A stretch of 64,000 bases of DNA from Kocuria rosea (lineage in GTDB: Bacteria; Actinomycetota; Actinomycetes; Actinomycetales; Micrococcaceae). The stretch covers positions 1-64,000 of the forward strand of contig NZ_JAMBOG010000013.1 of the NCBI RefSeq assembly GCF_023715525.1, read 5' to 3'. Of this stretch, positions 1 through 64,000 are shown piece after piece. The translations under genes were made by a program, and so were the position numbers. Position 1 is the stretch's first letter. Each line of letters opens with the position of its first letter. The notes below the pieces were generated by a model, which was not told where the DNA came from, did not search any database, and saw nothing but the letters and a program-made list of their open reading frames with translations.

Positions 1-1
1 C

Positions 2-193
2 CAGATGGCCTCCATCCTGCTGGCCGGGTTCATGCCCGCCCTGGCCGGAGCCATCGTGCTGTGGACCGGCGGCACGGACGTGGTGGTGGCCATCATCATC
101 GCCACCACCGCCATCGCGATGCTCTCGGTCTCCTTCGCCCCGGAGACCAAGGACCTCGACCTCGCCACCATCGGGCAGACCTCCTCGCGCTAG
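2..193 (+). CDS. MFS transporter, C-terminal end (cut by window edge)
   Basis: Only the last 63 codons are inside the window; the start lies to the left. The visible protein has two hydrophobic stretches, about residues 2-19 and 25-43 of the fragment, joined by a short loop. A polar tail carries the motif APETKDLDL. A final membrane helix followed by a PET..DL tail is common in proton-coupled MFS symporters of the metabolite:H+ symporter (ShiA/ProP-like) group, so that is the best guess. The substrate cannot be told from this piece. It stops at TAG 191-193. The next gene is an SDR dehydrogenase in the same direction 209 bases on, so a shared catabolic role is possible but not shown. Confidence 0.6.
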   Translation, partial: QMASILLAGFMPALAGAIVLWTGGTDVVVAIIIATTAIAMLSVSFAPETKDLDLATIGQTSSR

Positions 194-402
194 CCGACGA
201 GGGCCCGCTCACGGTTTCCGGGGGCGGAGCAGCAGGGGTGCGGACGGGCACCGGCCAGAAGGCCCGTCCGCCGCCCCGGCGCTCCGCCCCCGGGCCCGTT
301 CCGACCACGCCGCCTCACCGATAGGTTTCCTCCCATGACCCGAGAAGCATCGTCCACGTCGTCCGTCCCGGCCCGGTCCCGCGAGCGCCCGGGGGCGCGG
401 CG

Positions 403-1149
403 ATGACGGCCGGCTGCCGCCTCGACGGCCACCGGGCGCTGGTGACCGGCGCGGGCCGCGGCCTCGGCCGGGCCGTCGCCGACGCCCTCGCCGAGCTGGG
501 GGCCGTGGTCCACGGGACCAGCCGGGACCCGGGCACCGCGCGGCAGATCGCCGAGCGCTACGGCACCGCACCGCTGCCGCTGGACCTCGGCGACATCGGC
601 TCCTTCCCCGGGTTCGTCGACGCGCTCCAGGACACGGGCGGGATCGACCTGCTGGTCAACAACGCGGGGATCAACATCCCGCGGCGGGCGGTCGACGTCA
701 CGGTCGAGGACTGGGACGCCGTCATGGACGCCAACCTCAAGGGCAGCTTCTTCCTCACCACCGCCGTGGCCCGCCGGTGGCTGGCCGACGGGCGCGGCGG
801 ATCGGTCGTCAACGTCGCCTCGCAGGCCGGGATCGTGGCCATCGAGGAGCGCGCCGCCTACGGGACCAGCAAGGCCGGGCTGATCCACCTCACGAAGCTC
901 CTGGCCCTGGAGTGGGCCCGGGACGGCATCCGCGTCAACGCCGTGGCCCCCACGTTCGTGCGGACCGAGCTGACCGAGTCCACCCTGAGCCGCCCGGACT
1001 GGGCGGCGGAACTGCTCGGCCGCATCCCGGCGGGGCGCTTCGGCGAGCCCGAGGACGTCGCCGGAGCCGTCGCCTTCCTGCTCAGCGACGCCGCCTCCCT
1101 CATCACGGGCCACACCCTCGTCGTCGACGGCGGCTACACCATCCGGTAG
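403..1149 (+). CDS. SDR family NAD(P)-dependent oxidoreductase
   Basis: A 248-residue classical short-chain dehydrogenase/reductase, a soluble enzyme that oxidises or reduces an alcohol/ketone pair with NAD(P). The Rossmann glycine motif TGAGRGLG is at residues 15-22, the NNAG motif at 86-89, and the catalytic Ser140, Tyr153 and Lys157 (YGTSK) are all present. The C-terminal end (GHTLVVDGGYTIR) is typical of the family. Length is normal. The ATG at 403 leaves 14 residues before the nucleotide-binding motif, as expected. Its neighbours, an MFS transporter before and the arabinose locus after, suggest sugar, sugar-acid or polyol catabolism (inference). It could equally be a KduD-like, gluconate 5-dehydrogenase-like or FabG-like enzyme; the sequence alone does not decide. 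Confidence 0.9.
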   Translation: MTAGCRLDGHRALVTGAGRGLGRAVADALAELGAVVHGTSRDPGTARQIAERYGTAPLPLDLGDIGSFPGFVDALQDTGGIDLLVNNAGINIPRRAVDVTVEDWDAVMDANLKGSFFLTTAVARRWLADGRGGSVVNVASQAGIVAIEERAAYGTSKAGLIHLTKLLALEWARDGIRVNAVAPTFVRTELTESTLSRPDWAAELLGRIPAGRFGEPEDVAGAVAFLLSDAASLITGHTLVVDGGYTIR

Positions 1150-1212
1150 GCCGCGCGGGAGGAGGCCGCCCCCGGGTCGGCGCACGGCGCAGCCGCCGCG
1201 TAGGCTCGGAGG

Positions 1213-1449
1213 ATGACCAGCGCACAGGACATCGCCGAGTGGATGCTCGAGCGCATCCGCACCGAGGGACGGCTCTCCCAGGACCAGGCCGTGGAGCAGA
1301 TCCCGGAGACCTTCGGCCCCGAGTGGGTCCGCACCCTGGAGAACGGCCACACCGGGATCAGCAAGGACGTCCTCGCGGCCTTCCGCAAGGCCCACGGCGG
1401 CACGGTCCAGTGGGACCGCGACCGCCGCTTCTGGTCCGCCAGGGGCTGA
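1213..1449 (+). CDS. small DUF6953-like protein
   Basis: A 78-residue soluble protein with no membrane segment or signal peptide. Its features are an N-terminal helix (IAEWMLERI), a middle part reading FGPEWVRTLENGHTGISKDV, and a C-terminal LAAFRKAHGGTVQWDRDRRFW. The pattern of aromatic residues, an ENG turn and ISKDVL.AFRK recalls the uncharacterised DUF6953 family (recognition from memory, not searched). Function is unknown. A TAGGCT hexamer at 1201-1206 ends six bases before the ATG, so the transcript may be leaderless; GGAGG also lies directly before the ATG but too close to act as a normal ribosome site. It converges on the epimerase gene with only six bases between the stops. Confidence 0.75.
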   Translation: MTSAQDIAEWMLERIRTEGRLSQDQAVEQIPETFGPEWVRTLENGHTGISKDVLAAFRKAHGGTVQWDRDRRFWSARG

Positions 1450-1455
1450 GCCCCC

Positions 1456-2421
1456 TCAGCCGTCCGCCGAGGCCCGGATCCCGAAGCTCAGCGCGTGGCT
1501 CTGCCCCGGCCGCAGCACCAGGAGGTCGGTGCCGGAGTTGAACGCGTCGGGCGGGCACGTCATGGGCTCGACGGCCAGGCCCCGGCGCCCCACCTTGTCA
1601 CCGCTGTAGACCTGGAGCCAGGGCGCGGCCGCCGTCAGCCGGGTGGACAGCCCGGTGCCGGGATGGTGGAGCACCACCTCCCACGCCTCGTCCGGCAGAG
1701 CGCCGAAGGCGTGGTCGATCTGCTGGGGGCCCACCGTCCGGGCCTGCCGGAAGTCGAGGCCGGCCTCCTCCACCGGGACCGTCCCCGTGGGCAGCAGCCG
1801 CTCGTCCACGGTCACGACCCGCCCGGCCGGCACCTGCAGGGCGCACTCGTCGACCGGGGCGAGCCCGCAGGTCAGGTAGGGGTGGGAGGACGCGCCGTAC
1901 GGGGCCGGGGCGTCCCCGACGTTGGTGGAGGTGATCTCCACGGCCAGTCCGCGGTCGGCGGCGAGGCGGTAGCGGACCTCGCTCACGAGGTGGAACGGGT
2001 AGCCGTACCGGGGCAGCAGGCTCGTGCGGAACCGGGCCTCGCCGGGGCTCAGCTCCACCGCCTCCCAGTCCACCCAGCAGGCGAGGCCGTGCAGGGCGCT
2101 GTGCGTCGCGTGCTCGTTGACGGGCAGCTCGTGGGTCTCGCCGCCGAAGCCGTAGCGGCCGTCGGCGATCCGGTTCGGCCAGGGCACGAGGGTCTTGCCC
2201 TCGTAGGCGGCGGGGATCCCCGAGGCGGGCACGGGCAGCACCAGGTCGGTGCCGCGCCAGGTCAGGGCCCCCAGGGCGGCCCCCGAGGAGAAGACCGTCG
2301 CCCGGTACTCGCCGGCGGCCAGGGTGTGCGCCGCGCCGTTCGCCGAGCGGTCGGGGACCGCGCGGTGGTGCCCCTCCTCGTGCCCCGGACCGCGCCCGGG
2401 GCGGGGCACGACGGTGTTCAC
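1456..2421 (-). CDS. aldose 1-epimerase family protein, end of the ara operon
   Basis: A 321-residue galactose-mutarotase-like protein that would interconvert the alpha and beta anomers of a free aldose such as L-arabinose in the cytoplasm. Family features are visible in order: a beta-sandwich core opening with [12 protein letters not shown], the substrate-pocket stretch [21 protein letters not shown], a second His in the YGASSHPYL motif, and near the end the catalytic-glutamate region [15 protein letters not shown]. The chosen GTG at 2419-2421 overlaps the araA stop as GTGA, so translation is probably coupled. That start leaves about 38 poorly conserved residues before the domain. It closes the araB-araD-araA-epimerase operon, which fits a role in presenting the right anomer to arabinose isomerase. 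Confidence 0.88.
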
Positions 2422-3926
2422 AGCCCCTGGGCCAGCCTGTAGTAGGCGTGGTTGAGCCGCAGGTCGCGGGCGAACTGCCGGGTCGTCGTCCCCTCGTCGA
2501 TGACGGCGAGCTCGACGCCGGCCATGTCGGCGAGGTCCTCGAAGACCTCCAGGCCCACGGCCGTGGTGAGCACGGTGTGGTGCGCGGCGCCGGCCGTGAG
2601 CCAGCACTCGGCCGAGGTGGCCAGGCCGGGCCGGGGGCTCCACACGGCCCGGGCGACGGGCAGGTTGGGCAGCTCGGCGTCCGGCGGGACGACGTCGACG
2701 ACGTTGGCGGTCAGCCGGAAGCGCTCGCGCAGGTCGGACATCGCCACGACGACGCCCTGACCGGGGTCCGTGTCGAAGACCAGCCGGACCGGGTCCTCGC
2801 GCCCGCCGATGCCCAGCGGGTGGATCTCCAGCCGCGGCCGCTCCGTGGTGAGGGACGGGCAGACCTCGAGCATGTGGGCGCCGAGGATCTTCTCCCTGCC
2901 CGGGGTCAGCTCGTAGGTGTAGTCCTCCATGAGCGAGGCGCCGCCGGGCAGCCCGTGGCCCATGACCTTGGCGGCCCGGACGAGGATCGCGGTCTTCCAG
3001 TCGCCCTCGGCGCCGAAGCCGTACCCGTCGGCCATGAGCCGCTGCACGGCCAGGCCCGGGAGCTGGCGCAGCCCGCCGAGGTCCTCGAAGTTGGTGGTGA
3101 ACGCCCCGAACCCGCCCTCTTCGAGGAACGCGCGCAGGCCGAGCTCGATCCGGGCGCCGTAGCGCAGGGACCCGTGGCGCTCCCCGCCGGGGCACAGCTC
3201 CTCGGCGATGTCGTAGAGCTGCTCGTAGTCGGCGACCAGGGCGTCCACGTCGGCATCGGCGGCCGCGTCCACGGCCTCGACGAGGTCGTTGACGCCCCAG
3301 GTGTTCACGGAGACCCCGAGGCGGATCTCGGCCTCGGTCTTGTCGCCCTCGGTGACGGCGACGTTGCGCATGTTGTCGCCGAAGCGGGCCAGGCGCAGCT
3401 CCTGCATGGCGGCCCAGCCCGCCGCCGCGCGCGCCCACGTGCCGATCTTCGCCTGGACGAGCGCGTGGCCGGCGTGGCCCACCACGGTCTTGCGGGCGAT
3501 CCCGAGGCGGGTGGCGATGTAGCCGAACTCGCGGTCGCCGTGGGCGGCCTGGTTGAGGTTCATGAAGTCCATGTCGAGGTCCGCCCAGGGCAGCTCGACG
3601 TTGGCCTGGGTGTGCAGGTGCAGCATCGGCTTGGTCAGGGCGTCGAGGCCCAGGATCCACATCTTCGCCGGGGAGAAGGTGTGCATCCAGGTGACGACCC
3701 CCAGGCACGCGTCGTCGGCGTTGGCCTCCAGGGCCGTGCGCCGGATGGCCTCGCGGTCCTTGAGCACCGGCTTCCACACCACGCGCACGGGCACGTCGGC
3801 GGCGTCGTCGAGCGTGGCGGCGATCGTCCGGGACTGCTCGGCCACCTGGCGCAGGGTGTCCTCGCCGTAGAGGTCCTGGGAGCCGGTGAGGAACCAGATC
3901 TGCTTGCCGTCGAAGGGGTTCTTCAT
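2418..3926 (-). CDS. araA: L-arabinose isomerase
   Basis: A 502-residue cytoplasmic enzyme converting L-arabinose to L-ribulose, the first step of bacterial arabinose breakdown; it needs a divalent metal, usually Mn. The length is that of the family. The start [21 protein letters not shown] is the characteristic AraA N-terminus. Metal and catalytic regions are in place: [11 protein letters not shown] and [10 protein letters not shown] carry the two glutamates, [10 protein letters not shown] the first histidine, and GAAHHTVLT the second. The ATG at 3924-3926 overlaps the araD stop as ATGA, and its own stop overlaps the epimerase start. It is the third gene of a tightly coupled operon read from the promoter near 6.5 kb. 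Confidence 0.97.
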
Positions 3927-4654
3927 GCGTGCTGCTCCTCCTGCTGGGTGGCGGGCTGGCCGTAGACGTTCTGGTAGCGGTCGTGCAGGCGGTCGATGTC
4001 CGTCTGCGGGATGGGGGTGGGCTCGCCGAGCTGCCGGCAGATGTGGACGGTCCGCGCGACCTCCTCGCACAGCACGGCCGCCTTCACGGCCGACCGGGCG
4101 TCCCTGCCGACGGTGAAGGGGCCGTGGTTGGCCATGAGCACCGCCGGGGACCGCGACCCCCGGAGGGTCTCCACGATGCCCCGGCCGATGGAGTCGTCCC
4201 CGATCAGGGCGAAGGGCCCCACGGGGATGTCCCCGCCGAACTCGTCGGCCATCATCGTCAGCACGCACGGGACCGGCTCGCCCCGGGCGGCCCAGGCGGT
4301 GGCGTAGGTGGAGTGGGTGTGCACCACTCCCCCGACCTCGTCCATGTGCCGGTAGACGTAGGCGTGGGCGGCGGTGTCCGAGGAGGGCTGCAGGCGGGCC
4401 GGGGTGCCGTCGTCGATCTTCGTCCCGTCGAGGGTGCAGACGACCATCGTCTCGGCGCTGAGGTCGTCGTAGGAGACGCCGGAGGGCTTGATCACGAACA
4501 GCTCCGCGCCCGCCACCCGCTCCGAGACGTTGCCGGCCGTCCACACGACCAGCTCGTTGCGCGGCAGCTCGGCGTGCAGGGCCGCGACCCGGGCCCGTGC
4601 CTGCGCGACGGCGGCCTGGACCTCGGCGGGCAGGTCGGCCAGTCGCGGGCTCAC
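3923..4654 (-). CDS. araD: L-ribulose-5-phosphate 4-epimerase
   Basis: A 243-residue class II aldolase-fold enzyme that converts L-ribulose 5-phosphate to D-xylulose 5-phosphate, feeding arabinose carbon into the pentose phosphate pathway. Visible motifs are TAGNVSER and KPSGVSYDD (phosphate and substrate binding), [10 protein letters not shown] with two zinc-binding histidines, and MANHGPF with the third. The last part, DRYQNVYGQ, is typical of AraD/UlaF proteins. The GTG start at 4652-4654 forms a GTGA overlap with the end of araB, and the stop forms an ATGA overlap with araA, so all three arabinose enzymes should be made in step. The context makes AraD far more likely than other family members such as fuculose-phosphate aldolase. 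Confidence 0.96.
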
Positions 4655-6411
4655 GAGACGACCTCCGCGGTGCGCGCCGCGCGCTCGGCCCCGTCGGTCC
4701 CCACGGGCACCGGCTCGCCCGGGGCGGGCCGCCCCGGCGCCGCGAGGGCCTCGCGGCGGATCCTCCTGAGCCGGTGCATGACGTCGCTGCCTCCCCGGCC
4801 GAAGTGGTCGTGGAGCTGCCGGTACTCGACGTAGAGCGCGTCGTAGCGGCGGGCCGCGTCCTCGTCCGGGGTGTAGGCGGCCGCGATCCGCCGCCCCATG
4901 GCCGCGGCACCGGCCCGCACGTCGGGGTGGGCCCCGGCCGCGACGGCGGCGTGGATGGCCGAGCCGAGGGCCGGGCCCTGCTCGGAGGCGATGACCGACA
5001 GCGGCAGGCCGGTGACGTCGGCGTAGAGCTGCATCAGGAAGCGGTTCTTCAGCAGCCCGCCGGCCACGACCAGCTCGGTGACCGGCACCCCGGCCCCGGC
5101 GAAGGCCTCCACGATGGTGCGGGTGCCGAAGGCGGTCGCCTCCAGCAGGGCCCGGTAGACGTCCTCCGGGCGCGTGGTGAGGGTCAGGCCCAGGACCAGC
5201 CCGGACAGCTCGTGGTCCACCAGCACCGAGCGGTTGCCCGAGTGCCAGTCCAGGGCGATCAGGCCGTGCTCGCCGATCTGCTGGGCGGCGGCCTTCTCCG
5301 TGAGCAGCTCGTGCACGGACACGCCCCGCCGGCGGGCCTCGTCCGCGTACTCGGCGGGCACCTGGTGGGCCGCGTACCAGCCGAAGATGTCGCCCACCCC
5401 GGACTGGCCGGCCTCGTAGCCCCAGGCGCCCTCGACGATCCCGCCGTGCACGACGCCGCACATGCCCGGCACCTCGGCCAGGGTCTCCCCGTTCATGACG
5501 TGGCAGGTGGAGGTGCCCATGATCGCCACCATCTGCCCGGGCTCCAGGGCGTCGGCGGCCGGGGCGGTGACGTGGGCGTCGACGTTGCCGACGGCGACCG
5601 CGATGCCCTCGGGCAGTCCCGTCCAGGCGGCGGCCCGGGCGCTGAGCGTACCCGCCCGGTGGCCGAGCTGGCCGATCTCGTGCTCCACCTTCTCCCGCAC
5701 GAACCCGGCGAAGCCGGGGTTCAGGGCGGCGAGGAAGTCCTCGGTGGGGTAGGCCCCGTCCTGGTAGATGCCCTTGTACCCGGCCGTGCACGCGTTGCGC
5801 ACGTAGCGGCCGGTCAGCTGCCACACGATCCAGTCGGCCGCCTCGACCCAGTGCTCCATCGCGGCGTAGACCTCGGGGTCCTCCTCCAGCACCTGCAGGC
5901 CCTTCGCGAACTCCCACTCCGAGGAGATGAACCCGCCGTACCGGGCGATCCACTCCTCGCCGCGGGCGTGGGCCAGGGCGTTGATCCGGTCGGCCTGGCC
6001 CTGGGCCGCGTGGTGCTTCCACAGCTTGACGTAGGCGTGCGGGCGCGCGGCGAACTGATCGAGCTCGCACAGCGGCGTCCCGTCGGACGTGGTGGGCACC
6101 ATGGTGCAGGCCGTGAAGTCGGTGCCGATCCCGATCACGTCGGCCGGGTCCACCCCGGCCGCCGCCACGGCCGCCGGCACGGCCTGCCGGAGCACCTCGA
6201 CGTAGTCGGCCGGCACCTGCAGCGCCCAGTCCGGGGGCAGCGCCTCCCCGGCGTGGGCGCTCAGCGCACGGTCCATCACCGCGTGACGGTACTCGTGCAC
6301 CGCGCTGCCGAGCTCCGCGCCGTCCGCGACCCGGACCACCACGGCCCGACCGGAGAGGGTGCCGTAGTCCACCCCGACGACCACGGCTCGTTGAGAACTT
6401 GACTGGTCCAC
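4651..6411 (-). CDS. araB: ribulokinase
   Basis: A 586-residue FGGY-family sugar kinase that phosphorylates L-ribulose with ATP. The N-terminal ATPase-fold strand [17 protein letters not shown], the [12 protein letters not shown] segment, the substrate loop near EWEFAKGLQ, the [11 protein letters not shown] phosphate motif and the C-terminal [16 protein letters not shown] are all recognisable. The size is close to the 566 residues of E. coli AraB. The GTG at 6409-6411 is chosen because AGGAAG sits nine bases upstream and the family N-terminus follows at once. It is first in the operon araB-araD-araA-epimerase and is preceded by a promoter with a LacI-type operator. No arabinose transporter gene is attached to the operon. 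Confidence 0.96.
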
Positions 6412-6474
6412 TTCGACCCACTTCCTGTGTCCGGCTCGTCTGGCACGAGCAGCGCGTCCGCCACCCGGTCCCGA

Positions 6475-6490
6475 TGTGGTCGACACCACA
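6475..6490. promoter_or_regulatory. second inverted repeat in the ara control region
   Basis: TGTGGTCGACACCACA has perfect 6-base arms, TGTGGT and ACCACA, around a 4-base centre. It lies one base from the LacI-type operator and covers the expected araB transcription start near 6485. Its sequence differs from the LacI-type site, so it may serve another regulator or be a second, weaker site (inference). Confidence 0.5.
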
Positions 6491-6491
6491 G

Positions 6492-6507
6492 ATGTTATCG
6501 CTAACAT
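6492..6507. promoter_or_regulatory. LacI-type operator between araB and the dehydrogenase
   Basis: ATGTTATCGCTAACAT is a near-palindrome with perfect 6-base arms (ATGTTA/TAACAT) and the central CG usual for LacI-family operators. It overlaps the -10 and spacer of the proposed araB promoter and lies between two divergent genes. A LacI-family regulator gene lies downstream of the divergent dehydrogenase, so local control of both transcription units is the simple reading. Confidence 0.72.
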
Positions 6508-6519
6508 GAGGAAGTGCAA
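6492..6519 (-). promoter_or_regulatory. araB promoter
   Basis: On the minus strand TTGCAC (6514-6519) and TAACAT (6492-6497) are separated by 16 bases, giving a plausible sigma-A-type promoter. The start would be near 6485 and the leader about 73 bases before the araB GTG. The LacI-type operator occupies the -10 and spacer, so bound repressor would block RNA polymerase. Confidence 0.5.
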
Positions 6520-6583
6520 GTGCTCTCGTCCGCCTCCCCGCTCCCGGTGGCGCGGCAGACACCACCGGAAGAGGAGGACGCCT

Positions 6584-7597
6584 GTGCGCGTGGCCCGCCT
6601 GCACGGCATCGAGGACGTGCGCCTGTCCGAGGAGGACGTCCCGGTGCCCGGTCCCGGGGAGTCGCTCGTGCGCGTGGAGGCCGTCGGCCTCTGCGGCTCG
6701 GACCTGCACTGGTTCGGCCAGGGCGGCATCGGCGACGCCGTCGTCGAGCGCCCCGTCGTGCCCGGCCACGAGCTGGCGGGCACCGCGGTCACCGGTCCCC
6801 ACGAGGGGCGCCTCGTGGCGGTCGACCCGGCGATCCCGTGCGGCCGCTGTGCCCTGTGCCGGGAGGGCCACCGCAACCTGTGCCCCACGGTGCAGTTCTC
6901 GGGGCACGGGACGCTCGACGGGGGGCTGCGGCAGTTCATGGCCTGGCCCACCGACCTCCTGACGCCCCTGCCGGAGGGCATGACCGCGGCGGACGGCGCC
7001 GTGCTGGAGCCGCTCGGGGTCGCCCTGCACGCCTGGGACCTCTCGCACGCCCGGGCGGGCGCCACGGTCGCCGTGGTCGGGTGCGGGCCCCTCGGGCTCC
7101 TGCTGGTCCAGCTCGCCCTGGCCTGCGGGGCGGCGCGCGTGATCGCGGTGGAGGCACTGGAGCACCGTCGCGCCGCCGCACGGCGCTGCGGGGCCGGGAC
7201 CGTGCTCGCGCCGGACGAGGCGCGGGACCCGGCGGTCTGGCAGCGGATCGCCGGCGACGGGTGCGACGTGTCGTTCGAGGTGTGCGGCAGCGACGAGACC
7301 GTGCGCACGGCCCTGCTCGCCGCCCGGCCCGGGGCGCGCGTGCTGCTGGTCGGCATCCCCGACGACGACCGCAGCTCCTTCCCCGCAGGCCTGGCCCGCC
7401 GCAAGGGGCTCACCCTCGTGCTCGTGCGCCGCATGAAGGAGATGCACGCCCGGACGGTGGGGCTCGTGGCGTCCGGGCGCATCGACGTGCGCTCCGTCGT
7501 GTCGGCCACCCATTCCCTGGACGACGCTCCCCGGGCCTTCGCGGCGGCCGTCGCCCGGCAGGGCCTGAAGATCGTGATCGACCCCCAGCGGCCGTGA
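6584..7597 (+). CDS. zinc-binding sugar/polyol dehydrogenase (MDR family)
   Basis: A 337-residue medium-chain dehydrogenase that would oxidise a secondary alcohol of a polyol or sugar with NAD(P). The catalytic-zinc motif GLCGSDLHW and GHELAG are present, then the structural-zinc cysteines in CGRCALCREGHRNLC, and the Rossmann motif GCGPLGLL in the second half. It resembles sorbitol/L-iditol or L-threonine-type dehydrogenases. The GTG at 6584 is chosen because GAGGAGG at 6571-6577 lies six bases upstream. A longer in-frame start at 6476 would run through the operator region and gives a non-conserved N-terminus. Divergent from araB across the LacI-type operator, so it may belong to the same regulon. 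Confidence 0.88.
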   Translation: MRVARLHGIEDVRLSEEDVPVPGPGESLVRVEAVGLCGSDLHWFGQGGIGDAVVERPVVPGHELAGTAVTGPHEGRLVAVDPAIPCGRCALCREGHRNLCPTVQFSGHGTLDGGLRQFMAWPTDLLTPLPEGMTAADGAVLEPLGVALHAWDLSHARAGATVAVVGCGPLGLLLVQLALACGAARVIAVEALEHRRAAARRCGAGTVLAPDEARDPAVWQRIAGDGCDVSFEVCGSDETVRTALLAARPGARVLLVGIPDDDRSSFPAGLARRKGLTLVLVRRMKEMHARTVGLVASGRIDVRSVVSATHSLDDAPRAFAAAVARQGLKIVIDPQRP

Positions 7598-7667
7598 GCC
7601 GCGTTCCCGGGCCCGGCCGCGCTCTGGAAGAGCCCGCCGTCACGGGCCGCGAGCGGTGCCGCCGGCC

Positions 7668-8756
7668 TCAGCGAGGAGCGGCGGTGCTGGCCCTGATGGC
7701 GAGCGAGGGCTGGATCCGCACGGTCTCCAGGTCCGGGGACCCGGCGTCCGTGGCGTCGATCATGTCCAGCAGCCGCCGCAGGCAGGCGCGCCCGAGGTCG
7801 TCGAAGGGCTGCCGGACGGTCGTCAGGGGCGGCGTGAAGTAGCCCGCGCCGGCGACGTCGTCGAAGCCGGCGACCGAGACCTCGCCGGGAACCTCCACGC
7901 CGCGCTCCCAGAAGGCGCGCAGCATGCCCAGGGCCATCTCGTCGTTCGCGGCGAACACGGCGGTCGGCCCGTGGCCGGCCCGGAGCTGGTCGGCCGTCTC
8001 CAGGCCGATGGCGTACCCGCTCGACGCCCGCCAGTCGCCGCTCGTCAGACGGGTGCTGTCGAGACCTCGCTCCTGCATCTCGTCGCGCCACCCCTGGACG
8101 CGGATCCGGGCGTCGAACCAGTCCTGCGGCCCGGCGACGTGGAGGACGTCCCGGTGCCCGAGGTCCAGCAGGTGGGCCGTGACCGCCCGGGCGCCGCGGT
8201 ACTGGTCGACGTGGACGCGGGAGAGCGAGGCCGAGCTGGGCCGTCCCCGCCCCTCCTCCCGGGAGGTGATCATCACGATGGGCACAGGAGCCCGGAAGTG
8301 GTCGATGACGTGGGCGACGGTGTCGTGCGGGACGATGACGACGATCCCGTCGACGCCGTGGGCCAGGAAGTGCTCCAGCACCCGGTTCATCGACTCGACC
8401 CCGTAGTCCCGCAGCGTCGCGACGCTGACGAAGTACTCGTGCTCCCGGGCGGCCTCCTCGATGCTGACCAGCGTGCTCAGGGGGCCGTGCAGGGACGACC
8501 CCGTGGCCACCACGCCGATCGTGTCCGTGCGCTTGCGCACCAGCGCGCGGGCCACGGCGTTGCGCCGGTACCCCAGCGCGTCGATCGCCGCGTGGACGCG
8601 CTGGCGGGTCGCCGGGCGCACGCTCGGGTGGCCGTTGAGCACTCGGGAGACGGTCTGGTGGGAGACGCCGGCCACCTTCGCCACGTCCATCATGGAGGGG
8701 GCGCGCTCGCCGGCGCCGAGGAGGGGCGTGGCGCCGGCCTGGTCGATCTGGGACAT
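7668..8756 (-). CDS. LacI family transcriptional regulator
   Basis: A 362-residue DNA-binding regulator. The LacI helix-turn-helix is at about residues 22-43 (MDVAKVAGVSHQTVSRVLNG), followed by the hinge region LVRKRTDTIGVV and a periplasmic-binding-protein-like sugar domain ending in VAGFDDV. An acidic/polar pre-sequence of about 20 residues precedes the HTH; the ATG at 8754-8756 is the only good start nearby, though its ribosome site is weak. It converges on the dehydrogenase gene, which separates it from araB. It is the natural candidate to bind the operator at 6492-6507 and to respond to arabinose or a related sugar (inference). Confidence 0.93.
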   Translation of the reverse strand: MSQIDQAGATPLLGAGERAPSMMDVAKVAGVSHQTVSRVLNGHPSVRPATRQRVHAAIDALGYRRNAVARALVRKRTDTIGVVATGSSLHGPLSTLVSIEEAAREHEYFVSVATLRDYGVESMNRVLEHFLAHGVDGIVVIVPHDTVAHVIDHFRAPVPIVMITSREEGRGRPSSASLSRVHVDQYRGARAVTAHLLDLGHRDVLHVAGPQDWFDARIRVQGWRDEMQERGLDSTRLTSGDWRASSGYAIGLETADQLRAGHGPTAVFAANDEMALGMLRAFWERGVEVPGEVSVAGFDDVAGAGYFTPPLTTVRQPFDDLGRACLRRLLDMIDATDAGSPDLETVRIQPSLAIRASTAAPR

Positions 8757-8930
8757 GCCCCCATCATCCCCCTCATCGGAGCGCGGCGGGGCGTGCCCGG
8801 GACGAACGCCCTGCTCCGCGGCCGGCGCCGGTCCGCTGCGCCCCGGGCGGGGCTGGAGCCGGGAGCGCAGGGGCAGGACACTGGCATCAGGCCCGGGGAC
8901 CGCCCGGGACACGACCGGAGAGGACCCGTC

Positions 8931-9494
8931 ATGACCGACCTCGACGTCGCGGCCGCCGTCATCGACCAGATCGACCGGCACTGGACCCAGCAGCTGCGGC
9001 CCCGCCTCGCGGGACTGAGCGACGAGGAGTACTTCTTCGACCCCACGGGCGGGTCCGCGTGGACCGTCCACCCCCGGACGCAGCGGCGCACGCCCCAGCA
9101 GGCGGGCGCCGGGGAGCTCGTGGTGGACTTCGCCCTGCCGGAGCCGGTGCCCGCGCCGTTCACGACCGTCGCGTGGCGGACGGCGCACGTCGTCGTCGGG
9201 ATCCTCGCGGTGCGCAGCCACGGGCACTTCGGGGGCCCGGAGGCCTCCTACCGGAGCTGGCCGTACGCCGGGACCGCCGACGAGGCGCTGGCCCAGCTCG
9301 ATCGTGAGTACGCGCGCTGGATGTCGGGGGTGCGCTCCCTGTCGGACGCGGACCTGGCGCGCCCGTGCGGACCGTCGGAGGGCGCGTACGCGGAGCTGCC
9401 GATGCTGGCCCTGGTGCTGCACGTCAACCGTGAGCTGATCCACCACGGTGCGGAGATCGCCCTGCTGCGCGACCTCTACGCCCACACCCGCTGA
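8931..9494 (+). CDS. DinB family protein
   Basis: A 187-residue protein with the helical-bundle character of the DinB/YfiT superfamily, whose members bind a metal through histidines and are often thiol-dependent transferases. The N-terminal helix (IDQIDRHWTQQLRPRLAGLSDEE) is followed by the frequent phrase EYFFDPTGGSAWTVHPR. Near the end HVNRELIHHGAEIALLRDLY carries the metal-binding histidine pair on the last helix. GGAGAGGA lies six bases before the ATG at 8931. It is divergent from the LacI gene. In actinobacteria many such proteins depend on mycothiol, but no reaction can be assigned here. Confidence 0.82.
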   Translation: MTDLDVAAAVIDQIDRHWTQQLRPRLAGLSDEEYFFDPTGGSAWTVHPRTQRRTPQQAGAGELVVDFALPEPVPAPFTTVAWRTAHVVVGILAVRSHGHFGGPEASYRSWPYAGTADEALAQLDREYARWMSGVRSLSDADLARPCGPSEGAYAELPMLALVLHVNRELIHHGAEIALLRDLYAHTR

Positions 9495-9524
9495 GCCGCC
9501 CCGCCCGAAGCGCCGTCCGGGGGC

Positions 9525-10121
9525 TCAGCGCCCCGGCCGACGAGGGGCAGGCGGTGCGGGAGGACCGGCCGTCAGCAGCTCCGCCGGGACCAGGTGGGCG
9601 TCCCGCACGCCGTCGAGCAGGCGGGGGTCGAGGGGCACGCCGCGCTTGAGCACGCTGAGGGTCCCCGAGGCCTCGAGCACCACGCACGCCACCTCGTCGG
9701 GACGGCGCACCCCGGCGCCCCGCAGCGCCCCGAACAGCTCGGCCTCCACCACGTGCGCCCGGCGCAGGTTGGCCTCCAGCACCCGCCCGCCCGCCATCAG
9801 CAGCAGGGCCCGGTTGTTCATCAGCGCCGCCCCGCGCACCCCGGCGCGCAGCTGCCCGAGGAGCGCCTCCAGGAGGAACAGCGTGGCCAGCCCCAGCACG
9901 CCCGCCGCCAGCGTGGGCGTGCTCCCGAGGATCACGCGCCCGGCCACCGCGCCGAGCATCACGGCCACCACCACGTCGAACGTCGACAGCCGGGAGAGCA
10001 CCCGCTGCCCGAAGACCCGCACGAGCACCAGGAACGCGAGGTAGATCCCGACGGCGGAGGCCACCACGGCGAGCGCACCGGGGGCGTCCACGCCGAGGCG
10101 GCCGAGGACGTCGGGGAGCAC
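9525..10121 (-). CDS. DUF421 (YetF-type) membrane protein
   Basis: A 198-residue membrane protein. Three N-terminal hydrophobic segments (about residues 15-35, 48-68 and 70-88) precede a cytosolic part with the YetF signature: GRVLEANLRRAHVVEAELFGALR, then VACVVLEASGTLSVLKRG. The family occurs widely in Gram-positive bacteria and its function is not settled. The start is GTG at 10119-10121, three bases after the stop of the ABC exporter gene, so the two are probably co-transcribed. The C-terminus is proline- and alanine-rich. Confidence 0.87.
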   Translation of the reverse strand: MLPDVLGRLGVDAPGALAVVASAVGIYLAFLVLVRVFGQRVLSRLSTFDVVVAVMLGAVAGRVILGSTPTLAAGVLGLATLFLLEALLGQLRAGVRGAALMNNRALLLMAGGRVLEANLRRAHVVEAELFGALRGAGVRRPDEVACVVLEASGTLSVLKRGVPLDPRLLDGVRDAHLVPAELLTAGPPAPPAPRRPGR

Positions 10122-10124
10122 GGC

Positions 10125-11996
10125 TCAGGCCTCCTGGTCCGCGAACTGCGTCTCGTAGAGCTCCGCGTAGCGCCCGCCGGCCGCGAGCAGCTCGGGGTGG
10201 GAGCCCTGCTCGACGATGCGGCCGCCCTCGACCACGAGGATCCGGTCGGCGGAGCGGACCGTGGACAGCCGGTGGGCGATGACGAGGGCGGTGCGCCCCT
10301 CCATCGCCTCGCCGAGGGCCGCCTGCACGTGGGCCTCGTTGGTGGAGTCCAGGGCGGAGGTGGCCTCGTCGAGGATCACCACGCGCGGGGCCGCGAGCAG
10401 CAGCCGGGCGATGGTCAGCCGCTGCCGCTCCCCGCCGGAGAGCCGGTAGCCCCGCTCCCCCACCACGGTGTCCAGACCGTCCGGCAGAGCCCGGATCACG
10501 TGCTCCATCCGGGCGCGGGTCAGCGCGTCCCACAGCTGCTCGTCGGTGGCGTCGGGCCGCACCAGGGTGAGGTTCTCCCGGATCGACTCGTGGAAGAGGT
10601 GGCCGTCCTGGGTGACCATGCCGATGGTCCCGCGCAGCGAGGCGAAGGTCGTCTCCCGCACATCGGTGCCGCCGATCCGCACGGCGCCGGAGGTGACGTC
10701 GTAGAGGCGGGCCACGAGCTGGGCGATCGTGGACTTGCCGGCGCCCGAGGAGCCCACGAGGGCCACCGTCTGCCCGGGCAGGACGGTGAAGCTGATCCCG
10801 TGCAGCACCTCCTCGCCGCCGCGGGAGTCCAGCACCGCGACGTCCTCGAGGGAGGCGAGGGAGACCTCCTCGGCGGAGGGGTAGGCGAAGTGCACGTCGT
10901 CGAACTCCACCGACGCGGAGCCCGGCGGGAGGGGGCGGGCCCCGGGCCGCTCCTGGATCAGCGGCACGAGGTCGAGGATCTCGAAGACCCGCTCGAAGCT
11001 GACCACCGCGCTCATGATGTCCATCCGGGCGTTGGCCAGCATGGTCAGCGGCGTGTAGAGGCGGGTGAGGAGCAGGGCGAGGGTCACGACGTCGCCCGCG
11101 TTTAGGGTGCCGAGGATCGCCAGCGCCCCGCCGAGGCCGTAGACCAGGGCGAGGGCCAGCGCGGAGACGAGGGTGAGGGCGGTGACGAACGTGGTCTGCA
11201 GCATCGCGACCCGCACGCCGATGTCCCGCACGCGGCCGGCGCGGCGGGCGAACTCCGAGGACTCGGCCTCCGGGCGGCCGAAGAGCTTCACCAGGGTCGC
11301 GCCGCCGGCGGAGAAGCGCTCGGTCATCTGGGTGGACATCGACGCGTTGTGCTGGGCCGCCTCCCGCTGGAGGGCCGCCAGCCGCCCGCCCATGGCGCGG
11401 GCCGGGACCAGGAAGATCGGCAGCAGCAGCAGCGACAGGACGGTGACCTGCCAGGAGATCGTGACCATGACGACGACGGTGAGGAGCAGCGACACCACGT
11501 TGCTGACCACGCCGGAAAGCGTGTTGGAGAAGGCCCGCTGCGCGCCGATGACGTCGGTGTTCAGGCGGGAGACCAGCGCACCGGTGCGGGTGCGGGTGAA
11601 GAAGGCGATCGGCATCCGCTGGACGTGGTCGTAGACGGCGGTGCGCAGGTCGAGGATGAGGCCCTCGCCGATCCGCGAGGACAGCAGCCGGTTGAGCACC
11701 CCCAGCCCGGCGTCCAGGACGGCGACCACGGCGATGGCGGCCGCCAGCCACACCACCGTGGAGACGCTGTCCCCGGCGGTGATGGCGTTGACCACGTCCC
11801 CGGCCAGGAGCGGGGTGACCACGCCGAGGACCGCCAGGAGCACGGAGACGACCAGGAAGACGACGAGCCGGGCGCGGTGCGGCGTGGCGAAGGCGGCGAT
11901 CCGCCGGACGGTGTCCCGGGAGAGCCGGCGGTCCTTGACCCCCTGGCCCTCGACGGTGCGCCACATGACCATGTGCGGCGAGTTCTGCATGCTCAT
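10125..11996 (-). CDS. ABC exporter, fused membrane and ATPase domains
   Basis: A 623-residue half-transporter of the MsbA/BmrA type, expected to act as a dimer in the membrane and export a hydrophobic compound. Six membrane helices fall between about residues 30 and 310. The ATPase domain follows with Walker A GSSGAGKST, signature LSGGERQR, Walker B VVILDEATSALD and the H-loop IAHRLST. An insert of about 30 residues (EDVAVLDSRGGEEVL) sits just before Walker A. The ATG at 11994-11996 is preferred; ATG 12021-12023 (nine more residues) and ATG 11988-11990 are possible. It is followed after three bases by the DUF421 gene. Drug or lipid export is the usual role; the substrate is unknown. Confidence 0.92.
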   Translation of the reverse strand: MSMQNSPHMVMWRTVEGQGVKDRRLSRDTVRRIAAFATPHRARLVVFLVVSVLLAVLGVVTPLLAGDVVNAITAGDSVSTVVWLAAAIAVVAVLDAGLGVLNRLLSSRIGEGLILDLRTAVYDHVQRMPIAFFTRTRTGALVSRLNTDVIGAQRAFSNTLSGVVSNVVSLLLTVVVMVTISWQVTVLSLLLLPIFLVPARAMGGRLAALQREAAQHNASMSTQMTERFSAGGATLVKLFGRPEAESSEFARRAGRVRDIGVRVAMLQTTFVTALTLVSALALALVYGLGGALAILGTLNAGDVVTLALLLTRLYTPLTMLANARMDIMSAVVSFERVFEILDLVPLIQERPGARPLPPGSASVEFDDVHFAYPSAEEVSLASLEDVAVLDSRGGEEVLHGISFTVLPGQTVALVGSSGAGKSTIAQLVARLYDVTSGAVRIGGTDVRETTFASLRGTIGMVTQDGHLFHESIRENLTLVRPDATDEQLWDALTRARMEHVIRALPDGLDTVVGERGYRLSGGERQRLTIARLLLAAPRVVILDEATSALDSTNEAHVQAALGEAMEGRTALVIAHRLSTVRSADRILVVEGGRIVEQGSHPELLAAGGRYAELYETQFADQEA

Positions 11997-12128
11997 CCGG
12001 CCACCCCGATCTGCGGGGATCACCCGCGCTGGAACCGCGGCGGCGCCGTCGTGGTGGGTGCCGCGCCCGGTCGATCTTACGCGCCCCGCCCGACACGCCG
12101 GACCCGGACGGGGCGCCCCCGGCAGGAC

Positions 12129-12587
12129 TCAGGCGCGGCGGCGGGCGATCAGCCGGTCCAGCGACCAGCGGCCGGCACCGGCCAGGGCGAAGAGCGCGGA
12201 GGCGGCGGCCAGGAGCAGGACGAGCTCGATCCCGCCGTCGGCGGCGAAGAAGCCGCCGGGCAGGTGCACGAGCACCAGCGCGCCGAGCATGTCGAGCGCC
12301 AGGAGGGCGGCGACCACGCGGGTGCCCAGGCCCAGGACCAGGAGCAGGCCGCCCAGGAGCTCCAGGACGGCGACGGCCGGGGCCGCGACCTCGGCCAGCG
12401 GCACGCCCATCTGGGCGAAGGAGGCCTGGGTGCCGGCGATGGTCCACTCGGTGACCTTCTGCCAGCCGTGCAGGAGGAAGGTGACGCCGAGGACGACGCG
12501 CAGCAGGGTCAGGCCCGCGGTCGCGGCGGCGGGCTCGGAGGGAACGGTAGGGGAGGAGGTGCGCTCGGGCACTGGTGTCATGGACAT
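12129..12587 (-). CDS. DoxX family membrane protein
   Basis: A 152-residue protein with four membrane helices after a 25-residue polar start. The DoxX signature is clear: LTLLRVVLGVTFLLHGWQK in helix 1, then VAVLELLGGLLLVLGLGTR and ALDMLGALVLVHLPGGFF. DoxX-type proteins include the quinone- and electrophile-stress proteins CatD and MhqP of Bacillus, which are controlled by MarR-type repressors. A MarR gene lies directly upstream here. The promoter described at 12594-12622 places the start of transcription on or next to the ATG, so the mRNA is probably leaderless. A second ATG two codons on could also serve. Confidence 0.9.
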   Translation of the reverse strand: MSMTPVPERTSSPTVPSEPAAATAGLTLLRVVLGVTFLLHGWQKVTEWTIAGTQASFAQMGVPLAEVAAPAVAVLELLGGLLLVLGLGTRVVAALLALDMLGALVLVHLPGGFFAADGGIELVLLLAAASALFALAGAGRWSLDRLIARRRA

Positions 12588-12593
12588 GTCACC

Positions 12594-12622
12594 ATCGTAG
12601 GAACAAAAACTTTCTGCCGCAA
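12594..12622 (-). promoter_or_regulatory. doxX promoter, probably leaderless
   Basis: On the minus strand TTGCGG (12617-12622) and TACGAT (12594-12599) are exactly 17 bases apart. The ATG of doxX begins six bases after the -10 hexamer, so transcription should begin at or within a base or two of the start codon. Confidence 0.65.
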
Positions 12623-12630
12623 GCTTTTGT
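12603..12630. promoter_or_regulatory. inverted repeat over the doxX promoter
   Basis: ACAAAAACT (12603-12611) and AGCTTTTGT (12622-12630) form arms that match at 8 of 9 positions around a 10-base gap. One arm lies in the promoter spacer and the other at the -35, as expected for a repressor site. It is AT-rich in a GC-rich background and differs from the TTGA-N4-TCAA site of the marR promoter. Confidence 0.5.
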
Positions 12631-12646
12631 GGGAGCGCGCTCCGCG

Positions 12647-13132
12647 TCACCCGCAGCCGGACTCGACCCCCAGGGCGGAGGGGCCCGCCGCCTCGTCCAC
12701 GACCCGCCCGATCAGCGCCAGCTGCCGGACCTGCTCGGAGGTGAGCCGGTCCATCACCGTGCGCCGGACGTGCTCCACGTGCCCGGGGGCGACCTCCTCG
12801 ACCTTCTCGAGGCCCCGGGGGGTGATCTCGGCGAGCACCACGCGCTTGTCCTTCGCGTCGCCCGCGCGCACCACCAGGTCGTCGCGCTCGAGCCGGGCCA
12901 CGATGCGGGAGAGCCGCGACTGCGAGGTGTTGGTGACGGCGGCGAGCTCCGACATCCGCCGGCGCCGGTCGGGCGCCTCGGAGAGCATCGCGAGGACGAG
13001 GTACTCGGCGAGGCTCAGGTCCGCCTCGGCCTGCAGCTGGGACTCGATGCTGCCGGGAAGGGTGAACATGATGGAGACGAGGGCCAGCCAGGCCTCGCGC
13101 TCCTCGGGGGACAGCCATCGGGTCTCGGTCAT
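12647..13132 (-). CDS. MarR family transcriptional regulator
   Basis: A 161-residue winged-helix regulator. The recognition region MSELAAVTNTSQSRLSRIVARLERDDLVVR and the wing (DAKDKRVVLAEITPRGLEKV) match the MarR family; the flanking helices form the dimer interface. There is no cysteine in the N-terminal half; one cysteine is the second-last residue (ESGCG), so redox sensing by a conserved N-terminal Cys of the OhrR/YodB kind is not evident. It is followed by doxX in the same direction. The promoter puts the start of transcription next to the ATG at 13130-13132, and a TTGA-N4-TCAA repeat covers the -35, so autorepression is likely. The same repeat recurs at the FMN-reductase gene 14 kb away. 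Confidence 0.92.
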   Translation of the reverse strand: MTETRWLSPEEREAWLALVSIMFTLPGSIESQLQAEADLSLAEYLVLAMLSEAPDRRRRMSELAAVTNTSQSRLSRIVARLERDDLVVRAGDAKDKRVVLAEITPRGLEKVEEVAPGHVEHVRRTVMDRLTSEQVRQLALIGRVVDEAAGPSALGVESGCG

Positions 13133-13139
13133 GGGGAGA

Positions 13140-13168
13140 ATTCTACGAGCCGTTCCTTGACGCCTCAA
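13140..13168 (-). promoter_or_regulatory. marR promoter with operator over the -35
   Basis: On the minus strand TTGAGG (13163-13168) and TAGAAT (13140-13145) have a 17-base spacer. The ATG begins seven bases after the -10, which suggests a leaderless or nearly leaderless transcript. The repeat TTGACGCCTCAA (13157-13168) contains the whole -35 hexamer. Confidence 0.65.
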
Positions 13169-13240
13169 ACAACCGCCGTGCGGAGTGCCCCCGGAGCCCT
13201 GGTGGTGGGCCCCACCTGCGGGTCCGCCCATAATGGGGCC

Positions 13241-13903
13241 ATGGACTCCCTCGGCACCTGGCCCCTGCCCCTCACCGCGGACGACCGCGGCTTCGACGCC
13301 CAGGTGATGAAACGGCTCCGGACGGGCCCGGCACCCCGGCGCGACGACGACGCCGACCGCCCCGCCCCGGTCGAGCGGCTCGACGCGGCGCTGGTGCTCG
13401 CGATCCCGCTCGCGGCGGCGCTCGCCGTGGTGCTGCTGTGGCAGCAGTGGTCCCGCTCGGGCTCGGCGCTGCTGCTGGTGCTCCTCGCCGGGATCCTCGT
13501 CGGCGCCGCCCTGTGGTGGGTGTCCCGACTCAGGCGCGCCTTCGCGGGTGCGCAGCGGCGGCTCGGCTCCCGCCTGGCGGACGTGGTCGTGCACGGCGTG
13601 GGCGTCGTGCGGGAGCTCTCGCTCGCGCCCGTCCCCGGGGAGGGCGCCGCCGAGGGGGCGGATGCGCAGCACGACGGACGCGTCCGGGCCCGGCTCGAGC
13701 TGTCCGTGAGCCCGGTGAGCGGGCCCGGGTTCAGCACCGCGGTGGAGGCGGTCTACGACGCCGGCGCGGCCCGCCGTCTCCAGGCCGGCTCGCACGGGCC
13801 CGTGCGCTTCCTGCGCGACGACCCCGCGGGCACCACCGTGATCGAGACCCGGCTGTCCGCGGCGCAGGTCGAGCAGGTCTACCGCGCCGCGGCGCTGAAC
13901 TGA
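13241..13903 (+). CDS. hypothetical protein with two membrane segments
   Basis: A 220-residue protein not recognised as a named family. About 50 polar N-terminal residues are followed by two adjacent hydrophobic helices, about 49-66 (LVLAIPLAAALAVVLLW) and 74-92 (ALLLVLLAGILVGAALWWV). A soluble C-terminal half of mostly beta character follows, with the phrases LSVSPVSGPGFSTAVEAVYD and FLRDDPAGTTVIETRL. The architecture suggests a short membrane anchor with a cytosolic domain. A CATAAT hexamer at 13229-13234 ends six bases before the ATG, so this transcript too may be leaderless. It is divergent from marR and convergent with the MOSC gene. Confidence 0.72.
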   Translation: MDSLGTWPLPLTADDRGFDAQVMKRLRTGPAPRRDDDADRPAPVERLDAALVLAIPLAAALAVVLLWQQWSRSGSALLLVLLAGILVGAALWWVSRLRRAFAGAQRRLGSRLADVVVHGVGVVRELSLAPVPGEGAAEGADAQHDGRVRARLELSVSPVSGPGFSTAVEAVYDAGAARRLQAGSHGPVRFLRDDPAGTTVIETRLSAAQVEQVYRAAALN

Positions 13904-13910
13904 GCGGCGC

Positions 13911-14606
13911 TCACGGCCGGAGGGGCGTCCGCCGCTCCTGCGCGGCCCGCTCCGCCTTCGCCCGCAGCTGCTCGCGCAGGTCCTCACCGGCGGCCAGCAG
14001 CTCCGGCAGCCGCTCCCGCTGCGTGGTCTGCGCGCGGAAGGCGTCCACGACCCCCACCCCGTGGGCGGCACGGTGCACGAGCTCCACCGGCATCCCCGCG
14101 CGCACGGTGCCCGGCTCCAGGACCTTCAGGTAGGCCCCCGAGCGGCCCCGCTCGGTGAACCTGCGCAGCCACCCCCGCACCTGCATGGCCGCGCGGAACG
14201 TTCCGCAGGGGATGCGCGCGTCGGTCACCTGCAGCAGCACGTCCCCGATCCGCCAGCGGTCGCCCAGCCGGGCGTCGTCGACGTCGGCGCCCAGAAGGGT
14301 GAGGTTCTCCCCGAAGGAGCCGCTGGGGACCTCGCGGCCGAGCTCCCGCGCCCAGTGGTCGAGCTCCTCGCGCGCGAACGCGTACACCGCCTGGTCCGTG
14401 CCGCCGTGGTGCCGGCTGTTGCCGATGAAGTCGCCGACCACGCCCGAGCCGAGGCCGCCCCGACGGGGGCCGGGCTCGCGGAGCTCCACGGCCCCGGGGA
14501 CGGGGCGCTTGCGGATCCCCGTGGGCAGGGCCGACCGTGCGGGGTTCTCCTCGGCGCGGCCCACGTTGACGCTCTCCACCACGCCGATCCGCCGCTTCTC
14601 GCTCAT
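13911..14606 (-). CDS. MOSC domain-containing protein
   Basis: A 231-residue protein of the YiiM-like MOSC group. MOSC domains are related to the C-terminus of molybdenum-cofactor sulfurases and of mARC-type molybdoenzymes, and are thought to bind Mo cofactor or carry sulfur. Seen here are DFIGNSRHHGGTDQAVYAFAREEL, SGSFGENLTLLG, and VTDARIPCGTFRAAM with the conserved cysteine. The C-terminal 40 residues are a basic, glutamate-rich helix. The ATG is at 14604-14606. Size and motifs fit the family well; the actual substrate is unknown. Confidence 0.87.
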   Translation of the reverse strand: MSEKRRIGVVESVNVGRAEENPARSALPTGIRKRPVPGAVELREPGPRRGGLGSGVVGDFIGNSRHHGGTDQAVYAFAREELDHWARELGREVPSGSFGENLTLLGADVDDARLGDRWRIGDVLLQVTDARIPCGTFRAAMQVRGWLRRFTERGRSGAYLKVLEPGTVRAGMPVELVHRAAHGVGVVDAFRAQTTQRERLPELLAAGEDLREQLRAKAERAAQERRTPLRP

Positions 14607-14652
14607 GCCGGGAGACTACCGGGGGACCCGGTCCCGGACGAGGCCGGGGGGA

Positions 14653-15012
14653 TCAGCGCCGGGGCTTGAGCGCGCTCGATCCGGCGGACGGCACGACCGG
14701 GGTGGCGGCCGTCTCGGCCTCCGGCTCCACGACCTCGCGCCGCTCGGGCCGGCCGGCACCTGATCCCTCGTCCACCGCGGTCCCCGGGCGGGGCGTGCGC
14801 ACCGGCAGGGAAGGACGGCGGCGCCCGGACGTGCGGGGGGCGTCGTTGATCGCGGTCACGGACACGGCCATCGCGTTGAGCGCGAGACCGAGGAGCACGA
14901 ACAGCCACGCCGCGACGGGGTACCACGCCAGGCCGAGGACCACTCCGAGCACGACGAGGGCGACGGAGGTCAGGTAGGCGGGCGTCAGGACGCGCTGGAC
15001 GTTGAACTTCAT
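14653..15012 (-). CDS. small membrane protein with two helices
   Basis: A 119-residue protein. Two hydrophobic segments (about residues 12-30 and 33-53) follow the start MKFNVQRVLTPAYL, and a basic, proline-rich tail of about 60 residues is probably disordered and cytosolic. No family is recognised. It is divergent from the sirtuin gene across about 110 bases and follows in line with the MOSC gene 46 bases away. Confidence 0.65.
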   Translation of the reverse strand: MKFNVQRVLTPAYLTSVALVVLGVVLGLAWYPVAAWLFVLLGLALNAMAVSVTAINDAPRTSGRRRPSLPVRTPRPGTAVDEGSGAGRPERREVVEPEAETAATPVVPSAGSSALKPRR

Positions 15013-15122
15013 GACCTCTATTCCATCACGCGGGCGCGTCGATCGACCAACGCGCCCGGCCGTTTCCCGGAGGGCTCCCGGCGGACTCCCCGGAAGCCCT
15101 CCCCGCGTATACCGTGGACGGC

Positions 15123-15923
15123 ATGGACGACGTGGTCAGCCTGGATCCCGACCTGCTCGAGCTCGCCCGCACCGCCCGCACGGTGGCCGTCCTCACCGGC
15201 GCCGGCATGTCGGCGGAGAGCGGGGTGCCCACCTTCCGCGAGCCCGGGAAGGGGCTGTGGGACCGGTGGTCGCCCGCGCAGCTGGCCACCCCGGAGGCGT
15301 GGGAGGCGGACCCGGAGCTCGTGTGGTCCTGGTACCTGTGGCGCGCCCGGCAGGTCCGGCTGCTGCGGCCCAACGACGGCCACCGGGCCCTCGCCCGCTG
15401 GGCCCGCACGGCGCGGGTGCGGGTCGTCACCCAGAACGTCGACGACCTGCACGAGCGGGCGGGCTCCGAGGTGCTGGCGCACCTGCACGGCAGCCTCTTC
15501 GCGTTCCGCTGCTCGGCGTGCGGCACCCCGTACCCCGGCGACCTCGTGGACGGCCTCGGCCTGGACCGCGCGGAGGGCCTGGACGAACCCGTCCGCGAGC
15601 GCCCGCCGGCCTGTCCCGCCTGCGGCGGCCCGGTGCGCCCGGGCGTGGTCTGGTTCGGGGAGCTGCTGCCGGAGGGCGCCATGGAGCGGGCGGCGGAGGC
15701 CGTGGCGCAGGCCGATCTCGTGGTCGTCGTGGGGACGTCGGGCCTCGTGCAGCCGGCGGCCTCCCTGCCGCTGATCGCCGCCGGCCGCGGCATCCCCGTC
15801 GTCGAGGTCAACCCGGAGGACACCGCGCTCACCCCGCACGCGACGTGGTCCGTGCGGGCGGGCTCCGCGCGGGCCCTGCCCCGGCTCGCGCCCGGCGGCG
15901 GCGGGGAGCCCGCGTCCCGCTGA
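15123..15923 (+). CDS. NAD-dependent protein deacylase (sirtuin)
   Basis: A 266-residue Sir2-family enzyme that removes acyl groups from lysine with NAD. Present are the NAD motif GAGMSAESGVPTFR (residues 26-39), TQNVDDLHERAG, the catalytic histidine in HLHGS, and four zinc cysteines in two pairs (CSACG and CPACGG). Tyr71 and Arg74 form the Y-x2-R pair of class III sirtuins (CobB/SIRT5), which prefer succinyl or other acidic acyl groups. A TATACC hexamer at 15108-15113 makes the GTG at 15114 an unlikely start and leaves at most a few bases of leader before the ATG at 15123, so that ATG is chosen. Likely role: protein deacylation in metabolic control. Confidence 0.92.
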   Translation: MDDVVSLDPDLLELARTARTVAVLTGAGMSAESGVPTFREPGKGLWDRWSPAQLATPEAWEADPELVWSWYLWRARQVRLLRPNDGHRALARWARTARVRVVTQNVDDLHERAGSEVLAHLHGSLFAFRCSACGTPYPGDLVDGLGLDRAEGLDEPVRERPPACPACGGPVRPGVVWFGELLPEGAMERAAEAVAQADLVVVVGTSGLVQPAASLPLIAAGRGIPVVEVNPEDTALTPHATWSVRAGSARALPRLAPGGGGEPASR

Positions 15924-16046
15924 GAGCTGAACCGTTCCCCGGTGCCTTGTCACGGTCCGGGCCGCGGGACGAGACTGGGCGGCGGACACCGGTCCCCCGG
16001 AGGCGCTCCCCGGGACCACGCTCACCTCCCACGAAAGGCACGGTCC

Positions 16047-16874
16047 ATGACCCAGTCCCCCACCCTGACCCTCCACGACGGCAACACCATTCCCCAGTTC
16101 GGCTACGGCGTGTGGCAGGTCGACTCCGAGATCGCCGAGGACGTGGTCGGCAAGGCCCTCGAGGTCGGCTACCGCCACATCGACACCGCCAAGATCTACG
16201 GCAACGAGGAGGGCGTCGGCCGGGCCATCGCCAACAGCGGCATCCCGCGCGACGAGATCTTCGTGACCACCAAGCTGTGGAACGACGACCACGGCTACGA
16301 CTCCGCGCTGCAGGCCATCGACGCCTCCCTGGAGCGGCTGGGCCTCGACTACGTCGACCTGTACCTCATCCACTGGCCCACGCCGCAGCGCGGCAAGTAC
16401 CTGGAGACCTGGAAGGCCTTCCAGGAGATCCGCGACAGCGGCAAGGCCCGCTCCATCGGCGTCTCCAACTTCCCGGAGGAGGAGCTGCAGGAGATCATCG
16501 ACGCGACGGGCGTGGTGCCCGTGGTCAACCAGGTCGAGCTGCACCCCTACTTCAACCAGTCCGCGCTGCGCGAGGTCAACGCCTCCCACGGCGTACTCAC
16601 GGAGGCGTGGTCCCCGCTGGGCCAGGGCGGCGACCTGCTGCAGGACCCGGTGATCCGCGAGATCGCCGCCAAGCACGGCGCCACGCCCGGGCAGGCCATC
16701 ATCGCCTGGCACCTGGCCATCGGCAACGTGGTCTTCCCCAAGACCGTCACCCCCGAGCGGATCCAGGAGAACTTCGACGCGCTGGAGGTCCGGCTCGACC
16801 CCGAGGACGTCGAGGCGATCAACGGCCTGGACAACGGCGGGCGCATCGGCACGGACCCGAAGGACTTCAACTGA
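16047..16874 (+). CDS. aldo/keto reductase
   Basis: A 275-residue NADPH-dependent reductase of the AKR5-like bacterial group, which includes 2,5-diketo-D-gluconate and methylglyoxal reductases. The catalytic tetrad is visible: Asp in RHIDTAKIYGNEEG, the Tyr in the same segment, Lys in VTTKLWN and His in LIHWPTP. The cofactor regions SIGVSNF and FPKTVTPERIQENF follow. Length is normal. GAAAGG lies about nine bases before the ATG. It stands between the sirtuin and the peptide transporter in the same direction, with gaps of over 100 bases, so an operon is not evident. Aldehyde detoxification is a common role, but the substrate is open. Confidence 0.93.
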   Translation: MTQSPTLTLHDGNTIPQFGYGVWQVDSEIAEDVVGKALEVGYRHIDTAKIYGNEEGVGRAIANSGIPRDEIFVTTKLWNDDHGYDSALQAIDASLERLGLDYVDLYLIHWPTPQRGKYLETWKAFQEIRDSGKARSIGVSNFPEEELQEIIDATGVVPVVNQVELHPYFNQSALREVNASHGVLTEAWSPLGQGGDLLQDPVIREIAAKHGATPGQAIIAWHLAIGNVVFPKTVTPERIQENFDALEVRLDPEDVEAINGLDNGGRIGTDPKDFN

Positions 16875-16976
16875 TCCCCGGCCGCCGCTGAGCGGACCGA
16901 CCGCCCGGGAGCGCCCGGGACCGCGGCCTCCCCGCCGATTGGTGCGGAACGGGGCGGCGGGTGGAGCATGGACGCC

Positions 16977-18503
16977 ATGACTTCCGAGACCCCTCGCGCG
17001 ACGGACGGCGCCACGAGCGCCCTGCGACCGCGCGATCCCTCCGACGACACCCCCGGGACCGACCCCCGCAACCCCTCCGGCAGGACCTTCTTCGGCCAGC
17101 CGCGCATGCTGGCGAACCTGTTCAGCGTGGAGACGTGGGAGCGGTTCTCCTTCTACGGCATGCAGGGCATCGTTCTGCTCTACATGTACTTCGCCACGGC
17201 CGACGGCGGGCTGGGCATCGACCGGGCCACGGCCGCCGGCATCGTGGGCGCCTACGGCGGCACCGTCTACCTCTTCGCCATCGTGGGCGGGTGGGTCGCC
17301 GACCGGATCCTGGGCTCCGAGCGGACCATGTTCCTCAGCGGCGTGCTCATCATGCTCGGGCACGTCTGCCTCGCCCTGATCCCCGCGGTCCCGGGCCTGG
17401 CCACCGGCCTGATCCTCATCGCGATCGGCTCCGGCGGGCTCAAGACCACGATCACCAGCCTCGTGGGCTCCCTCTACGACCGCCACGACCCCCGCCGCGA
17501 CGCCGGCTTCTCGATCTTCTACATGGGCGTCAACATCGGGGGCCTGCTCGGCCCGCTGCTCACCGGCTGGGCCCAGCAGACCTGGGGCTTCCATCTCGGC
17601 TTCGGCCTCGCCGCGATCGGCATGGCCCTGGGCCTGACGCAGTACGCGCTCAACCGCAGGAACCTCCCCGGCGAGGTCCACCACGTGCCCAACCCCCTGC
17701 CCCGCGACCAGTACGGGAAGTGGGCCGGGATCGCCGCAGCCGCGGTCGCCGTCGTCGTCGTGGCCGTCCTCACGGGCCTGCTCACCGCGGACAACCTCGC
17801 GAACGTCGTCGTGGTCGTCACCGTCGTGGCGGCCGTGGCCCTGTTCACCGTCCTGCTCACCAGCAGGAAGGTCGACGACGACGAGCGCTCCCGCGTGCGG
17901 TCCTTCATCCCGATGTTCATCGGCTCGGCCGCGTTCTTCGCCCTGTTCCAGCAGCAGTTCACCGTGGTGACGATCTACTCGGACACCCGCCTGGACCGGG
18001 CGCTCGGCGACTGGACCATGCCCATCTCGTGGGTGCAGTCCTTCAACCCGTTCTTCATCATCGTCTTCGCCCCCGTGTTCGCGGCCCTGTGGACCCGCCT
18101 GGGCGCGCGGCAGCCCTCGACCCCCACCAAGTTCGGTCTCGGCATCATGCTCATGGGCTCGGCGTTCCTCGTCTTTTTGCCCATGGTGGGCGTGGGCGCG
18201 GTGCCCGTGCTGTGGATCGCGCTGATCCTCCTCGTCGCCACGCTCGGCGAGCTGCTGGTCTCCCCGGTGGGCCTGTCCCTGTCCACCAAGCTCGCCCCGC
18301 GGGCGTACCCCGTGCTGATGGTGGCGCTGAACTACCTGTCGGTGGCCCTGGGCACGGCGCTGTCCGGATCGCTCGCCGTGTTCTACAGCGAGCGGACCGA
18401 GGGCGCCTACTTCGGGGTGCTCGGCGCGGTGACCATCGCGATCGGCGCGGTCCTGCTGCTGCTGGCCCGGCCCGTGACCCGCTGGATGCGCGGCGTCCGC
18501 TGA
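16977..18503 (+). CDS. POT/PTR family peptide:proton symporter
   Basis: A 508-residue MFS-fold transporter expected to import di- and tripeptides with protons. The defining ExxERFxxY motif of helix 1 is present as ETWERFSFYG, and the PTR2 signature FSIFYMGVNIGGLLGP follows helix 4. About 14 hydrophobic segments can be counted, as usual for bacterial POT proteins. A polar N-terminal extension of about 45 residues precedes helix 1. The ATG at 16977 is chosen because GGAG lies ten bases upstream; ATG 16968 would put it too close. A strong hairpin follows directly after the stop. Nearest functional relatives are DtpT-like transporters. Confidence 0.93.
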   Translation: MTSETPRATDGATSALRPRDPSDDTPGTDPRNPSGRTFFGQPRMLANLFSVETWERFSFYGMQGIVLLYMYFATADGGLGIDRATAAGIVGAYGGTVYLFAIVGGWVADRILGSERTMFLSGVLIMLGHVCLALIPAVPGLATGLILIAIGSGGLKTTITSLVGSLYDRHDPRRDAGFSIFYMGVNIGGLLGPLLTGWAQQTWGFHLGFGLAAIGMALGLTQYALNRRNLPGEVHHVPNPLPRDQYGKWAGIAAAAVAVVVVAVLTGLLTADNLANVVVVVTVVAAVALFTVLLTSRKVDDDERSRVRSFIPMFIGSAAFFALFQQQFTVVTIYSDTRLDRALGDWTMPISWVQSFNPFFIIVFAPVFAALWTRLGARQPSTPTKFGLGIMLMGSAFLVFLPMVGVGAVPVLWIALILLVATLGELLVSPVGLSLSTKLAPRAYPVLMVALNYLSVALGTALSGSLAVFYSERTEGAYFGVLGAVTIAIGAVLLLLARPVTRWMRGVR

Positions 18504-18510
18504 TCCCCCC

Positions 18511-18547
18511 CGGCCCCCTCCGCCCCGGCACGCCGCGGAGGGGGCCG
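18511..18547 (+). terminator. terminator hairpin after the peptide transporter
   Basis: A perfect 13-base-pair stem (18511-18523 with 18535-18547) around an 11-base loop begins eight bases after the stop. No T run follows, as is common in GC-rich genomes. Confidence 0.65.
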
Positions 18548-19021
18548 GCCTCGTCCCGGGCCGTGCCGGGAACCATCTCCCGCACCACCGCGGCCGCGGG
18601 GACCTCCCGCTCGGCCGCGGAGGACGGACCGGCCCACAGGCCGATCGCCTCCGGGTCCAGACCTCCCGCCGCAGTCGCCCGGACGGGCTCCGACCGCTGA
18701 TCCACCTGGACACATGCCGTGGGCGACATGTTCGTGCAGCGCGCGAGGACCCCCTCGCGCGGGCCCCGCACGAGCCGCCCCGAGAACGTCCGGGTGAGCG
18801 CCGTCCCCGGGTGGCGCCCGGAGGCCTGCGCCGGCGGCCACGAACGCCACGGCGAGGGAGGACAGGGCGCAACGGCGCGCCGACGAGGTCACGTCTCCCG
18901 GCCGGGGAGGCCGTGGCCGCCCGTCCCCCTGGGTCGGGCCCGAACCTTGGCATAGGCTGAGAGCACCGTCACTGTCCGACCCGGCGCACGTCCACCCGAC
19001 CTGACCGATGCGAGGTATCCC
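18548..19021. other. long gap without a convincing gene
   Basis: No open frame here has a ribosome site or recognisable protein. A TAGGCT hexamer at 18953-18958 may be the -10 element of the downstream permease, giving a leader of about 55 bases. No convincing -35 is seen. Nothing else was recognised. Confidence 0.5.
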
Positions 19022-20488
19022 ATGGCCCAGTCCGCGCAACCGACCACCCGGGCGGGTCATCAGCCCGAGCTCAAGCGGGTCATGGGCCCCGGCCTGCTCC
19101 TGCTGTTCATCGTGGGCGACATCCTCGGCACCGGCGTGTACGCCCTCACCGGCAACATCGCGGGCGAGATCGGCGGCGCGGCCTGGGCGCCGATCCTCGT
19201 GGCGTTCGTGGTCGCGACCATCACCGCGTTCTCCTACCTGGAGCTCGTGACGAAGTACCCCGGGGCGTCCGGGGCCGCCCTGTACACGCACAAGGCCTTC
19301 GGGGTCCACTTCGTCACGTTCCTCGTGACTTTCGCCGTGCTCAGCTCAGGCCTGACGTCGGCCTCGACGGCCGCCTCGGCCGTGGCCTCCAACTTCGCCC
19401 GCGGCTTCGGGCTCGACGTCGGCACCACGGGCATCACGGTGATCGCGGTGCTCTTCATCGCCGTGCTGGCCGCGATCAACGTCCGGGGCGTGACCGAGGG
19501 CCTGGCGTTCAACGTGGTGCTCACCTGCGTGGAGCTGACCGGTCTGCTCATCGTGATCCTCGTGGGCTTCTGGGCGGCGTTCCAGGGCAAGGCCGACTTC
19601 AGCCAGACGATGGTCTTCGAGACCTCCGAGGACAAGGGCCTCTTCCTCGCGCTGACGGCGGTCACCTCGCTGGCCTTCTTCTCCTTCGTGGGCTTCGAGG
19701 ACTCGGTCAACATGGTCGAGGAGACCAAGAACCCCAGCCGGGACTTCCCCCGCGTGATGCTCTTCGGCCTGGGGCTCACGGGCGCCGTCTACATGCTGGT
19801 CTCGATCTTCACCGTGGCGGTGGTGCCCATCGGCGTGCTCGGCGAGTCCACCACCCCGCTGCTGGACATGGTCAAGACCGGGGCGCCGAACATCCCGATC
19901 GACACCATCTATCCCTTCCTGACGATCTTCGCCGTGGCCAACACCGCGCTGATCAACATGCTCATGGCCTCGCGCCTGCTCTACGGCATGGCCCGGCAGG
20001 GCGTGCTCCCCGACTTCCTGGGCTACGTGCTGCCCGTCCGCCGGACCCCGTGGTCGGCGATCATCTTCACCACCGTCCTGGCGATGGGCCTGATCATCGC
20101 GATCAACAACATCCTCGGCAAGGGCACCGCGAGCGCCCTCGGCGGCACCACCGCCCTCCTGCTCCTCGGGGTGTTCACCATCGTCAACATCGCGGCGATC
20201 ATCCTGCGCCGGGACACCACGCCCACCCACGACTACTTCCACGCGCCCCGGGTCCTGCCCTACCTCGGCGCGCTCACGTGCGCCTTCCTGGTGGGCCCCT
20301 GGGCCCAGGACGTCATCGAGTACCAGATCGCGGCGGTGCTGCTGGCCATCGGCCTGGGCCTGTGGATCCTCAACTTCATCTACGACCGCCTGTTCCTGGG
20401 CCGCAAGGTGCGCTTCGAGAACCCCGAGGACCTCGCCCGCCTGGAGGACGAGCCCGAGGGCCGCGACCCGCACCTCGGCAACCGCTGA
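19022..20488 (+). CDS. APC family amino-acid permease
   Basis: A 488-residue membrane transporter with about 12 helices. The APC core pattern is clear: the unwound helix 1 motif GDILGTGVYALTG, GGAAWAPILVAF, ELVTKYPGASGAALYTHKAFG, and the helix 6 region FFSFVGFEDSVNMVEETKNPSRDFPRV. It is expected to exchange or import an amino acid or polyamine with protons or sodium; the substrate cannot be told. The ATG follows a possible promoter near 18953. A universal stress protein gene begins 31 bases after its stop, and this permease-Usp pairing is common in actinobacteria, suggesting regulation of transport by the Usp (inference). Confidence 0.92.
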   Translation: MAQSAQPTTRAGHQPELKRVMGPGLLLLFIVGDILGTGVYALTGNIAGEIGGAAWAPILVAFVVATITAFSYLELVTKYPGASGAALYTHKAFGVHFVTFLVTFAVLSSGLTSASTAASAVASNFARGFGLDVGTTGITVIAVLFIAVLAAINVRGVTEGLAFNVVLTCVELTGLLIVILVGFWAAFQGKADFSQTMVFETSEDKGLFLALTAVTSLAFFSFVGFEDSVNMVEETKNPSRDFPRVMLFGLGLTGAVYMLVSIFTVAVVPIGVLGESTTPLLDMVKTGAPNIPIDTIYPFLTIFAVANTALINMLMASRLLYGMARQGVLPDFLGYVLPVRRTPWSAIIFTTVLAMGLIIAINNILGKGTASALGGTTALLLLGVFTIVNIAAIILRRDTTPTHDYFHAPRVLPYLGALTCAFLVGPWAQDVIEYQIAAVLLAIGLGLWILNFIYDRLFLGRKVRFENPEDLARLEDEPEGRDPHLGNR

Positions 20489-20519
20489 CCCCCGCCCCCG
20501 CCGCACCCGAGGAGATCCC

Positions 20520-20909
20520 GTGACCGTCGTCGTCGGATACATGCCCACCGCCCCCGGACACGCGGCCCTGGACGCCGCGATCCTCGAGGCCGAGCGCCGC
20601 AGCACGGACCTCGTGGTGGTCCAGCCGCGGCCGCGGCGCCACCAGTCGCAGGAGGTCGTCGCGGACATCGACGTCGAGCAGGACAAGCTCGCCCGTTCGG
20701 GGGTGCGCTACGTGCTGCGGGAGCCCGACCACGACAGCGACCCGGCGGACGTCATCCTCGACACCGCCCGCGAGCACGACGCCGAGCTCATCGTCCTGGG
20801 CATCCGCCGGCGCTCCCCGGTCGGGAAGATCATCACGGCGAGCACGGCCCAGCGCGTGCTGCTGGAGAGTCCCTGCCCCGTGCTGTGCGTCAAGGCGATC
20901 TACGACTGA
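20520..20909 (+). CDS. universal stress protein (UspA family)
   Basis: A 129-residue single-domain Usp. The N-terminal strand VVVGYMPT, the central VRYVLREPDHDSDPADVILDTA and the C-terminal ELIVLGIRRRSPVGKIIT...SPCPVLCV match the family. The usual ATP motif G-x2-G-x9-G-S/T is incomplete: where most nucleotide-binding members have G-S/T after PVGK.., this one has A-S, so ATP binding may be weakened. The GTG at 20520 is supported by GAGGAG seven bases upstream. It lies 31 bases after the permease and is probably co-transcribed with it. Confidence 0.88.
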   Translation: MTVVVGYMPTAPGHAALDAAILEAERRSTDLVVVQPRPRRHQSQEVVADIDVEQDKLARSGVRYVLREPDHDSDPADVILDTAREHDAELIVLGIRRRSPVGKIITASTAQRVLLESPCPVLCVKAIYD

Positions 20910-20921
20910 GCCGGGTCCTGT

Positions 20922-20940
20922 TAGTTCTGTTTTCGAACTA
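20922..20940. promoter_or_regulatory. inverted repeat upstream of the MMPL gene
   Basis: TAGTTC (20922-20927) and GAACTA (20935-20940) are perfect arms around a 7-base T-rich centre. The site lies about 80 bases before the MMPL start and 13 bases after the Usp stop. It looks like a regulator operator, for example of TetR type, but no TetR gene is in the window. Confidence 0.45.
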
Positions 20941-21017
20941 TTAGACTGGGGCCGGATCCCGGCAGCCTCGGGACGCGTCGGCCGCTGCGCCGCTCCACCG
21001 CCCGGAAAGGCCCCGCC

Positions 21018-23240
21018 ATGCCCTCCACCGCACCCGCCGGCTCCCGGCCCGCCCCGTGGGCGGACGCCCCGGAACCTCCGCGGCCGTCCCGCGGCCGCCG
21101 GTGGCTGCGGGTGCTGCTCCCGGCACTGCTGATCGTGGGCTGGCTGGCCGTGGCCGGGATCGGCGGGCCGTACTTCGGGAAGATCTCCGAGGTCTCCACG
21201 AACGACCAGTCGAGCTTCCTGCCCGAGTCCACGGAGTCCACCCGCGTCGCGGAGCTGCAGGGCGCGTTCCGGGACTCGGACGCCATCCCCGCCATCGTCC
21301 TCCTGGTCCGGGAGGGCGGGCTCACCGCCGAGGACCGGGCCTGGGCCCAGGAGCTCACCGCGGCGGTCCAGGAGGCGGGCCTGGCGGAGGGCGAGACCTC
21401 CCCGCCCCTGCCCTCCGAGGACGGCCAGGCCCTCTCGGTCGTCGTGCCCCTGCCGGACGGCGAGGTCGTCGACGACGTCGAGGCCCTGTCCGCCCAGCTC
21501 GAGGAGGGCATCCCGGAGGGGCTGGAGAGCTACGTCACCGGACCCGCCGGCTTCACGGCCGACCTCGTCGCCGGCTTCGCCGGCATCGACGGTCTGCTGC
21601 TGGGGGTCGCCCTGGCCGTGGTGTTCGTGATCCTGCTCGTCGTCTACCGCTCCCCCGTGCTGCCGGTGCTCGTGCTGCTGACCTCGGTCTTCGCGCTGAG
21701 CGCCGCGATCCTGCTGGTGTACTGGCTCGCCGCCAACGACGTCGTGCGGATCAGCGGACAGGTCCAGGGCATCCTCTTCATCCTCGTGGTCGGCGCGGCC
21801 ACCGACTACTCCCTGCTCTACACCGCCCGCTACCGGGACGCCCTGTTCCGCCACCGGCACCGCGGGGACGCGACGCGGGCGGCGCTGAAGGGCTCGGCGG
21901 AGCCGATCATCGCCTCCGGCGCCACGGTGATCGCGGGCCTGCTGTGCCTGCTGCTGTCCGACCTCGCCTCCAACAAGGCGCTGGGCCCCGTGGCCTCGGT
22001 CGGCATCGTCATGTCGATCCTCGCGGCGCTGACCTTCCTGCCCGCCGTGCTCCACGCGACCGGGCGCGGCGCCTTCTGGCCCTTCCGCCCCCGGTACGAC
22101 CCGGGGAAGGCCGAGCGCGTGCGCGTCGTCGACCACGGGGCGGACGGCCGTCCGACGGTCGAGGGCCGGGGCCTGTGGGCCTCCGTGGCCCGGTTCGTGG
22201 CGCGGGCCCCGCGCGCCATCTGGGTCGTGACCACGCTGGTGCTGCTGATCCTCGCCGGGTTCAGCACCCAGTTCCAGGCCTCCGGCGTGGAGCAGAGCGA
22301 GCTCGTGCTCGGCGAGTCCGAGGCCCGCGACGGCCAGCAGGCCCTCGCGGAGCACTTCCCCGGCGGCTCGGGCAGTCCCGCCGTCGTGATGGTGCCCACC
22401 GAGGAGCTGGACGCGGCCGTGGAGGCGGTCGAGGCCACCGGCGGGGTGGCCGACGTCTCCGCCGTCGCCGGCGGTTCCCCGTCCGGCACCGTGCCGCTCG
22501 GCGACGCCGCGGTGGGCCCGTTCGCGGGCGTCGAGCCGACCGAGGCGCAGGGCCGGTACCAGCTGCGGGCCACCCTCGAGGACGCCGCGGACTCCCCCGA
22601 GGCCGAGGCCACCGTGCGGCAGCTGCGCGAGAACCTGTCCGCGCTGGACCGGGAGATCCTCGTGGGCGGCACGACCGCCACGACCATCGACACCAACGAG
22701 ACCTCGATCCAGGACCGCACCCTGATCATCCCGGTGATCCTCGTGGTGATCACCCTGATCCTGATGCTGCTGCTGCGCTCGGTGCTGGCCCCGGTCCTGC
22801 TGGTCCTCACCACCGTGGTCTCGTTCTTCACGGCGCTCGGGGTCTCGGCGCTCGTCTTCGAGCACCTGCTGGACCTGCCGGGAGCCGACCCGTCGGTGCC
22901 GCTGTTCGGGTTCGTGTTCCTCGTGGCGCTGGGGATCGACTACAACATCTTCCTCATGTCGCGCGTGCGCGAGGAGTCGCTCTCCCACGGCACCTGCGCC
23001 GGGATCCTGCGGGGCCTGGCCCTCACGGGCGGGGTGATCACCTCGGCGGGGATCGTGCTGGCGGCGACCTTCGCGGCGCTGGCCGTCATCCCCATCATGT
23101 TCCTGGTGCAGCTGGCGTTCATCGTGGCGTTCGGCGTGCTGCTCGACGCGCTGATCGTGCGCTCCCTGCTGGTGCCCGCCCTGACCTACGACGTCGGGCG
23201 GGCCGTCTGGTGGCCCTTCCACCGGCGGATCGAGCCCTGA
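21018..23240 (+). CDS. MMPL family RND-type exporter
   Basis: A 740-residue membrane protein with the duplicated RND layout: one helix, a periplasmic/extracytoplasmic domain (about residues 55-190), five helices, then a second soluble domain (about 410-560) and five or six more helices. The proton-relay regions VVGAATDYSLLYTARYRD and LVALGIDYNIFLMSRVREE carry the D-Y pairs usual for MMPL proteins. MMPL transporters export lipids or hydrophobic drugs. The first stop after the gene sits inside a near-perfect hairpin shared with the convergent PAP2 gene. An inverted repeat lies upstream, so regulated expression is likely. Confidence 0.92.
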   Translation: MPSTAPAGSRPAPWADAPEPPRPSRGRRWLRVLLPALLIVGWLAVAGIGGPYFGKISEVSTNDQSSFLPESTESTRVAELQGAFRDSDAIPAIVLLVREGGLTAEDRAWAQELTAAVQEAGLAEGETSPPLPSEDGQALSVVVPLPDGEVVDDVEALSAQLEEGIPEGLESYVTGPAGFTADLVAGFAGIDGLLLGVALAVVFVILLVVYRSPVLPVLVLLTSVFALSAAILLVYWLAANDVVRISGQVQGILFILVVGAATDYSLLYTARYRDALFRHRHRGDATRAALKGSAEPIIASGATVIAGLLCLLLSDLASNKALGPVASVGIVMSILAALTFLPAVLHATGRGAFWPFRPRYDPGKAERVRVVDHGADGRPTVEGRGLWASVARFVARAPRAIWVVTTLVLLILAGFSTQFQASGVEQSELVLGESEARDGQQALAEHFPGGSGSPAVVMVPTEELDAAVEAVEATGGVADVSAVAGGSPSGTVPLGDAAVGPFAGVEPTEAQGRYQLRATLEDAADSPEAEATVRQLRENLSALDREILVGGTTATTIDTNETSIQDRTLIIPVILVVITLILMLLLRSVLAPVLLVLTTVVSFFTALGVSALVFEHLLDLPGADPSVPLFGFVFLVALGIDYNIFLMSRVREESLSHGTCAGILRGLALTGGVITSAGIVLAATFAALAVIPIMFLVQLAFIVAFGVLLDALIVRSLLVPALTYDVGRAVWWPFHRRIEP

Positions 23241-23273
23241 GCCGGACCCCGGGAGGACCCGGGGCCGGGCTCA
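23238..23273. terminator. bidirectional hairpin between MMPL and PAP2 genes
   Basis: Arms 23238-23253 and 23258-23273 pair at 14 of 16 positions. They contain the stop codons of both convergent genes and so probably terminate both transcripts. Confidence 0.6.
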
Positions 23274-24119
23274 GGCGGCGTGGTGACCGGAGTGCCGGGC
23301 GACGACCGGCACGTGCGCCGTGACGGGATGCGCCTCCTCGGCGGGCGCACCGTCCTGCGCGTCGTCGCCGGCGTCGGGCGCCACGAACCCGGCGCCCTCC
23401 TGGCGCCAGCCGAAGCCGTAGGCGAGCGCGGGCACGACGGTGTTGGCGAGCCCGCAGCCCACCGCGAGCCCGGCCCACGCGACGGGGAACGAGGCGAGGA
23501 CATCGAGCGGATAGTGCACGCCCAGGTAGACCCGGGACAGCCCCACGAGCACCGCGGTCACCAGGCCGGCGACGAGCACGACGGGAGCGGCGAGGGATCC
23601 CCGCACGGCCAGGCAGAAGGCCGCCCCGATCGCCACCGCCGCCCCCGTGTGCCCCGACGGGAAGGACGTGAGGCCGTCCACCAGGACCAGGGGATCGGCG
23701 AACGCGGACGCGTCCGGGCGGGGACGGCCCACGGCGACCTTGACCATCGCAACGGCGGCCCACCCGCTGAGCGCGGTCACGGCGAAGCCGGCGGCGTCCC
23801 ACGGACGGCGGCGTGCCCGGGCGAGCCACGCGGTGAGCGCCGCGATGATCGCGAGCGCCCCCGGGGTCGAGAACGCGTGGTGGAGGACGAGGGCGAGGGC
23901 GTCCAGGACGCCGACGTGCGCCGCCTGGAGCCGTTGCAGGACCTCGGTCTCCTGGGCCGCCGTCCCGGGGGAGTACACGAGCAGGCGGCCCACGGTCGCC
24001 GTGACGAGCACGACGATGAACGGGACGACCAGCCACTGGTGCAACTGGGGCAGGGACCAGGTGGAACGGGCCGGCCGGGGGGAAGAGTACTGCGCCGGTA
24101 GTGCCATGTGCTCCACCAT
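23271..24119 (-). CDS. PAP2 superfamily membrane phosphatase
   Basis: A 282-residue membrane protein with about six helices. The three PAP2 phosphatase motifs are intact: KVAVGRPRP (K-x6-RP), SFPSGHTG and SRVYLGVHYPLD, giving the catalytic histidines that act on a lipid phosphate or pyrophosphate outside the membrane, for example undecaprenyl pyrophosphate or phosphatidic acid. The C-terminal 40 residues are acidic then histidine-rich (PVVARHSGHHAA). The ATG at 24117-24119 is chosen; an ATG four codons later is possible. A longer reading up to 24374 would cross a parS-like site and is not conserved in character. Confidence 0.87.
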   Translation of the reverse strand: MVEHMALPAQYSSPRPARSTWSLPQLHQWLVVPFIVVLVTATVGRLLVYSPGTAAQETEVLQRLQAAHVGVLDALALVLHHAFSTPGALAIIAALTAWLARARRRPWDAAGFAVTALSGWAAVAMVKVAVGRPRPDASAFADPLVLVDGLTSFPSGHTGAAVAIGAAFCLAVRGSLAAPVVLVAGLVTAVLVGLSRVYLGVHYPLDVLASFPVAWAGLAVGCGLANTVVPALAYGFGWRQEGAGFVAPDAGDDAQDGAPAEEAHPVTAHVPVVARHSGHHAA

Positions 24120-24552
24120 GACACACGCCACGTTGCCGGAGCGGTCCGGAGGGGCGTTGCCAAGGGGGTTGGGGGAATTTTCGCCGAATCGATACAAAGA
24201 ATGACAAATCATGAAGCATGTGGGCGGAAGCGGGGACAGCTCGGACCCCTGTGTGACGGGACCCGGCCGAATACGTCGGCGGCGGCCTCGATCAACGGCA
24301 AAAGGCTGATTGCTCGCGTCGCTGAGGAGTTTCACGTGGAACAGGTGGCGAAGCCAGCGGCAGATCAACCTCATGATGGGGATTTGACCTCCTTCCGGGC
24401 CTCACGCCGGTGCTGGAACCGGCTCCCGGAGCCGGCTCCCCTGTCCCGGGGCCGGGGGACGGGACCTTGCGGGGGAGGGCGCTAGACTGTGCGGCCACCG
24501 CACCCGGCCGCACCCCCGGTCGGTGGATCCCGCAAGCAGTGGAGGAGAACCC
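24120..24552. other. intergenic region with a parS-like site
   Basis: No protein-coding gene is supported. The left part (24170-24215) is AT-rich and may hold the PAP2 promoter. The parS-like site is at 24328-24343. The right part holds GC-rich hairpins (about 24415-24465) and a TAGACT hexamer at 24483-24488, a possible -10 for the glutaredoxin gene. Confidence 0.5.
24328..24343. promoter_or_regulatory. parS-like ParB-binding site, isolated
   Basis: AGTTTCACGTGGAACA matches the parS consensus TGTTNCACGTGAAACA at all but two positions and keeps the central CACGTG. It is the only such site seen far from parAB, about 33 kb away, and lies in a non-coding gap. Confidence 0.65.
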
Positions 24553-24885
24553 GTGTTCAAGAAGGACCCGTCCCGCAGGACCCGGCCGTCCGCGTCCCAC
24601 GCCGATGCCGTGCGGCACGTGGAGCAGGGAGGCGTGGCGATCTACTGGCGCCCCGGCTGCCCGTTCTGCAGCATGCTCGAGCACGGACTGGGCGAGGACG
24701 CCGACAGCGCCACCTGGACCAACATCTGGGAGGACCAAGACGCCCTCGCGTTCGTGGAGTCGCTCAACGACGGCAACGCCACCGTGCCCACCGTGGTCGC
24801 CGGCACGGAGCACTTCGTCGCAGCCTCCCCGGAGGCGGTCGCCGCGACCAGGGGTCTGATCGACCACGCCCGAAAGGCCCGCTGA
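24553..24885 (+). CDS. glutaredoxin-like / mycoredoxin-like protein
   Basis: A 110-residue thioredoxin-fold protein with the redox motif CPFC in VAIYWRPGCPFCSML, followed by helix residues and the cis-proline stretch ATVPTVVAGTEHF. In actinobacteria such glutaredoxin-like proteins (mycoredoxins) reduce mixed disulfides with mycothiol, including those formed by arsenate reductases. It stands just beside the arsenic locus, which fits that role (inference). The GTG at 24553 is supported by GGAGGAGAAC ending three bases before it. An N-terminal basic stretch of about 20 residues precedes the fold. Confidence 0.85.
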   Translation: MFKKDPSRRTRPSASHADAVRHVEQGGVAIYWRPGCPFCSMLEHGLGEDADSATWTNIWEDQDALAFVESLNDGNATVPTVVAGTEHFVAASPEAVAATRGLIDHARKAR

Positions 24886-24922
24886 GCGCGGGCCCGGCAG
24901 GCCGAGGAGCCGGCGGGCCGCG

Positions 24923-25240
24923 TCAGCCCAGGTCCAGCAACGCCGCCAGCTCCGCGAAGACCGCCGGGACCAGGCTGTAGTGCGCCCACCTGCCCCGCTG
25001 CTCACGGGTGACCAGACCGGCGTCCACGAGCTTCTTCATGTGGTGGCTCACCGTGGGCTGGCTGATGCCGAGGTCGTCCACCAGGTGGCACACGCACACG
25101 GCCTCGCACCCCTGCGCCGCCACGTGGGAGAGCAGGCGCAGGCGCGTGGGATCGGCAAGCGCCTTGAGCACTCCGGCGAGCCGCCCGGCCTCGTCGGCGG
25201 TCAGGGGGCGCTCGGTCAGTGCGCAGCACGGGGAGGACAT
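24923..25240 (-). CDS. arsR: ArsR family arsenic-responsive repressor
   Basis: A 105-residue winged-helix repressor. The As(III) site is visible as the CVC pair in EAVCVCHLVDDLG at the start of the recognition region, and the HTH continues as ISQPTVSHHMKKLVDAGLV. A further CC pair lies at the N-terminus (SSPCCALTE). Arsenite binding to these cysteines would release the protein from DNA. The ATG at 25238-25240 is chosen because a minus-strand TATGGT ends seven bases before it; ATG 25250-25252 would add four residues. It is divergent from the ACR3 gene, with an operator between them. Confidence 0.92.
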   Translation of the reverse strand: MSSPCCALTERPLTADEAGRLAGVLKALADPTRLRLLSHVAAQGCEAVCVCHLVDDLGISQPTVSHHMKKLVDAGLVTREQRGRWAHYSLVPAVFAELAALLDLG

Positions 25241-25252
25241 GCATTCCACCAT

Positions 25253-25284
25253 ACATTGACGGTGATCTATGTGACACCTAGGAT
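25253..25284 (+). promoter_or_regulatory. ACR3 promoter with ArsR operator
   Basis: TTGACG (25256-25261) and TAGGAT (25279-25284) are exactly 17 bases apart. An imperfect repeat, ACATTGA (25253-25259) and TCTATGT (25266-25272), matching at 6 of 7 positions, covers the -35 and spacer. This is the expected place for ArsR binding and would also cover the divergent arsR promoter. Confidence 0.75.
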
Positions 25285-25386
25285 GACCCAGGATCGACGT
25301 CCGTCGATGCACCCGGGACACGGGGTGGCGCACCGCGCGGCGCCGGCGCTCCCGCTCCGCCCCGGACCCCGCAGAGGAACACCCGC

Positions 25387-26493
25387 ATGACGCAGTCCCC
25401 CACGGCCTCCCCCGCCCGCACGGCCGCGCCCTCCGGCGCGGTCCGGGACCTGTCCTTCCTCGACCGCTGGCTGCCGGCGTGGATCCTGCTCGCCATGGCC
25501 GCAGGCCTCCTGCTCGGCCGCCTCGTGCCCGGACTGGACACCGCCCTGGAGGCCGTGACGGTCGGGGAGGTCTCTCTGCCCATCGCCGTCGGGCTGCTGG
25601 TGATGATGTACCCGGTGCTGGCGAAGGTGCGCTACGACGAGACCCACCGGGTGGCCGGGGACAGGCGCCTGATGGGCGCCTCCCTGGCGCTGAACTGGAT
25701 CGTCGGGCCCGCACTCATGTTCGCCCTGGCCTGGCTCCTCCTGCCCGATCTGCCCGAGTACCGCACCGGGCTGATCATCGTGGGCCTGGCCCGCTGCATC
25801 GCCATGGTGCTGATCTGGAACGACCTCGCCTGCGGGGACCGCGAGGCCGCGGCCGTGCTCGTGGCGGTCAACTCCGTCTTCCAGGTGCTCGCCTTCGGCG
25901 CGCTGGGCTGGTTCTACCTCCAGGTCCTGCCCGGGTGGCTGGGCCTGCCGGCGACGTCGGCGGAGTTCTCCGCGTGGTCCATCGTCGTCTCCGTGCTCGT
26001 CTTCCTGGGCATCCCCCTGGTGGCCGGGTTCCTCACCCGCACGCTCGGGGAGAGGACCAAGGGCCGCACCTGGTACGAGCAGAGGTTCCTCCCCGGACTG
26101 GGGCCCTGGGCCCTGTACGGGCTGCTCTTCACGATCGTGCTGCTCTTCGCCCTCCAGGGCGAGGCGATCACCTCCAGCCCCTGGGACGTGGTGCGCATCG
26201 CCTGGCCGCTGCTGGCCTACTTCCTCCTCATGTTCGGCATCGGCCTGCTCGCCTCCCGCGCCCTGGGCCTGAACTACGCGAGGTCCACCACCGTGGCCTT
26301 CACCGCCGCCGGCAACAACTTCGAGCTCGCCATCGCCGTGGCCATCGGCACCTTCGGGGTCACCTCCGGGCAGGCCCTGGCCGGGGTGGTCGGCCCGCTC
26401 ATCGAGGTGCCTGTGCTGGTGGCCCTGGTCTATGTGTCCCTGGAGGCCGGGCGCAAGCTGTTCCCCGGTGATGCCACCGTTCCCACCCGCTGA
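25387..26493 (+). CDS. ACR3 family arsenite efflux transporter
   Basis: A 368-residue membrane protein with ten hydrophobic segments, the size and topology of ACR3 (often labelled ArsB) carriers that expel As(III) with proton exchange. The family signature with the essential cysteine is present in [19 protein letters not shown], and the later [16 protein letters not shown] motif on helix 9 is intact. About 24 polar residues precede helix 1. The transcript should start near 25291, about 96 bases ahead. The arsenate reductase gene follows 52 bases on, so both form one arsenic-resistance unit under the divergent ArsR. Confidence 0.95.
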
Positions 26494-26545
26494 CCGGACC
26501 CGGTCCCGCACCTCCCCTGTTCCCGCGAACCTCCAGGAGTCCCCG

Positions 26546-26986
26546 TTGAGCGACACCCAGCCCTCTGTCCTGTTCGTCTGCGCCAAGAACGGCGGCAAGT
26601 CCCAGATGGCCGCCGCCCTCATGGACCACTACGCCCACGGGTCCGTGGAGGTCCACTCCGCCGGCACCACGCCGGGCGGCACGATCAATGCGCTGTCCGC
26701 CGAGGTGATCGCCGAGGTCGGCGCCGACATGTCCCACGGGCACCCCAAGCCGGTCGACCCCGACCTGCTGCGCCGGGTCGACCGGGTGGTCGTGCTGGGC
26801 GACGAGGCGAAGGTCGAGCCCGCCGAGGGGATGGCGGGCACCGTCGAGACCTGGCACACCGACGAGCCCTCCACCCGCGGCATCGGGGGCATCGAGCGGA
26901 TGCGCCTGGTCCGCGACGACATCGACGCCCGCGTCCGGGCCCTGCTCACCGAGCTCACCACCCGCCCCGCCGACCCGGCCCCGTGA
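26546..26986 (+). CDS. arsenate reductase, low-molecular-weight-phosphatase type
   Basis: A 146-residue protein of the LMW tyrosine-phosphatase fold. It should reduce arsenate to arsenite for export by ACR3, probably with mycothiol and a mycoredoxin as in other actinobacteria (inference from context). The phosphate loop reads CAKNGGKSQ: the usual C-x5-R has a lysine in place of arginine. The acidic loop is [13 protein letters not shown]. No C-terminal pair of redox cysteines is present, so a thioredoxin-coupled ArsC mechanism is unlikely. The TTG start at 26546 is supported by AGGAG six bases upstream; no in-frame ATG or GTG fits better. Confidence 0.85.
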
Positions 26987-27094
26987 ACCCGGCCCGTGAA
27001 CCCGGCCCCGCGGACGCGATCAGCCCGGCGGTCCGGGAGTGATGCCGCCCACAGCGGACGGGGAGCGGGAAGGGTTCCGCGCCGGACACCGTTA

Positions 27095-27106
27095 TTGAGA
27101 CGTCAA
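27095..27106. promoter_or_regulatory. MarR-like operator before the FMN reductase gene
   Basis: TTGAGACGTCAA; its reverse complement TTGACGTCTCAA differs at one base from the repeat TTGACGCCTCAA in the marR promoter at 13157-13168. It lies 27 bases before the reductase ATG, in an AT-rich stretch likely to hold the transcription start. Confidence 0.55.
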
Positions 27107-27133
27107 CTTTTTCCGACCGGAGGGAACCCCGCC

Positions 27134-27694
27134 ATGACCACCGTCCTCGCGTTCCTCGGCTCGCCGCGCCAGGCGTCCACCAACAAGATGCTCCTCGAGG
27201 CCGTCCGGGCCGTCGCCCCGGAGGACGTCGACGTCGTCGTCTACGAGGGCCTCGCCGACCTGCCCTTCTACAACGAGGACGTGGACGTGGACGGCACCCG
27301 CCCGGCTCCGTTCGAGGCGCTGCGGGACGCCGCCGCCGCCGCGGACGCCCTGCTCGTGGTGACCCCGGAGTACAACGGCACCATGCCCGCCACGATCAAG
27401 AACATGGTCGACGTCCTTTCCCGCCCGTTCGGCGACAGCGCGATCAAGGGCAAGCCCGCGGCCGTGATCGGCAGCGCCTTCGGCCAGTACGGCGGGGTGT
27501 GGGCCCAGGAGGAGGTCCGCAAGGCACTGGGCATCGCCGGCGCCCGGGTGCTCGAGGAGCCCCGGCTCGCCGTGGGCGGGGCCGCCGCCCGCTTCGAGGC
27601 CACGCCCCCCGCCGAGGACCCCGAGATCGTCGCCGCCATCCACGCCGTGCTGGCCGCGCTGAGCACCGCCGAGGAGCTCCAGCCGGTCTCCTGA
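27134..27694 (+). CDS. NADPH-dependent FMN reductase family protein
   Basis: A 186-residue flavodoxin-fold enzyme. It has the FMN phosphate loop GSPRQASTNK, the DALLVVTPEYNGTMPATIKNMVDVLSRP signature and the GSAFGQYGG motif, all typical of NAD(P)H:quinone/azo/chromate reductases such as YieF/ChrR and AzoR-like proteins. Two-electron reduction of quinones or other electrophiles is the expected activity. GGAGGGAA lies seven bases before the ATG. It follows the arsenic genes by about 150 bases but has its own AT-rich leader with a MarR-like operator, so it is probably separate from them. A stem-loop follows the stop. Confidence 0.9.
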   Translation: MTTVLAFLGSPRQASTNKMLLEAVRAVAPEDVDVVVYEGLADLPFYNEDVDVDGTRPAPFEALRDAAAAADALLVVTPEYNGTMPATIKNMVDVLSRPFGDSAIKGKPAAVIGSAFGQYGGVWAQEEVRKALGIAGARVLEEPRLAVGGAAARFEATPPAEDPEIVAAIHAVLAALSTAEELQPVS

Positions 27695-27719
27695 GCGACC
27701 CCTCCCTGCTGCTCGCCCC

Positions 27720-27747
27720 CGCCCCCGCCGCGCCCGCGGCGGGGGCG
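27720..27747 (+). terminator. terminator hairpin after the FMN reductase
   Basis: A perfect 12-base-pair GC stem (27720-27731 with 27736-27747) has a 4-base loop, 26 bases after the stop codon. No T run follows. Confidence 0.6.
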
Positions 27748-27835
27748 ACGTCGTGGTCCTCTCTCTTGTCTTCGACCTCCGAACGCCACCTACAATTGGT
27801 GCAACAACCACGTTCACCGGTGAAAGAGGACGGCG

Positions 27836-29044
27836 ATGTCCGTGCCCCCGGGGCCCCGGCTGAAGCCGGGCTCCCAGACGTCCCTGCGCAACGCGAACCA
27901 GCGCCGGGTGCTCGAGACCGTCCGCCGCCACGGCCGGCTGACCCAGGCCCAGATCTCCCGGCGCACCGCCCTGGCCCCGTCCACGGTCTCCAACATCGTC
28001 CACGAGCTGATCGGCGCCGGCCTGCTGGCGATGGAGGCGGACAACGCGGGCCGCCGGGGCCAGCTCATCAGCTTCCGGGGCTCGGCCGGGCACGTGGTGG
28101 GCATCGACGTGGGCCACCGCCACCTCACGGTCGCCGTGGCCGACCTCAACCAGCGGATCCTCGCCCAGCGCCGCCACGACCTCCCGGCGGGGCACCGCTT
28201 CGCCGAGGGCCTCGAGCTGGTGGGCGCCGTCCTGGACGACCTCCTCGAGGACGCCGGCCTCCCCCGCTCCGGGCTCCTGGCCGCCGGACTCACCCTCCCG
28301 GCCCCCGTGGACCTCGAGGGGCGGCTGATCAGCGCCGCCGCGATCCTGCCCGCCTGGGGCGGGATCGACGTGCGCGAGGAGTCCGGACGGCTCCTGGGCC
28401 TGCCCGTCGTCGTCGAGAACGACGCGAACGCCGGGGCCCTCGGCGAGCTCGCGTGGGGCGCGGGCCGCGGGACCCGCAACATGGTGTACGTCAAGGTCGG
28501 CCACGGCGTGGGGTCCGGGCTGATCCTCAACGGCTCCCTCTTCCGCGGCGCCACCGGGTCCGCGGGCGAGATCGGGCACTCGACCCTCGACGAGCGCGGC
28601 AGGGTGTGCCGCTGCGGCAACCGCGGCTGCCTCGAGACGTTCGTCTCCTCCGGCGAGGTCGCCCGCCTGCTGGCCGGCACCCACGGGCCGGACCTCACCG
28701 TGGAGGGCCTCGTCGACGCCGCCCTGGCGGGCGACGTGGCCTGCGGGCGCGTCGTCGGCGACACCGGCCGGACGCTGGGCCCCACCGTGGCCACGCTGTG
28801 CAACACCCTCAATCCCGAGCTCGTGGTGATCGGCGGCGAGATCGCCCGCGCCGGGGAGCTGCTCCTCGGCCCGCTGCGCGAGACCGTCTCCCGCCACGGG
28901 GTGCACGGCAACGTCCGCGAGCTTCGGATCGAGGCCGCCCGGCTCGGCCTCCAGGCCCATGTGGCCGGCGCCGTGATCGTGGCGCTGCAGCGCGCCGAGC
29001 TGCCGGTGGGGGCCGGACCGGAGAACTTACCGACGGGTCAGTAG
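27836..29044 (+). CDS. ROK family transcriptional regulator
   Basis: A 402-residue repressor of the NagC/Mlc/XylR type. A winged helix-turn-helix (about residues 17-70, with RLTQAQISRRTALAPSTVSNIVHELIGAGLL) is followed by a sugar-kinase-like domain starting VVGIDVGHRHLTVAVAD. The ROK signature is complete, including the zinc motif GHSTLDERGRVCRCGNRGCLET and the E-N-D-A-N-A-G stretch. The last part, TLCNTLNPELVVIGGEIA, matches the family. A TACAAT -10-like hexamer lies at 27791-27796. The next gene is a sugar porter, with an inverted repeat right after the ROK stop, so it probably controls that transporter in response to a sugar. Confidence 0.93.
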   Translation: MSVPPGPRLKPGSQTSLRNANQRRVLETVRRHGRLTQAQISRRTALAPSTVSNIVHELIGAGLLAMEADNAGRRGQLISFRGSAGHVVGIDVGHRHLTVAVADLNQRILAQRRHDLPAGHRFAEGLELVGAVLDDLLEDAGLPRSGLLAAGLTLPAPVDLEGRLISAAAILPAWGGIDVREESGRLLGLPVVVENDANAGALGELAWGAGRGTRNMVYVKVGHGVGSGLILNGSLFRGATGSAGEIGHSTLDERGRVCRCGNRGCLETFVSSGEVARLLAGTHGPDLTVEGLVDAALAGDVACGRVVGDTGRTLGPTVATLCNTLNPELVVIGGEIARAGELLLGPLRETVSRHGVHGNVRELRIEAARLGLQAHVAGAVIVALQRAELPVGAGPENLPTGQ

Positions 29045-29045
29045 C

Positions 29046-29066
29046 AATGTTCGACTAATGGACATT
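29046..29066. promoter_or_regulatory. inverted repeat between ROK gene and sugar porter
   Basis: AATGTTC (29046-29052) and GGACATT (29060-29066) are arms matching at 6 of 7 positions around a 7-base AT-rich centre. The 21-base span suits a ROK operator and lies about 135 bases before the porter start. Confidence 0.5.
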
Positions 29067-29201
29067 CCCTCCTCGAAGTTTTACTGTTGAGCGCATCACA
29101 AGAACCCCTCGGCGACGGCGGGCCCTCCCGTCCCCCGGGGCGGCGGGCTCCTGGCACGTCCGGTCCCGCGCCGACCTCTCCACCAGCAAGGGAGCTGTGC
29201 G

Positions 29202-30617
29202 ATGAGCAACAAGGCCTCGAGCTCGCGGCTCGCCGGTGACGCGAACACCGCGGCAGTCATCCGGATCAGCATCGTCGCCGCCTTCGGCGGCTTTCTCTTC
29301 GGCTACGACTCCGCCGTGATCAACGGCGCCGTCGCGTCCCTCCGGACCGAGTTCGGCATCGGTCCCGCCGTGCTCGGCACCACCGTGGCCTCGGCCCTCC
29401 TCGGCGCGGCCGTCGGCGCGTTCTTCGGCGGGCGGATCGCCGACCGCCTGGGCCGCGTTCCCGTCATGAAGATCGCCGCGGTGATGTTCCTGCTCAGCGC
29501 GCTCGGCTGCGGCCTGGCGTACCACCTGAGCTGGTTCATCGTCTGGCGCGTCGTCGGCGGCATCGCCGTGGGCGTCGCCTCCGTGATCGCCCCGGCGTAC
29601 ATCGCCGAGGTCGCCCCCGCAGCGGTGCGCGGACGGCTCGGCTCGCTGCAGCAGCTGGGCATCGTGCTCGGCATCTTCGTCTCGCTCACGGTCGACGCGC
29701 TGCTGGCGGCCTGGGCCGGCGGCGCGGACGAGACGCTCTGGCTCGGGCTGGAGGCCTGGCGCTGGATGTTCCTGGCGATGGCCGTGCCCGCGGTGACCTA
29801 CGGCATCGGCGCCTTCGCCATCCCGGAGTCCCCCCGGTACCTGGTGCTCGCAGGCCGCCCCGACGACGCCCGCCAGGTGCTGACCGGCCTCCAGGGGATC
29901 GTCTCCGCCAACGACCGCGTCCAGGCGATCCAGCAGTCCGTCCACTCCGAGCGCAAGCCGCGGATGTCCGACCTGCGCGGCCGCATGGCAGGTCTGAAGC
30001 CCATCGTGTGGGTCGGCATCGGCCTCGCCGCCCTGCAGCAGTTCGTCGGCATCAACGTCATCTTCTACTACTCCAACGTGCTGTGGCAGTCGGTCGGCTT
30101 CACCGAGGCGGACTCGTTCACCATCACCGTGATCACCTCGGTGACCAACGTCGTCGTCACCGTCGTGGCGATCGCCCTGGTCGACCGCGTCGGCCGGCGC
30201 CCGCTGCTGCTCGTGGGCTCGGCGGGCATGACCCTCTCCCTGGCCACCCTGGCCGTGCTCTTCGCCACGGCGAACGTCGTCGACGGCGCACCGCAGCTCG
30301 GCCCCACCGCCGGCCCGATCGCCCTCGTGGCCGCCAACCTCTTCGTGGTGTTCTTCGGCGTCTCCTGGGGCCCCATGATGTGGGTCCTGCTCGGCGAGAT
30401 GTTCCCGAACCAGATCCGCGGTGCCGCCCTGGCCGTGGCCGGGTTCGTGCAGTGGATCGCCAACTTCGTGGTCACCGTGTCCTTCCCGCCCCTGGCCGCC
30501 GCCTCCCTGGGTCTCGCCTACGGGCTGTACGCGTTCTTCGCCCTCATCTCGCTGCTCTTCACGATCAAGATGGTCCGCGAGACCACCGGCGTGGAACTCG
30601 AGGACATGACGGACTGA
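29202..30617 (+). CDS. sugar porter family MFS transporter
   Basis: A 471-residue, 12-helix proton-sugar symporter of the XylE/GlcP/AraE type. Sugar-porter motifs are intact: FGGFLFGYDSAVINGA in helix 1, the loop GGRIADRLGRVPVM between helices 2 and 3, PAYIAEVAPAAVRGRLGSLQQL, the PESPRYLV motif after helix 6, the sugar-binding QQFVGINVIFYYSN of helix 7, and DRVGRRPLL. AAGGGAG lies seven bases before the ATG. It is under probable control of the upstream ROK regulator. Glucose, xylose or arabinose are the likely substrates; in the last case it could supply the ara operon, which lacks its own transporter (speculation). Confidence 0.94.
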   Translation: MSNKASSSRLAGDANTAAVIRISIVAAFGGFLFGYDSAVINGAVASLRTEFGIGPAVLGTTVASALLGAAVGAFFGGRIADRLGRVPVMKIAAVMFLLSALGCGLAYHLSWFIVWRVVGGIAVGVASVIAPAYIAEVAPAAVRGRLGSLQQLGIVLGIFVSLTVDALLAAWAGGADETLWLGLEAWRWMFLAMAVPAVTYGIGAFAIPESPRYLVLAGRPDDARQVLTGLQGIVSANDRVQAIQQSVHSERKPRMSDLRGRMAGLKPIVWVGIGLAALQQFVGINVIFYYSNVLWQSVGFTEADSFTITVITSVTNVVVTVVAIALVDRVGRRPLLLVGSAGMTLSLATLAVLFATANVVDGAPQLGPTAGPIALVAANLFVVFFGVSWGPMMWVLLGEMFPNQIRGAALAVAGFVQWIANFVVTVSFPPLAAASLGLAYGLYAFFALISLLFTIKMVRETTGVELEDMTD

Positions 30618-30639
30618 ACGGTCCGCGCACGCTCCCCAG

Positions 30640-30676
30640 ACGGCGGGCCCCTCCCCATCCGGGAGGGGCCCGCCGT
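30640..30676 (+). terminator. terminator hairpin after the sugar porter
   Basis: A perfect 16-base-pair stem (30640-30655 with 30661-30676) with a 5-base loop begins 23 bases after the stop. Confidence 0.75.
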
Positions 30677-30759
30677 CGTCCGTGCTCCCGTCCCGGCCCG
30701 CCGGCGCCGGTGTCGGCTCACCGCGCTCTCGGGGCCGGGTGAGGGGATGATTACCCGTT

Positions 30760-30772
30760 CGTGACCGTCACG
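30760..30772. promoter_or_regulatory. short palindrome upstream of the ThDP enzyme
   Basis: CGTGACCGTCACG is a perfect 6+1+6 palindrome about 120 bases before the gene. It is an operator candidate only; the half-site spacing does not fit Crp/GlxR, which needs six bases between GTGA and TCAC. Confidence 0.35.
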
Positions 30773-30890
30773 ACACAGAACGCGCGGCGCATCGGGTATT
30801 TTCGGAGGACCGCGAACGACCCGGTACCTGAGCCCGGGTTCCGCGCACCCACGTTCCGCGTTCATTTTCAACGGCGAAAAGGACCCCAGG

Positions 30891-32579
30891 TTGACCCAGA
30901 TCACAGCGGACCCCGCTTCCCCCGCACAGGCCGCCGACCGCAAGTCGGCGGGCCACGTCATCGTGGACACGCTCGTGGCCCACGGCGTGCAGCGCACCTA
31001 CGTGGTGCCCGGTGAGTCCTACCTGGACGTCCTCGACGGGCTGCACAACTCCCCGATCGAGACCGTGGTGTGCCGCCACGAGGGCGGGGCGGCCTACATG
31101 GCCGAGGCCGACGGGAAGATGAACCCCGTTCCGGGGGTGGCCATGGTCACCCGCGGGCCCGGGGCGGCCAACGCCCACGTCGGGTTGCACACCTCCTGGC
31201 AGGACTCCACCCCGATGGTGCTGTTCGTCGGGCTGATCCCCTTCGAGCACCGCGACCGCGAGGCGTTCCAGGAGTTCGACCCGCACGCCTGGTTCGACTC
31301 CGGGGCCAAGCGCGTGATGGTCCTCGACCACCCCGAACGCGCCTCCGAGATCGTGGCCGAGGCCTTCTTCGCGGCCACCTCGGGCCGTCCCGGACCCGTG
31401 GTGGTGGGCCTGCCCGAGGACATCATCAAGGTTCAGATCGACGCGAAGCTGCACCCGCCGATCCCGGTGGCCACCGGCGGGATGACCGTCAACGACTGGA
31501 AGGCCCTGCGCGATGCCCTGGAGGCGGCCGACAAGCCGTTGTTCGTCACCGGCGGCAACGACTGGACGACCGAGGGCGCCGCAGGGCTCACCGCCTGGCT
31601 GGAGGAGCACCACCTGCCGGCCGCGGCCGAGTGGCGCACCGAGGGCACCGTGCCCTTCGACTCGGACTCCTACGTGGGACCGATCGGCTACGGCCGCCCC
31701 GCCTTCACCCACCAGCTGCTGGAGGAGACCGACCTGCTGGTCTTCGTGGGCACCGTCCCGGGCGACGTCATCACCAACGGCTTCCTGGTCCGCCAGGACT
31801 GGCAGAAGAAGAACTTCCTCGTCACCATCGACCCGTCCCTGCGCGGGCGCTCGGGGGCGGTGTCCTACCAGATCGTGGCCAAGCCCGACGTGTTCGTGCG
31901 CGACCTCGTGCGCATCGACCTGCCCGCCAAAGACACCTGGAAGGAGTGGACGAACCGGCTGCGGGCGGCCCAGGTGGCCTTCTCCACCCCCGCCCCGCTG
32001 GTCACCGCCGACACCCCGGCCGAGGCCCCGGCGCGGATGGACACCCTGATGGCCCACCTCGTGGCCGGGCTGCCCCACGACGCCATGGTGACCTTCGGCG
32101 CTGGGGAGCACACCAACTGGGCCCACCGCTACTTCCCCACCCAGGGGTATGCGGCGATGATCTCCGCGCGCAACGGCTCGATGGGCTACTCGGTGCCCTC
32201 GGCCGTCGCGGCGTCCCTGCGCTTCCCGGGCCGTCGGGTGGTGACCATCGCCGGTGACGGGGAGTTTTTGATGAACGGCCAGGAGCTGGCCACCGCCGCC
32301 CAGTACGGGGCGACGCCTTTGGTGATCGTGATGGACAACCAGGAGTACGGCACGATCCGCACCCATCAGGAGCGCGACTACCCGCACCGGGTCTCGGGCA
32401 CCCAGCTGATCAACCCGGACTTCGCGCTCATGGCCGCCGCCTTCGGCGGGTTCGGGGTGCGCGTGGAGCACGACGCCGAGATCCCCGCCGCCCTCGAACA
32501 GGCCTTGACGGCCATCGACGAGAAGGGCCGCTTCGCGCTGATCCACCTCGTCGTGGAACAGCGCGTCAAGGCCTACTGA
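30891..32579 (+). CDS. thiamine-diphosphate-dependent enzyme, acetolactate-synthase-like
   Basis: A 562-residue three-domain ThDP enzyme. The catalytic glutamate lies in VVCRHEGGAAYMAEADGK, followed by TRGPGAANAHVGL, and the C-terminal cofactor motif runs from GDGEFLMNG to VIVMDNQEYG, all typical of the acetolactate synthase, oxalyl-CoA decarboxylase and related family. It has no adjoining small regulatory subunit gene (ilvN), so it is probably not the biosynthetic acetohydroxyacid synthase but a catabolic or 2-oxo-acid decarboxylating/ligating enzyme. The start is TTG at 30891 with AAAAGGA nine bases upstream; the protein begins as the family does about 15 residues later. Substrate unknown. 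Confidence 0.85.
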   Translation: MTQITADPASPAQAADRKSAGHVIVDTLVAHGVQRTYVVPGESYLDVLDGLHNSPIETVVCRHEGGAAYMAEADGKMNPVPGVAMVTRGPGAANAHVGLHTSWQDSTPMVLFVGLIPFEHRDREAFQEFDPHAWFDSGAKRVMVLDHPERASEIVAEAFFAATSGRPGPVVVGLPEDIIKVQIDAKLHPPIPVATGGMTVNDWKALRDALEAADKPLFVTGGNDWTTEGAAGLTAWLEEHHLPAAAEWRTEGTVPFDSDSYVGPIGYGRPAFTHQLLEETDLLVFVGTVPGDVITNGFLVRQDWQKKNFLVTIDPSLRGRSGAVSYQIVAKPDVFVRDLVRIDLPAKDTWKEWTNRLRAAQVAFSTPAPLVTADTPAEAPARMDTLMAHLVAGLPHDAMVTFGAGEHTNWAHRYFPTQGYAAMISARNGSMGYSVPSAVAASLRFPGRRVVTIAGDGEFLMNGQELATAAQYGATPLVIVMDNQEYGTIRTHQERDYPHRVSGTQLINPDFALMAAAFGGFGVRVEHDAEIPAALEQALTAIDEKGRFALIHLVVEQRVKAY

Positions 32580-32613
32580 CCCGGACCGCCCCTCGCCGCG
32601 TTCCGGGCGCCGC

Positions 32614-33906
32614 TCAGCCCGCCAGGGGGTGCGCCAGCTCGTCTTCGCGCATCCGTCCCGCCCACAGGGCGGCGAGGCCCAGCAGCGGGGTCAGGAGGGC
32701 CACCGTCCAGAAGATCACCGGCAGGGGGACCACCTGGGCGACCGGCCCGGCGAGCGCCATCGAGACCGGCATCAGGGCGATCGACACGAAGAAGTCGAGG
32801 CTCGAGACCCGCCCGAGCATGTGCCGCGGGACGCGGCGCTGCAGCAGGGTGCCCCACAGCACCATGCCGGCCCCGTCCCCGGCGCCCACGGCGGCGAGGC
32901 ACAGCGCCATGACCCCGAAGGAGTCGGTCGTGGCCACGAGCCCGAAGGGCAGCGTGCCGAGCCCCCACAGCCCGATCATCCAGCTGAGGTAGCGCCTCGG
33001 CAGCGGCAGGGACGCGACGGCGAGCGACGCGAGCGCGCTCGCCCCGCCGTAGCAGGCCAGGAGGTAGCCGAAGGTGGAGGCGTCCCCGCCCAGCCGCTCC
33101 TGCACGATGAAGGGCACCAGGACCTCCAGCGGGCCGAGCAGCAGGAAGACCGCGAGCACCGCCCACAGGAGCGTCCACAGCAGCCACGGGGTGCGCAGGG
33201 TGTAGCGCACGCCCTCCATGAGGTCCTCTCCCACGGACGAGGCCCTCCCCCCGGTCGTCTCCTCCCCTGCTGTCCTCCCGGCCACGGCCTCCGCAGGCCC
33301 GTCCCGCGCGGGCTCGTCCGGCATGCGCAGCCGCAGCAGCAGCAGGAACGCCACCGCGTGGCACAGCGCGATGAGCGCCACGGCGCCGGCGGGCGCCGAG
33401 ATCCCGATGAGCACCCCGGCCACCGCGGGGCCGGCGGCCTGCTGCAGCAGCGGGCGCGCGGTGCCCTCCGTGCCGTTCGCGGCCAGCAGCTGGTGCGCGG
33501 GCAGGATCCGGGGCAGGGAGGCCGAGTAGGCGGGGTAGAAGAAGCCCAGGGTCGCGGAGAACACGAACGCCGCCGCGGCCAGGTGCCACAGCCGCAGCAC
33601 CCCGGTGAGGGACAGCACGGTCACGGCCAGGGCGGTCACCGCGTTGGCGGCCTCGACCACCCGCAGCACGGCCGCGAGCGGGAGCCGGTCCGCGGCGATC
33701 CCGCCCACCAGCACGAAGGCCACGATGCCGAGGGCCCCGACGGCCGTCACCCCGGAAAGGTCCACCGCGCTCCCGCCGAGGCGGACGACCTGCTGGACGA
33801 GGGCGACCGCCCACATCCCCGTGCCGAAGACGCTCACGAACATGGCGGACGCGAGCACACGGTACTGGCCCAGCCGGAAGGGGGCCAGCGCGCGGGGCAG
33901 GGGCAT
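32614..33906 (-). CDS. MFS transporter, drug-exporter-like
   Basis: A 430-residue, 12-helix MFS protein. The N-terminal half has FRLGQYRVLASAMFVSVFGTGMW and VLVGGIAADRLPL, a form of the helix 2-3 loop motif; a long polar middle loop (about residues 198-230) separates the halves. It resembles the DHA3/enterobactin-exporter-like group used for drug or siderophore efflux. The ATG is at 33904-33906. It converges on the ThDP enzyme gene with 34 bases between the stops and is divergent from the MSMEG_6728-like gene. The substrate is unknown. Confidence 0.88.
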   Translation of the reverse strand: MPLPRALAPFRLGQYRVLASAMFVSVFGTGMWAVALVQQVVRLGGSAVDLSGVTAVGALGIVAFVLVGGIAADRLPLAAVLRVVEAANAVTALAVTVLSLTGVLRLWHLAAAAFVFSATLGFFYPAYSASLPRILPAHQLLAANGTEGTARPLLQQAAGPAVAGVLIGISAPAGAVALIALCHAVAFLLLLRLRMPDEPARDGPAEAVAGRTAGEETTGGRASSVGEDLMEGVRYTLRTPWLLWTLLWAVLAVFLLLGPLEVLVPFIVQERLGGDASTFGYLLACYGGASALASLAVASLPLPRRYLSWMIGLWGLGTLPFGLVATTDSFGVMALCLAAVGAGDGAGMVLWGTLLQRRVPRHMLGRVSSLDFFVSIALMPVSMALAGPVAQVVPLPVIFWTVALLTPLLGLAALWAGRMREDELAHPLAG

Positions 33907-33988
33907 GGCACCAGTCTAGGGAGCAGGCTCCCGCGGCTCCGCGGCCGCGCGGTGGTCGGCGCGGCCCGATCCGTAGCAGACTGGGGAG

Positions 33989-34852
33989 GTGCAGACCTTC
34001 CTCCCGTACCCCGACTTCGCCCGCTCCGCGCGCGTGCTCGACCGCCGACGGCTCGGCAAGCAGCGGGTGGAGACCCTCCAGGTGCTGCGCGCCGCGACCG
34101 TGCCCGGCTACGGGTGGTTCCGCCACCCCGCCACCGCGATGTGGTCCCAGCACGTCCCCGCCCTCGTGGCCTACGGACGGGCGATGGTGGACGAGTGGAC
34201 CGCCCGCGGCGGCGCCGACAGCACCGGGTGGCAGATCCGCGAGTTCGCCCCGCAGGAGTGGGACCGCAGTCCGGACGACGGCGTCTCCGAGCCGCCCCCG
34301 TGGCTCGGGGACGAGGCCCTGCACCGCTCGCACCGGTCCAACCTGCTCCGTAAGGACGAGGACTTCTACCGCCCGCTGTTCCCGGAGGACCCTGCCGGGC
34401 TCGACTACGTCTGGCCCGTGCCGGCGGAGGGCCGCGCTCACCTCACGGAACCGGGGCACGGCCACCGCGCCTGGGTCCTGGGCCCCGGAGCGCACGAGGA
34501 GGCCGGGGCCGCCGTCGTCGTGCCCTTCCGGGTGCCCGAGGGCATCCGGGAGAGCCACTGGGTCCACGCCCTGGAACGGATCGAGCACGACCTGCGGGAG
34601 GGCGAGCCGGTGCTGCTGCTCCACGGGGCCCCCGGCCCCGAGCAGGTCGTGGAGCGGGCCGTGCTCGCCGAGAACGTCCACCATGCCGTCGCCGGGTTCT
34701 CCCTCGAACTCGAGCGGGTGGACCGGGTGCTGCGCCGCGAGCTCCCGGAACCGGCACGGCTGCAGTCCCCGCGTCCCCTCTTCGCGGTTCCCGCCGGGTC
34801 CGTCGGCACCACCGGCGCTCCTGCGACCGCCGGGGAGGACCGGGAGGCGTGA
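33989..34852 (+). CDS. MSMEG_6728 family protein
   Basis: A 287-residue protein with a highly characteristic start, MQTFLPYPDFARSARVLDRRRLGKQRVE, followed by VPGYGWFRHPATAMW. I recognise this as the MSMEG_6728 family, widespread in actinobacteria and without an established function; a relation to pyrimidine-dimer-glycosylase-like folds has been suggested for such sequences, which I cannot check. The conserved part covers about residues 1-130. The rest, rich in acidic residues, may be a separate domain. The GTG at 33989 is fixed by the family N-terminus. GGGGAG lies directly before it, too close for normal use, so the mRNA may be leaderless. Confidence 0.8.
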   Translation: MQTFLPYPDFARSARVLDRRRLGKQRVETLQVLRAATVPGYGWFRHPATAMWSQHVPALVAYGRAMVDEWTARGGADSTGWQIREFAPQEWDRSPDDGVSEPPPWLGDEALHRSHRSNLLRKDEDFYRPLFPEDPAGLDYVWPVPAEGRAHLTEPGHGHRAWVLGPGAHEEAGAAVVVPFRVPEGIRESHWVHALERIEHDLREGEPVLLLHGAPGPEQVVERAVLAENVHHAVAGFSLELERVDRVLRRELPEPARLQSPRPLFAVPAGSVGTTGAPATAGEDREA

Positions 34853-34971
34853 GCGCCGCGAGCGTCCGGAGGTCCGGCGGCCTCGGCGCCTGAGGCTCCG
34901 TTGTTACCGAAGGGTTAATTCTCCGTCATGGGGGATCCCTGGCCGTATCCCATGGGTAGCATGTCACCCAC

Positions 34972-34992
34972 CCGGCGCGCTCTCCGCGCCGG
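34972..34992 (+). promoter_or_regulatory. hairpin in the leader of the micro-ORF and gntR
   Basis: A perfect 8-base-pair stem, CCGGCGCG with CGCGCCGG, and a 5-base loop end just before the GAGGAGG ribosome site of the micro-ORF. A TAGCAT hexamer at 34957-34962 could be the -10. Confidence 0.4.
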
Positions 34993-35008
34993 CCCCGAGG
35001 AGGTGCAC

Positions 35009-35119
35009 ATGCGAGGGTTCCACGTCCCCGCGACCGGGACCGTCATGGTCACCGACCGCCCCGGACCGGGTGCCGGCCGGCCGGCCGGCTGCCCCGCCGA
35101 GCGGGCTGTCGGCCCATGA
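35009..35119 (+). CDS. 36-residue micro-ORF coupled to gntR
   Basis: An ATG with a strong GAGGAGG site six bases upstream opens 36 codons whose TGA overlaps the gntR ATG as ATGA, the usual sign of translational coupling. The protein begins MRGFHVPATGTVMVTDRPGPG, which looks like the first 20 residues of a zinc-type alcohol dehydrogenase (an initial strand ending in xDRPxP), then runs into low-complexity sequence. It may be a remnant of such a gene captured as a leader, a regulatory leader peptide, or chance. No family is recognised. Confidence 0.4.
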   Translation: MRGFHVPATGTVMVTDRPGPGAGRPAGCPAERAVGP

Positions 35120-35934
35120 CCGCCCCCTGGGCCCCCGGCGCAGCCCTGTCCACGGGGCTCCGCACCGGGCAGCACGCCGACACCGGGGCCGCTGCACCGA
35201 TCCTGCCGTCCGTGACCGCGACGACGGGCAGCTCTCTCGCCGCGCAGGTCATGACGGCCGTGCGCCGGGCCATCACGGCCGGGGAGATGGAGCCGGGCCG
35301 GCTCTACTCGGTCCAGCAGCTGGCCTCCGTCATGAACGTCTCCCGCAGCCCGGTCCGCGAGGGCCTCCTGCGCCTGGGGGAGGCCGGGCTGATCCGCTTC
35401 CACCGCAACCGCGGGTTCGAGATCGTCGACGTCAGCCCCGACGACGTCGCGCAGATCTTCGCGGTGCGCATCGCGCTCGAGGTCCCCGCCGCGCGCCGCA
35501 CCGCCCGGTTCGCCCCGGCCGAGGAGCTGGGCCGGCTCCGAGCCCAGTGGGAGACCCTGCACGCGACCGCCCGCACCGGCGACGCGGAGGCCTCCACCGA
35601 GGCCGACGAGGGTCTGCACCGGCTCCTGCTGCACCTGGCCGGCAACCGGCAGGCGGCCGAGCTCGTGGCGCGGCTGCGCACCACCACCTCCTTCCTGACG
35701 GTCGTTGCGGATGCGACCCTGCGCCCGCCGACCGTCGTGGCCGGGGAGCACGACGCCCTGGTCCACGCCGTCCTGGAGCGCGACGAGGAGGGCGCCGGAG
35801 CGGCGATGCGCGAACACCTCCTCCACACGGCCGCCCTGCTGATCGCCCAGGCGCTGCGCGTGCGGGGCACGCCCGAGCAGCAGGTCGCTGCCCTGGCCGA
35901 GCAGGTGCGCGACGACGCCGTGGCCGACTACTGA
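35116..35934 (+). CDS. GntR family regulator, FadR/FCD type
   Basis: A 272-residue regulator. After about 40 poorly conserved residues comes the winged HTH (about 42-105: AVRRAITAGEMEPGRLYSVQQLA, then VSRSPVREGLLRLGEAGLIRF). An all-helical FCD ligand domain follows, with the metal-binding-type pattern of acidic and histidine residues (DEGLHRLLLHLAGN, GEHDALVHAVLERD, MREHLLHTAALL). FCD regulators usually sense carboxylic acids or sugar acids. The ATG at 35116 overlaps the micro-ORF stop. It converges on the histidine kinase gene, so its targets are not obvious from the neighbourhood. Confidence 0.9.
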   Translation: MTAPWAPGAALSTGLRTGQHADTGAAAPILPSVTATTGSSLAAQVMTAVRRAITAGEMEPGRLYSVQQLASVMNVSRSPVREGLLRLGEAGLIRFHRNRGFEIVDVSPDDVAQIFAVRIALEVPAARRTARFAPAEELGRLRAQWETLHATARTGDAEASTEADEGLHRLLLHLAGNRQAAELVARLRTTTSFLTVVADATLRPPTVVAGEHDALVHAVLERDEEGAGAAMREHLLHTAALLIAQALRVRGTPEQQVAALAEQVRDDAVADY

Positions 35935-35959
35935 CCACCGCGCGACCATCCCGCCCTCC

Positions 35960-37390
35960 TCAGTCCTCCGGGGACAGGGGGAGGCGCACGACGAAGCGGC
36001 AGTGTCCGCCGGGGTCCTCGGCCGCGGCGACCGTGCCCCCGTGGGCGGCGACGATCTCCCGGCTGATCGCCAGGCCCAGCCCGGACCCGCCCGTGTCCCG
36101 CGCCCGTGAGCCGTCGAGGCGCACGAACCGCTCGAAGACCCGCTCGCGGTCCGCGGGGGCGATGGTGTCACCGTCGTTGTCCACGGTGACGACGGCGTGC
36201 TCCGCCTCCGCGGACAGCGACACCGCGATCCACGACGCCGCGTGCCGCTCCGCGTTGGAGAGCAGGTTGCGCAGGACCTGCTGCAACCGCGCGGCGTCCC
36301 CCCGGATGCGCACCGGCTCCACGTGCACGCGCAGCTCGTGCCGCGCCGCCGGCCGCATCCGGGCGACCTCCTCGGCGACGACCTCGTCGAGGTCGGTGTC
36401 GGCGACGCGCAGGCTCAGCCCCGCGTCGTCGACCTTCGCGAGGGTCAGCAGGTCCTCCACGAGCCGGCCCATCCGCCGGGCCTGCGACCTCAGGACCGGC
36501 GAGAACTCCGTCCACGCGGCGCCCGAGGGGTCCGTCGCGGCGACGTCGATCGTGGTCGTCAGGGTGGCCAGCGGGCTGCGCAGCTCGTGCGAGGCGTCCG
36601 CCACGAAGCGCCGCTGCGCGCGGTCGGAGGACTCCAGCCGGTCGAGCATGCCGTTCATCGTGGTCGCGAGCACCGCGATCTCGTCCCGGGTCGGCGGCAC
36701 GTCGACGCGCTCGTCGAGCCGCGCGGTGCCGATGCCCCGCACCTGATCGGTGATCCGCCGCACCGGGGCCAGGGAGCGGCCCACCAGGAACCACATCAGC
36801 CCGGCGCCGAGGAGGACGAGCAGGGGCCCTCCCAGCAGCAGGAAGAGGCCCACGGCGCGCAGCACGTCCTGCTGCAGGGACATGGGCACCGCCACGACCA
36901 TGACGTACGGCACGTCGTTGACGTACATGCCATATGCGACATACACGAACTCGTCCGTGCCCTCGAGCCCCCCGGAGTCGTCCCGCGCTGAGTCGTAGGA
37001 CTCGCCGGGCGCCATGCCGGGCACCGGGAGCTCCAGGGCACGCGCGGCGGGAGGGGAGGCCGCGACCACCTCTCCGTCCTCGTCCTGCAGCTGCACGACC
37101 ACGCCGGGCCTGCCGAGGACCTGGGCCAGCTCGCCGAGGTCGGCCCTCGTGTACACGGCGGGGACGCCCGTGTCGCGGCTGCCGTCGCGCGGCAGGTCGA
37201 ACTCCCGCAGGATCTCGCCCTGCCGCGAGAGGGCCTGCTCGTGGGCGGCGGTGACGGCGGACCGGCCCAGCACCTCGAGCAGGACTCCTCCGGTCACCGC
37301 CAGCACGAGCAGGATGAGCAGGGCGGCGGCCGCCGTGGTCCGCGCCCGCACGCCCCACCGTGCGATGCGGAGCGGCCGGCGGCCGGTCAC
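35960..37390 (-). CDS. sensor histidine kinase
   Basis: A 476-residue membrane kinase of the HisKA/MprB-PrrB type. One helix near residues 18-40, an extracytoplasmic sensor region to about residue 155, a second helix (FLLLGGPLLVLLGAGLMWFLV), a HAMP domain, and the H-box FVADASHELRSPLATL follow in order. The catalytic domain has the N-box LLSNAERHA, a G1-like region NDGDTIAP and the GGSGLGLAISREIV G2 box. The GTG at 37388-37390 overlaps the response regulator stop as GTGA, so the pair is co-translated. The signal is unknown. Confidence 0.94.
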   Translation of the reverse strand: MTGRRPLRIARWGVRARTTAAAALLILLVLAVTGGVLLEVLGRSAVTAAHEQALSRQGEILREFDLPRDGSRDTGVPAVYTRADLGELAQVLGRPGVVVQLQDEDGEVVAASPPAARALELPVPGMAPGESYDSARDDSGGLEGTDEFVYVAYGMYVNDVPYVMVVAVPMSLQQDVLRAVGLFLLLGGPLLVLLGAGLMWFLVGRSLAPVRRITDQVRGIGTARLDERVDVPPTRDEIAVLATTMNGMLDRLESSDRAQRRFVADASHELRSPLATLTTTIDVAATDPSGAAWTEFSPVLRSQARRMGRLVEDLLTLAKVDDAGLSLRVADTDLDEVVAEEVARMRPAARHELRVHVEPVRIRGDAARLQQVLRNLLSNAERHAASWIAVSLSAEAEHAVVTVDNDGDTIAPADRERVFERFVRLDGSRARDTGGSGLGLAISREIVAAHGGTVAAAEDPGGHCRFVVRLPLSPED

Positions 37391-38079
37391 GGCGCAGGGT
37401 CCGGGAGGTCGTCGGGCACCAGGCGGTAGCCCATCCCCCGGACCGTCTGCAGCGTGGAGAGCCCGAACGGGGCGTCGATCTTCTTGCGCAGGTAGCCCAC
37501 GTAGACCTCCACGATGTTCTCGGAGCCCTCGAAGTTGGCGTCCCACGCGTTGTCCATGATCTCGAGCTTGGAGACGACCTTCTCCTTGTTCTGGATCAGG
37601 AACTGGAGGATCACGTACTCCTTGGCGGTCAGCTCGAGCGCCTGGCCCCGCCGGGTCACCGTGCGGCGCACGGGGTCCAGCTGGAGCGACCCGGCGGTGA
37701 GGACCACCGGCCGCTCCGGCGCGCCGCGGCGGATCAGCGCCCGCAGCCGTGCCACGAGCACGAGGAAGCTGAAGGGCTTGGTGAGGTAGTCGTCGGCCCC
37801 GAGGTCGAACGCGTCGGTCTGGTCGTACTCGCCGTCCTTGGCCGTGAGCATGAGCACGGGCGTCCAGTTCTGGGCGGCGCGCATCTCCTCCAGGATCGTG
37901 TACCCGTTCCTGCCCGGGAGCATGAGGTCCAGGACGACGACGTCGTAGGGGTTCTCCCGCGCGAGCCACGCCCCGGTGATCCCGTCGTGCGCGACGTCGA
38001 CCACGAACCCCTCGTTGCGCAGGCCGCGGCGCAGCGACTCCGCGAGGTCCACCTCGTCCTCGACCAGCAGCACCCGCAC
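37387..38079 (-). CDS. OmpR-family response regulator
   Basis: A 230-residue two-domain regulator. The receiver domain has the acidic pair in LLVEDEVD, the phospho-acceptor Asp in VVVLDLMLPG, the Thr/Ala of LMLTAKDG and the Lys of DDYLTKPFSF. The winged-helix DNA-binding domain (about 135-222) contains LTAKEYVILQFLIQNKEKVVSK and TVRGMGYRL. The GTG at 38077-38079 is chosen because GGAGGG lies five bases upstream and the first strand follows at once; upstream in-frame codons run into the DnaA-box-like cluster. It leads the two-gene operon with the kinase. Confidence 0.94.
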   Translation of the reverse strand: MRVLLVEDEVDLAESLRRGLRNEGFVVDVAHDGITGAWLARENPYDVVVLDLMLPGRNGYTILEEMRAAQNWTPVLMLTAKDGEYDQTDAFDLGADDYLTKPFSFLVLVARLRALIRRGAPERPVVLTAGSLQLDPVRRTVTRRGQALELTAKEYVILQFLIQNKEKVVSKLEIMDNAWDANFEGSENIVEVYVGYLRKKIDAPFGLSTLQTVRGMGYRLVPDDLPDPAP

Positions 38080-38417
38080 CCGTGCCCTCCGTCCTCGTGT
38101 CCGTCCCGTGCCGCCCCGCCCGGCCGGCGGAGCTCCCTCCAGTGTCCCGCACGGCCGCTGAGAAGTTCTTGAGAACGCCGCCCCGCCGGGACAGGACGGC
38201 CCGGGGATCTTCTCCCCACCCGGTGCATTAAGTTGTCCACAGCTGTGGAGAACGATGTGCACGCACGGCTCTCCACAGCATTATTAACAGGTGTGGACCG
38301 CTCGGGAACAGCGTCCACACACCTGTGCACAGGTGTGGAAACACACGCGTGTAAGTTGTCGACAGCTGTGGACGACCGCTGTGGACAGTGTCCGCAGCAC
38401 AGGGGCGGGGTCCGGGC
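38080..38417. other. intergenic region with a DnaA-box-like cluster
   Basis: The 338-base gap between the response regulator start and the rhomboid stop holds no supported gene. Its central part is the cluster at 38233-38388. Nearer the regulator gene lies a small inverted repeat, GTTCTTGAGAAC at 38165-38176, which could be a binding site for the two-component system. Confidence 0.6.
38233..38388. repeat. cluster of nine DnaA-box-like 9-mers with palindromes
   Basis: Relative to TTGTCCACA there is one exact copy (38233-38241). Four copies have one mismatch: 38244-38252 (minus), 38356-38364 (plus), 38367-38375 (minus) and 38380-38388 (minus). Four have two mismatches: 38269-38277 and 38311-38319 (plus), 38292-38300 and 38334-38342 (minus). 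Some pair head to head around AGCT, and two such units (38230 and 38353) are near-copies. A perfect 20-base palindrome lies at 38318-38337, and an AT-rich patch, CATTATTAACA, at 38279-38289. Confidence 0.7.
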
Positions 38418-39212
38418 TCAGCGCCCGCGCGCGCGGCCCCGGCGCAGCGTGAGCGTGTACCCGAAGGCCACGAGAGCCCCCGTCACGAGACCGCCCAGGT
38501 GCGCCTGCCAGGCGATGCCCGGGAAGAGGAAGCCGAAGGCGAGGTTCACGCCGATGAGGACCACGATCGGGGTGATCGACTGGCCCAGGTGCCGCTGCAG
38601 CACGAAGAGGGCGCCGAAGAGGCCGAAGATCCCGCCCGAGGCGCCGACCACCAGGGTGTACGGGGACGCGAGCAGCAGCACGCCGAGGGAGCCGCCCAGG
38701 ACGGAGAGCCCGAACAGCAGCAGGAACCGGGCCCGGCCCAGGGCCGGCTCCAGCATCTGCCCGAACAGGTACAGGGTGTACATGTTCAGGAGCAGGTGCA
38801 GCGGGTTGGTCGTCGAGTGCAGGAACCCGCTCGTCAGCATCCGCCACGGCTCGGACGTGGTGGTCACGGGCGCGTAGGCGAACAACTGCAGCAGGCCCAC
38901 GCCGAGGACCAGGGCCAGCCACTGCAGCGCGTACACCACCACGTTGGCCCCGATCAGCCACCACGTGACGAGCATGGCCGAGCCGCGGGCCGCGCGCCCG
39001 CCGAGGCTCGTGCGGTAGGCGGGCCGTGACCGCGCGGCCTCCTGCACGCAGTCGACGCAGTGCACCCCCACGGCCGCCGAGCGCTGGCACTCAGGGCACA
39101 CGGGGCGCCCGCAGCGCTGGCACGAGACGTAGCTGGGCCGGTCCGGATGACGGGGGCACACGGGGACCTGCCCCCCGGTGGACGTGCCGTACTGCGGTCG
39201 CTCGCCGCTCAC
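38418..39212 (-). CDS. rhomboid family intramembrane serine protease
   Basis: A 264-residue membrane protease. The catalytic serine lies in VVGASGGIFGLFGAL and the catalytic histidine in WQAHLGGLVTGAL; six to seven helices can be drawn from about residue 78 on. The N-terminal 60 residues form a cysteine-rich zinc-binding region (VCPRHPDRPSYVSCQRCGRPVCPEC...HCVDC), common in actinobacterial rhomboids and possibly a substrate or adaptor module. Start is GTG at 39210-39212 with GAGGAG five bases upstream. Its stop faces the DnaA-box-like cluster. Confidence 0.93.
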   Translation of the reverse strand: MSGERPQYGTSTGGQVPVCPRHPDRPSYVSCQRCGRPVCPECQRSAAVGVHCVDCVQEAARSRPAYRTSLGGRAARGSAMLVTWWLIGANVVVYALQWLALVLGVGLLQLFAYAPVTTTSEPWRMLTSGFLHSTTNPLHLLLNMYTLYLFGQMLEPALGRARFLLLFGLSVLGGSLGVLLLASPYTLVVGASGGIFGLFGALFVLQRHLGQSITPIVVLIGVNLAFGFLFPGIAWQAHLGGLVTGALVAFGYTLTLRRGRARGR

Positions 39213-39302
39213 TGGAACTCCTCACGGATCGGCCCCGGGGGCCGGGTCGTCGGACGCCACCGGGGATCGCGGCGACGTCGATGGGGGGTCGTTGGAACGG
39301 GA

Positions 39303-39344
39303 CGGCGCAGGCCCGCCCGGATCGTTCCGGGCGGGCCTGCGCCG
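39303..39344 (-). terminator. terminator hairpin after the cyclophilin gene
   Basis: A perfect 19-base-pair stem (39303-39321 with 39326-39344) with a 4-base loop lies 61 bases downstream of the cyclophilin stop and before the rhomboid start. Confidence 0.75.
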
Positions 39345-39405
39345 CGCGTCCCCGGCTCCGCACGGGGCGGGGGACGCAGGTCCTGGTCGGACCCGGTGCT
39401 CGGGA

Positions 39406-39951
39406 CTACAGCTGCTCGACGTCGATCGAGGTGATCACGCAGTCCTCGACGGGGCGGTCCATGGCGCCCGTGCGGACGCCGTTGAGCTCGTCGACGACCT
39501 TGCGGGACGCGTCGTCGGCGACCTCGCCGAAGATCGTGTGCTTGCCCTGCAGCCAGGTGGTGGGGGCCGTGGTGATGAAGAACTGGGAGCCGTTGGTGCC
39601 CCGGCCGTTGCGCTTGCCGGCGTTGGCCATGGCGAGGACGTACGGCTGGTTGAAGTCGAGCTCGGGGTGGATCTCGTCGTCGAACTCGTAGCCCGGCCCG
39701 CCGATGCCCTGGCCCAGCGGGTCGCCGCCCTGGATCATGAAGTCGCGGATGATGCGGTGGAAGACCACGTCCTTGTAGAGGGGACCGGACTGCTTCTCAC
39801 CGGTGCGGGGGTCGCTCCACTCCTGGGTGCCGTCCGAGAGACCGATGAAGTTCTTGACGGTCTTCGGGGCGTGGTTGCCGAAGAGGTTCACGACGATGTC
39901 ACCGTGGTTGGTGTGGATCGTCGCCTTGGCGGTGGGGATGGCAGAAGTCAT
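39406..39951 (-). CDS. peptidyl-prolyl cis-trans isomerase, cyclophilin type
   Basis: A 181-residue cytosolic cyclophilin that speeds proline isomerisation during folding. The core motifs are intact: VFHRIIRDFMIQGGDP with the catalytic arginine, LAMANAGKRNGRGTNGSQFFITT, and WLQGKHTIFGEV. No signal peptide. A homologue at this place (PpiA in mycobacteria) is a regular neighbour of the origin region. The ATG at 39949-39951 is preceded at six bases by an AAGAAT hexamer, so this too may be a leaderless transcript. It is followed by a long terminator hairpin. Confidence 0.95.
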   Translation of the reverse strand: MTSAIPTAKATIHTNHGDIVVNLFGNHAPKTVKNFIGLSDGTQEWSDPRTGEKQSGPLYKDVVFHRIIRDFMIQGGDPLGQGIGGPGYEFDDEIHPELDFNQPYVLAMANAGKRNGRGTNGSQFFITTAPTTWLQGKHTIFGEVADDASRKVVDELNGVRTGAMDRPVEDCVITSIDVEQL

Positions 39952-40110
39952 GGGGCCATTCTTGCACGGGGCGCCGAGGCCCTCCCAAGGGCCCCGGTCC
40001 CGTTCAGCGCACAGTGAAAAGCCGCGGGATCGCGCGGCGGGGCCTCCACGCGCCGAACCCCTGCCCGTATGCTGACACTGGATTGTTACGACCCGAGAAG
40101 GGATGGATTC

Positions 40111-40944
40111 ATGAGCTTCAAGATGTCCAAGAGCGAGAAGACGACCGCGGCGGCCCAGGCGGCTGCGGAGAGCAAGGTCCTGGATGCCGGCGCGTGGGCG
40201 TCCAAGGAGATCGGCGAGCTGGCGCCGAAGCTGCAGCACGGCATCGAGGCCGGTGCCGCGGCGCTGGCCGGCGGCGTGGCCGCCGCGGGCCCCCGGGTGC
40301 AGGACAGCCTGGGCCGCGCCCACGAGATGTCCGACTCCGCGAAGCTGAAGGCCGCGGCCGCAGCGGCCCCGATCGCCGCGAAGGCCGTCGACCGGGCCAC
40401 CGAGAGCCGCGCGGCGATGCAGGCGAAGTACGCCGGGGCCGCGGCCCTGCTGGCCGGCAAGTTCGCGGACGCGGACACTCCGGAGCAGCTCGAGGCCATC
40501 GTCACCCGGCTGACCGGGGACAAGAAAGCGGTCGCCAACGCGAAGAAGGCCGCCGCGCGCGTCGCCAAGGACTACGCGAAGCAGCAGAAGAAGGCCGAGA
40601 GCTCGCACAAGGGCCTGCTCGTGCTGGGCCTGCTCGTGGCCGGCGGCGCGGCCGGCGTGGCCGCGTGGAAGGCCTCGCGCCCCGTCGAGGACCCCTGGAA
40701 GACCCCGGCCGCCACGTCCCCGCGCGTGACCGCGTCCCCGGTGACCCAGCAGAGCACCGTGGCCGCCGGCACCGGCGTGCAGGTCGACGACGTCGAGGAC
40801 GCCACCACCCCGGCCGGCCAGCCCGGCGGCGTGTCGGGGGCGGCCTCCGAGGTCAAGGACAATGCCAAGAGCATCGGCGAGGACGCCAAGACCACGATCC
40901 ACGAGGTCAAGGAGCAGATCCAGGGCAAGAAGGACGAGGCCTGA
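40111..40944 (+). CDS. alanine/lysine-rich membrane-anchored protein, unknown
   Basis: A 277-residue protein of low complexity. The first 165 residues are alanine- and lysine-rich and almost certainly helical (repeated AAAA, KAAARVAKDYAKQQKKAE). One clear membrane helix follows at about 170-188 (GLLVLGLLVAGGAAGVAAW), then a proline/threonine-rich stretch and a charged tail rich in K and D. I do not recognise the family. The layout, a long helical cytosolic part with a single anchor, suggests a structural or scaffold protein. AGAAGGGA lies nine bases before the ATG. It ends at a bidirectional terminator shared with the damaged Nramp gene. Confidence 0.7.
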   Translation: MSFKMSKSEKTTAAAQAAAESKVLDAGAWASKEIGELAPKLQHGIEAGAAALAGGVAAAGPRVQDSLGRAHEMSDSAKLKAAAAAAPIAAKAVDRATESRAAMQAKYAGAAALLAGKFADADTPEQLEAIVTRLTGDKKAVANAKKAAARVAKDYAKQQKKAESSHKGLLVLGLLVAGGAAGVAAWKASRPVEDPWKTPAATSPRVTASPVTQQSTVAAGTGVQVDDVEDATTPAGQPGGVSGAASEVKDNAKSIGEDAKTTIHEVKEQIQGKKDEA

Positions 40945-40970
40945 TCCGGCGCTGAGCCCGGAGGACCTCG

Positions 40971-41003
40971 AAGGCCCCGCCCCCCTTGTGGGGGCGGGGC
41001 CTT
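40971..41003. terminator. bidirectional terminator
   Basis: A perfect 14-base-pair stem (40971-40984 with 40990-41003) with a 5-base loop lies between the convergent hypothetical and Nramp genes. It serves both if the Nramp gene ends at 41026 in its original frame. Confidence 0.78.
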
Positions 41004-41025
41004 CCGCATGGGTCCGGTCGGGTGC

Positions 41026-41915
41026 TCAGCCCTGGGGCGCGGTGAGCACGTCCTGGAGGCTGTCCCCTCCTGGTAGATGCCCCGCGCGGTGAACAGCACC
41101 ACGCACACGGCGAGCGCCACGTTGGTGAACACGCCGTTGCGCCGGCGCTCGGGGGTGCGCCGGGTGTTGAGCAGCCACAGCAGGGTGAAGGCGAGGAAGG
41201 GCATGAACAGCGCCCCGAGCACTCCGTAGAGGAGGATGAGGAACACCGGCTTGCCGAGGGCCAGCAGCGCCATGGGCGGGAAGGTGAGCCAGACCAGGTA
41301 GAACTTGAAGTACCTGCCGCCGGTGAGGGTGTCGGGGTGGCCGCTGGGCTTGCTGCGGATGTTGCCCCAGAAGTCGGCGAACAGCAGGGAGACCCCGGAC
41401 CACACGCCCACCACGGACGAGAACGACGCCGCCCAGAAGCCGACGAGGAAGACGGGGCCGACGACGTCGCCGTAGCGCTCCTGGAGGACGTCGGCCAGGT
41501 CGAGCAGGCCCTCGTCGCCGGCGCTGATGGCGTAGCCGGCCGAGTAGAGGACCTCGACGCCGATGATGAGCATGGCGATCACGAAGATGCCGGTCACCGC
41601 GTAGACGGTCGTCCACCTCCCGAGCGAGCGCCAGCCCTCGAAGATGGTGCGCCCGGTGGACAGGGAGTACCGGCCGGCGCCCTCCACGAGGACGATCTTG
41701 AGGACGGTCCCGAGCACCACGGCCCACAGCGGGCCGTGGCCGAAGCGGGAGCCGGCGATCAGGGTGGCCACGAGGTCCGCGGCGCCCACGCCCGTGGCCG
41801 CGACGACCAGTCCGGGGCCCACGATCTTCCAGCCGCTGACCTTCTCGAGGGGTTCGTCCGGGTCGATGCCCGGCGCGGGGGCGAGCGCCTTCATGGCGTG
41901 GTCGTCCTGCTGCAT
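41026..41915 (-). pseudogene. Nramp-like divalent metal transporter, damaged
   Basis: The reading frame codes for an Nramp-related transporter (GWKIVGPGLVVAATGVGAADLVATLIAGS, ALLALGKPVFLILLYGVLGALFMPF, TLLWLLNTRRTP) of the group that lacks the DPGN metal motif. Two lesions are seen. First, GWRSLGRWTT runs straight into VYAVTGIFVIAMLIIG, where full-length relatives, as I recall them, have roughly 110-120 more residues (middle helices), so an internal in-frame deletion is likely. Second, at the run of G near 41070 one base appears lost: the open frame leaves the expected end and runs through the terminator, while the other frame gives a natural end, SLQDVLTAPQG, with a stop at 41026. Transport is unlikely. 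ATG 41913-41915 assumed; 41892-41894 possible. Confidence 0.62.
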
Positions 41916-41919
41916 GCCT

Positions 41920-41959
41920 CTCCAGGCCGTCCCGGCCCCCGGCCCGGGACGGCCTGGAG
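41920..41959 (-). promoter_or_regulatory. leader hairpin overlapping the Nramp ribosome site
   Basis: A perfect 16-base-pair stem (41920-41935 with 41944-41959) with an 8-base loop ends four bases before the ATG. The GGAG that would bind the ribosome is inside the stem nearest the start codon, so translation may be held down unless the hairpin opens. Confidence 0.55.
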
Positions 41960-41972
41960 GCGCTGCGACCAG

Positions 41973-41988
41973 TGTGCCACGGGTCACA
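41973..41988. promoter_or_regulatory. Crp/GlxR-like site upstream of the Nramp gene
   Basis: TGTGCCACGGGTCACA matches TGTGA-N6-TCACA with a single mismatch (C for A in the left half). It lies about 60 bases before the Nramp start, a usual place for a cAMP-receptor-type regulator. Confidence 0.45.
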
Positions 41989-42037
41989 TTTCCCCGGCGC
42001 GCGGCGGGGCGGGGCGCACCGGACGCGCCCGGGCAGG

Positions 42038-42071
42038 AAAAATCCCGACCGAGCGGGTGCTCGATCGGGAT
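42038..42071 (-). terminator. terminator after tRNA-Ala
   Basis: On the minus strand a 13-base stem (12 of 13 paired; 42042-42054 with 42059-42071) with a GGGT/ACCC loop is followed by five T. It begins seven bases after the tRNA 3' end: a standard intrinsic terminator, the clearest one in the window. Confidence 0.85.
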
Positions 42072-42077
42072 CGGATG

Positions 42078-42153
42078 TGGTGGAGACGAGGGGACTCGAA
42101 CCCCTAACCCTCTGCTTGCAAAGCAGATGCGCTACCAATTGCGCCACGTCCCC
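42078..42153 (-). tRNA. tRNA-Ala, anticodon TGC, with encoded CCA
   Basis: The minus strand folds as a 76-base cloverleaf. The acceptor is GGGGACG with CGTCTCC, the D arm is GCGC-AATTGGTA-GCGC, the anticodon arm is CTGCT-TTGCAA-AGCAG with anticodon TGC, the T arm is AGGGG-TTCGAGT-CCCCT, and the 3' end is ACCA. tRNA-Ala and tRNA-Ile beside gyrA is the usual actinobacterial arrangement. Confidence 0.96.
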
Positions 42154-42164
42154 GCAGTTCCGGG

Positions 42165-42287
42165 CTACTCCACCTCGTCGGTGGCGTCGGCCCAGGCCGT
42201 GCGGTCGGCATCGGCCTCGCGCAGCTTCGTGAGCACCGCGACGGACGCGCCGATCAGAGCCACTGTCGCAGCCAATTTCCTGTTCAC
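42165..42287 (-). CDS. DLW-39 family small protein
   Basis: A 40-residue protein between the two tRNAs. It has a basic start (MNRKL), one hydrophobic helix (AATVALIGASVAVL), then KLREADADRTAWADATDEVE. The ending with a tryptophan and a D/E-A-T-D pattern matches the small actinobacterial family called DLW-39, found at this same place next to gyrA. Function is unknown; a single-helix membrane peptide is likely. The GTG at 42285-42287 has a perfect AGGAGG five bases upstream, strong support for a real gene. Confidence 0.82.
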   Translation of the reverse strand: MNRKLAATVALIGASVAVLTKLREADADRTAWADATDEVE

Positions 42288-42320
42288 GACCGCCTCCTGG
42301 CCTGGCAGTGTTGGGAACCG

Positions 42321-42394
42321 TGGGCGTACCAGGAATTGAACCTGGGACCTCTTCGTTATCAGCGAAGCGCTCTAACCGTCTGAGCTATACGCCC
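42321..42394 (-). tRNA. tRNA-Ile, anticodon GAT
   Basis: The minus strand gives a 74-base cloverleaf: acceptor GGGCGTA with TACGCCC, D arm AGCTC-AGACGGTTA-GAGC, anticodon arm CTTCG-CTGATAA-CGAAG with anticodon GAT, and T arm CCAGG-TTCAATT-CCTGG. CCA is not encoded. It lies 94 bases after the DUF3566 gene. Confidence 0.96.
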
Positions 42395-42488
42395 TTCCAG
42401 CCCTTGCGGACCGAGAAGAAACGATACCCGAGTTGCCGACCCGTGCCAAATCGCCCGGGCACGGGCCGGCGCCCCGGGATCCGCGGGG

Positions 42489-43042
42489 TCAGTCGTCCGT
42501 GAGGGTGACCCCGACGCCGCCCACGAGGGCCGCCGCGATGTTGTAGAGCAGCGCGGCCAGCACGGACAGCGCGGTCAGCAGAATGACGTTGACGACCGAG
42601 ACGATCGTCGCGAAGATCGCCACCTGCCCCAGGGACAGGAAGTCCTTGATGTCCAGGGCCCCGCCCGTGCCGCCCAGCATGCCGAGCAGCTCGTTGATGC
42701 CGTCGAACAGGCCCGTGAGGTCCAGGACGATCCACAGCACCACCGAGGCGACCACGGTGATGATCCCGAGCGCCACCGACAGCAGGAACGCGAGCTTGAG
42801 CACCGACCAGGTGTCCACCTTGGAGACGACCAGCCGGGCCCGGCGCACCCGCGGGCGCGGGGCGGGCCGGACCAGGCCCTTGGTGGAGGCCCCGGGCTTC
42901 GGGCCCGCCGCCGGCCGGGCGGCGGGAGCCTTCTGCGGGGCGGTTCCCGACGCCGGGCGCACCGGGGCGGGACTCGTCCGGGGCGCGGACGCGAGGGGGG
43001 CGCGTCCGGACTTGCCGGCGGCGTTGGAGCCGGAACTCGAGC

Positions 43043-43046
<4 letters not shown>
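42489..43046 (-). CDS. DUF3566 domain membrane protein
   Basis: A 185-residue protein with an alanine/proline-rich basic N-terminus of about 70 residues and a C-terminal DUF3566 domain. The domain has [28 protein letters not shown], a second long hydrophobic segment, the acidic [11 protein letters not shown] loop and a last VGVTLTDD. Two to three helices. It always follows gyrA in actinobacteria; in Corynebacterium-type relatives it has been linked to membrane or cell-envelope roles but is not firmly assigned. The ATG overlaps the gyrA stop (ATGA), so it is co-translated with gyrA. Confidence 0.93.
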
Positions 43047-45751
<2,705 letters not shown>

Positions 45752-45839
45752 GAGGTCTTTCCGTTCTGTCTGCTGGTTCCCGGTGCTCCGCGTCCGCCGG
45801 CGAGCCGTGGTGCATGCTCAGCCAGGCATATTTCGCGGG

Positions 45840-48271
<2,432 letters not shown>

Positions 48272-48934
48272 TCACCCGTAGGTGTCCCGCGGCCCCCGTC
48301 CGCGCACCGACCGCCGGCCGCGCTTCCAGCTCGGCGCCGCCGGCCCCAGGATCTCGATCCTCGTGATGATCCCCTCCCCCAGCTGCTCGTCGAAGGTGCG
48401 CAGCAGCTGGGGGACCATGAGCCGCAGGTTCGCGGCGTAGGCCGTGGAGTCGCACCGGACCCGCACCACCGTCTCGTCGAAGCTCTCCGGGCGGCAGTGC
48501 CCGGAGATCCCCGGGCCCACGAGGTCGTCCCACCGGGAGAGCACGGAGCCGACCGCGACGGGGGCCTTCCACCCCCGCCCCGCCACCAGGGAGTCCAGGA
48601 CCGAGCCCACGCCGCGGGGGTCCCGCGCGGAGCGGCCCGCCCCGGAGTAGCCCCCGAGGGCGCGGGGGTCCACGTCGTTGCCCCGCCGGCGGCGCTCGGC
48701 CGGCGAGGCGGTCGCGGACTCCATGGCCGCGCCGAAGCCCTTGAGGTTGCGCCGCGCCGCCGTTCCGTGCAGCCGCCCGTCGCCCCGGGCCTCCGCGGCC
48801 CGGCGCATCCGCTCCAGCAGGGCCGCCGGCGCGTCGATCTCGTCCTCGATCCGGACGACGTGCTCCTCGGCCGCCGCCTCGGTGCCCTCGGCCGCGCCCT
48901 GCGCGGCGGGGTCCTCGCGCCCGTCCCCGCTCAC
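48272..48934 (-). CDS. DciA family protein (DUF721)
   Basis: A 220-residue protein whose C-terminal 100 residues form the DUF721/DciA domain: VGSVLSRWDDLVGPGISGHCRPESF, RVRCDSTAYAANLRLMVPQLL and ITRIEILGP. DciA proteins help load or regulate the replicative helicase DnaB in bacteria without DnaC. The N-terminal half is charged and likely disordered, with RNLKGFGAAMESA-like basic stretches. The GTG at 48932-48934 overlaps the recF stop as GTGA. Its place between recF and gyrB is constant in actinobacteria. Confidence 0.9.
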   Translation of the reverse strand: MSGDGREDPAAQGAAEGTEAAAEEHVVRIEDEIDAPAALLERMRRAAEARGDGRLHGTAARRNLKGFGAAMESATASPAERRRRGNDVDPRALGGYSGAGRSARDPRGVGSVLDSLVAGRGWKAPVAVGSVLSRWDDLVGPGISGHCRPESFDETVVRVRCDSTAYAANLRLMVPQLLRTFDEQLGEGIITRIEILGPAAPSWKRGRRSVRGRGPRDTYG

Positions 48935-50163
48935 GCCGGCGGCCCCTCCCCCGCCCGCTCGGCGGTCGGATCGGCGGTCTGTCCACCGGCCGGATCGTCC
49001 GCCCGCTCGGCGGTCCCCGGCCCCACCCGCACCACGCCGTGGGGGCCGGCGACGAGCTCGGCGGGCAGGTCCTCCTCGACCGCGGCCGTCACGAGCACCT
49101 GCTCGGCGGAGGCCACGATCGCGGCGAGCCGGCTCCGGCGCCGGGCGTCGAGCTCCGCGAAGACGTCGTCGAGGACGAGGATCGGCGCCGCGCCCTCCGA
49201 CGGGTCGTCGGCCAGGTGCACGTACCAGGAGCCCAGGCGCAGCGCCAGGGCGTAGGACCACGTCTCCCCGTGCGAGGCGTAGCCGCGGGCCGGGGCCTCG
49301 CCGAGCAGCAGCTCGAGCTCGTCCCGGTGGGGGCCCAGCAGGGTGATCCCCCGCTCGACCTCCCGCTGCTCCGAGCTCTCGCACGCCTCCAGGACCAGCT
49401 GGTGCAGGTCTGCCGGGGAGAAGCCGCGCAGCCGGGCGACGTCGCCGCCGGCGCTCTCCGGCAGCACCGAGGACACGTAGCGCAGCGTGGTCTGCTTGCT
49501 GCCGTCGGTGAGCTGGCCGTGGGCGGTGGCGACCTGCGGGGCGAGGGCGTCGAGCAGCTGCAGGCGCGCGTGCAGGATGGTGGCCCCCGCGCGGGCGAAC
49601 TGGTCGTTCCACGCTGCGAGCGTGGAACGGTGCGTGGCGGTGAAGCGTCCGCTCGAGCGGGCCGAGCGCAGCAGGGCGTTGCGCTGCCGGAGGACCTTCT
49701 CGTAGTCGGCCAGGGTGCCGGCCAGGACGGGGCGCATCGACTTGGCCAGGTCGTCGAGGAAGCGGCGGCGGTGCGAGGGGTCGCCCTTCACGAGCGCGAG
49801 GTCCTCGGGCGAGAACAGGACCGTGCGCACGATCCCGAGCGCGTCCCGCGCCCGGACGGGGGCCGCCCGGTTGATCCGCACGCGATTGGCCCGGCCGTCG
49901 TTGAGCTCGAACTCCAGCACGGTCTGCTGCCCGCCGCGCCGCACCCGGACCCGGACGATGGCGCGCTCGGCGCCGAAGCGGATCAGCGGACCGTCGGAGG
50001 AGACGCGGTGGGAGGCGAGGTCGGCGGTCCAGTCCAGGGCCTCGACGATGTTCGTCTTGCCCACGCCGTTCGGCCCGAGGAACACGGTGATCCCGGGCTC
50101 CAGACGCATGTCGAGATGGGCATACGTCCGGAAGTCGAGCAGGGAGAGGTGGTCGACGAACAC
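48931..50163 (-). CDS. recF: DNA replication and repair protein RecF
   Basis: A 410-residue SMC-like ATPase that helps load RecA at gaps. Walker A is GPNGVGKTNIVEALDW, the RecF-type segment TVLFSPEDLALVKGDPSHRRRFLD follows, and Walker B is ILVLDDVFAELD with the nearby signature. About 40 extra residues at the C-terminus are low-complexity and run into the dciA start. The start GTG at 50161-50163 has only a weak ribosome site, but the N-terminus MFVDHLSLLDFR is exactly that of the family. The stop forms GTGA with dciA. Confidence 0.97.
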   Translation of the reverse strand: MFVDHLSLLDFRTYAHLDMRLEPGITVFLGPNGVGKTNIVEALDWTADLASHRVSSDGPLIRFGAERAIVRVRVRRGGQQTVLEFELNDGRANRVRINRAAPVRARDALGIVRTVLFSPEDLALVKGDPSHRRRFLDDLAKSMRPVLAGTLADYEKVLRQRNALLRSARSSGRFTATHRSTLAAWNDQFARAGATILHARLQLLDALAPQVATAHGQLTDGSKQTTLRYVSSVLPESAGGDVARLRGFSPADLHQLVLEACESSEQREVERGITLLGPHRDELELLLGEAPARGYASHGETWSYALALRLGSWYVHLADDPSEGAAPILVLDDVFAELDARRRSRLAAIVASAEQVLVTAAVEEDLPAELVAGPHGVVRVGPGTAERADDPAGGQTADPTAERAGEGPPA

Positions 50164-50199
50164 GCCGGGGTCAGCAGCTTCCGAGTCCGGGCCGGGAGG

Positions 50200-51324
50200 T
50201 CACTGGCTGGGCAGCCGGACCGGCATCAGCAGGTACTTGTAGTCGTCCTTGTCCTCGCCGTCGGGGGTCTCCTGCGCGGAGAGCACCGCCGGCTTGGGCG
50301 GGGCGGTGAACGAGAACCGCACGTACTCGGAGGCGAAGGCGTGCAGGCCCTCGGAGAGGTACGTGGGGTTGAACGCGACCGTGATGTCGTCGCCGGTGAG
50401 GTGCGCGGAGAGGACCTCGGAGGCCTGGGCGTCCTCCCCGGTGCCGGCGTCGAGGGCCACCTGGCCCTGGGTGAAGGCGAGCCGGACGGGCGTGTTGCGC
50501 TCGGCCACGAGCGATACGCGCCGGACGGCCTCGACGAGGTCGCCGGTGCGCACCGCCGCGGTGATCGGGGTGTGCTCGGGGAACAGCGAGCGGATCTTCG
50601 GGTACTCCCCGTCGATGAGCAGGCTCGTGGTGCGGCGGCCGCCGGACTCGAAGCCGACGAGCTCGGCGGAGTCGGACAGCGCGATGTTGATGTCCCCGGC
50701 GGGCCCCAGGGTTTTGGCGATGTCGTTGAGGGTCCGGGCCTTGATCAGCGCGGCCGTCGAGAGGTCGTTCGCGGTCGGCCGCCAGGTGAGCTCGCGCATG
50801 GCCAGGCGGTAGCGGTCGGTCGCGAGCAGCGTCATCTTCTCGCCCTCGATCTCCACGCGCACGCCGGTGAGGATCGGCAGGGTGTCGTCCTTGCTCGCGG
50901 CGATGTTGACCTGGGCCACCGCGTGGGCGAACTCGTCCCCGGCCACCACGCCGGAGACGTCGGGCAGCGCCGGCAGCTCGGGGTAGTCGCCCACCGGCAT
51001 GGCCGCGAGGTTGAAGCGGGACGAGCGGCAGGTCAGGACGACCTTGCCCTCGTCGGCGTGGACCTCGACGGGGGCGGAGGGCAGGGATCGGCAGATGTCG
51101 GCGAGCAGGCGTCCGGAGACGAGGGTGGTGCCCTCCTCCTGGACGTCCGCGCTGATGGACAGCCGTGCCGAGATCTCGTAGTCGAAGCTCGCGATGGACA
51201 GCGACCCGCCCTCGGCACGGATCAATAGACCGGACAGCACGGGCACCGGGGGCCGAGGAGACAGGGACCGGGCGGTCCAGGTCACGGCCTCGGCGAGAAC
51301 ATCGCGTTCGACGGAGAACTTCAC
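50200..51324 (-). CDS. dnaN: DNA polymerase III beta sliding clamp
   Basis: A 374-residue clamp with three repeated domains. The start MKFSVERDVLAEAVTW, the middle RYRLAMRELTW and the end YKYLLMPVRL are characteristic. The start is GTG at 51322-51324. Its 640-base upstream gap to dnaA is the likely origin. recF follows after 36 bases, without the gnd gene that lies there in mycobacteria. Confidence 0.98.
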   Translation of the reverse strand: MKFSVERDVLAEAVTWTARSLSPRPPVPVLSGLLIRAEGGSLSIASFDYEISARLSISADVQEEGTTLVSGRLLADICRSLPSAPVEVHADEGKVVLTCRSSRFNLAAMPVGDYPELPALPDVSGVVAGDEFAHAVAQVNIAASKDDTLPILTGVRVEIEGEKMTLLATDRYRLAMRELTWRPTANDLSTAALIKARTLNDIAKTLGPAGDINIALSDSAELVGFESGGRRTTSLLIDGEYPKIRSLFPEHTPITAAVRTGDLVEAVRRVSLVAERNTPVRLAFTQGQVALDAGTGEDAQASEVLSAHLTGDDITVAFNPTYLSEGLHAFASEYVRFSFTAPPKPAVLSAQETPDGEDKDDYKYLLMPVRLPSQ

Positions 51325-51964
51325 GAGAGGTTGCTGCCTTTCAGTCTGATCAGGGGCGGCGGGGCCCCCGTCCGGGTCCCGCTTCCCGCAGGAAGAGGGC
51401 TCCGGGCGCCGCAGGGCGCCGCGGAGCAGGACGTGGCTCGCCGTGTGCATCGTATCCATGCGCTCCGAGCGCTGGCTATTCCGCCACGGAGGGCGCAGCC
51501 CGGGGGAGTAGCCGGTCGGGGACGGGTCTCGTCGCGGGGCGGAACCACAGGATTCTTGTTCTTTGGCCGGGATCTCTTTAAGGATGGGAGTGTTAATAAC
51601 CGCTGTGGAATCTGTGGATAAGTGCCTCTCGGCCAGGTTCCGTCCGGGCCGGTCCTGTTGACTTCTTGTGATTCGCGGTCCACCGAAACCGGTCCGGCCG
51701 GTGGACGGGACCCGCGCCGTTCTGCGGGTTCCACAGGCGAGGGCCCGGTTGTACCGAGCTTGTCCACCGATGGAGCCCCGATCTCCACAATCTTGTCCAC
51801 AGGTGTGGGTTGCGGTCTGTGCACAGCCGCTCCACAGGCGAGGAATTCCTGTGCACGGACGGGTCGTGCGGCCCGTGACGGCGCGGATCCGGCCTGTGGA
51901 CGAACGACAGGAAAGGGGTCCGCCGGAGCACCGGCGGACCCCTGGGGGCAGGAAGGAGGGCCGG
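51325..51964. other. probable chromosomal origin, oriC (dnaA-dnaN gap)
   Basis: The 640-base non-coding gap holds two exact DnaA boxes, TGTGGATAA (51613-51621, reverse of TTATCCACA) and TTGTCCACA (51793-51801). One-mismatch forms are at 51760-51768 and 51895-51903 (minus). Looser forms are at 51604-51612, 51727-51735, 51781-51789, 51804-51812 and 51828-51836. The most AT-rich stretch, about 51550-51600 ending GTGTTAATAAC, lies at the dnaN side and is the candidate unwinding element. Placement between dnaA and dnaN is standard for the phylum. Confidence 0.8.
51914..51943 (-). terminator. terminator hairpin after dnaA
   Basis: A perfect 13-base-pair stem (51914-51926 with 51931-51943) and 4-base loop lie 21 bases beyond the dnaA stop and would shield the origin from dnaA transcription. 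Confidence 0.72.
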
Positions 51965-53566
51965 TCAGCCCTCGCGCTGCTGCTGCTTGATCCGGTTCGT
52001 CAGCTCGGTCACCTGGTTGAAGATCTGCCGGCGCTCGGCCATGAGGGTGCGGATCTTGCGGTCCGCGTGCATGACCGTGGTGTGGTCCCGCCCGCCCAGC
52101 TCCTGGCCGATCTTCGGCAGGGACATGTCGGTCAGCTCCCGCAGCAGGTACATGGCGATCTGCCGCGCGGTGACCAGGGTCCGGGTGCGCGACTTGCTCT
52201 TGAGCTCCTCGAGGGTGATGTCGAAGTAGACCGCCGTCTGGGCCAGGATCGAGGCGGCCGTGATCTCCTGCGCGCCGTCGTCGGTGATGAGGTCCTTGAG
52301 CACCAGCTCGGCCAGGGGCAGGTCCACGGCCTGCTTGTTGAGGGACGCGAAGGCGGTGACGCGGATCAGCGCCCCCTCGAGCTCGCGGATGTTGGTGGAG
52401 ATGTGGGAGGCGATGTACTCGAGGACGTCGTCGGGGGCGTCCATGCCGTCGCTGACCGCCTTCTTGCGCAGGATCGCGATGCGGGTCTCGAGCTCGGGCG
52501 GCTGCACGTCCGTGATCAGGCCCCACTCGAAGCGCGAGCGCATCCGCTCCGCGAAGCCGGTCAGCTGCTTGGGCGGCATGTCCGAGGTGATCACGATCTG
52601 CTTCTCGTGGTTGTGCAGCGCGTTGAAGGTGTGGAAGAACTCCTCCTGCGTGTGCTCCTTGCCGGCGAGGAACTGGATGTCGTCGATCAGCAGCATGTCC
52701 ACGTTGCGGTAGATCTCCTTGAAGGAGGACCCCTCGTCGTCGCGGATGGAGTTGATGAAGTCGTTCGTGAACTCCTCCGAGTTCACGTAGCGCACCCGCA
52801 CCTGGGGGTAGAGGCGCTTGGCGTAGTGGCCGATCGCGTGCAGCAGGTGCGTCTTGCCCAGCCCGGACTCCCCGTAGATGAACAGCGGGTTGTACGCCTT
52901 GGCGGGCGTCTCTGCGACGGCGAACGCCGCCGCGTGCGCGAAGCGGTTGGACTGCCCGATCACGAAGGAGTCGAACACGTACTTCGGGTTCAGCCGCGCG
53001 GAGCTGTCCCACTCCCCCACCACGGCGGGTGCGGTGCCGGTGTCCCGGGCGGGGCGCCGGGGCGGGGCGGCCTGCGGGTCGCGCGGCGGCGGCAGCGTCC
53101 GGGTGCCCACGCCGGCCTCCCGCGCCGGAACCGGCTGGGCGGGGAACGACATCGCCGGCTGGTCCGACCACGAGGGGTCGGAGGACCGGGCGGGGTCGGC
53201 GGAGGTCGGCTCGTCAGTGCGGCCGCGCTCGGCCTCGAGCTCGTCGATCGGCGGCAGCGAGGGCGCGGGGGTCTGCTCCGGCGCCGGGGCGGCCTCGAGG
53301 TCGGCGTCGACGACGAACGCCACCAGGGTCTCGGGGCTGAAGGCCCGTCCCACGGCGGAGCGCAGCACGGAGGCCATCTGGTTCTGGAAGAACTCGCGGG
53401 TCAGCTCGTTGGGCACGGCCACGAGCAGGGTGGTCCCGATCAGCCCCTGGGGCTGGGCCAGGGAGATGAACCCCCGGTAGCGGCCGGTGGTCATCGGATC
53501 CTCGTACATGTACTGCACGCACTCGGCCCACTGCGCGCTGAGCGCCTGATTGTCCTGCGTGCCCAC
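51965..53566 (-). CDS. dnaA: chromosomal replication initiator DnaA
   Basis: A 533-residue initiator. Domain I (about 1-90) is followed by a long proline-rich domain II (about 95-185), then the AAA+ domain with Walker [13 protein letters not shown], Walker [10 protein letters not shown] and sensor regions, and the DNA-binding domain IV with [15 protein letters not shown]. The GTG at 53564-53566 is preferred because GCAGGAG lies five bases upstream; ATG 53582-53584 would add six residues without a ribosome site. It reads leftward away from rpmH. Several DnaA boxes lie in both flanking gaps, consistent with autoregulation and initiation. Confidence 0.98.
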
Positions 53567-53707
53567 GCGTACTCCTGCTGTCATGTCGTCGAGTTGTCGT
53601 CGAGGTTCCGAGGCGGTGGACGGGTCGTCCGGGCCCGGGATGGGAAGGCTTGTCCACAGCGTTGTTCACAACGGTGGAAAAGCTGTCGGGGGCCAGCCGC
53701 GAGAGCC

Positions 53708-53735
53708 AGCCTAGAACATGCGTCCGGCCTGTTCA
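53708..53735 (-). promoter_or_regulatory. possible dnaA promoter
   Basis: On the minus strand TGAACA (53730-53735) and TAGGCT (53708-53713) are 16 bases apart. Transcription would start near 53701 and give a leader of about 135 bases containing two DnaA boxes. Confidence 0.5.
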
Positions 53736-53998
53736 TAGCGGCTCCGTTGGCGCCCCGGGAACTACATCCTTGTAGTTCGGGCCCGGATCCGCGCCGTTCC
53801 GCGGGTCTCGGCGGGCAGGTTTTCCACAGGATGTGACCAAGATCCGTGCACACCTGTGGGTAGGATGTGGACTGCACACGTTCCCCGCCCGCTCCGGCCG
53901 GTCGTCGTTCCGGTCCCGGTGCTCCGCCGCCCGCCCGGGGCCACCGTCCCGCGGGCGTCCCGTCCTCCGTCCGGAGCAGGCTCCGGCCCGCCCCGGAT

Positions 53999-54027
53999 TT
54001 GACCGTCCCCTGCCCGTTGTCTAGGGT
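53999..54027 (+). promoter_or_regulatory. rpmH promoter
   Basis: TTGACC (53999-54004) and TAGGGT (54022-54027) are exactly 17 bases apart. A second -10-like hexamer, TAGTCT, follows at 54032-54037. The leader to rpmH is about 135 bases. Confidence 0.7.
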
Positions 54028-54169
54028 GGGGTAGTCTTTTGTGTCTGCGGTCATGCCTGTTCGCATGCCCGGACGCATCCACCAGCACTGCCGCGCCCGC
54101 CCGCTCGTCCTGCCGCTCCGGCGCCGAGGACGAGGGTGGGCGCGCACCCCGACGTCTTTGGAGTAACCA

Positions 54170-54307
54170 GTGAGCAAGCGGACTTTTCAGCCGAATAACC
54201 GCCGTCGCGCCAAGAAGCACGGCTTCCGCGCTCGGATGCGGACCCGTGCCGGCCGCGCCATTCTCGCGGCCCGCCGCAGCAAGGGCCGCACCGAGCTCTC
54301 CGCCTGA
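54170..54307 (+). CDS. rpmH: 50S ribosomal protein L34
   Basis: A 45-residue, very basic ribosomal protein: [19 protein letters not shown], then [21 protein letters not shown]. This is the complete L34 sequence pattern and its usual length. The GTG start at 54170 is fixed by the conserved [12 protein letters not shown] lies seven bases upstream. It is first of the rpmH-rnpA-yidD-yidC series reading away from dnaA, the normal order at bacterial origins. Confidence 0.97.
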
Positions 54308-54399
54308 GTCTTCCGTGTCGGATCCGGCGGCGCGCTCGACCAGCCCCCTCCCGGGGGCGGTCCGCCGAGCGGTGCCACCGGCCCCCCAGGAGCCCCGCC

Positions 54400-54813
54400 G
54401 TGCTGCCTGAGCAGCACCGGATGCGGACCTCGGTCCAGTTCAAGGCCACCACGCGTTCCGGCGCCCGCAACGGGCGCCGGAACGTCGTCGTATATGTGCA
54501 CCCCACGGACGGGGCGCAGCCCGCGCGCTTCGGCTTCGTGGTCTCCAAGGCCGTGGGCAACGCGGTGCGGCGCAACAAGGTGAAGCGCCGCCTGCGGGAG
54601 CTCGCCCAGTCGACCCTCAGGCAGGCGCCGTACGGTTACGACGTCGTGGTCCGTGCCCTGCCCCCGGCCGCCGCCGCCGGATGGCCGGATCTGGCGGCCG
54701 ACTACGGCAGGGCGTGGCGCGCGGCGTCGGCCCGTGCCGGCGTGCCCGCCTCCGCGGACCGGGTCCCCGCACCCGAGCAGAGATCCACCCGACAGGAGGA
54801 GCCCGAGAGATGA
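54400..54813 (+). CDS. rnpA: ribonuclease P protein component
   Basis: A 137-residue basic protein that assists the RNase P RNA in trimming tRNA 5' ends. It starts MLPEQHRMRTSVQF as in the family and contains the RNA-binding RNR signature region RFGFVVSKAVGNAVRRNKVKRRLRE. The C-terminal 35 residues are a poorly conserved extension. The GTG at 54400 has AGGAG seven bases upstream. Its stop overlaps the yidD ATG (ATGA). Confidence 0.96.
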   Translation: MLPEQHRMRTSVQFKATTRSGARNGRRNVVVYVHPTDGAQPARFGFVVSKAVGNAVRRNKVKRRLRELAQSTLRQAPYGYDVVVRALPPAAAAGWPDLAADYGRAWRAASARAGVPASADRVPAPEQRSTRQEEPER

Positions 54814-55244
54814 GCGAGCACGCGCCCGAGCACCTCCTCGTCGCCGCTCCCCACGAGTTCGTCCGGCCCGCGACGGCCGGGCAGGCGCTCTGGTTCCTGC
54901 CGCAGAACGTGCTCATCGCGCTCCTCAAGCTCTACCGGTCCATCGTCTCCCCGCTCTACGGCGACGTCTGCCGGTACTTCCCCAGCTGCTCCGCCTATGC
55001 GCTCGAGTCCGTCACCGTGCACGGCGCCGTGCGCGGCCTGGGCCTCAGCGTGCGGCGCCTCCTGCGCTGCCACCCCTGGGCGGCCGGCGGGATCGACAGG
55101 GTCCCGGACGGGGGCCGGGTCTTCCCCGACTTCGCGTCCCTGCCCAAGATCGTCCTGCTGAACCACCCGACCCTGGCCGAGCGCCACCAGCACCGTCCCG
55201 CCGAGGACACCGGTCCCGCGGCCCAAGGAGAGCCTTCCCCATGA
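54810..55244 (+). CDS. yidD: membrane protein insertion efficiency factor YidD
   Basis: A 144-residue small membrane-associated protein that aids YidC. The core is unmistakable: LLKLYRSIVSPLYGDVCRYFPSCSAYALESVTVHGAVRG with the conserved cysteines, then RLLRCHPW..GGIDRVPD. An N-terminal extension of about 35 residues and a C-terminal tail of about 25 are variable. ATGA overlaps occur at both ends, with rnpA and with yidC, so the three genes are tightly coupled. Confidence 0.95.
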   Translation: MSEHAPEHLLVAAPHEFVRPATAGQALWFLPQNVLIALLKLYRSIVSPLYGDVCRYFPSCSAYALESVTVHGAVRGLGLSVRRLLRCHPWAAGGIDRVPDGGRVFPDFASLPKIVLLNHPTLAERHQHRPAEDTGPAAQGEPSP

Positions 55245-56227
55245 ACCTGTTCGAAATGATCCTCTTCCCCTTCAGGTGGGTCGTCTCCGCCGTGCTGTGG
55301 GTGTTCCACGAGCTGCTCACGGCCGTCGGGATGGACCCGGCCGCGGGCATCACCTGGGTGCTCTCGATCGTGGGCCTGACCCTGGTCATGCGCACGCTGA
55401 CCATCCCGCTGTTCCTCAAGCAGATCAAGTCCATGCGCGGCATGCAGGAGCTGCAGCCGGAGATGGCGAAGCTGCAGGCCAAGTACAAGGGCAAGAAGGA
55501 CCAGCTCTCCCGCCAGGCCATGGCGCAGGAGCAGATGGAGCTGTACAAGAAGCACGGCTCCAACCCGTTCTCCGCGTGCCTGCCGATCCTCGTGCAGATG
55601 CCGATCTTCTTCGGCCTGTTCCAGGTGCTCAACGGCGTCCCCCAGGCCGCCGCCGCCGGCGAGACGATCCACGTGCTGGACGCCTCCCGCGTGCAGTCCT
55701 TCAACGAGGCCACCTTCTTCGGCGCGCCCCTGTTCTCCACCCTGCTCAACCCCGGCAACGGCAACCACGTGGCCACGATCGTCCTGGCCCTCGTGATGAT
55801 CGTCGCGATGTCCGCCACGCAGTTCATCACCCAGAAGCAGCTGACGTCCAAGAACATGAGCGAGACTGCCAAGGCCTCCCCCATGTACCGCCAGCAGCAG
55901 ATGATGCTCTACCTGTTCCCGCTCGTCTTCGCGATCGGCGGCATCAACTTCCCCATCGGCGTCCTCATCTACTGGACCGTCTCCAACGTGTGGTCCATGG
56001 GCCAGCAGTGGTGGGTCATCCGCAACAACCCCACCCCCGGCTCCCAGGCCGAGCAGGAGCTCAACGACCGCCGCGCGGCCAAGGGGCTTCCCCCGCTGGG
56101 CAAGACCAAGGAGGAGCACGAGGCCGAGCTGGAGGAGCAGCGCGCCCGCGCGGCCGCCGGCCAGCGGCAGCAGCCCGTCGGCAAGAAGCGCCAGAAGCAG
56201 CAGGCGAAGAAGAAGCAGACGCGGTGA
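55241..56227 (+). CDS. yidC: membrane protein insertase YidC
   Basis: A 328-residue insertase of the Gram-positive type without the large periplasmic domain. Five to six helices are seen; the first cytosolic loop carries the charged coiled region MQELQPEMAKLQAKYKGKKDQLSRQ, and SNPFSACLPILVQMPIFFGLFQVL and YLFPLVFAIGGINFPIGVLIYW are family signatures. No lipobox cysteine is at the N-terminus. A basic tail rich in K, R and Q (about 50 residues) should bind ribosomes. The ATG overlaps the yidD stop. Confidence 0.96.
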   Translation: MNLFEMILFPFRWVVSAVLWVFHELLTAVGMDPAAGITWVLSIVGLTLVMRTLTIPLFLKQIKSMRGMQELQPEMAKLQAKYKGKKDQLSRQAMAQEQMELYKKHGSNPFSACLPILVQMPIFFGLFQVLNGVPQAAAAGETIHVLDASRVQSFNEATFFGAPLFSTLLNPGNGNHVATIVLALVMIVAMSATQFITQKQLTSKNMSETAKASPMYRQQQMMLYLFPLVFAIGGINFPIGVLIYWTVSNVWSMGQQWWVIRNNPTPGSQAEQELNDRRAAKGLPPLGKTKEEHEAELEEQRARAAAGQRQQPVGKKRQKQQAKKKQTR

Positions 56228-56315
56228 TCCCCGCCGGGTCCCCCGGTTCGACCCCCTCCCCCGCCCGTGGCCGGTCCCACCCTGCCACGGGCCCGCACCG
56301 CCCCCAGGAGACGAC

Positions 56316-56912
56316 ATGACCGACATCCGGCAGACCACGCAGGACGCCGACGAGGCCCAGCCGCTCGAGCCCCGGGCGACGGACACGCAGGGCCCGGCCG
56401 ACGACGGCACGACGGCCGCCGTGGCCGCCCCGGCCCTCGACGCCCTCGAGGAAGAGGGCGAGGTCGCCGCCGACTACCTCGAGGAGCTGCTGGACACGGC
56501 GGACCTCGACGGGGACATCGACATCGAGGTGCGGGACGGCCGGACCTACCTCTCCGTCGTGGCCGAGGGCGACGACAGCGAGGGACTCTCCGTGCTGGTC
56601 GGGGAGGACGGCGAGGTCCTGGAGGCGCTCCAGGAGCTCGTGCGCCTGTCCGTGCTTGCGGCCACGGGCCGCCGCTCCCGGCTGGTGCTGGACGTCGGGG
56701 GCTACCGCGAGCGGCGCTCCTCCGCCCTGCGCGAGATGGCCCTCGCGGCCGTGCGCGAGGCCCGGGAGACCGGCGGGCGCGTGCACCTCGACCCGCTCTC
56801 CGCCTACGAGCGCAAGATCGTCCACGACGTCGTCGCGGACGAGGGCCTCCTCAGCGAGTCCGAGGGCGACGGCGCGGCACGGCACATCGTCGTGTCCGTC
56901 CAGGAGGGCTGA
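56316..56912 (+). CDS. Jag/KhpB family RNA-binding protein
   Basis: A 198-residue protein. After an acidic stretch of about 55 residues comes a KH-like domain (DIDIEVRDGRTYLSVVAEGDD... LVGEDGEVLEALQELVRL), then an R3H domain with the signature region VHLDPLSAYERKIVHDVVAD. Jag/KhpB proteins bind RNA and in other bacteria affect cell division and envelope growth. The product is one of the constant yidC neighbours. The stop overlaps the rsmG ATG by one base (TGATG). Confidence 0.92.
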   Translation: MTDIRQTTQDADEAQPLEPRATDTQGPADDGTTAAVAAPALDALEEEGEVAADYLEELLDTADLDGDIDIEVRDGRTYLSVVAEGDDSEGLSVLVGEDGEVLEALQELVRLSVLAATGRRSRLVLDVGGYRERRSSALREMALAAVREARETGGRVHLDPLSAYERKIVHDVVADEGLLSESEGDGAARHIVVSVQEG

Positions 56913-57583
56913 TGAGCGCGCCCGAGCGACCCGCTCCCGCCCCGCAGGAGGCCCCTCTCCCCGACGCCCGGGAACGGGCGGCCGCCGAGCAGCTCTTCGG
57001 CGAGCGGCTCGGGCTGGCCGAGCGCTACGTGGCGCACCTGGCCTCGTCGGGCATCGTGCGGGGACTCATCGGGCCCCGTGAGGTCCCCCGGCTGTGGAGC
57101 CGTCACGTGCTCAACTGCGCCGTCGTGGAGGAGCTCGTTCCCCAGGACGCGCGCGTGGCCGACGTCGGCTCCGGCGCCGGCCTGCCCGGCCTGTGCCTGG
57201 CCCTGGCGCGCCCGGACCTGCACCTGACGCTCATCGAGCCCCTGGAGCGCCGGGTGCAGTGGCTCGAGGAGGTCGTGGCCGACCTCGGCCTGACCAACGT
57301 GCGCGTGCTCCGTGCCCGCGCCGAGCAGGCCGGGACCGAGGTCGACGACGTCGACGTCGTCACGGCCCGCGCGGTGTCGGCGCTCGTGGGACTGCTGGAC
57401 ATCACCCTGCCCCTGCTCCGCGGCCGCGGCGAGCTGCTGGCCCTCAAGGGGCGCTCCGCGGCCGAGGAGGTCGAGAAGGCGGGCAAGAAGCTCCACCGCT
57501 ACGGCGCCCGGTCGACCGAGGTCCTCACCGCGGGCGCGGACCTGCTCGCGGAACCGACCACGGTGGTCCGCGTCCGGCTGTGA
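56912..57583 (+). CDS. rsmG: 16S rRNA (guanine-N7) methyltransferase RsmG
   Basis: A 223-residue methyltransferase that modifies G527 of 16S rRNA using S-adenosylmethionine. The SAM motif VADVGSGAGLPGLCLALARP, the LIEPLERRVQWLEEV strand and the later VTARAVSALVGLLDITLPLLR are typical GidB/RsmG features. Length is normal. Overlap with jag suggests coupling. The gap of more than 300 bases to parA holds a possible separate promoter. Confidence 0.96.
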   Translation: MSAPERPAPAPQEAPLPDARERAAAEQLFGERLGLAERYVAHLASSGIVRGLIGPREVPRLWSRHVLNCAVVEELVPQDARVADVGSGAGLPGLCLALARPDLHLTLIEPLERRVQWLEEVVADLGLTNVRVLRARAEQAGTEVDDVDVVTARAVSALVGLLDITLPLLRGRGELLALKGRSAAEEVEKAGKKLHRYGARSTEVLTAGADLLAEPTTVVRVRL

Positions 57584-57920
57584 GGACCGCCCCGGCAGGT
57601 GTCACCCCGGTCAGGGGCGGCGGTAGGCTGGGACGAGTGTGCCACGGACATCCTCCGGCCCCGTACCGGGGCGCGGGCGGGGAGCCGGCACGGCCCCGGC
57701 ACCTCTCCCCCGCGGAGGGCGTGCCCCCGACGGAGCGAGTTCGAGAAGAACCGGGAAGGTGCGCAGTCAGATGCCGAGCGACGACGGCGCGGAGGCCCGC
57801 CAGGGCTTCGACATGGGGTTTCCTCCGGATCCCGTGGCTCAACCGATGAAGGTTGTGCCGGATCGGGGAACTCGTGTTTCACGTGAAACGGACGCACCGC
57901 CGTCCGGGAGGACGACAACG
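57584..57920. other. rsmG-parA gap
   Basis: No other gene is supported. TAGGCT at 57624-57629 could be a -10, giving a long leader that contains the parS site. If parA starts at the alternative ATG 57771, the last 150 bases would be coding. Both readings keep the parS at 57875. Confidence 0.5.
57875..57890. promoter_or_regulatory. parS site at the 5' end of parA
   Basis: TGTTTCACGTGAAACG matches the parS consensus at 15 of 16 positions, the best match in the window. It lies 31 bases before the chosen parA start. In the alternative longer frame it codes for VSRET. Confidence 0.88.
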
Positions 57921-58805
57921 ATGGTGGAGGACACGCCACTGGGGAGGAAGCTCGTGGAAGAGACCAGGCGACGCGCCAGGCTGAAGAAGGTCCAGCTGGA
58001 GAAGCCCGCGGCGACGCGGGTCTTCACCATCAGCAACCAGAAGGGCGGCGTCGGAAAGACCAGCACCTCGGTGAACCTCGCCGTGGCGCTGGCCCGCCAG
58101 GGGCAGAACGTCCTGGTGATCGACAACGACCCGCAGGGCAACGCCTCCACCGCCCTCGGCATCGAGCACAGCTCGGACGTGGACAGCACCTATGACGTGC
58201 TCATCGACGAGATGCCGATCGCGGACGCCGTGAAGCAGTCCTCGGAGGCGGAGAACCTGTGGGTCGTGCCCGCCACGATCGACCTGGCCGGCGCGGAGAT
58301 CGAGCTCGTCTCCATGGTGGCCCGGGAGCACCGGCTGCGGCGGGCGCTCGAGGCCTACGCACGCCGGCGTGAGGAGGACGGGCTCGAGCGCCTCGACTAC
58401 GTCTTCATCGACTGCCCGCCCAGCCTGGGGCTGCTGACCCTCAACGCCTTCGTGGCCGCGACCGAGGTGCTCATCCCCATCCAGTGCGAGTACTACGCGC
58501 TCGAGGGCCTGAGCCAGCTGCTGAAGAACATCGAGATGATCCAAAAGCACCTGAACCCCGAGCTGAAGGTCTCCACGATCCTGCTCACGATGTACGACGG
58601 GCGCACCAACCTCGCGTCCCAGGTGGCCGAGGAGGTGCGGACCCACTTCCCCCACGAGGTGCTGGAGACGGTGATCCCCCGCTCGGTGCGCATCTCGGAG
58701 GCACCCAGCTACCAGCAGAGTGTCATCAGCTACGACCCGAGCTCGACGGGAGCCCTCTCCTACCTGGAGGCCGCCGCGGAGATCGCCCAGCGCGCCGGGC
58801 GCTGA
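57921..58805 (+). CDS. parA: chromosome partitioning protein ParA
   Basis: A 294-residue Walker-type ATPase that moves ParB-bound origins. The deviant Walker A KGGVGKTSTSVNLAVAL, IDNDPQGNAST, YVFIDCPPSLG and the C-terminal RISEAPSYQQSVISYDP are all present. The ATG at 57921 follows GGGAGG by nine bases and starts MVEDTPLGRKL, the conserved beginning of the folded part in actinobacteria. An upstream ATG at 57771 would add 50 variable residues and put the parS site inside the gene, as annotated in some relatives. A hairpin follows the stop, and parB has its own promoter element. Confidence 0.94.
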   Translation: MVEDTPLGRKLVEETRRRARLKKVQLEKPAATRVFTISNQKGGVGKTSTSVNLAVALARQGQNVLVIDNDPQGNASTALGIEHSSDVDSTYDVLIDEMPIADAVKQSSEAENLWVVPATIDLAGAEIELVSMVAREHRLRRALEAYARRREEDGLERLDYVFIDCPPSLGLLTLNAFVAATEVLIPIQCEYYALEGLSQLLKNIEMIQKHLNPELKVSTILLTMYDGRTNLASQVAEEVRTHFPHEVLETVIPRSVRISEAPSYQQSVISYDPSSTGALSYLEAAAEIAQRAGR

Positions 58806-58826
58806 CTCTCCCCTCCCGCCGTCCCT

Positions 58827-58857
58827 GGACGCCCGCCTCCCCCGGAGGCGGGCGTCC
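58827..58857 (+). terminator. terminator hairpin after parA
   Basis: A perfect 14-base-pair stem (58827-58840 with 58844-58857) with a 3-base loop lies 21 bases after the parA stop, so parB is probably transcribed at least partly on its own. Confidence 0.72.
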
Positions 58858-58934
58858 GTCGTCCCGCTCCCCCGTGGTGCGCCGACCTGCCGGGACGGTC
58901 CCGGGGCGCGGTCTCCGGCGTGCAGGTGCTCCGT

Positions 58935-58940
58935 TAGAAT
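58935..58940 (+). promoter_or_regulatory. parB -10 element
   Basis: TAGAAT lies 33 bases before the parB GTG and downstream of the parA terminator. No good -35 is seen at the right distance. Confidence 0.45.
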
Positions 58941-58973
58941 TGGTCGGATTGCCGCAGCACGGAAAGGAACATC

Positions 58974-60482
58974 GTGAGCGAACGACGACGTGGACTCGGC
59001 CGAGGTCTCGGCGCCCTGATCCCCAGCACTCCCCCGGCCGCGCAGGAGACCACCACTGCACCGGATCGGTCCGGGACGCCTGCGGCGCCCGCTGCCGGAC
59101 CGGACGGCGCCGACCGCCGGGGCGCGACGGCCGGTCCCGTTCCACGTGAAACATCGCCCGTGGCCGCACCGCAAAAGGATTCCGCCGCCCCCGCCCCGGT
59201 GGGCGCGGAGCACGGTGCGGCGGCACGCTCCTCGGACGCCGGGCCCAGGCGACCCGCCGGTCCGGCCGCGCGCCCGAAGGCAATCAAGTCGCGGATGGAC
59301 ATGGGTGAGGCGCTGCGCAACACCACCCTGGTCAGCCGCCCGTCAGACATGTTCTTCCTCCCGTCCGTACCGGACCCGGACACCGGCCAACAGGACTCCA
59401 CCGGCCCCGATGTTCCACGGGAAACGGAGGCTCCGACCTCTCCGGAGCCGGCCGGGACTCCGACGGCACCGACGGGGCCCGCCGCCGCAGCCCGCCCGGA
59501 CCGTGCCGCCCCCGCTCCATCGACGACCGACTCGCCAACGGCCGAATCGGCGACGCCCGCCGTCGCTCCACCGGCCGATCCTCCGGCCCCCGCCGCGGCG
59601 GAACCCTCCGCCGAAGCGGTTTCACGTGAAACGACGACGGGCACCAGGAGCCTGGCCACGGTGCCCGGGGCGACGTTCGCCGAGCTGCCGGTCGCCTCCA
59701 TCCACCCCAACCGGAAGCAGCCCCGTCAGGTCTTCGACGAGGAGGAGCTGGCCGAGCTGGCGTACTCGATCGGCGAGCTCGGCGTGCTCCAGCCGATCGT
59801 CGTGCGCTCCAGCCGGGAGGGCGGGGACAAGCAGTACGAGCTGGTCATGGGGGAGCGGCGGTGGCGGGCCACCCAGCGGGCCGGTCTGGCCACGATCCCC
59901 GCCATCGTCCGGGAGACGTCCGACGACGACCTGCTGCGCGACGCCCTGCTCGAGAACCTGCACCGCAGCCAGCTGAACCCTCTCGAGGAGGCCGCGGCCT
60001 ACCAGCAGCTGCTGGAGGAGTTCGGCGCCACGCAGGAGGAGCTGGCGCGGCGGATCGGGCGCTCCCGTCCGCAGATCAGCAACACCATCCGCCTGCTGAA
60101 GCTCCCCCCGCTGGTCCAGCGCCGCGTGGCGGCCGGTGTTCTCTCGGCGGGCCACGCCCGTGCGCTGCTCGCCCTGGCGGATCCCGCGGAGATGGAACGG
60201 CTCGCGCAGCGGATCGTCGCGGAGGGGCTGTCGGTGCGGGCGACGGAGGAGGCGGTGGCGCTGTTCGACCGGTCGAAGAAGGCCCCCGAGCGCGTGCCGG
60301 CGGCCGCGCCGCGGCACCAGGAGCGGCTGGACTACATCGCCGAGGCCTTCGCCGACCGGCTGGACACGAGCGTGAAGATCGCGCTGGGGGCGCGGAAGGG
60401 ACGGATGACCATCGAGTTCGCCTCCGTCGAGGACCTGAACCGCATCATCGAGGTGCTCGACCCCGGGATGGACCGGTCCTAG
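58974..60482 (+). CDS. parB: chromosome partitioning protein ParB, long linker form
   Basis: A 502-residue CTP-dependent parS-binding clamp, clearly longer than the usual 320-380. The conserved start [15 protein letters not shown] is followed by about 200 alanine/proline-rich, surely disordered residues, and then the folded part: [24 protein letters not shown], the CTP-site [27 protein letters not shown], the [22 protein letters not shown] and the C-terminal dimer domain. The linker contains three parS-like sites, coding for VPRETS (residue 56), VPRETE (147) and VSRETT (216). Start is GTG 58974 with GGAAAGGAA upstream. A terminator with a parS site follows. Confidence 0.96.
59138..59153. promoter_or_regulatory. 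parS-like site inside parB (1)
   Basis: CGTTCCACGTGAAACA differs from TGTTNCACGTGAAACA only at the first base and keeps the CACGTG core. Confidence 0.75.
59411..59426. promoter_or_regulatory. degenerate parS-like site inside parB (2)
   Basis: TGTTCCACGGGAAACG has the central CACGTG changed to CACGGG and one end mismatch, so it is probably weak or decayed. Confidence 0.4.
59618..59633. promoter_or_regulatory. parS-like site inside parB (3)
   Basis: GGTTTCACGTGAAACG differs from the consensus only at its two outermost bases; the 14-base core GTTTCACGTGAAAC is perfect. Confidence 0.82.
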
Positions 60483-60495
60483 CCGACGACGGCCC

Positions 60496-60543
60496 CACGG
60501 AGAAGCCCCGGTGTTCCACGTGGAACACCGGGGCTTCTCCGTG
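60496..60543. terminator. 48-base palindrome with a parS site at its tip, after parB
   Basis: Bases 60496-60519 and 60520-60543 are perfect reverse complements, starting 14 bases after the parB stop and before the convergent cwlM stop. The centre (60512-60527) is TGTTCCACGTGGAACA, a symmetric parS-like site with one mismatch to TGTTNCACGTGAAACA. As RNA it forms a strong terminator-type hairpin for both genes; as DNA it may bind ParB. Confidence 0.8.
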
Positions 60544-60578
60544 AGGCCGTCGCGGCGGCGGCGGGGACGGGCGAGGCC

Positions 60579-61835
60579 TCAGAGGCCGTTGTACTCCGCG
60601 AGGTCGCCGAGGCGCATCGTGCCCGTGGGGACGTCCTGGTCGGCCAGTAGGAACATCCGCTGGAGCCCGAAGACGAGGGCCTCCGCCAGGTGGTTGCGGT
60701 GCTCGGCGTCGGCCAGTGCCGCGCGGTCCACCGGGCTGGAGAGATAGCCCAAATCCAGCCACACCGTGGGGGCGCCCAGGGACCGGAGCAGCTCCCACTG
60801 CCGCGGGTGCGCCCCGAGGTCGAGCGCCCCCGTCCGCGCGACCATCTCCTTGAGGACGAGGACGGCCGCACGCTCGCCGATGGGGGAGTAGACCTCCGAG
60901 CCGTCCTGCTCGCCCCAGTAGTAGGCGGCGACGCCGGAGGCCGCGGGCGAGCGGTTCCAGTCGCAGTGCAGCGACAGCACGACCGCCTCGGGGTGCTCGT
61001 CCGTGACCACCCGGGCCGAGGCCACAGCGCGCACCGGGTGGCCCCGGCGGTCGCGGAACTCGCGGCCGGAGGACACGACGGCCGGGTCGGCGCCGATCTC
61101 GTGGAGCAGCTCCCAGGCCCGCACCGCCACGTCGCACGTGATCTCGTCGGCGCGGTCCACGAAGTCCCCGGGGGCCGAGGCCGCAGGCTGCTGGCCGGAG
61201 GAGCGCGAGGGCACCAGCACCACGGGGCGCCCGCGCAGCGCGGAGCTCGCGCGCTCGAGCCGGTGGTAGTCCCGCAGGGAGAAGGCCTTGGAGGAGGTGA
61301 TGTTCTTGTTGATCCGGGCCAGCGCCGCGATCGTCTCGCGGTCCACGACCCCGGTGGCCGGCAGACCGAGGCTCTGCTGCAGCTCCGTGACGGCGTAGTG
61401 GGTGCTCTTGGCGAACGCGCCGTTGAGGTGACCGTAGTAGAAGCCCAACCGGGAGAGGTTGTGCTGCAGCATGGTGACGTCGTCACCGCGGAGGGGCTGG
61501 TCCCCGTCCAGGAAGAGGGGGCGGTCCCCCAGGGCGTACTGCGCCTCGTTGAGCGCGCGCTCCGTCTCGGGGCCCACGAGCCCGTCGACGATCAGCCCCC
61601 GCTCCTGCTGGAAGGCGCGCACGGCCGCGTCGACGTGGTCGTCGAAGTAGGAGGGGTTGTTGACGTCCTGTGGTGCCAGGTACGCCACGGTGACCCCCGC
61701 GCGGAGCAGGCGCTCCCGCAGGCTGGTCACGCGCCGGCTCGTCATGGTCCGGCGCAGCATCGGTTCGGTGTCGTCGAGGTTCACGGAAGTCCCACGGGTC
61801 GTCGGGTCGTCGGGGGTGGTGCGCGAACGGCTCAT
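60579..61835 (-). CDS. CwlM-like amidase-fold protein with peptidoglycan-binding domains
   Basis: A 418-residue cytosolic protein (no signal peptide). Two PG_binding_1-like repeats (about residues 35-100 and 108-175) precede an N-acetylmuramoyl-L-alanine amidase_3 fold. The active site is altered: the usual DPGHGG reads VPSRSSG, losing the first zinc histidine, and the catalytic E of LELGFLS is D in LDLGYLS; the second histidine in LSLHCDW is kept. This fits CwlM, which in mycobacteria acts as a PknB-controlled activator of MurA rather than an enzyme, and the gene lies at the same place beside trxA and parB. The start ATG at 61833-61835 is inside a strong hairpin. Confidence 0.87.
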   Translation of the reverse strand: MSRSRTTPDDPTTRGTSVNLDDTEPMLRRTMTSRRVTSLRERLLRAGVTVAYLAPQDVNNPSYFDDHVDAAVRAFQQERGLIVDGLVGPETERALNEAQYALGDRPLFLDGDQPLRGDDVTMLQHNLSRLGFYYGHLNGAFAKSTHYAVTELQQSLGLPATGVVDRETIAALARINKNITSSKAFSLRDYHRLERASSALRGRPVVLVPSRSSGQQPAASAPGDFVDRADEITCDVAVRAWELLHEIGADPAVVSSGREFRDRRGHPVRAVASARVVTDEHPEAVVLSLHCDWNRSPAASGVAAYYWGEQDGSEVYSPIGERAAVLVLKEMVARTGALDLGAHPRQWELLRSLGAPTVWLDLGYLSSPVDRAALADAEHRNHLAEALVFGLQRMFLLADQDVPTGTMRLGDLAEYNGL

Positions 61836-61872
61836 CCGTCCCCTCCCGGCGGGGGAGGGGACGGATGAGCCG
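61828..61872 (-). promoter_or_regulatory. hairpin covering the cwlM start and ribosome site
   Basis: A perfect 20-base-pair stem (61828-61847 with 61853-61872) with a 5-base loop lies 27 bases after the trxA stop. On the minus strand its 3' arm contains the GGGAGGGG ribosome site and the cwlM ATG. It may end trxA transcripts, block cwlM translation, or both. Confidence 0.65.
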
Positions 61873-61899
61873 GACGTGGAGGGGATGTCGGGGACCCGA

Positions 61900-62235
61900 T
61901 CAGTTCCCGGGGGTGAGGTAGTCGGCGAACTCGCGCTCCAGGGCGCTCTTGGGCTTGGCGCCGATGGCCTTGCGGACCACCTCGCCGTCGGCGAAGAGGT
62001 AGATCGCGGGGATGGAGGTGATGCCGTACTGGGAGGCGACGGCCGGGTTCTCGTCCACGTTGAGCTTCACGACCTCGACGGCGTCCGCGTGCTCCGCGGC
62101 GATGGCGTCCAGCACCGGGCCGACCATCCGGCAGGGGCCGCACCACTCGGCCCAGAAGTCCACGATGACGGGCTTGCTGGACTCGAGGACCTCGGTCCGG
62201 AAGTCGGCGTCGGTGACGTTCTTGGCAGCACTCAT
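61900..62235 (-). CDS. trxA: thioredoxin
   Basis: A 111-residue classical thioredoxin, the general disulfide reductant. The active site WAEWCGPCRMV, the cis-proline stretch GITSIPAIYLF and the length are standard. The ATG at 62233-62235 has GGAG six bases upstream. It follows trxB by about 150 bases in the same direction, and trxB regenerates it with NADPH. Confidence 0.97.
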   Translation of the reverse strand: MSAAKNVTDADFRTEVLESSKPVIVDFWAEWCGPCRMVGPVLDAIAAEHADAVEVVKLNVDENPAVASQYGITSIPAIYLFADGEVVRKAIGAKPKSALEREFADYLTPGN

Positions 62236-62383
62236 GATGTCTCCTTGTCCGGGCGTCCGGCACGCACAGCGCGTGCCCGACGCCCACGGGTGGCTCGCCG
62301 AGCGACTCGGACGAGCGGGCGGATCGTGTTCGATTATGACCCATGCGGTGGCGGGACAGGGCCCGCGCCCGCACCGGCCGGGC

Positions 62384-63415
62384 TCAGCTGTGCAGCACCG
62401 AGCGGCTGTGGAGGGCCGCCAGGTAGTGCTCAACGTCGACGGCCGCGACGCAGCCCGAGCCGGCGGCGGTGATCGCCTGCCGGTAGGTGGCGTCCACGAC
62501 GTCGCCGGCCGCGAAGACCCCGGCCAGGCTGGTGGTGGAGCTGCGGCCGTCCACGGCGATCGTGCCGTCCACGGTGAGCTCCAGCTGGTCCTTGACCAGG
62601 TCCGTGCGGGGATCCGAGCCGATCGCCACGAACAGGCCCGTCACCGGCAGCTCGGAGGTCTCCTTGGTCTGGGTGTCGCGCAGGGCGAGGGACTCGACCT
62701 TGTCCGCCCCGTTGATGCCCACGACCTCGGTGTTCCACAGCACGTTGATCTTCGGGTCGTCGAAGGCACGCTGCTGCATGATCTCCGAGGCGCGGAAGCT
62801 GTCGCGGCGGTGGATGATCGTGACCTTGGCGGCGAACTTGGTGAGGAAGGTGGCCTCCTCCAGGGCGGAGTCGCCGCCGCCGACCACGGCGATGTGCTGC
62901 TCCTTGAAGAAGAAGCCGTCGCACGTGGCGCACCAGCTGACCCCGTGGCCGGAGAGCCGCTTCTCGTCCGGCAGCCCGAGCTCGCGGTAGGCGGAGCCGG
63001 TCGCGATGATCACGGCGTGGGCGCGGTGGACGGAGCCGTCCTCGAGGGTCACGGTCTTGATCTCGCCCTCGAGCTCGACGGCGACGACGTCCTCGTAGCG
63101 GATGTCGGCCCCGAAGCGCTCGGCCTGCTGCTGCATGCTGGACATGAGCTCCGGGCCCATGATGCCGTCGACGAACCCGGGGTAGTTCTCGACCTCGGTC
63201 GTGTTCATGAGCTCGCCACCGGCCGTCACGGACCCGGCGAAGACGATCGGCCGCAGGTTGGCGCGCGCGGTGTAGATCGCGGCGGTGTACCCGGCGGGGC
63301 CGGAGCCGACGACGATGACCTCGTGGACGGTCCCGTCCTCCGCGGTGACCGTCGGCTCGTCGTTCTTGGGAGCGAGGTCCAGGGCGTTGATGACGGGACC
63401 GAAGTCGGGGCTCAC
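62384..63415 (-). CDS. trxB: thioredoxin-disulfide reductase
   Basis: A 343-residue flavoprotein that passes electrons from NADPH to thioredoxin. The FAD motif [17 protein letters not shown], the redox pair in [10 protein letters not shown], the NADPH motif [12 protein letters not shown] and the end [23 protein letters not shown] are complete. About 28 residues precede the FAD domain, a little longer than usual. The start is GTG at 63413-63415. It pairs with trxA downstream. Confidence 0.97.
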
Positions 63416-63542
63416 TGTTCTGCTGACCTTCCGTGAAGGGAGCGGCCGGACGCGCCGGCCGCGGGGACCACTGGCACAACGGGGCGCGCCCGGCGGATAT
63501 TCCGGGGACGGGCGCGCCCCGCGGCGCAGGGGAGCGGGGTGC

Positions 63543-64000
63543 TCAGCCGAGCTGGATCTCGCCGACCCGCAGCCCGTAGGGGTAGCCCGCGATGGGGTTG
63601 GTCAACTGCGGCAGCTGGGTCCAGTTCACGATGACGTACTGGTGCTCGCCGTCCTGGGCCGCCGCGGCGAGGGGGACCGTGATCTCCGGGCCCGTGAAGG
63701 CGCCGGAGCCCACCTGCTGGGCGCCCTCGAGGCCCGGGGTGTCGTTGACGTAGACGTCGAACAGCCCGCCCGAGCCCGCGGACTGGCTGATCCGCACCTC
63801 CCGCACCGGGGCGGGCTCCCGGAGCTGGACCGCGAGGCCCACGCTGGGCGTCCGGTTGCCGAAGCTCGCGTCGGAGAACCCGTAGCTGATCCAGTAGGTG
63901 GCGGGGTTGCCGTCGACGACCTGGCCCAGCTGCGCGTCCTGGTCCGCCATGAAGCCCGGGTCCGTCGGCACCAGGCGCAGCGCGCCCGCGGCGTCGGGCT
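63543..64000 (-). CDS. C-terminal part of a MurJ-neighbour protein (cut by window edge)
   Basis: Only the last 151 or so residues are inside the window; the rest is to the right. They form a beta-rich domain resembling discoidin/F5-8C-like carbohydrate-binding folds: [44 protein letters not shown], then [14 protein letters not shown] and the end [11 protein letters not shown]. In actinobacteria such a domain ends the pseudokinase-type protein found between murJ and trxB, and in mycobacteria it is fused to MurJ. That identity is likely from the place, but the kinase-like part is not visible. Confidence 0.65.

Follow-up and report, generated by a model that had tools for sequence, protein, structure and literature searches.

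Between a rhomboid gene and a response-regulator gene of Kocuria rosea lies an intergenic gap that is crowded with matches to the DnaA box. The window, by which we mean the whole 64-kb stretch of DNA that was analysed, contains the following features, where a box triplet consists of two tandem boxes and one box facing them:

38418 to 39212, minus strand: rhomboid gene (PF01694), the constant neighbour of the cluster
38080 to 38417, no strand: intergenic gap with the cluster, from the rhomboid 3' end to the response-regulator 5' end; the response-regulator start, a GTG at 38079, is inferred from the start of the domain
37387 to 38079, minus strand: OmpR-type response regulator (PF00072 and PF00486), the variable neighbour
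38356 to 38388, minus strand: DnaA-box triplet T1, tandem 13 / convergent 11, CTGTCCACA-N4-TCGTCCACA-N2-TGTCGACAA (triplet scan)
38265 to 38355, no strand: spacer between T1 and T2 with weaker boxes (triplet scan)
38233 to 38264, minus strand: DnaA-box triplet T2, tandem 12 / convergent 11, with the exact box TTGTCCACA at 38233 and a head-to-head pair around GC (box and triplet scans)
38281 to 38289, plus strand: TTATTAACA, an AT-rich patch and two-mismatch DnaA box (box scan, alignment)
38318 to 38337, no strand: 20-bp palindrome CACACCTGTGCACAGGTGTG, noted earlier (sequence)
38210 to 38227, plus strand: flank TTCTCCCCACCCGGTGCA, similar in several Kocuria relatives (alignment)
51460 to 51964, no strand: dnaN-dnaA gap, the presumed oriC, given as context outside the element (box scan; by analogy with the K. 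rhizophila oriC in the available part of PMC12500396)

The 200 bp from position 38201 hold one exact DnaA box, four matches with one mismatch and ten with two, relative to TTGTCCACA/TTATCCACA and with overlapping palindromic matches each counted singly. The nine boxes listed in an earlier note on this DNA (one exact, four with one mismatch, four with two) are a subset of these 15. The stretch 38200–38400 is the densest in DnaA boxes in the whole window, with a score of 17.0; the next-best stretches, at 53641 in the gap upstream of dnaA and at 51741 in the dnaA-dnaN gap, score 9.5 each, and the claim that the cluster is denser than the dnaA-dnaN gap thus holds by this measure. In 1000 dinucleotide shuffles of the cluster's 200 bp, the maximum was three boxes with at most one mismatch (five observed) and seven with at most two (15 observed). 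The same note was right about the two neighbouring genes, the 20-base palindrome and the distance of about 13 kb to dnaA, the dnaA ORF (51965–53584) starting 13.6 kb from the cluster. The AT-rich patch that it described does exist, but amounts to about TTATTAA only (38281–38287). Elsewhere in the window, DnaA boxes also lie between rpmH and dnaA (53641–53850), where they probably serve dnaA autoregulation, and an ORF on the minus strand at 40572–41987 gives a partial Nramp match only (profile positions 203–348 of 357), so that it may be a broken or misframed gene.

The cluster is not peculiar to this genome. Its closest named matches come from Kocuria sp. and K. polaris, and the names Kocuria for the 27 genus genomes and Micrococcaceae for the family rest on this match. 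The rhomboid gene is present in all 27 Kocuria genomes, and at least four boxes with at most one mismatch follow within 500 bp of its 3' end in every one of them; the cluster DNA itself could be matched at the sequence level in 17 of the 27, the own genome included. Across the Micrococcaceae the rhomboid gene was found in 120 of 120 genomes and 32 of 32 genera. (The matches G018:C1:92001-92606 and G011:C11:289039-289617 each carry one in-frame TGA.) For the family comparison we took 40 loci from the 32 genera and left out G054, whose contig ends at the rhomboid gene, which gives 39 counted genomes from 31 genera. At least three boxes per 200 bp occur within 1.5 kb after the rhomboid gene in 38 of these 39, the exception being G135 with one good box only; in a control interval 0.1–10 kb before the rhomboid end, the same density is reached in a single genome of the 39. 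The genomes sampled are phylogenetically non-independent. Lack of conservation in close relatives had been named in the earlier note as grounds for giving up its reading, and the cluster passes that trial. Its recurrence beside the same gene in so many relatives suggests an element retained over a long time, probably as a sponge or switch in the timing of chromosome copying.

The identity of the motif does not depend on our choice of the DnaA box as a query. When all 9-mers were counted without any prior, the top 9-mer after the rhomboid gene was TGTGGATAA, the reverse complement of TTATCCACA, occurring in 29 of 31 genera, while the best 9-mer in 50 shuffled sets reached at most seven. An operator array of some non-DnaA factor with a similar site, which was among the readings offered at the outset, is consequently disfavoured: the unbiased consensus is exactly TTATCCACA, and the box motif is common to the cluster and the region after dnaA. 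Some of the boxes are degenerate and palindromic, as such an array might have them, and still we find this explanation hardly credible.

The boxes are arranged in a recurrent geometry. T1 is found in 26 of 27 Kocuria genomes (score at least 22 of 27) and T2 in 27 of 27, both triplets pointing in the same direction; the distance between their starts is 123–124 bp in 25 of 26 genomes and 135 bp in one (G005). Among the pair distances at the cluster, tandem 13 occurs in 23 of 31 genera, convergent 11 in 16 and convergent 10 in 11, and the gaps downstream of dnaA prefer tandem 12 (8 of 17). A geometry-free scan over 13 x 13 spacings in two arrangements, 338 triplet geometries in all, was won by tandem 13 / convergent 10, present in 20 of 31 family genera, with the runner-up at nine. 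At class loci outside the order, the mirrored 13/10 geometry appeared in 8 of 25 and every other geometry in at most two. All 27 Kocuria genomes, and 38 of the 39 in the family set, attain a best-triplet score of at least 23 of 27, with controls at 0 of 27 and 0 of 39; elsewhere this score is reached in 9 of 27 loci from other families of the order, 10 of 25 from the class and 7 of 20 regions downstream of dnaA. The 1820 shuffles gave a maximum of 20. A chance origin of the cluster is ruled out, since shuffles never reach the observed box counts or triplet scores. Triplets of the 12/11 kind occur after dnaA too, in mirrored form in 6 of 20 dnaA-downstream regions.

In several Micrococcaceae genera the tandem-plus-convergent array is present twice in a row after the rhomboid gene (loci such as L121, L129, L136 and L110). 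Measured from T1 to the convergent pair, the distances show a best period of 11.4 bp (R 0.52, matched by 0.5% of nulls with uniform distances; R 0.38 at 10.5 bp). With 30 genus-distance values, tested after the distances had been seen, helical phasing of this distance is suggestive only.

How far does the geometry extend? We searched for the strict pattern TTRTCCACA-N4-TTRTCCACA-N-TGTGGAYAA with at most three mismatches, and took the reversed pattern as a control. Within the family the pattern occurs 21 times, spread over 15 of 20 genomes. Of these sites 18 follow the rhomboid gene at no more than 1.5 kb, and the rest are 2.7, about 10 and 55 kb off; the control pattern has no site in the same 20 genomes. 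In a class-wide sample, 89 of 296 genomes carry the strict triplet, 88 of them among the 269 outside the order, and the control pattern has 0 sites in the 296; the class counts are not independent, because many genomes share a genus. The strict triplet is absent from the same-order genomes outside the family (0 of 24), from two family members of genus g9 within the class sample and from the large-genome genus g82 of family f37 (0 of 27). The strict 13/10 geometry is therefore patchy across the sample. Outside the family, simple box counts gave a weak and patchy picture until the triplet geometry was applied.

Where the strict triplet occurs outside the order, it mostly keeps its place near the same gene. 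The comparison took in 67 of the 88 triplet-bearing genomes, three of which lack a rhomboid match. Among the 64 with both features, the triplet lies downstream of the rhomboid gene within 1.5 kb in 44 and within 10 kb in 12 more, 56 in all, and within 10 kb upstream in none of the 64; in the remaining eight, the two features are far apart in five and on different contigs in three, where the rhomboid gene sits at the edge of its own. The distance to dnaA was computed for 17 of 20 genomes, G289, G411 and G312 being left out for wrap-round: 16 triplets follow dnaA at 10–71 kb and one precedes it by 83 kb, all within 84 kb.

The own genome (G000) has a strict 13/10 match only at C6:80020-80051 (L051, about 7021-7052), the window cluster being spaced 13/11 and 12/11 instead. 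Another Kocuria genome, G014, has a strict 13/10 triplet at G014:C1:69145-69176, 55 kb beyond its rhomboid cluster. A second box group lies about 4 kb from the off-cluster strict triplet in both genomes.

Is the cluster a promoter region of the gene that follows it? A DnaA-controlled promoter for the two-component system had been proposed in the earlier note, and in the window the response regulator does start 120–320 bp downstream of the cluster. DnaA is, moreover, a known transcription factor. The gene and the cluster are, however, not kept together in relatives: no more than 8 of the 27 Kocuria genomes have the response regulator next to the cluster, so the cluster is not mainly that gene's promoter. 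Different gene families stand downstream elsewhere, ten of the next genes in the family being assigned by profile to CrgA (two), GNAT (two), TrkH, MFS, an FMN oxidoreductase, a globin/FAD protein and an ArsR/MarR-type regulator, with one lacking a match. In 20 of 39 family genomes the next called gene converges with the rhomboid gene from the opposite strand, in 18 it shares the strand of the rhomboid gene, and in one none is called. A search of 38050–38450 found no sigma-70-like promoter, and shuffles gave none either; this is a weak test in this phylum. A main role as response-regulator promoter was rejected on the swap of neighbours and the convergent next genes, and in its wider form, as a promoter under DnaA control or a site coupled to the transcription of genes nearby, we hold the explanation to be very unlikely. 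The comparisons made here establish the motif and its geometry, the conservation and location of the cluster, and the fact that it does not depend on the gene next to it.

Another possibility is that the cluster forms a true or auxiliary replication origin, or one half of a bipartite one. It has the DnaA-box array expected of an oriC and the highest box density of the window, and in 8 of the 13 genomes compared, the window included, raw cumulative GC skew reaches its minimum no more than 3.5 kb from the end of the rhomboid gene. This last result would fit the relocated or auxiliary origin that the earlier note had suggested, but in the other five genomes the minimum lies 5.5–32 kb away. Among ten normally oriented genomes, the GC3 skew of the genes between dnaA and the rhomboid gene is nearer the lagging-side value in seven, nearer the leading-side value in two and uninterpretable in one, although the highly expressed gyr and dnaN genes may bias GC3; the TA3 skew of the same interval is nearer the leading-side value in five of ten, nearer the lagging in one and uninformative in four. 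In G027, where dnaA is displaced, the GC3 of plus-strand genes exceeds that of minus-strand genes to either side of the cluster, the excess being much larger beyond it. Skew had been put forward as a way to place the replication switch at 38 kb or at 51–54 kb; the raw, GC3, TA3 and displaced-dnaA results disagree, each contradicting another.

Other features of an origin stay with dnaA. With the window's dnaA ORF as query, a dnaA gene is found in 20 of 20 genomes, and the region after it keeps 2–9 boxes in all 20. The AT-rich stretch expected for unwinding is weaker at the cluster: the most AT-rich 40 bp near it fall short of those after dnaA in 14 of 15 genomes and equal them in one, the window having 0.50 at the cluster versus 0.60. 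The main parS group adjoins dnaA on the flank that faces away from the cluster in the genomes with listed places (10 of 16), G027 with its cluster 108 kb off among them. In the window, parS-like sites were seen at 24329, 57876, 59139 and 59619. The first of these stands alone, 14 kb past the cluster, and a comparable isolated parS lies 12 kb past the cluster in each of G013 and G014; lone sites at 12–14 kb thus make parS bracket dnaA together with the cluster in these three Kocuria genomes, which would suit an origin that includes the cluster.

The position of dnaA itself varies. The cluster lies 13–17 kb from dnaA/oriC in most Micrococcaceae examined, but the distance grows to about 62 kb in G125, 108 kb in G027 and, assuming a circular contig, 329 kb in G115, the cluster staying with the rhomboid gene each time. 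In G128 the dnaA-gyrA block is inverted (C1:1000378-1015032), and there too the cluster is still with the rhomboid gene. Since dnaA can be 62–329 kb off while the cluster stays, the cluster is probably not the origin, and we regard an origin function of any of the three kinds as unlikely.

We consider it probable, if by no means certain, that the cluster regulates DnaA in cis as an origin-linked element, being neither an origin nor primarily a promoter. Judged from sequence, a datA-like DnaA site fits best among the four readings first offered, given the DnaA-box motif returned by the unbiased count, the family-wide locus and the class-wide strict triplet. The cluster fits the description of a DnaA-box cluster outside oriC, being denser than chance and conserved in place, with DnaA binding predicted.

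How might such an element act? The binding of DnaA, the timing, and the sign and mechanism of the effect are what we infer here. DnaA would bind the two pre-set triplets, each a tandem pair with an opposed head-to-head box. The site lies near dnaA and oriC and would be duplicated very soon after initiation; copied early by virtue of this proximity, it could take up DnaA just after initiation. In the most likely form of the mechanism, the duplicated site would hold DnaA, inactivate it, or both, so that the origin does not refire, a role that has been ascribed to datA and to the Bacillus and Streptomyces clusters. A DARS-like nucleotide exchange would be the alternative biochemical outcome. The conserved box geometry suggests a defined contact between DnaA molecules, beyond passive titration alone.

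A broader hypothesis, which we put forward tentatively and hold to be less likely than not, makes the element a DnaA control element of the Actinomycetes as a class: a near-single-copy, geometrically fixed triplet beside the rhomboid gene near the origin, doubled in the Micrococcaceae into two helically phased triplets, which would switch the nucleotide state of DnaA (by inactivation or reactivation) through a head-to-head contact analogous to the E. coli DARS core and spaced unlike it.

Prevention of double origin firing is much less understood in Actinomycetes than in E. coli. A conserved putative DnaA locus with an exact geometry and a fixed gene neighbour would make the question testable through one short site, and would mean that boxes placed head to head, as in the DARS core, are found beyond the proteobacteria as well. 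We found no description of a rhomboid-linked DnaA-box locus in the open-access PMC literature as far as its text was available. In K. rhizophila, oriC has been placed in silico at dnaA-dnaN, with DnaA-box arrays; such arrays are common to both, the locus is different, and the rhomboid cluster goes unmentioned in the accessible portion of that paper (PMC12500396).

Among known systems, DnaA-box clusters of Bacillus subtilis and Streptomyces coelicolor repress untimely initiation and are described, in the available text of PMC5742627, as datA analogues; from that description they resemble the present cluster in grouping DnaA boxes away from oriC in a Gram-positive host. In E. coli, DnaA has a preference for boxes paired at 2–3 bp, according to the part of PMC11317965 available; the tandem boxes of T2 are 3 bp apart, whereas those of T1 are separated by 4 bp, and the present triplets have a third, opposed box besides. 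The E. coli datA is likewise a cluster of DnaA boxes outside oriC, and its stretch between glyY and queG in K-12 has, as measured here, one tandem and one convergent pair of boxes, each with a spacing of 12. The present candidate element differs from it in lying nearer the origin and having fixed triplets.

By the same measurement, the cores of E. coli K-12 DARS1 (at bioD-uvrB) and DARS2 (upstream of mutH) each consist of two tandem boxes 12 apart and an opposed box 14 further. The present triplets share this topology of two tandem boxes and one opposed, and head-to-head DnaA on boxes I and II, through which DARS works, is given as the hallmark of DARS in the text seen of PMC8682772 and PMC5742627. 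By the same route, ADP-DnaA dimers on the head-to-head boxes of the cluster would release ADP and restore the capacity for initiation. The spacing, however, is 13/10, 13/11 or 12/11 and not the 12/14 of both E. coli cores, a geometry that falls outside the top 15 of our triplet scan. The cluster lies near dnaA, moreover, whereas the E. coli DARS sites lie far from oriC, and a DARS-like reactivation appears to us quite improbable. With the topology shared and the spacing not, the element may work like datA or like DARS and is filed as neither; our best reading is that of a candidate DnaA regulatory site that resembles both and has a spacing of its own.
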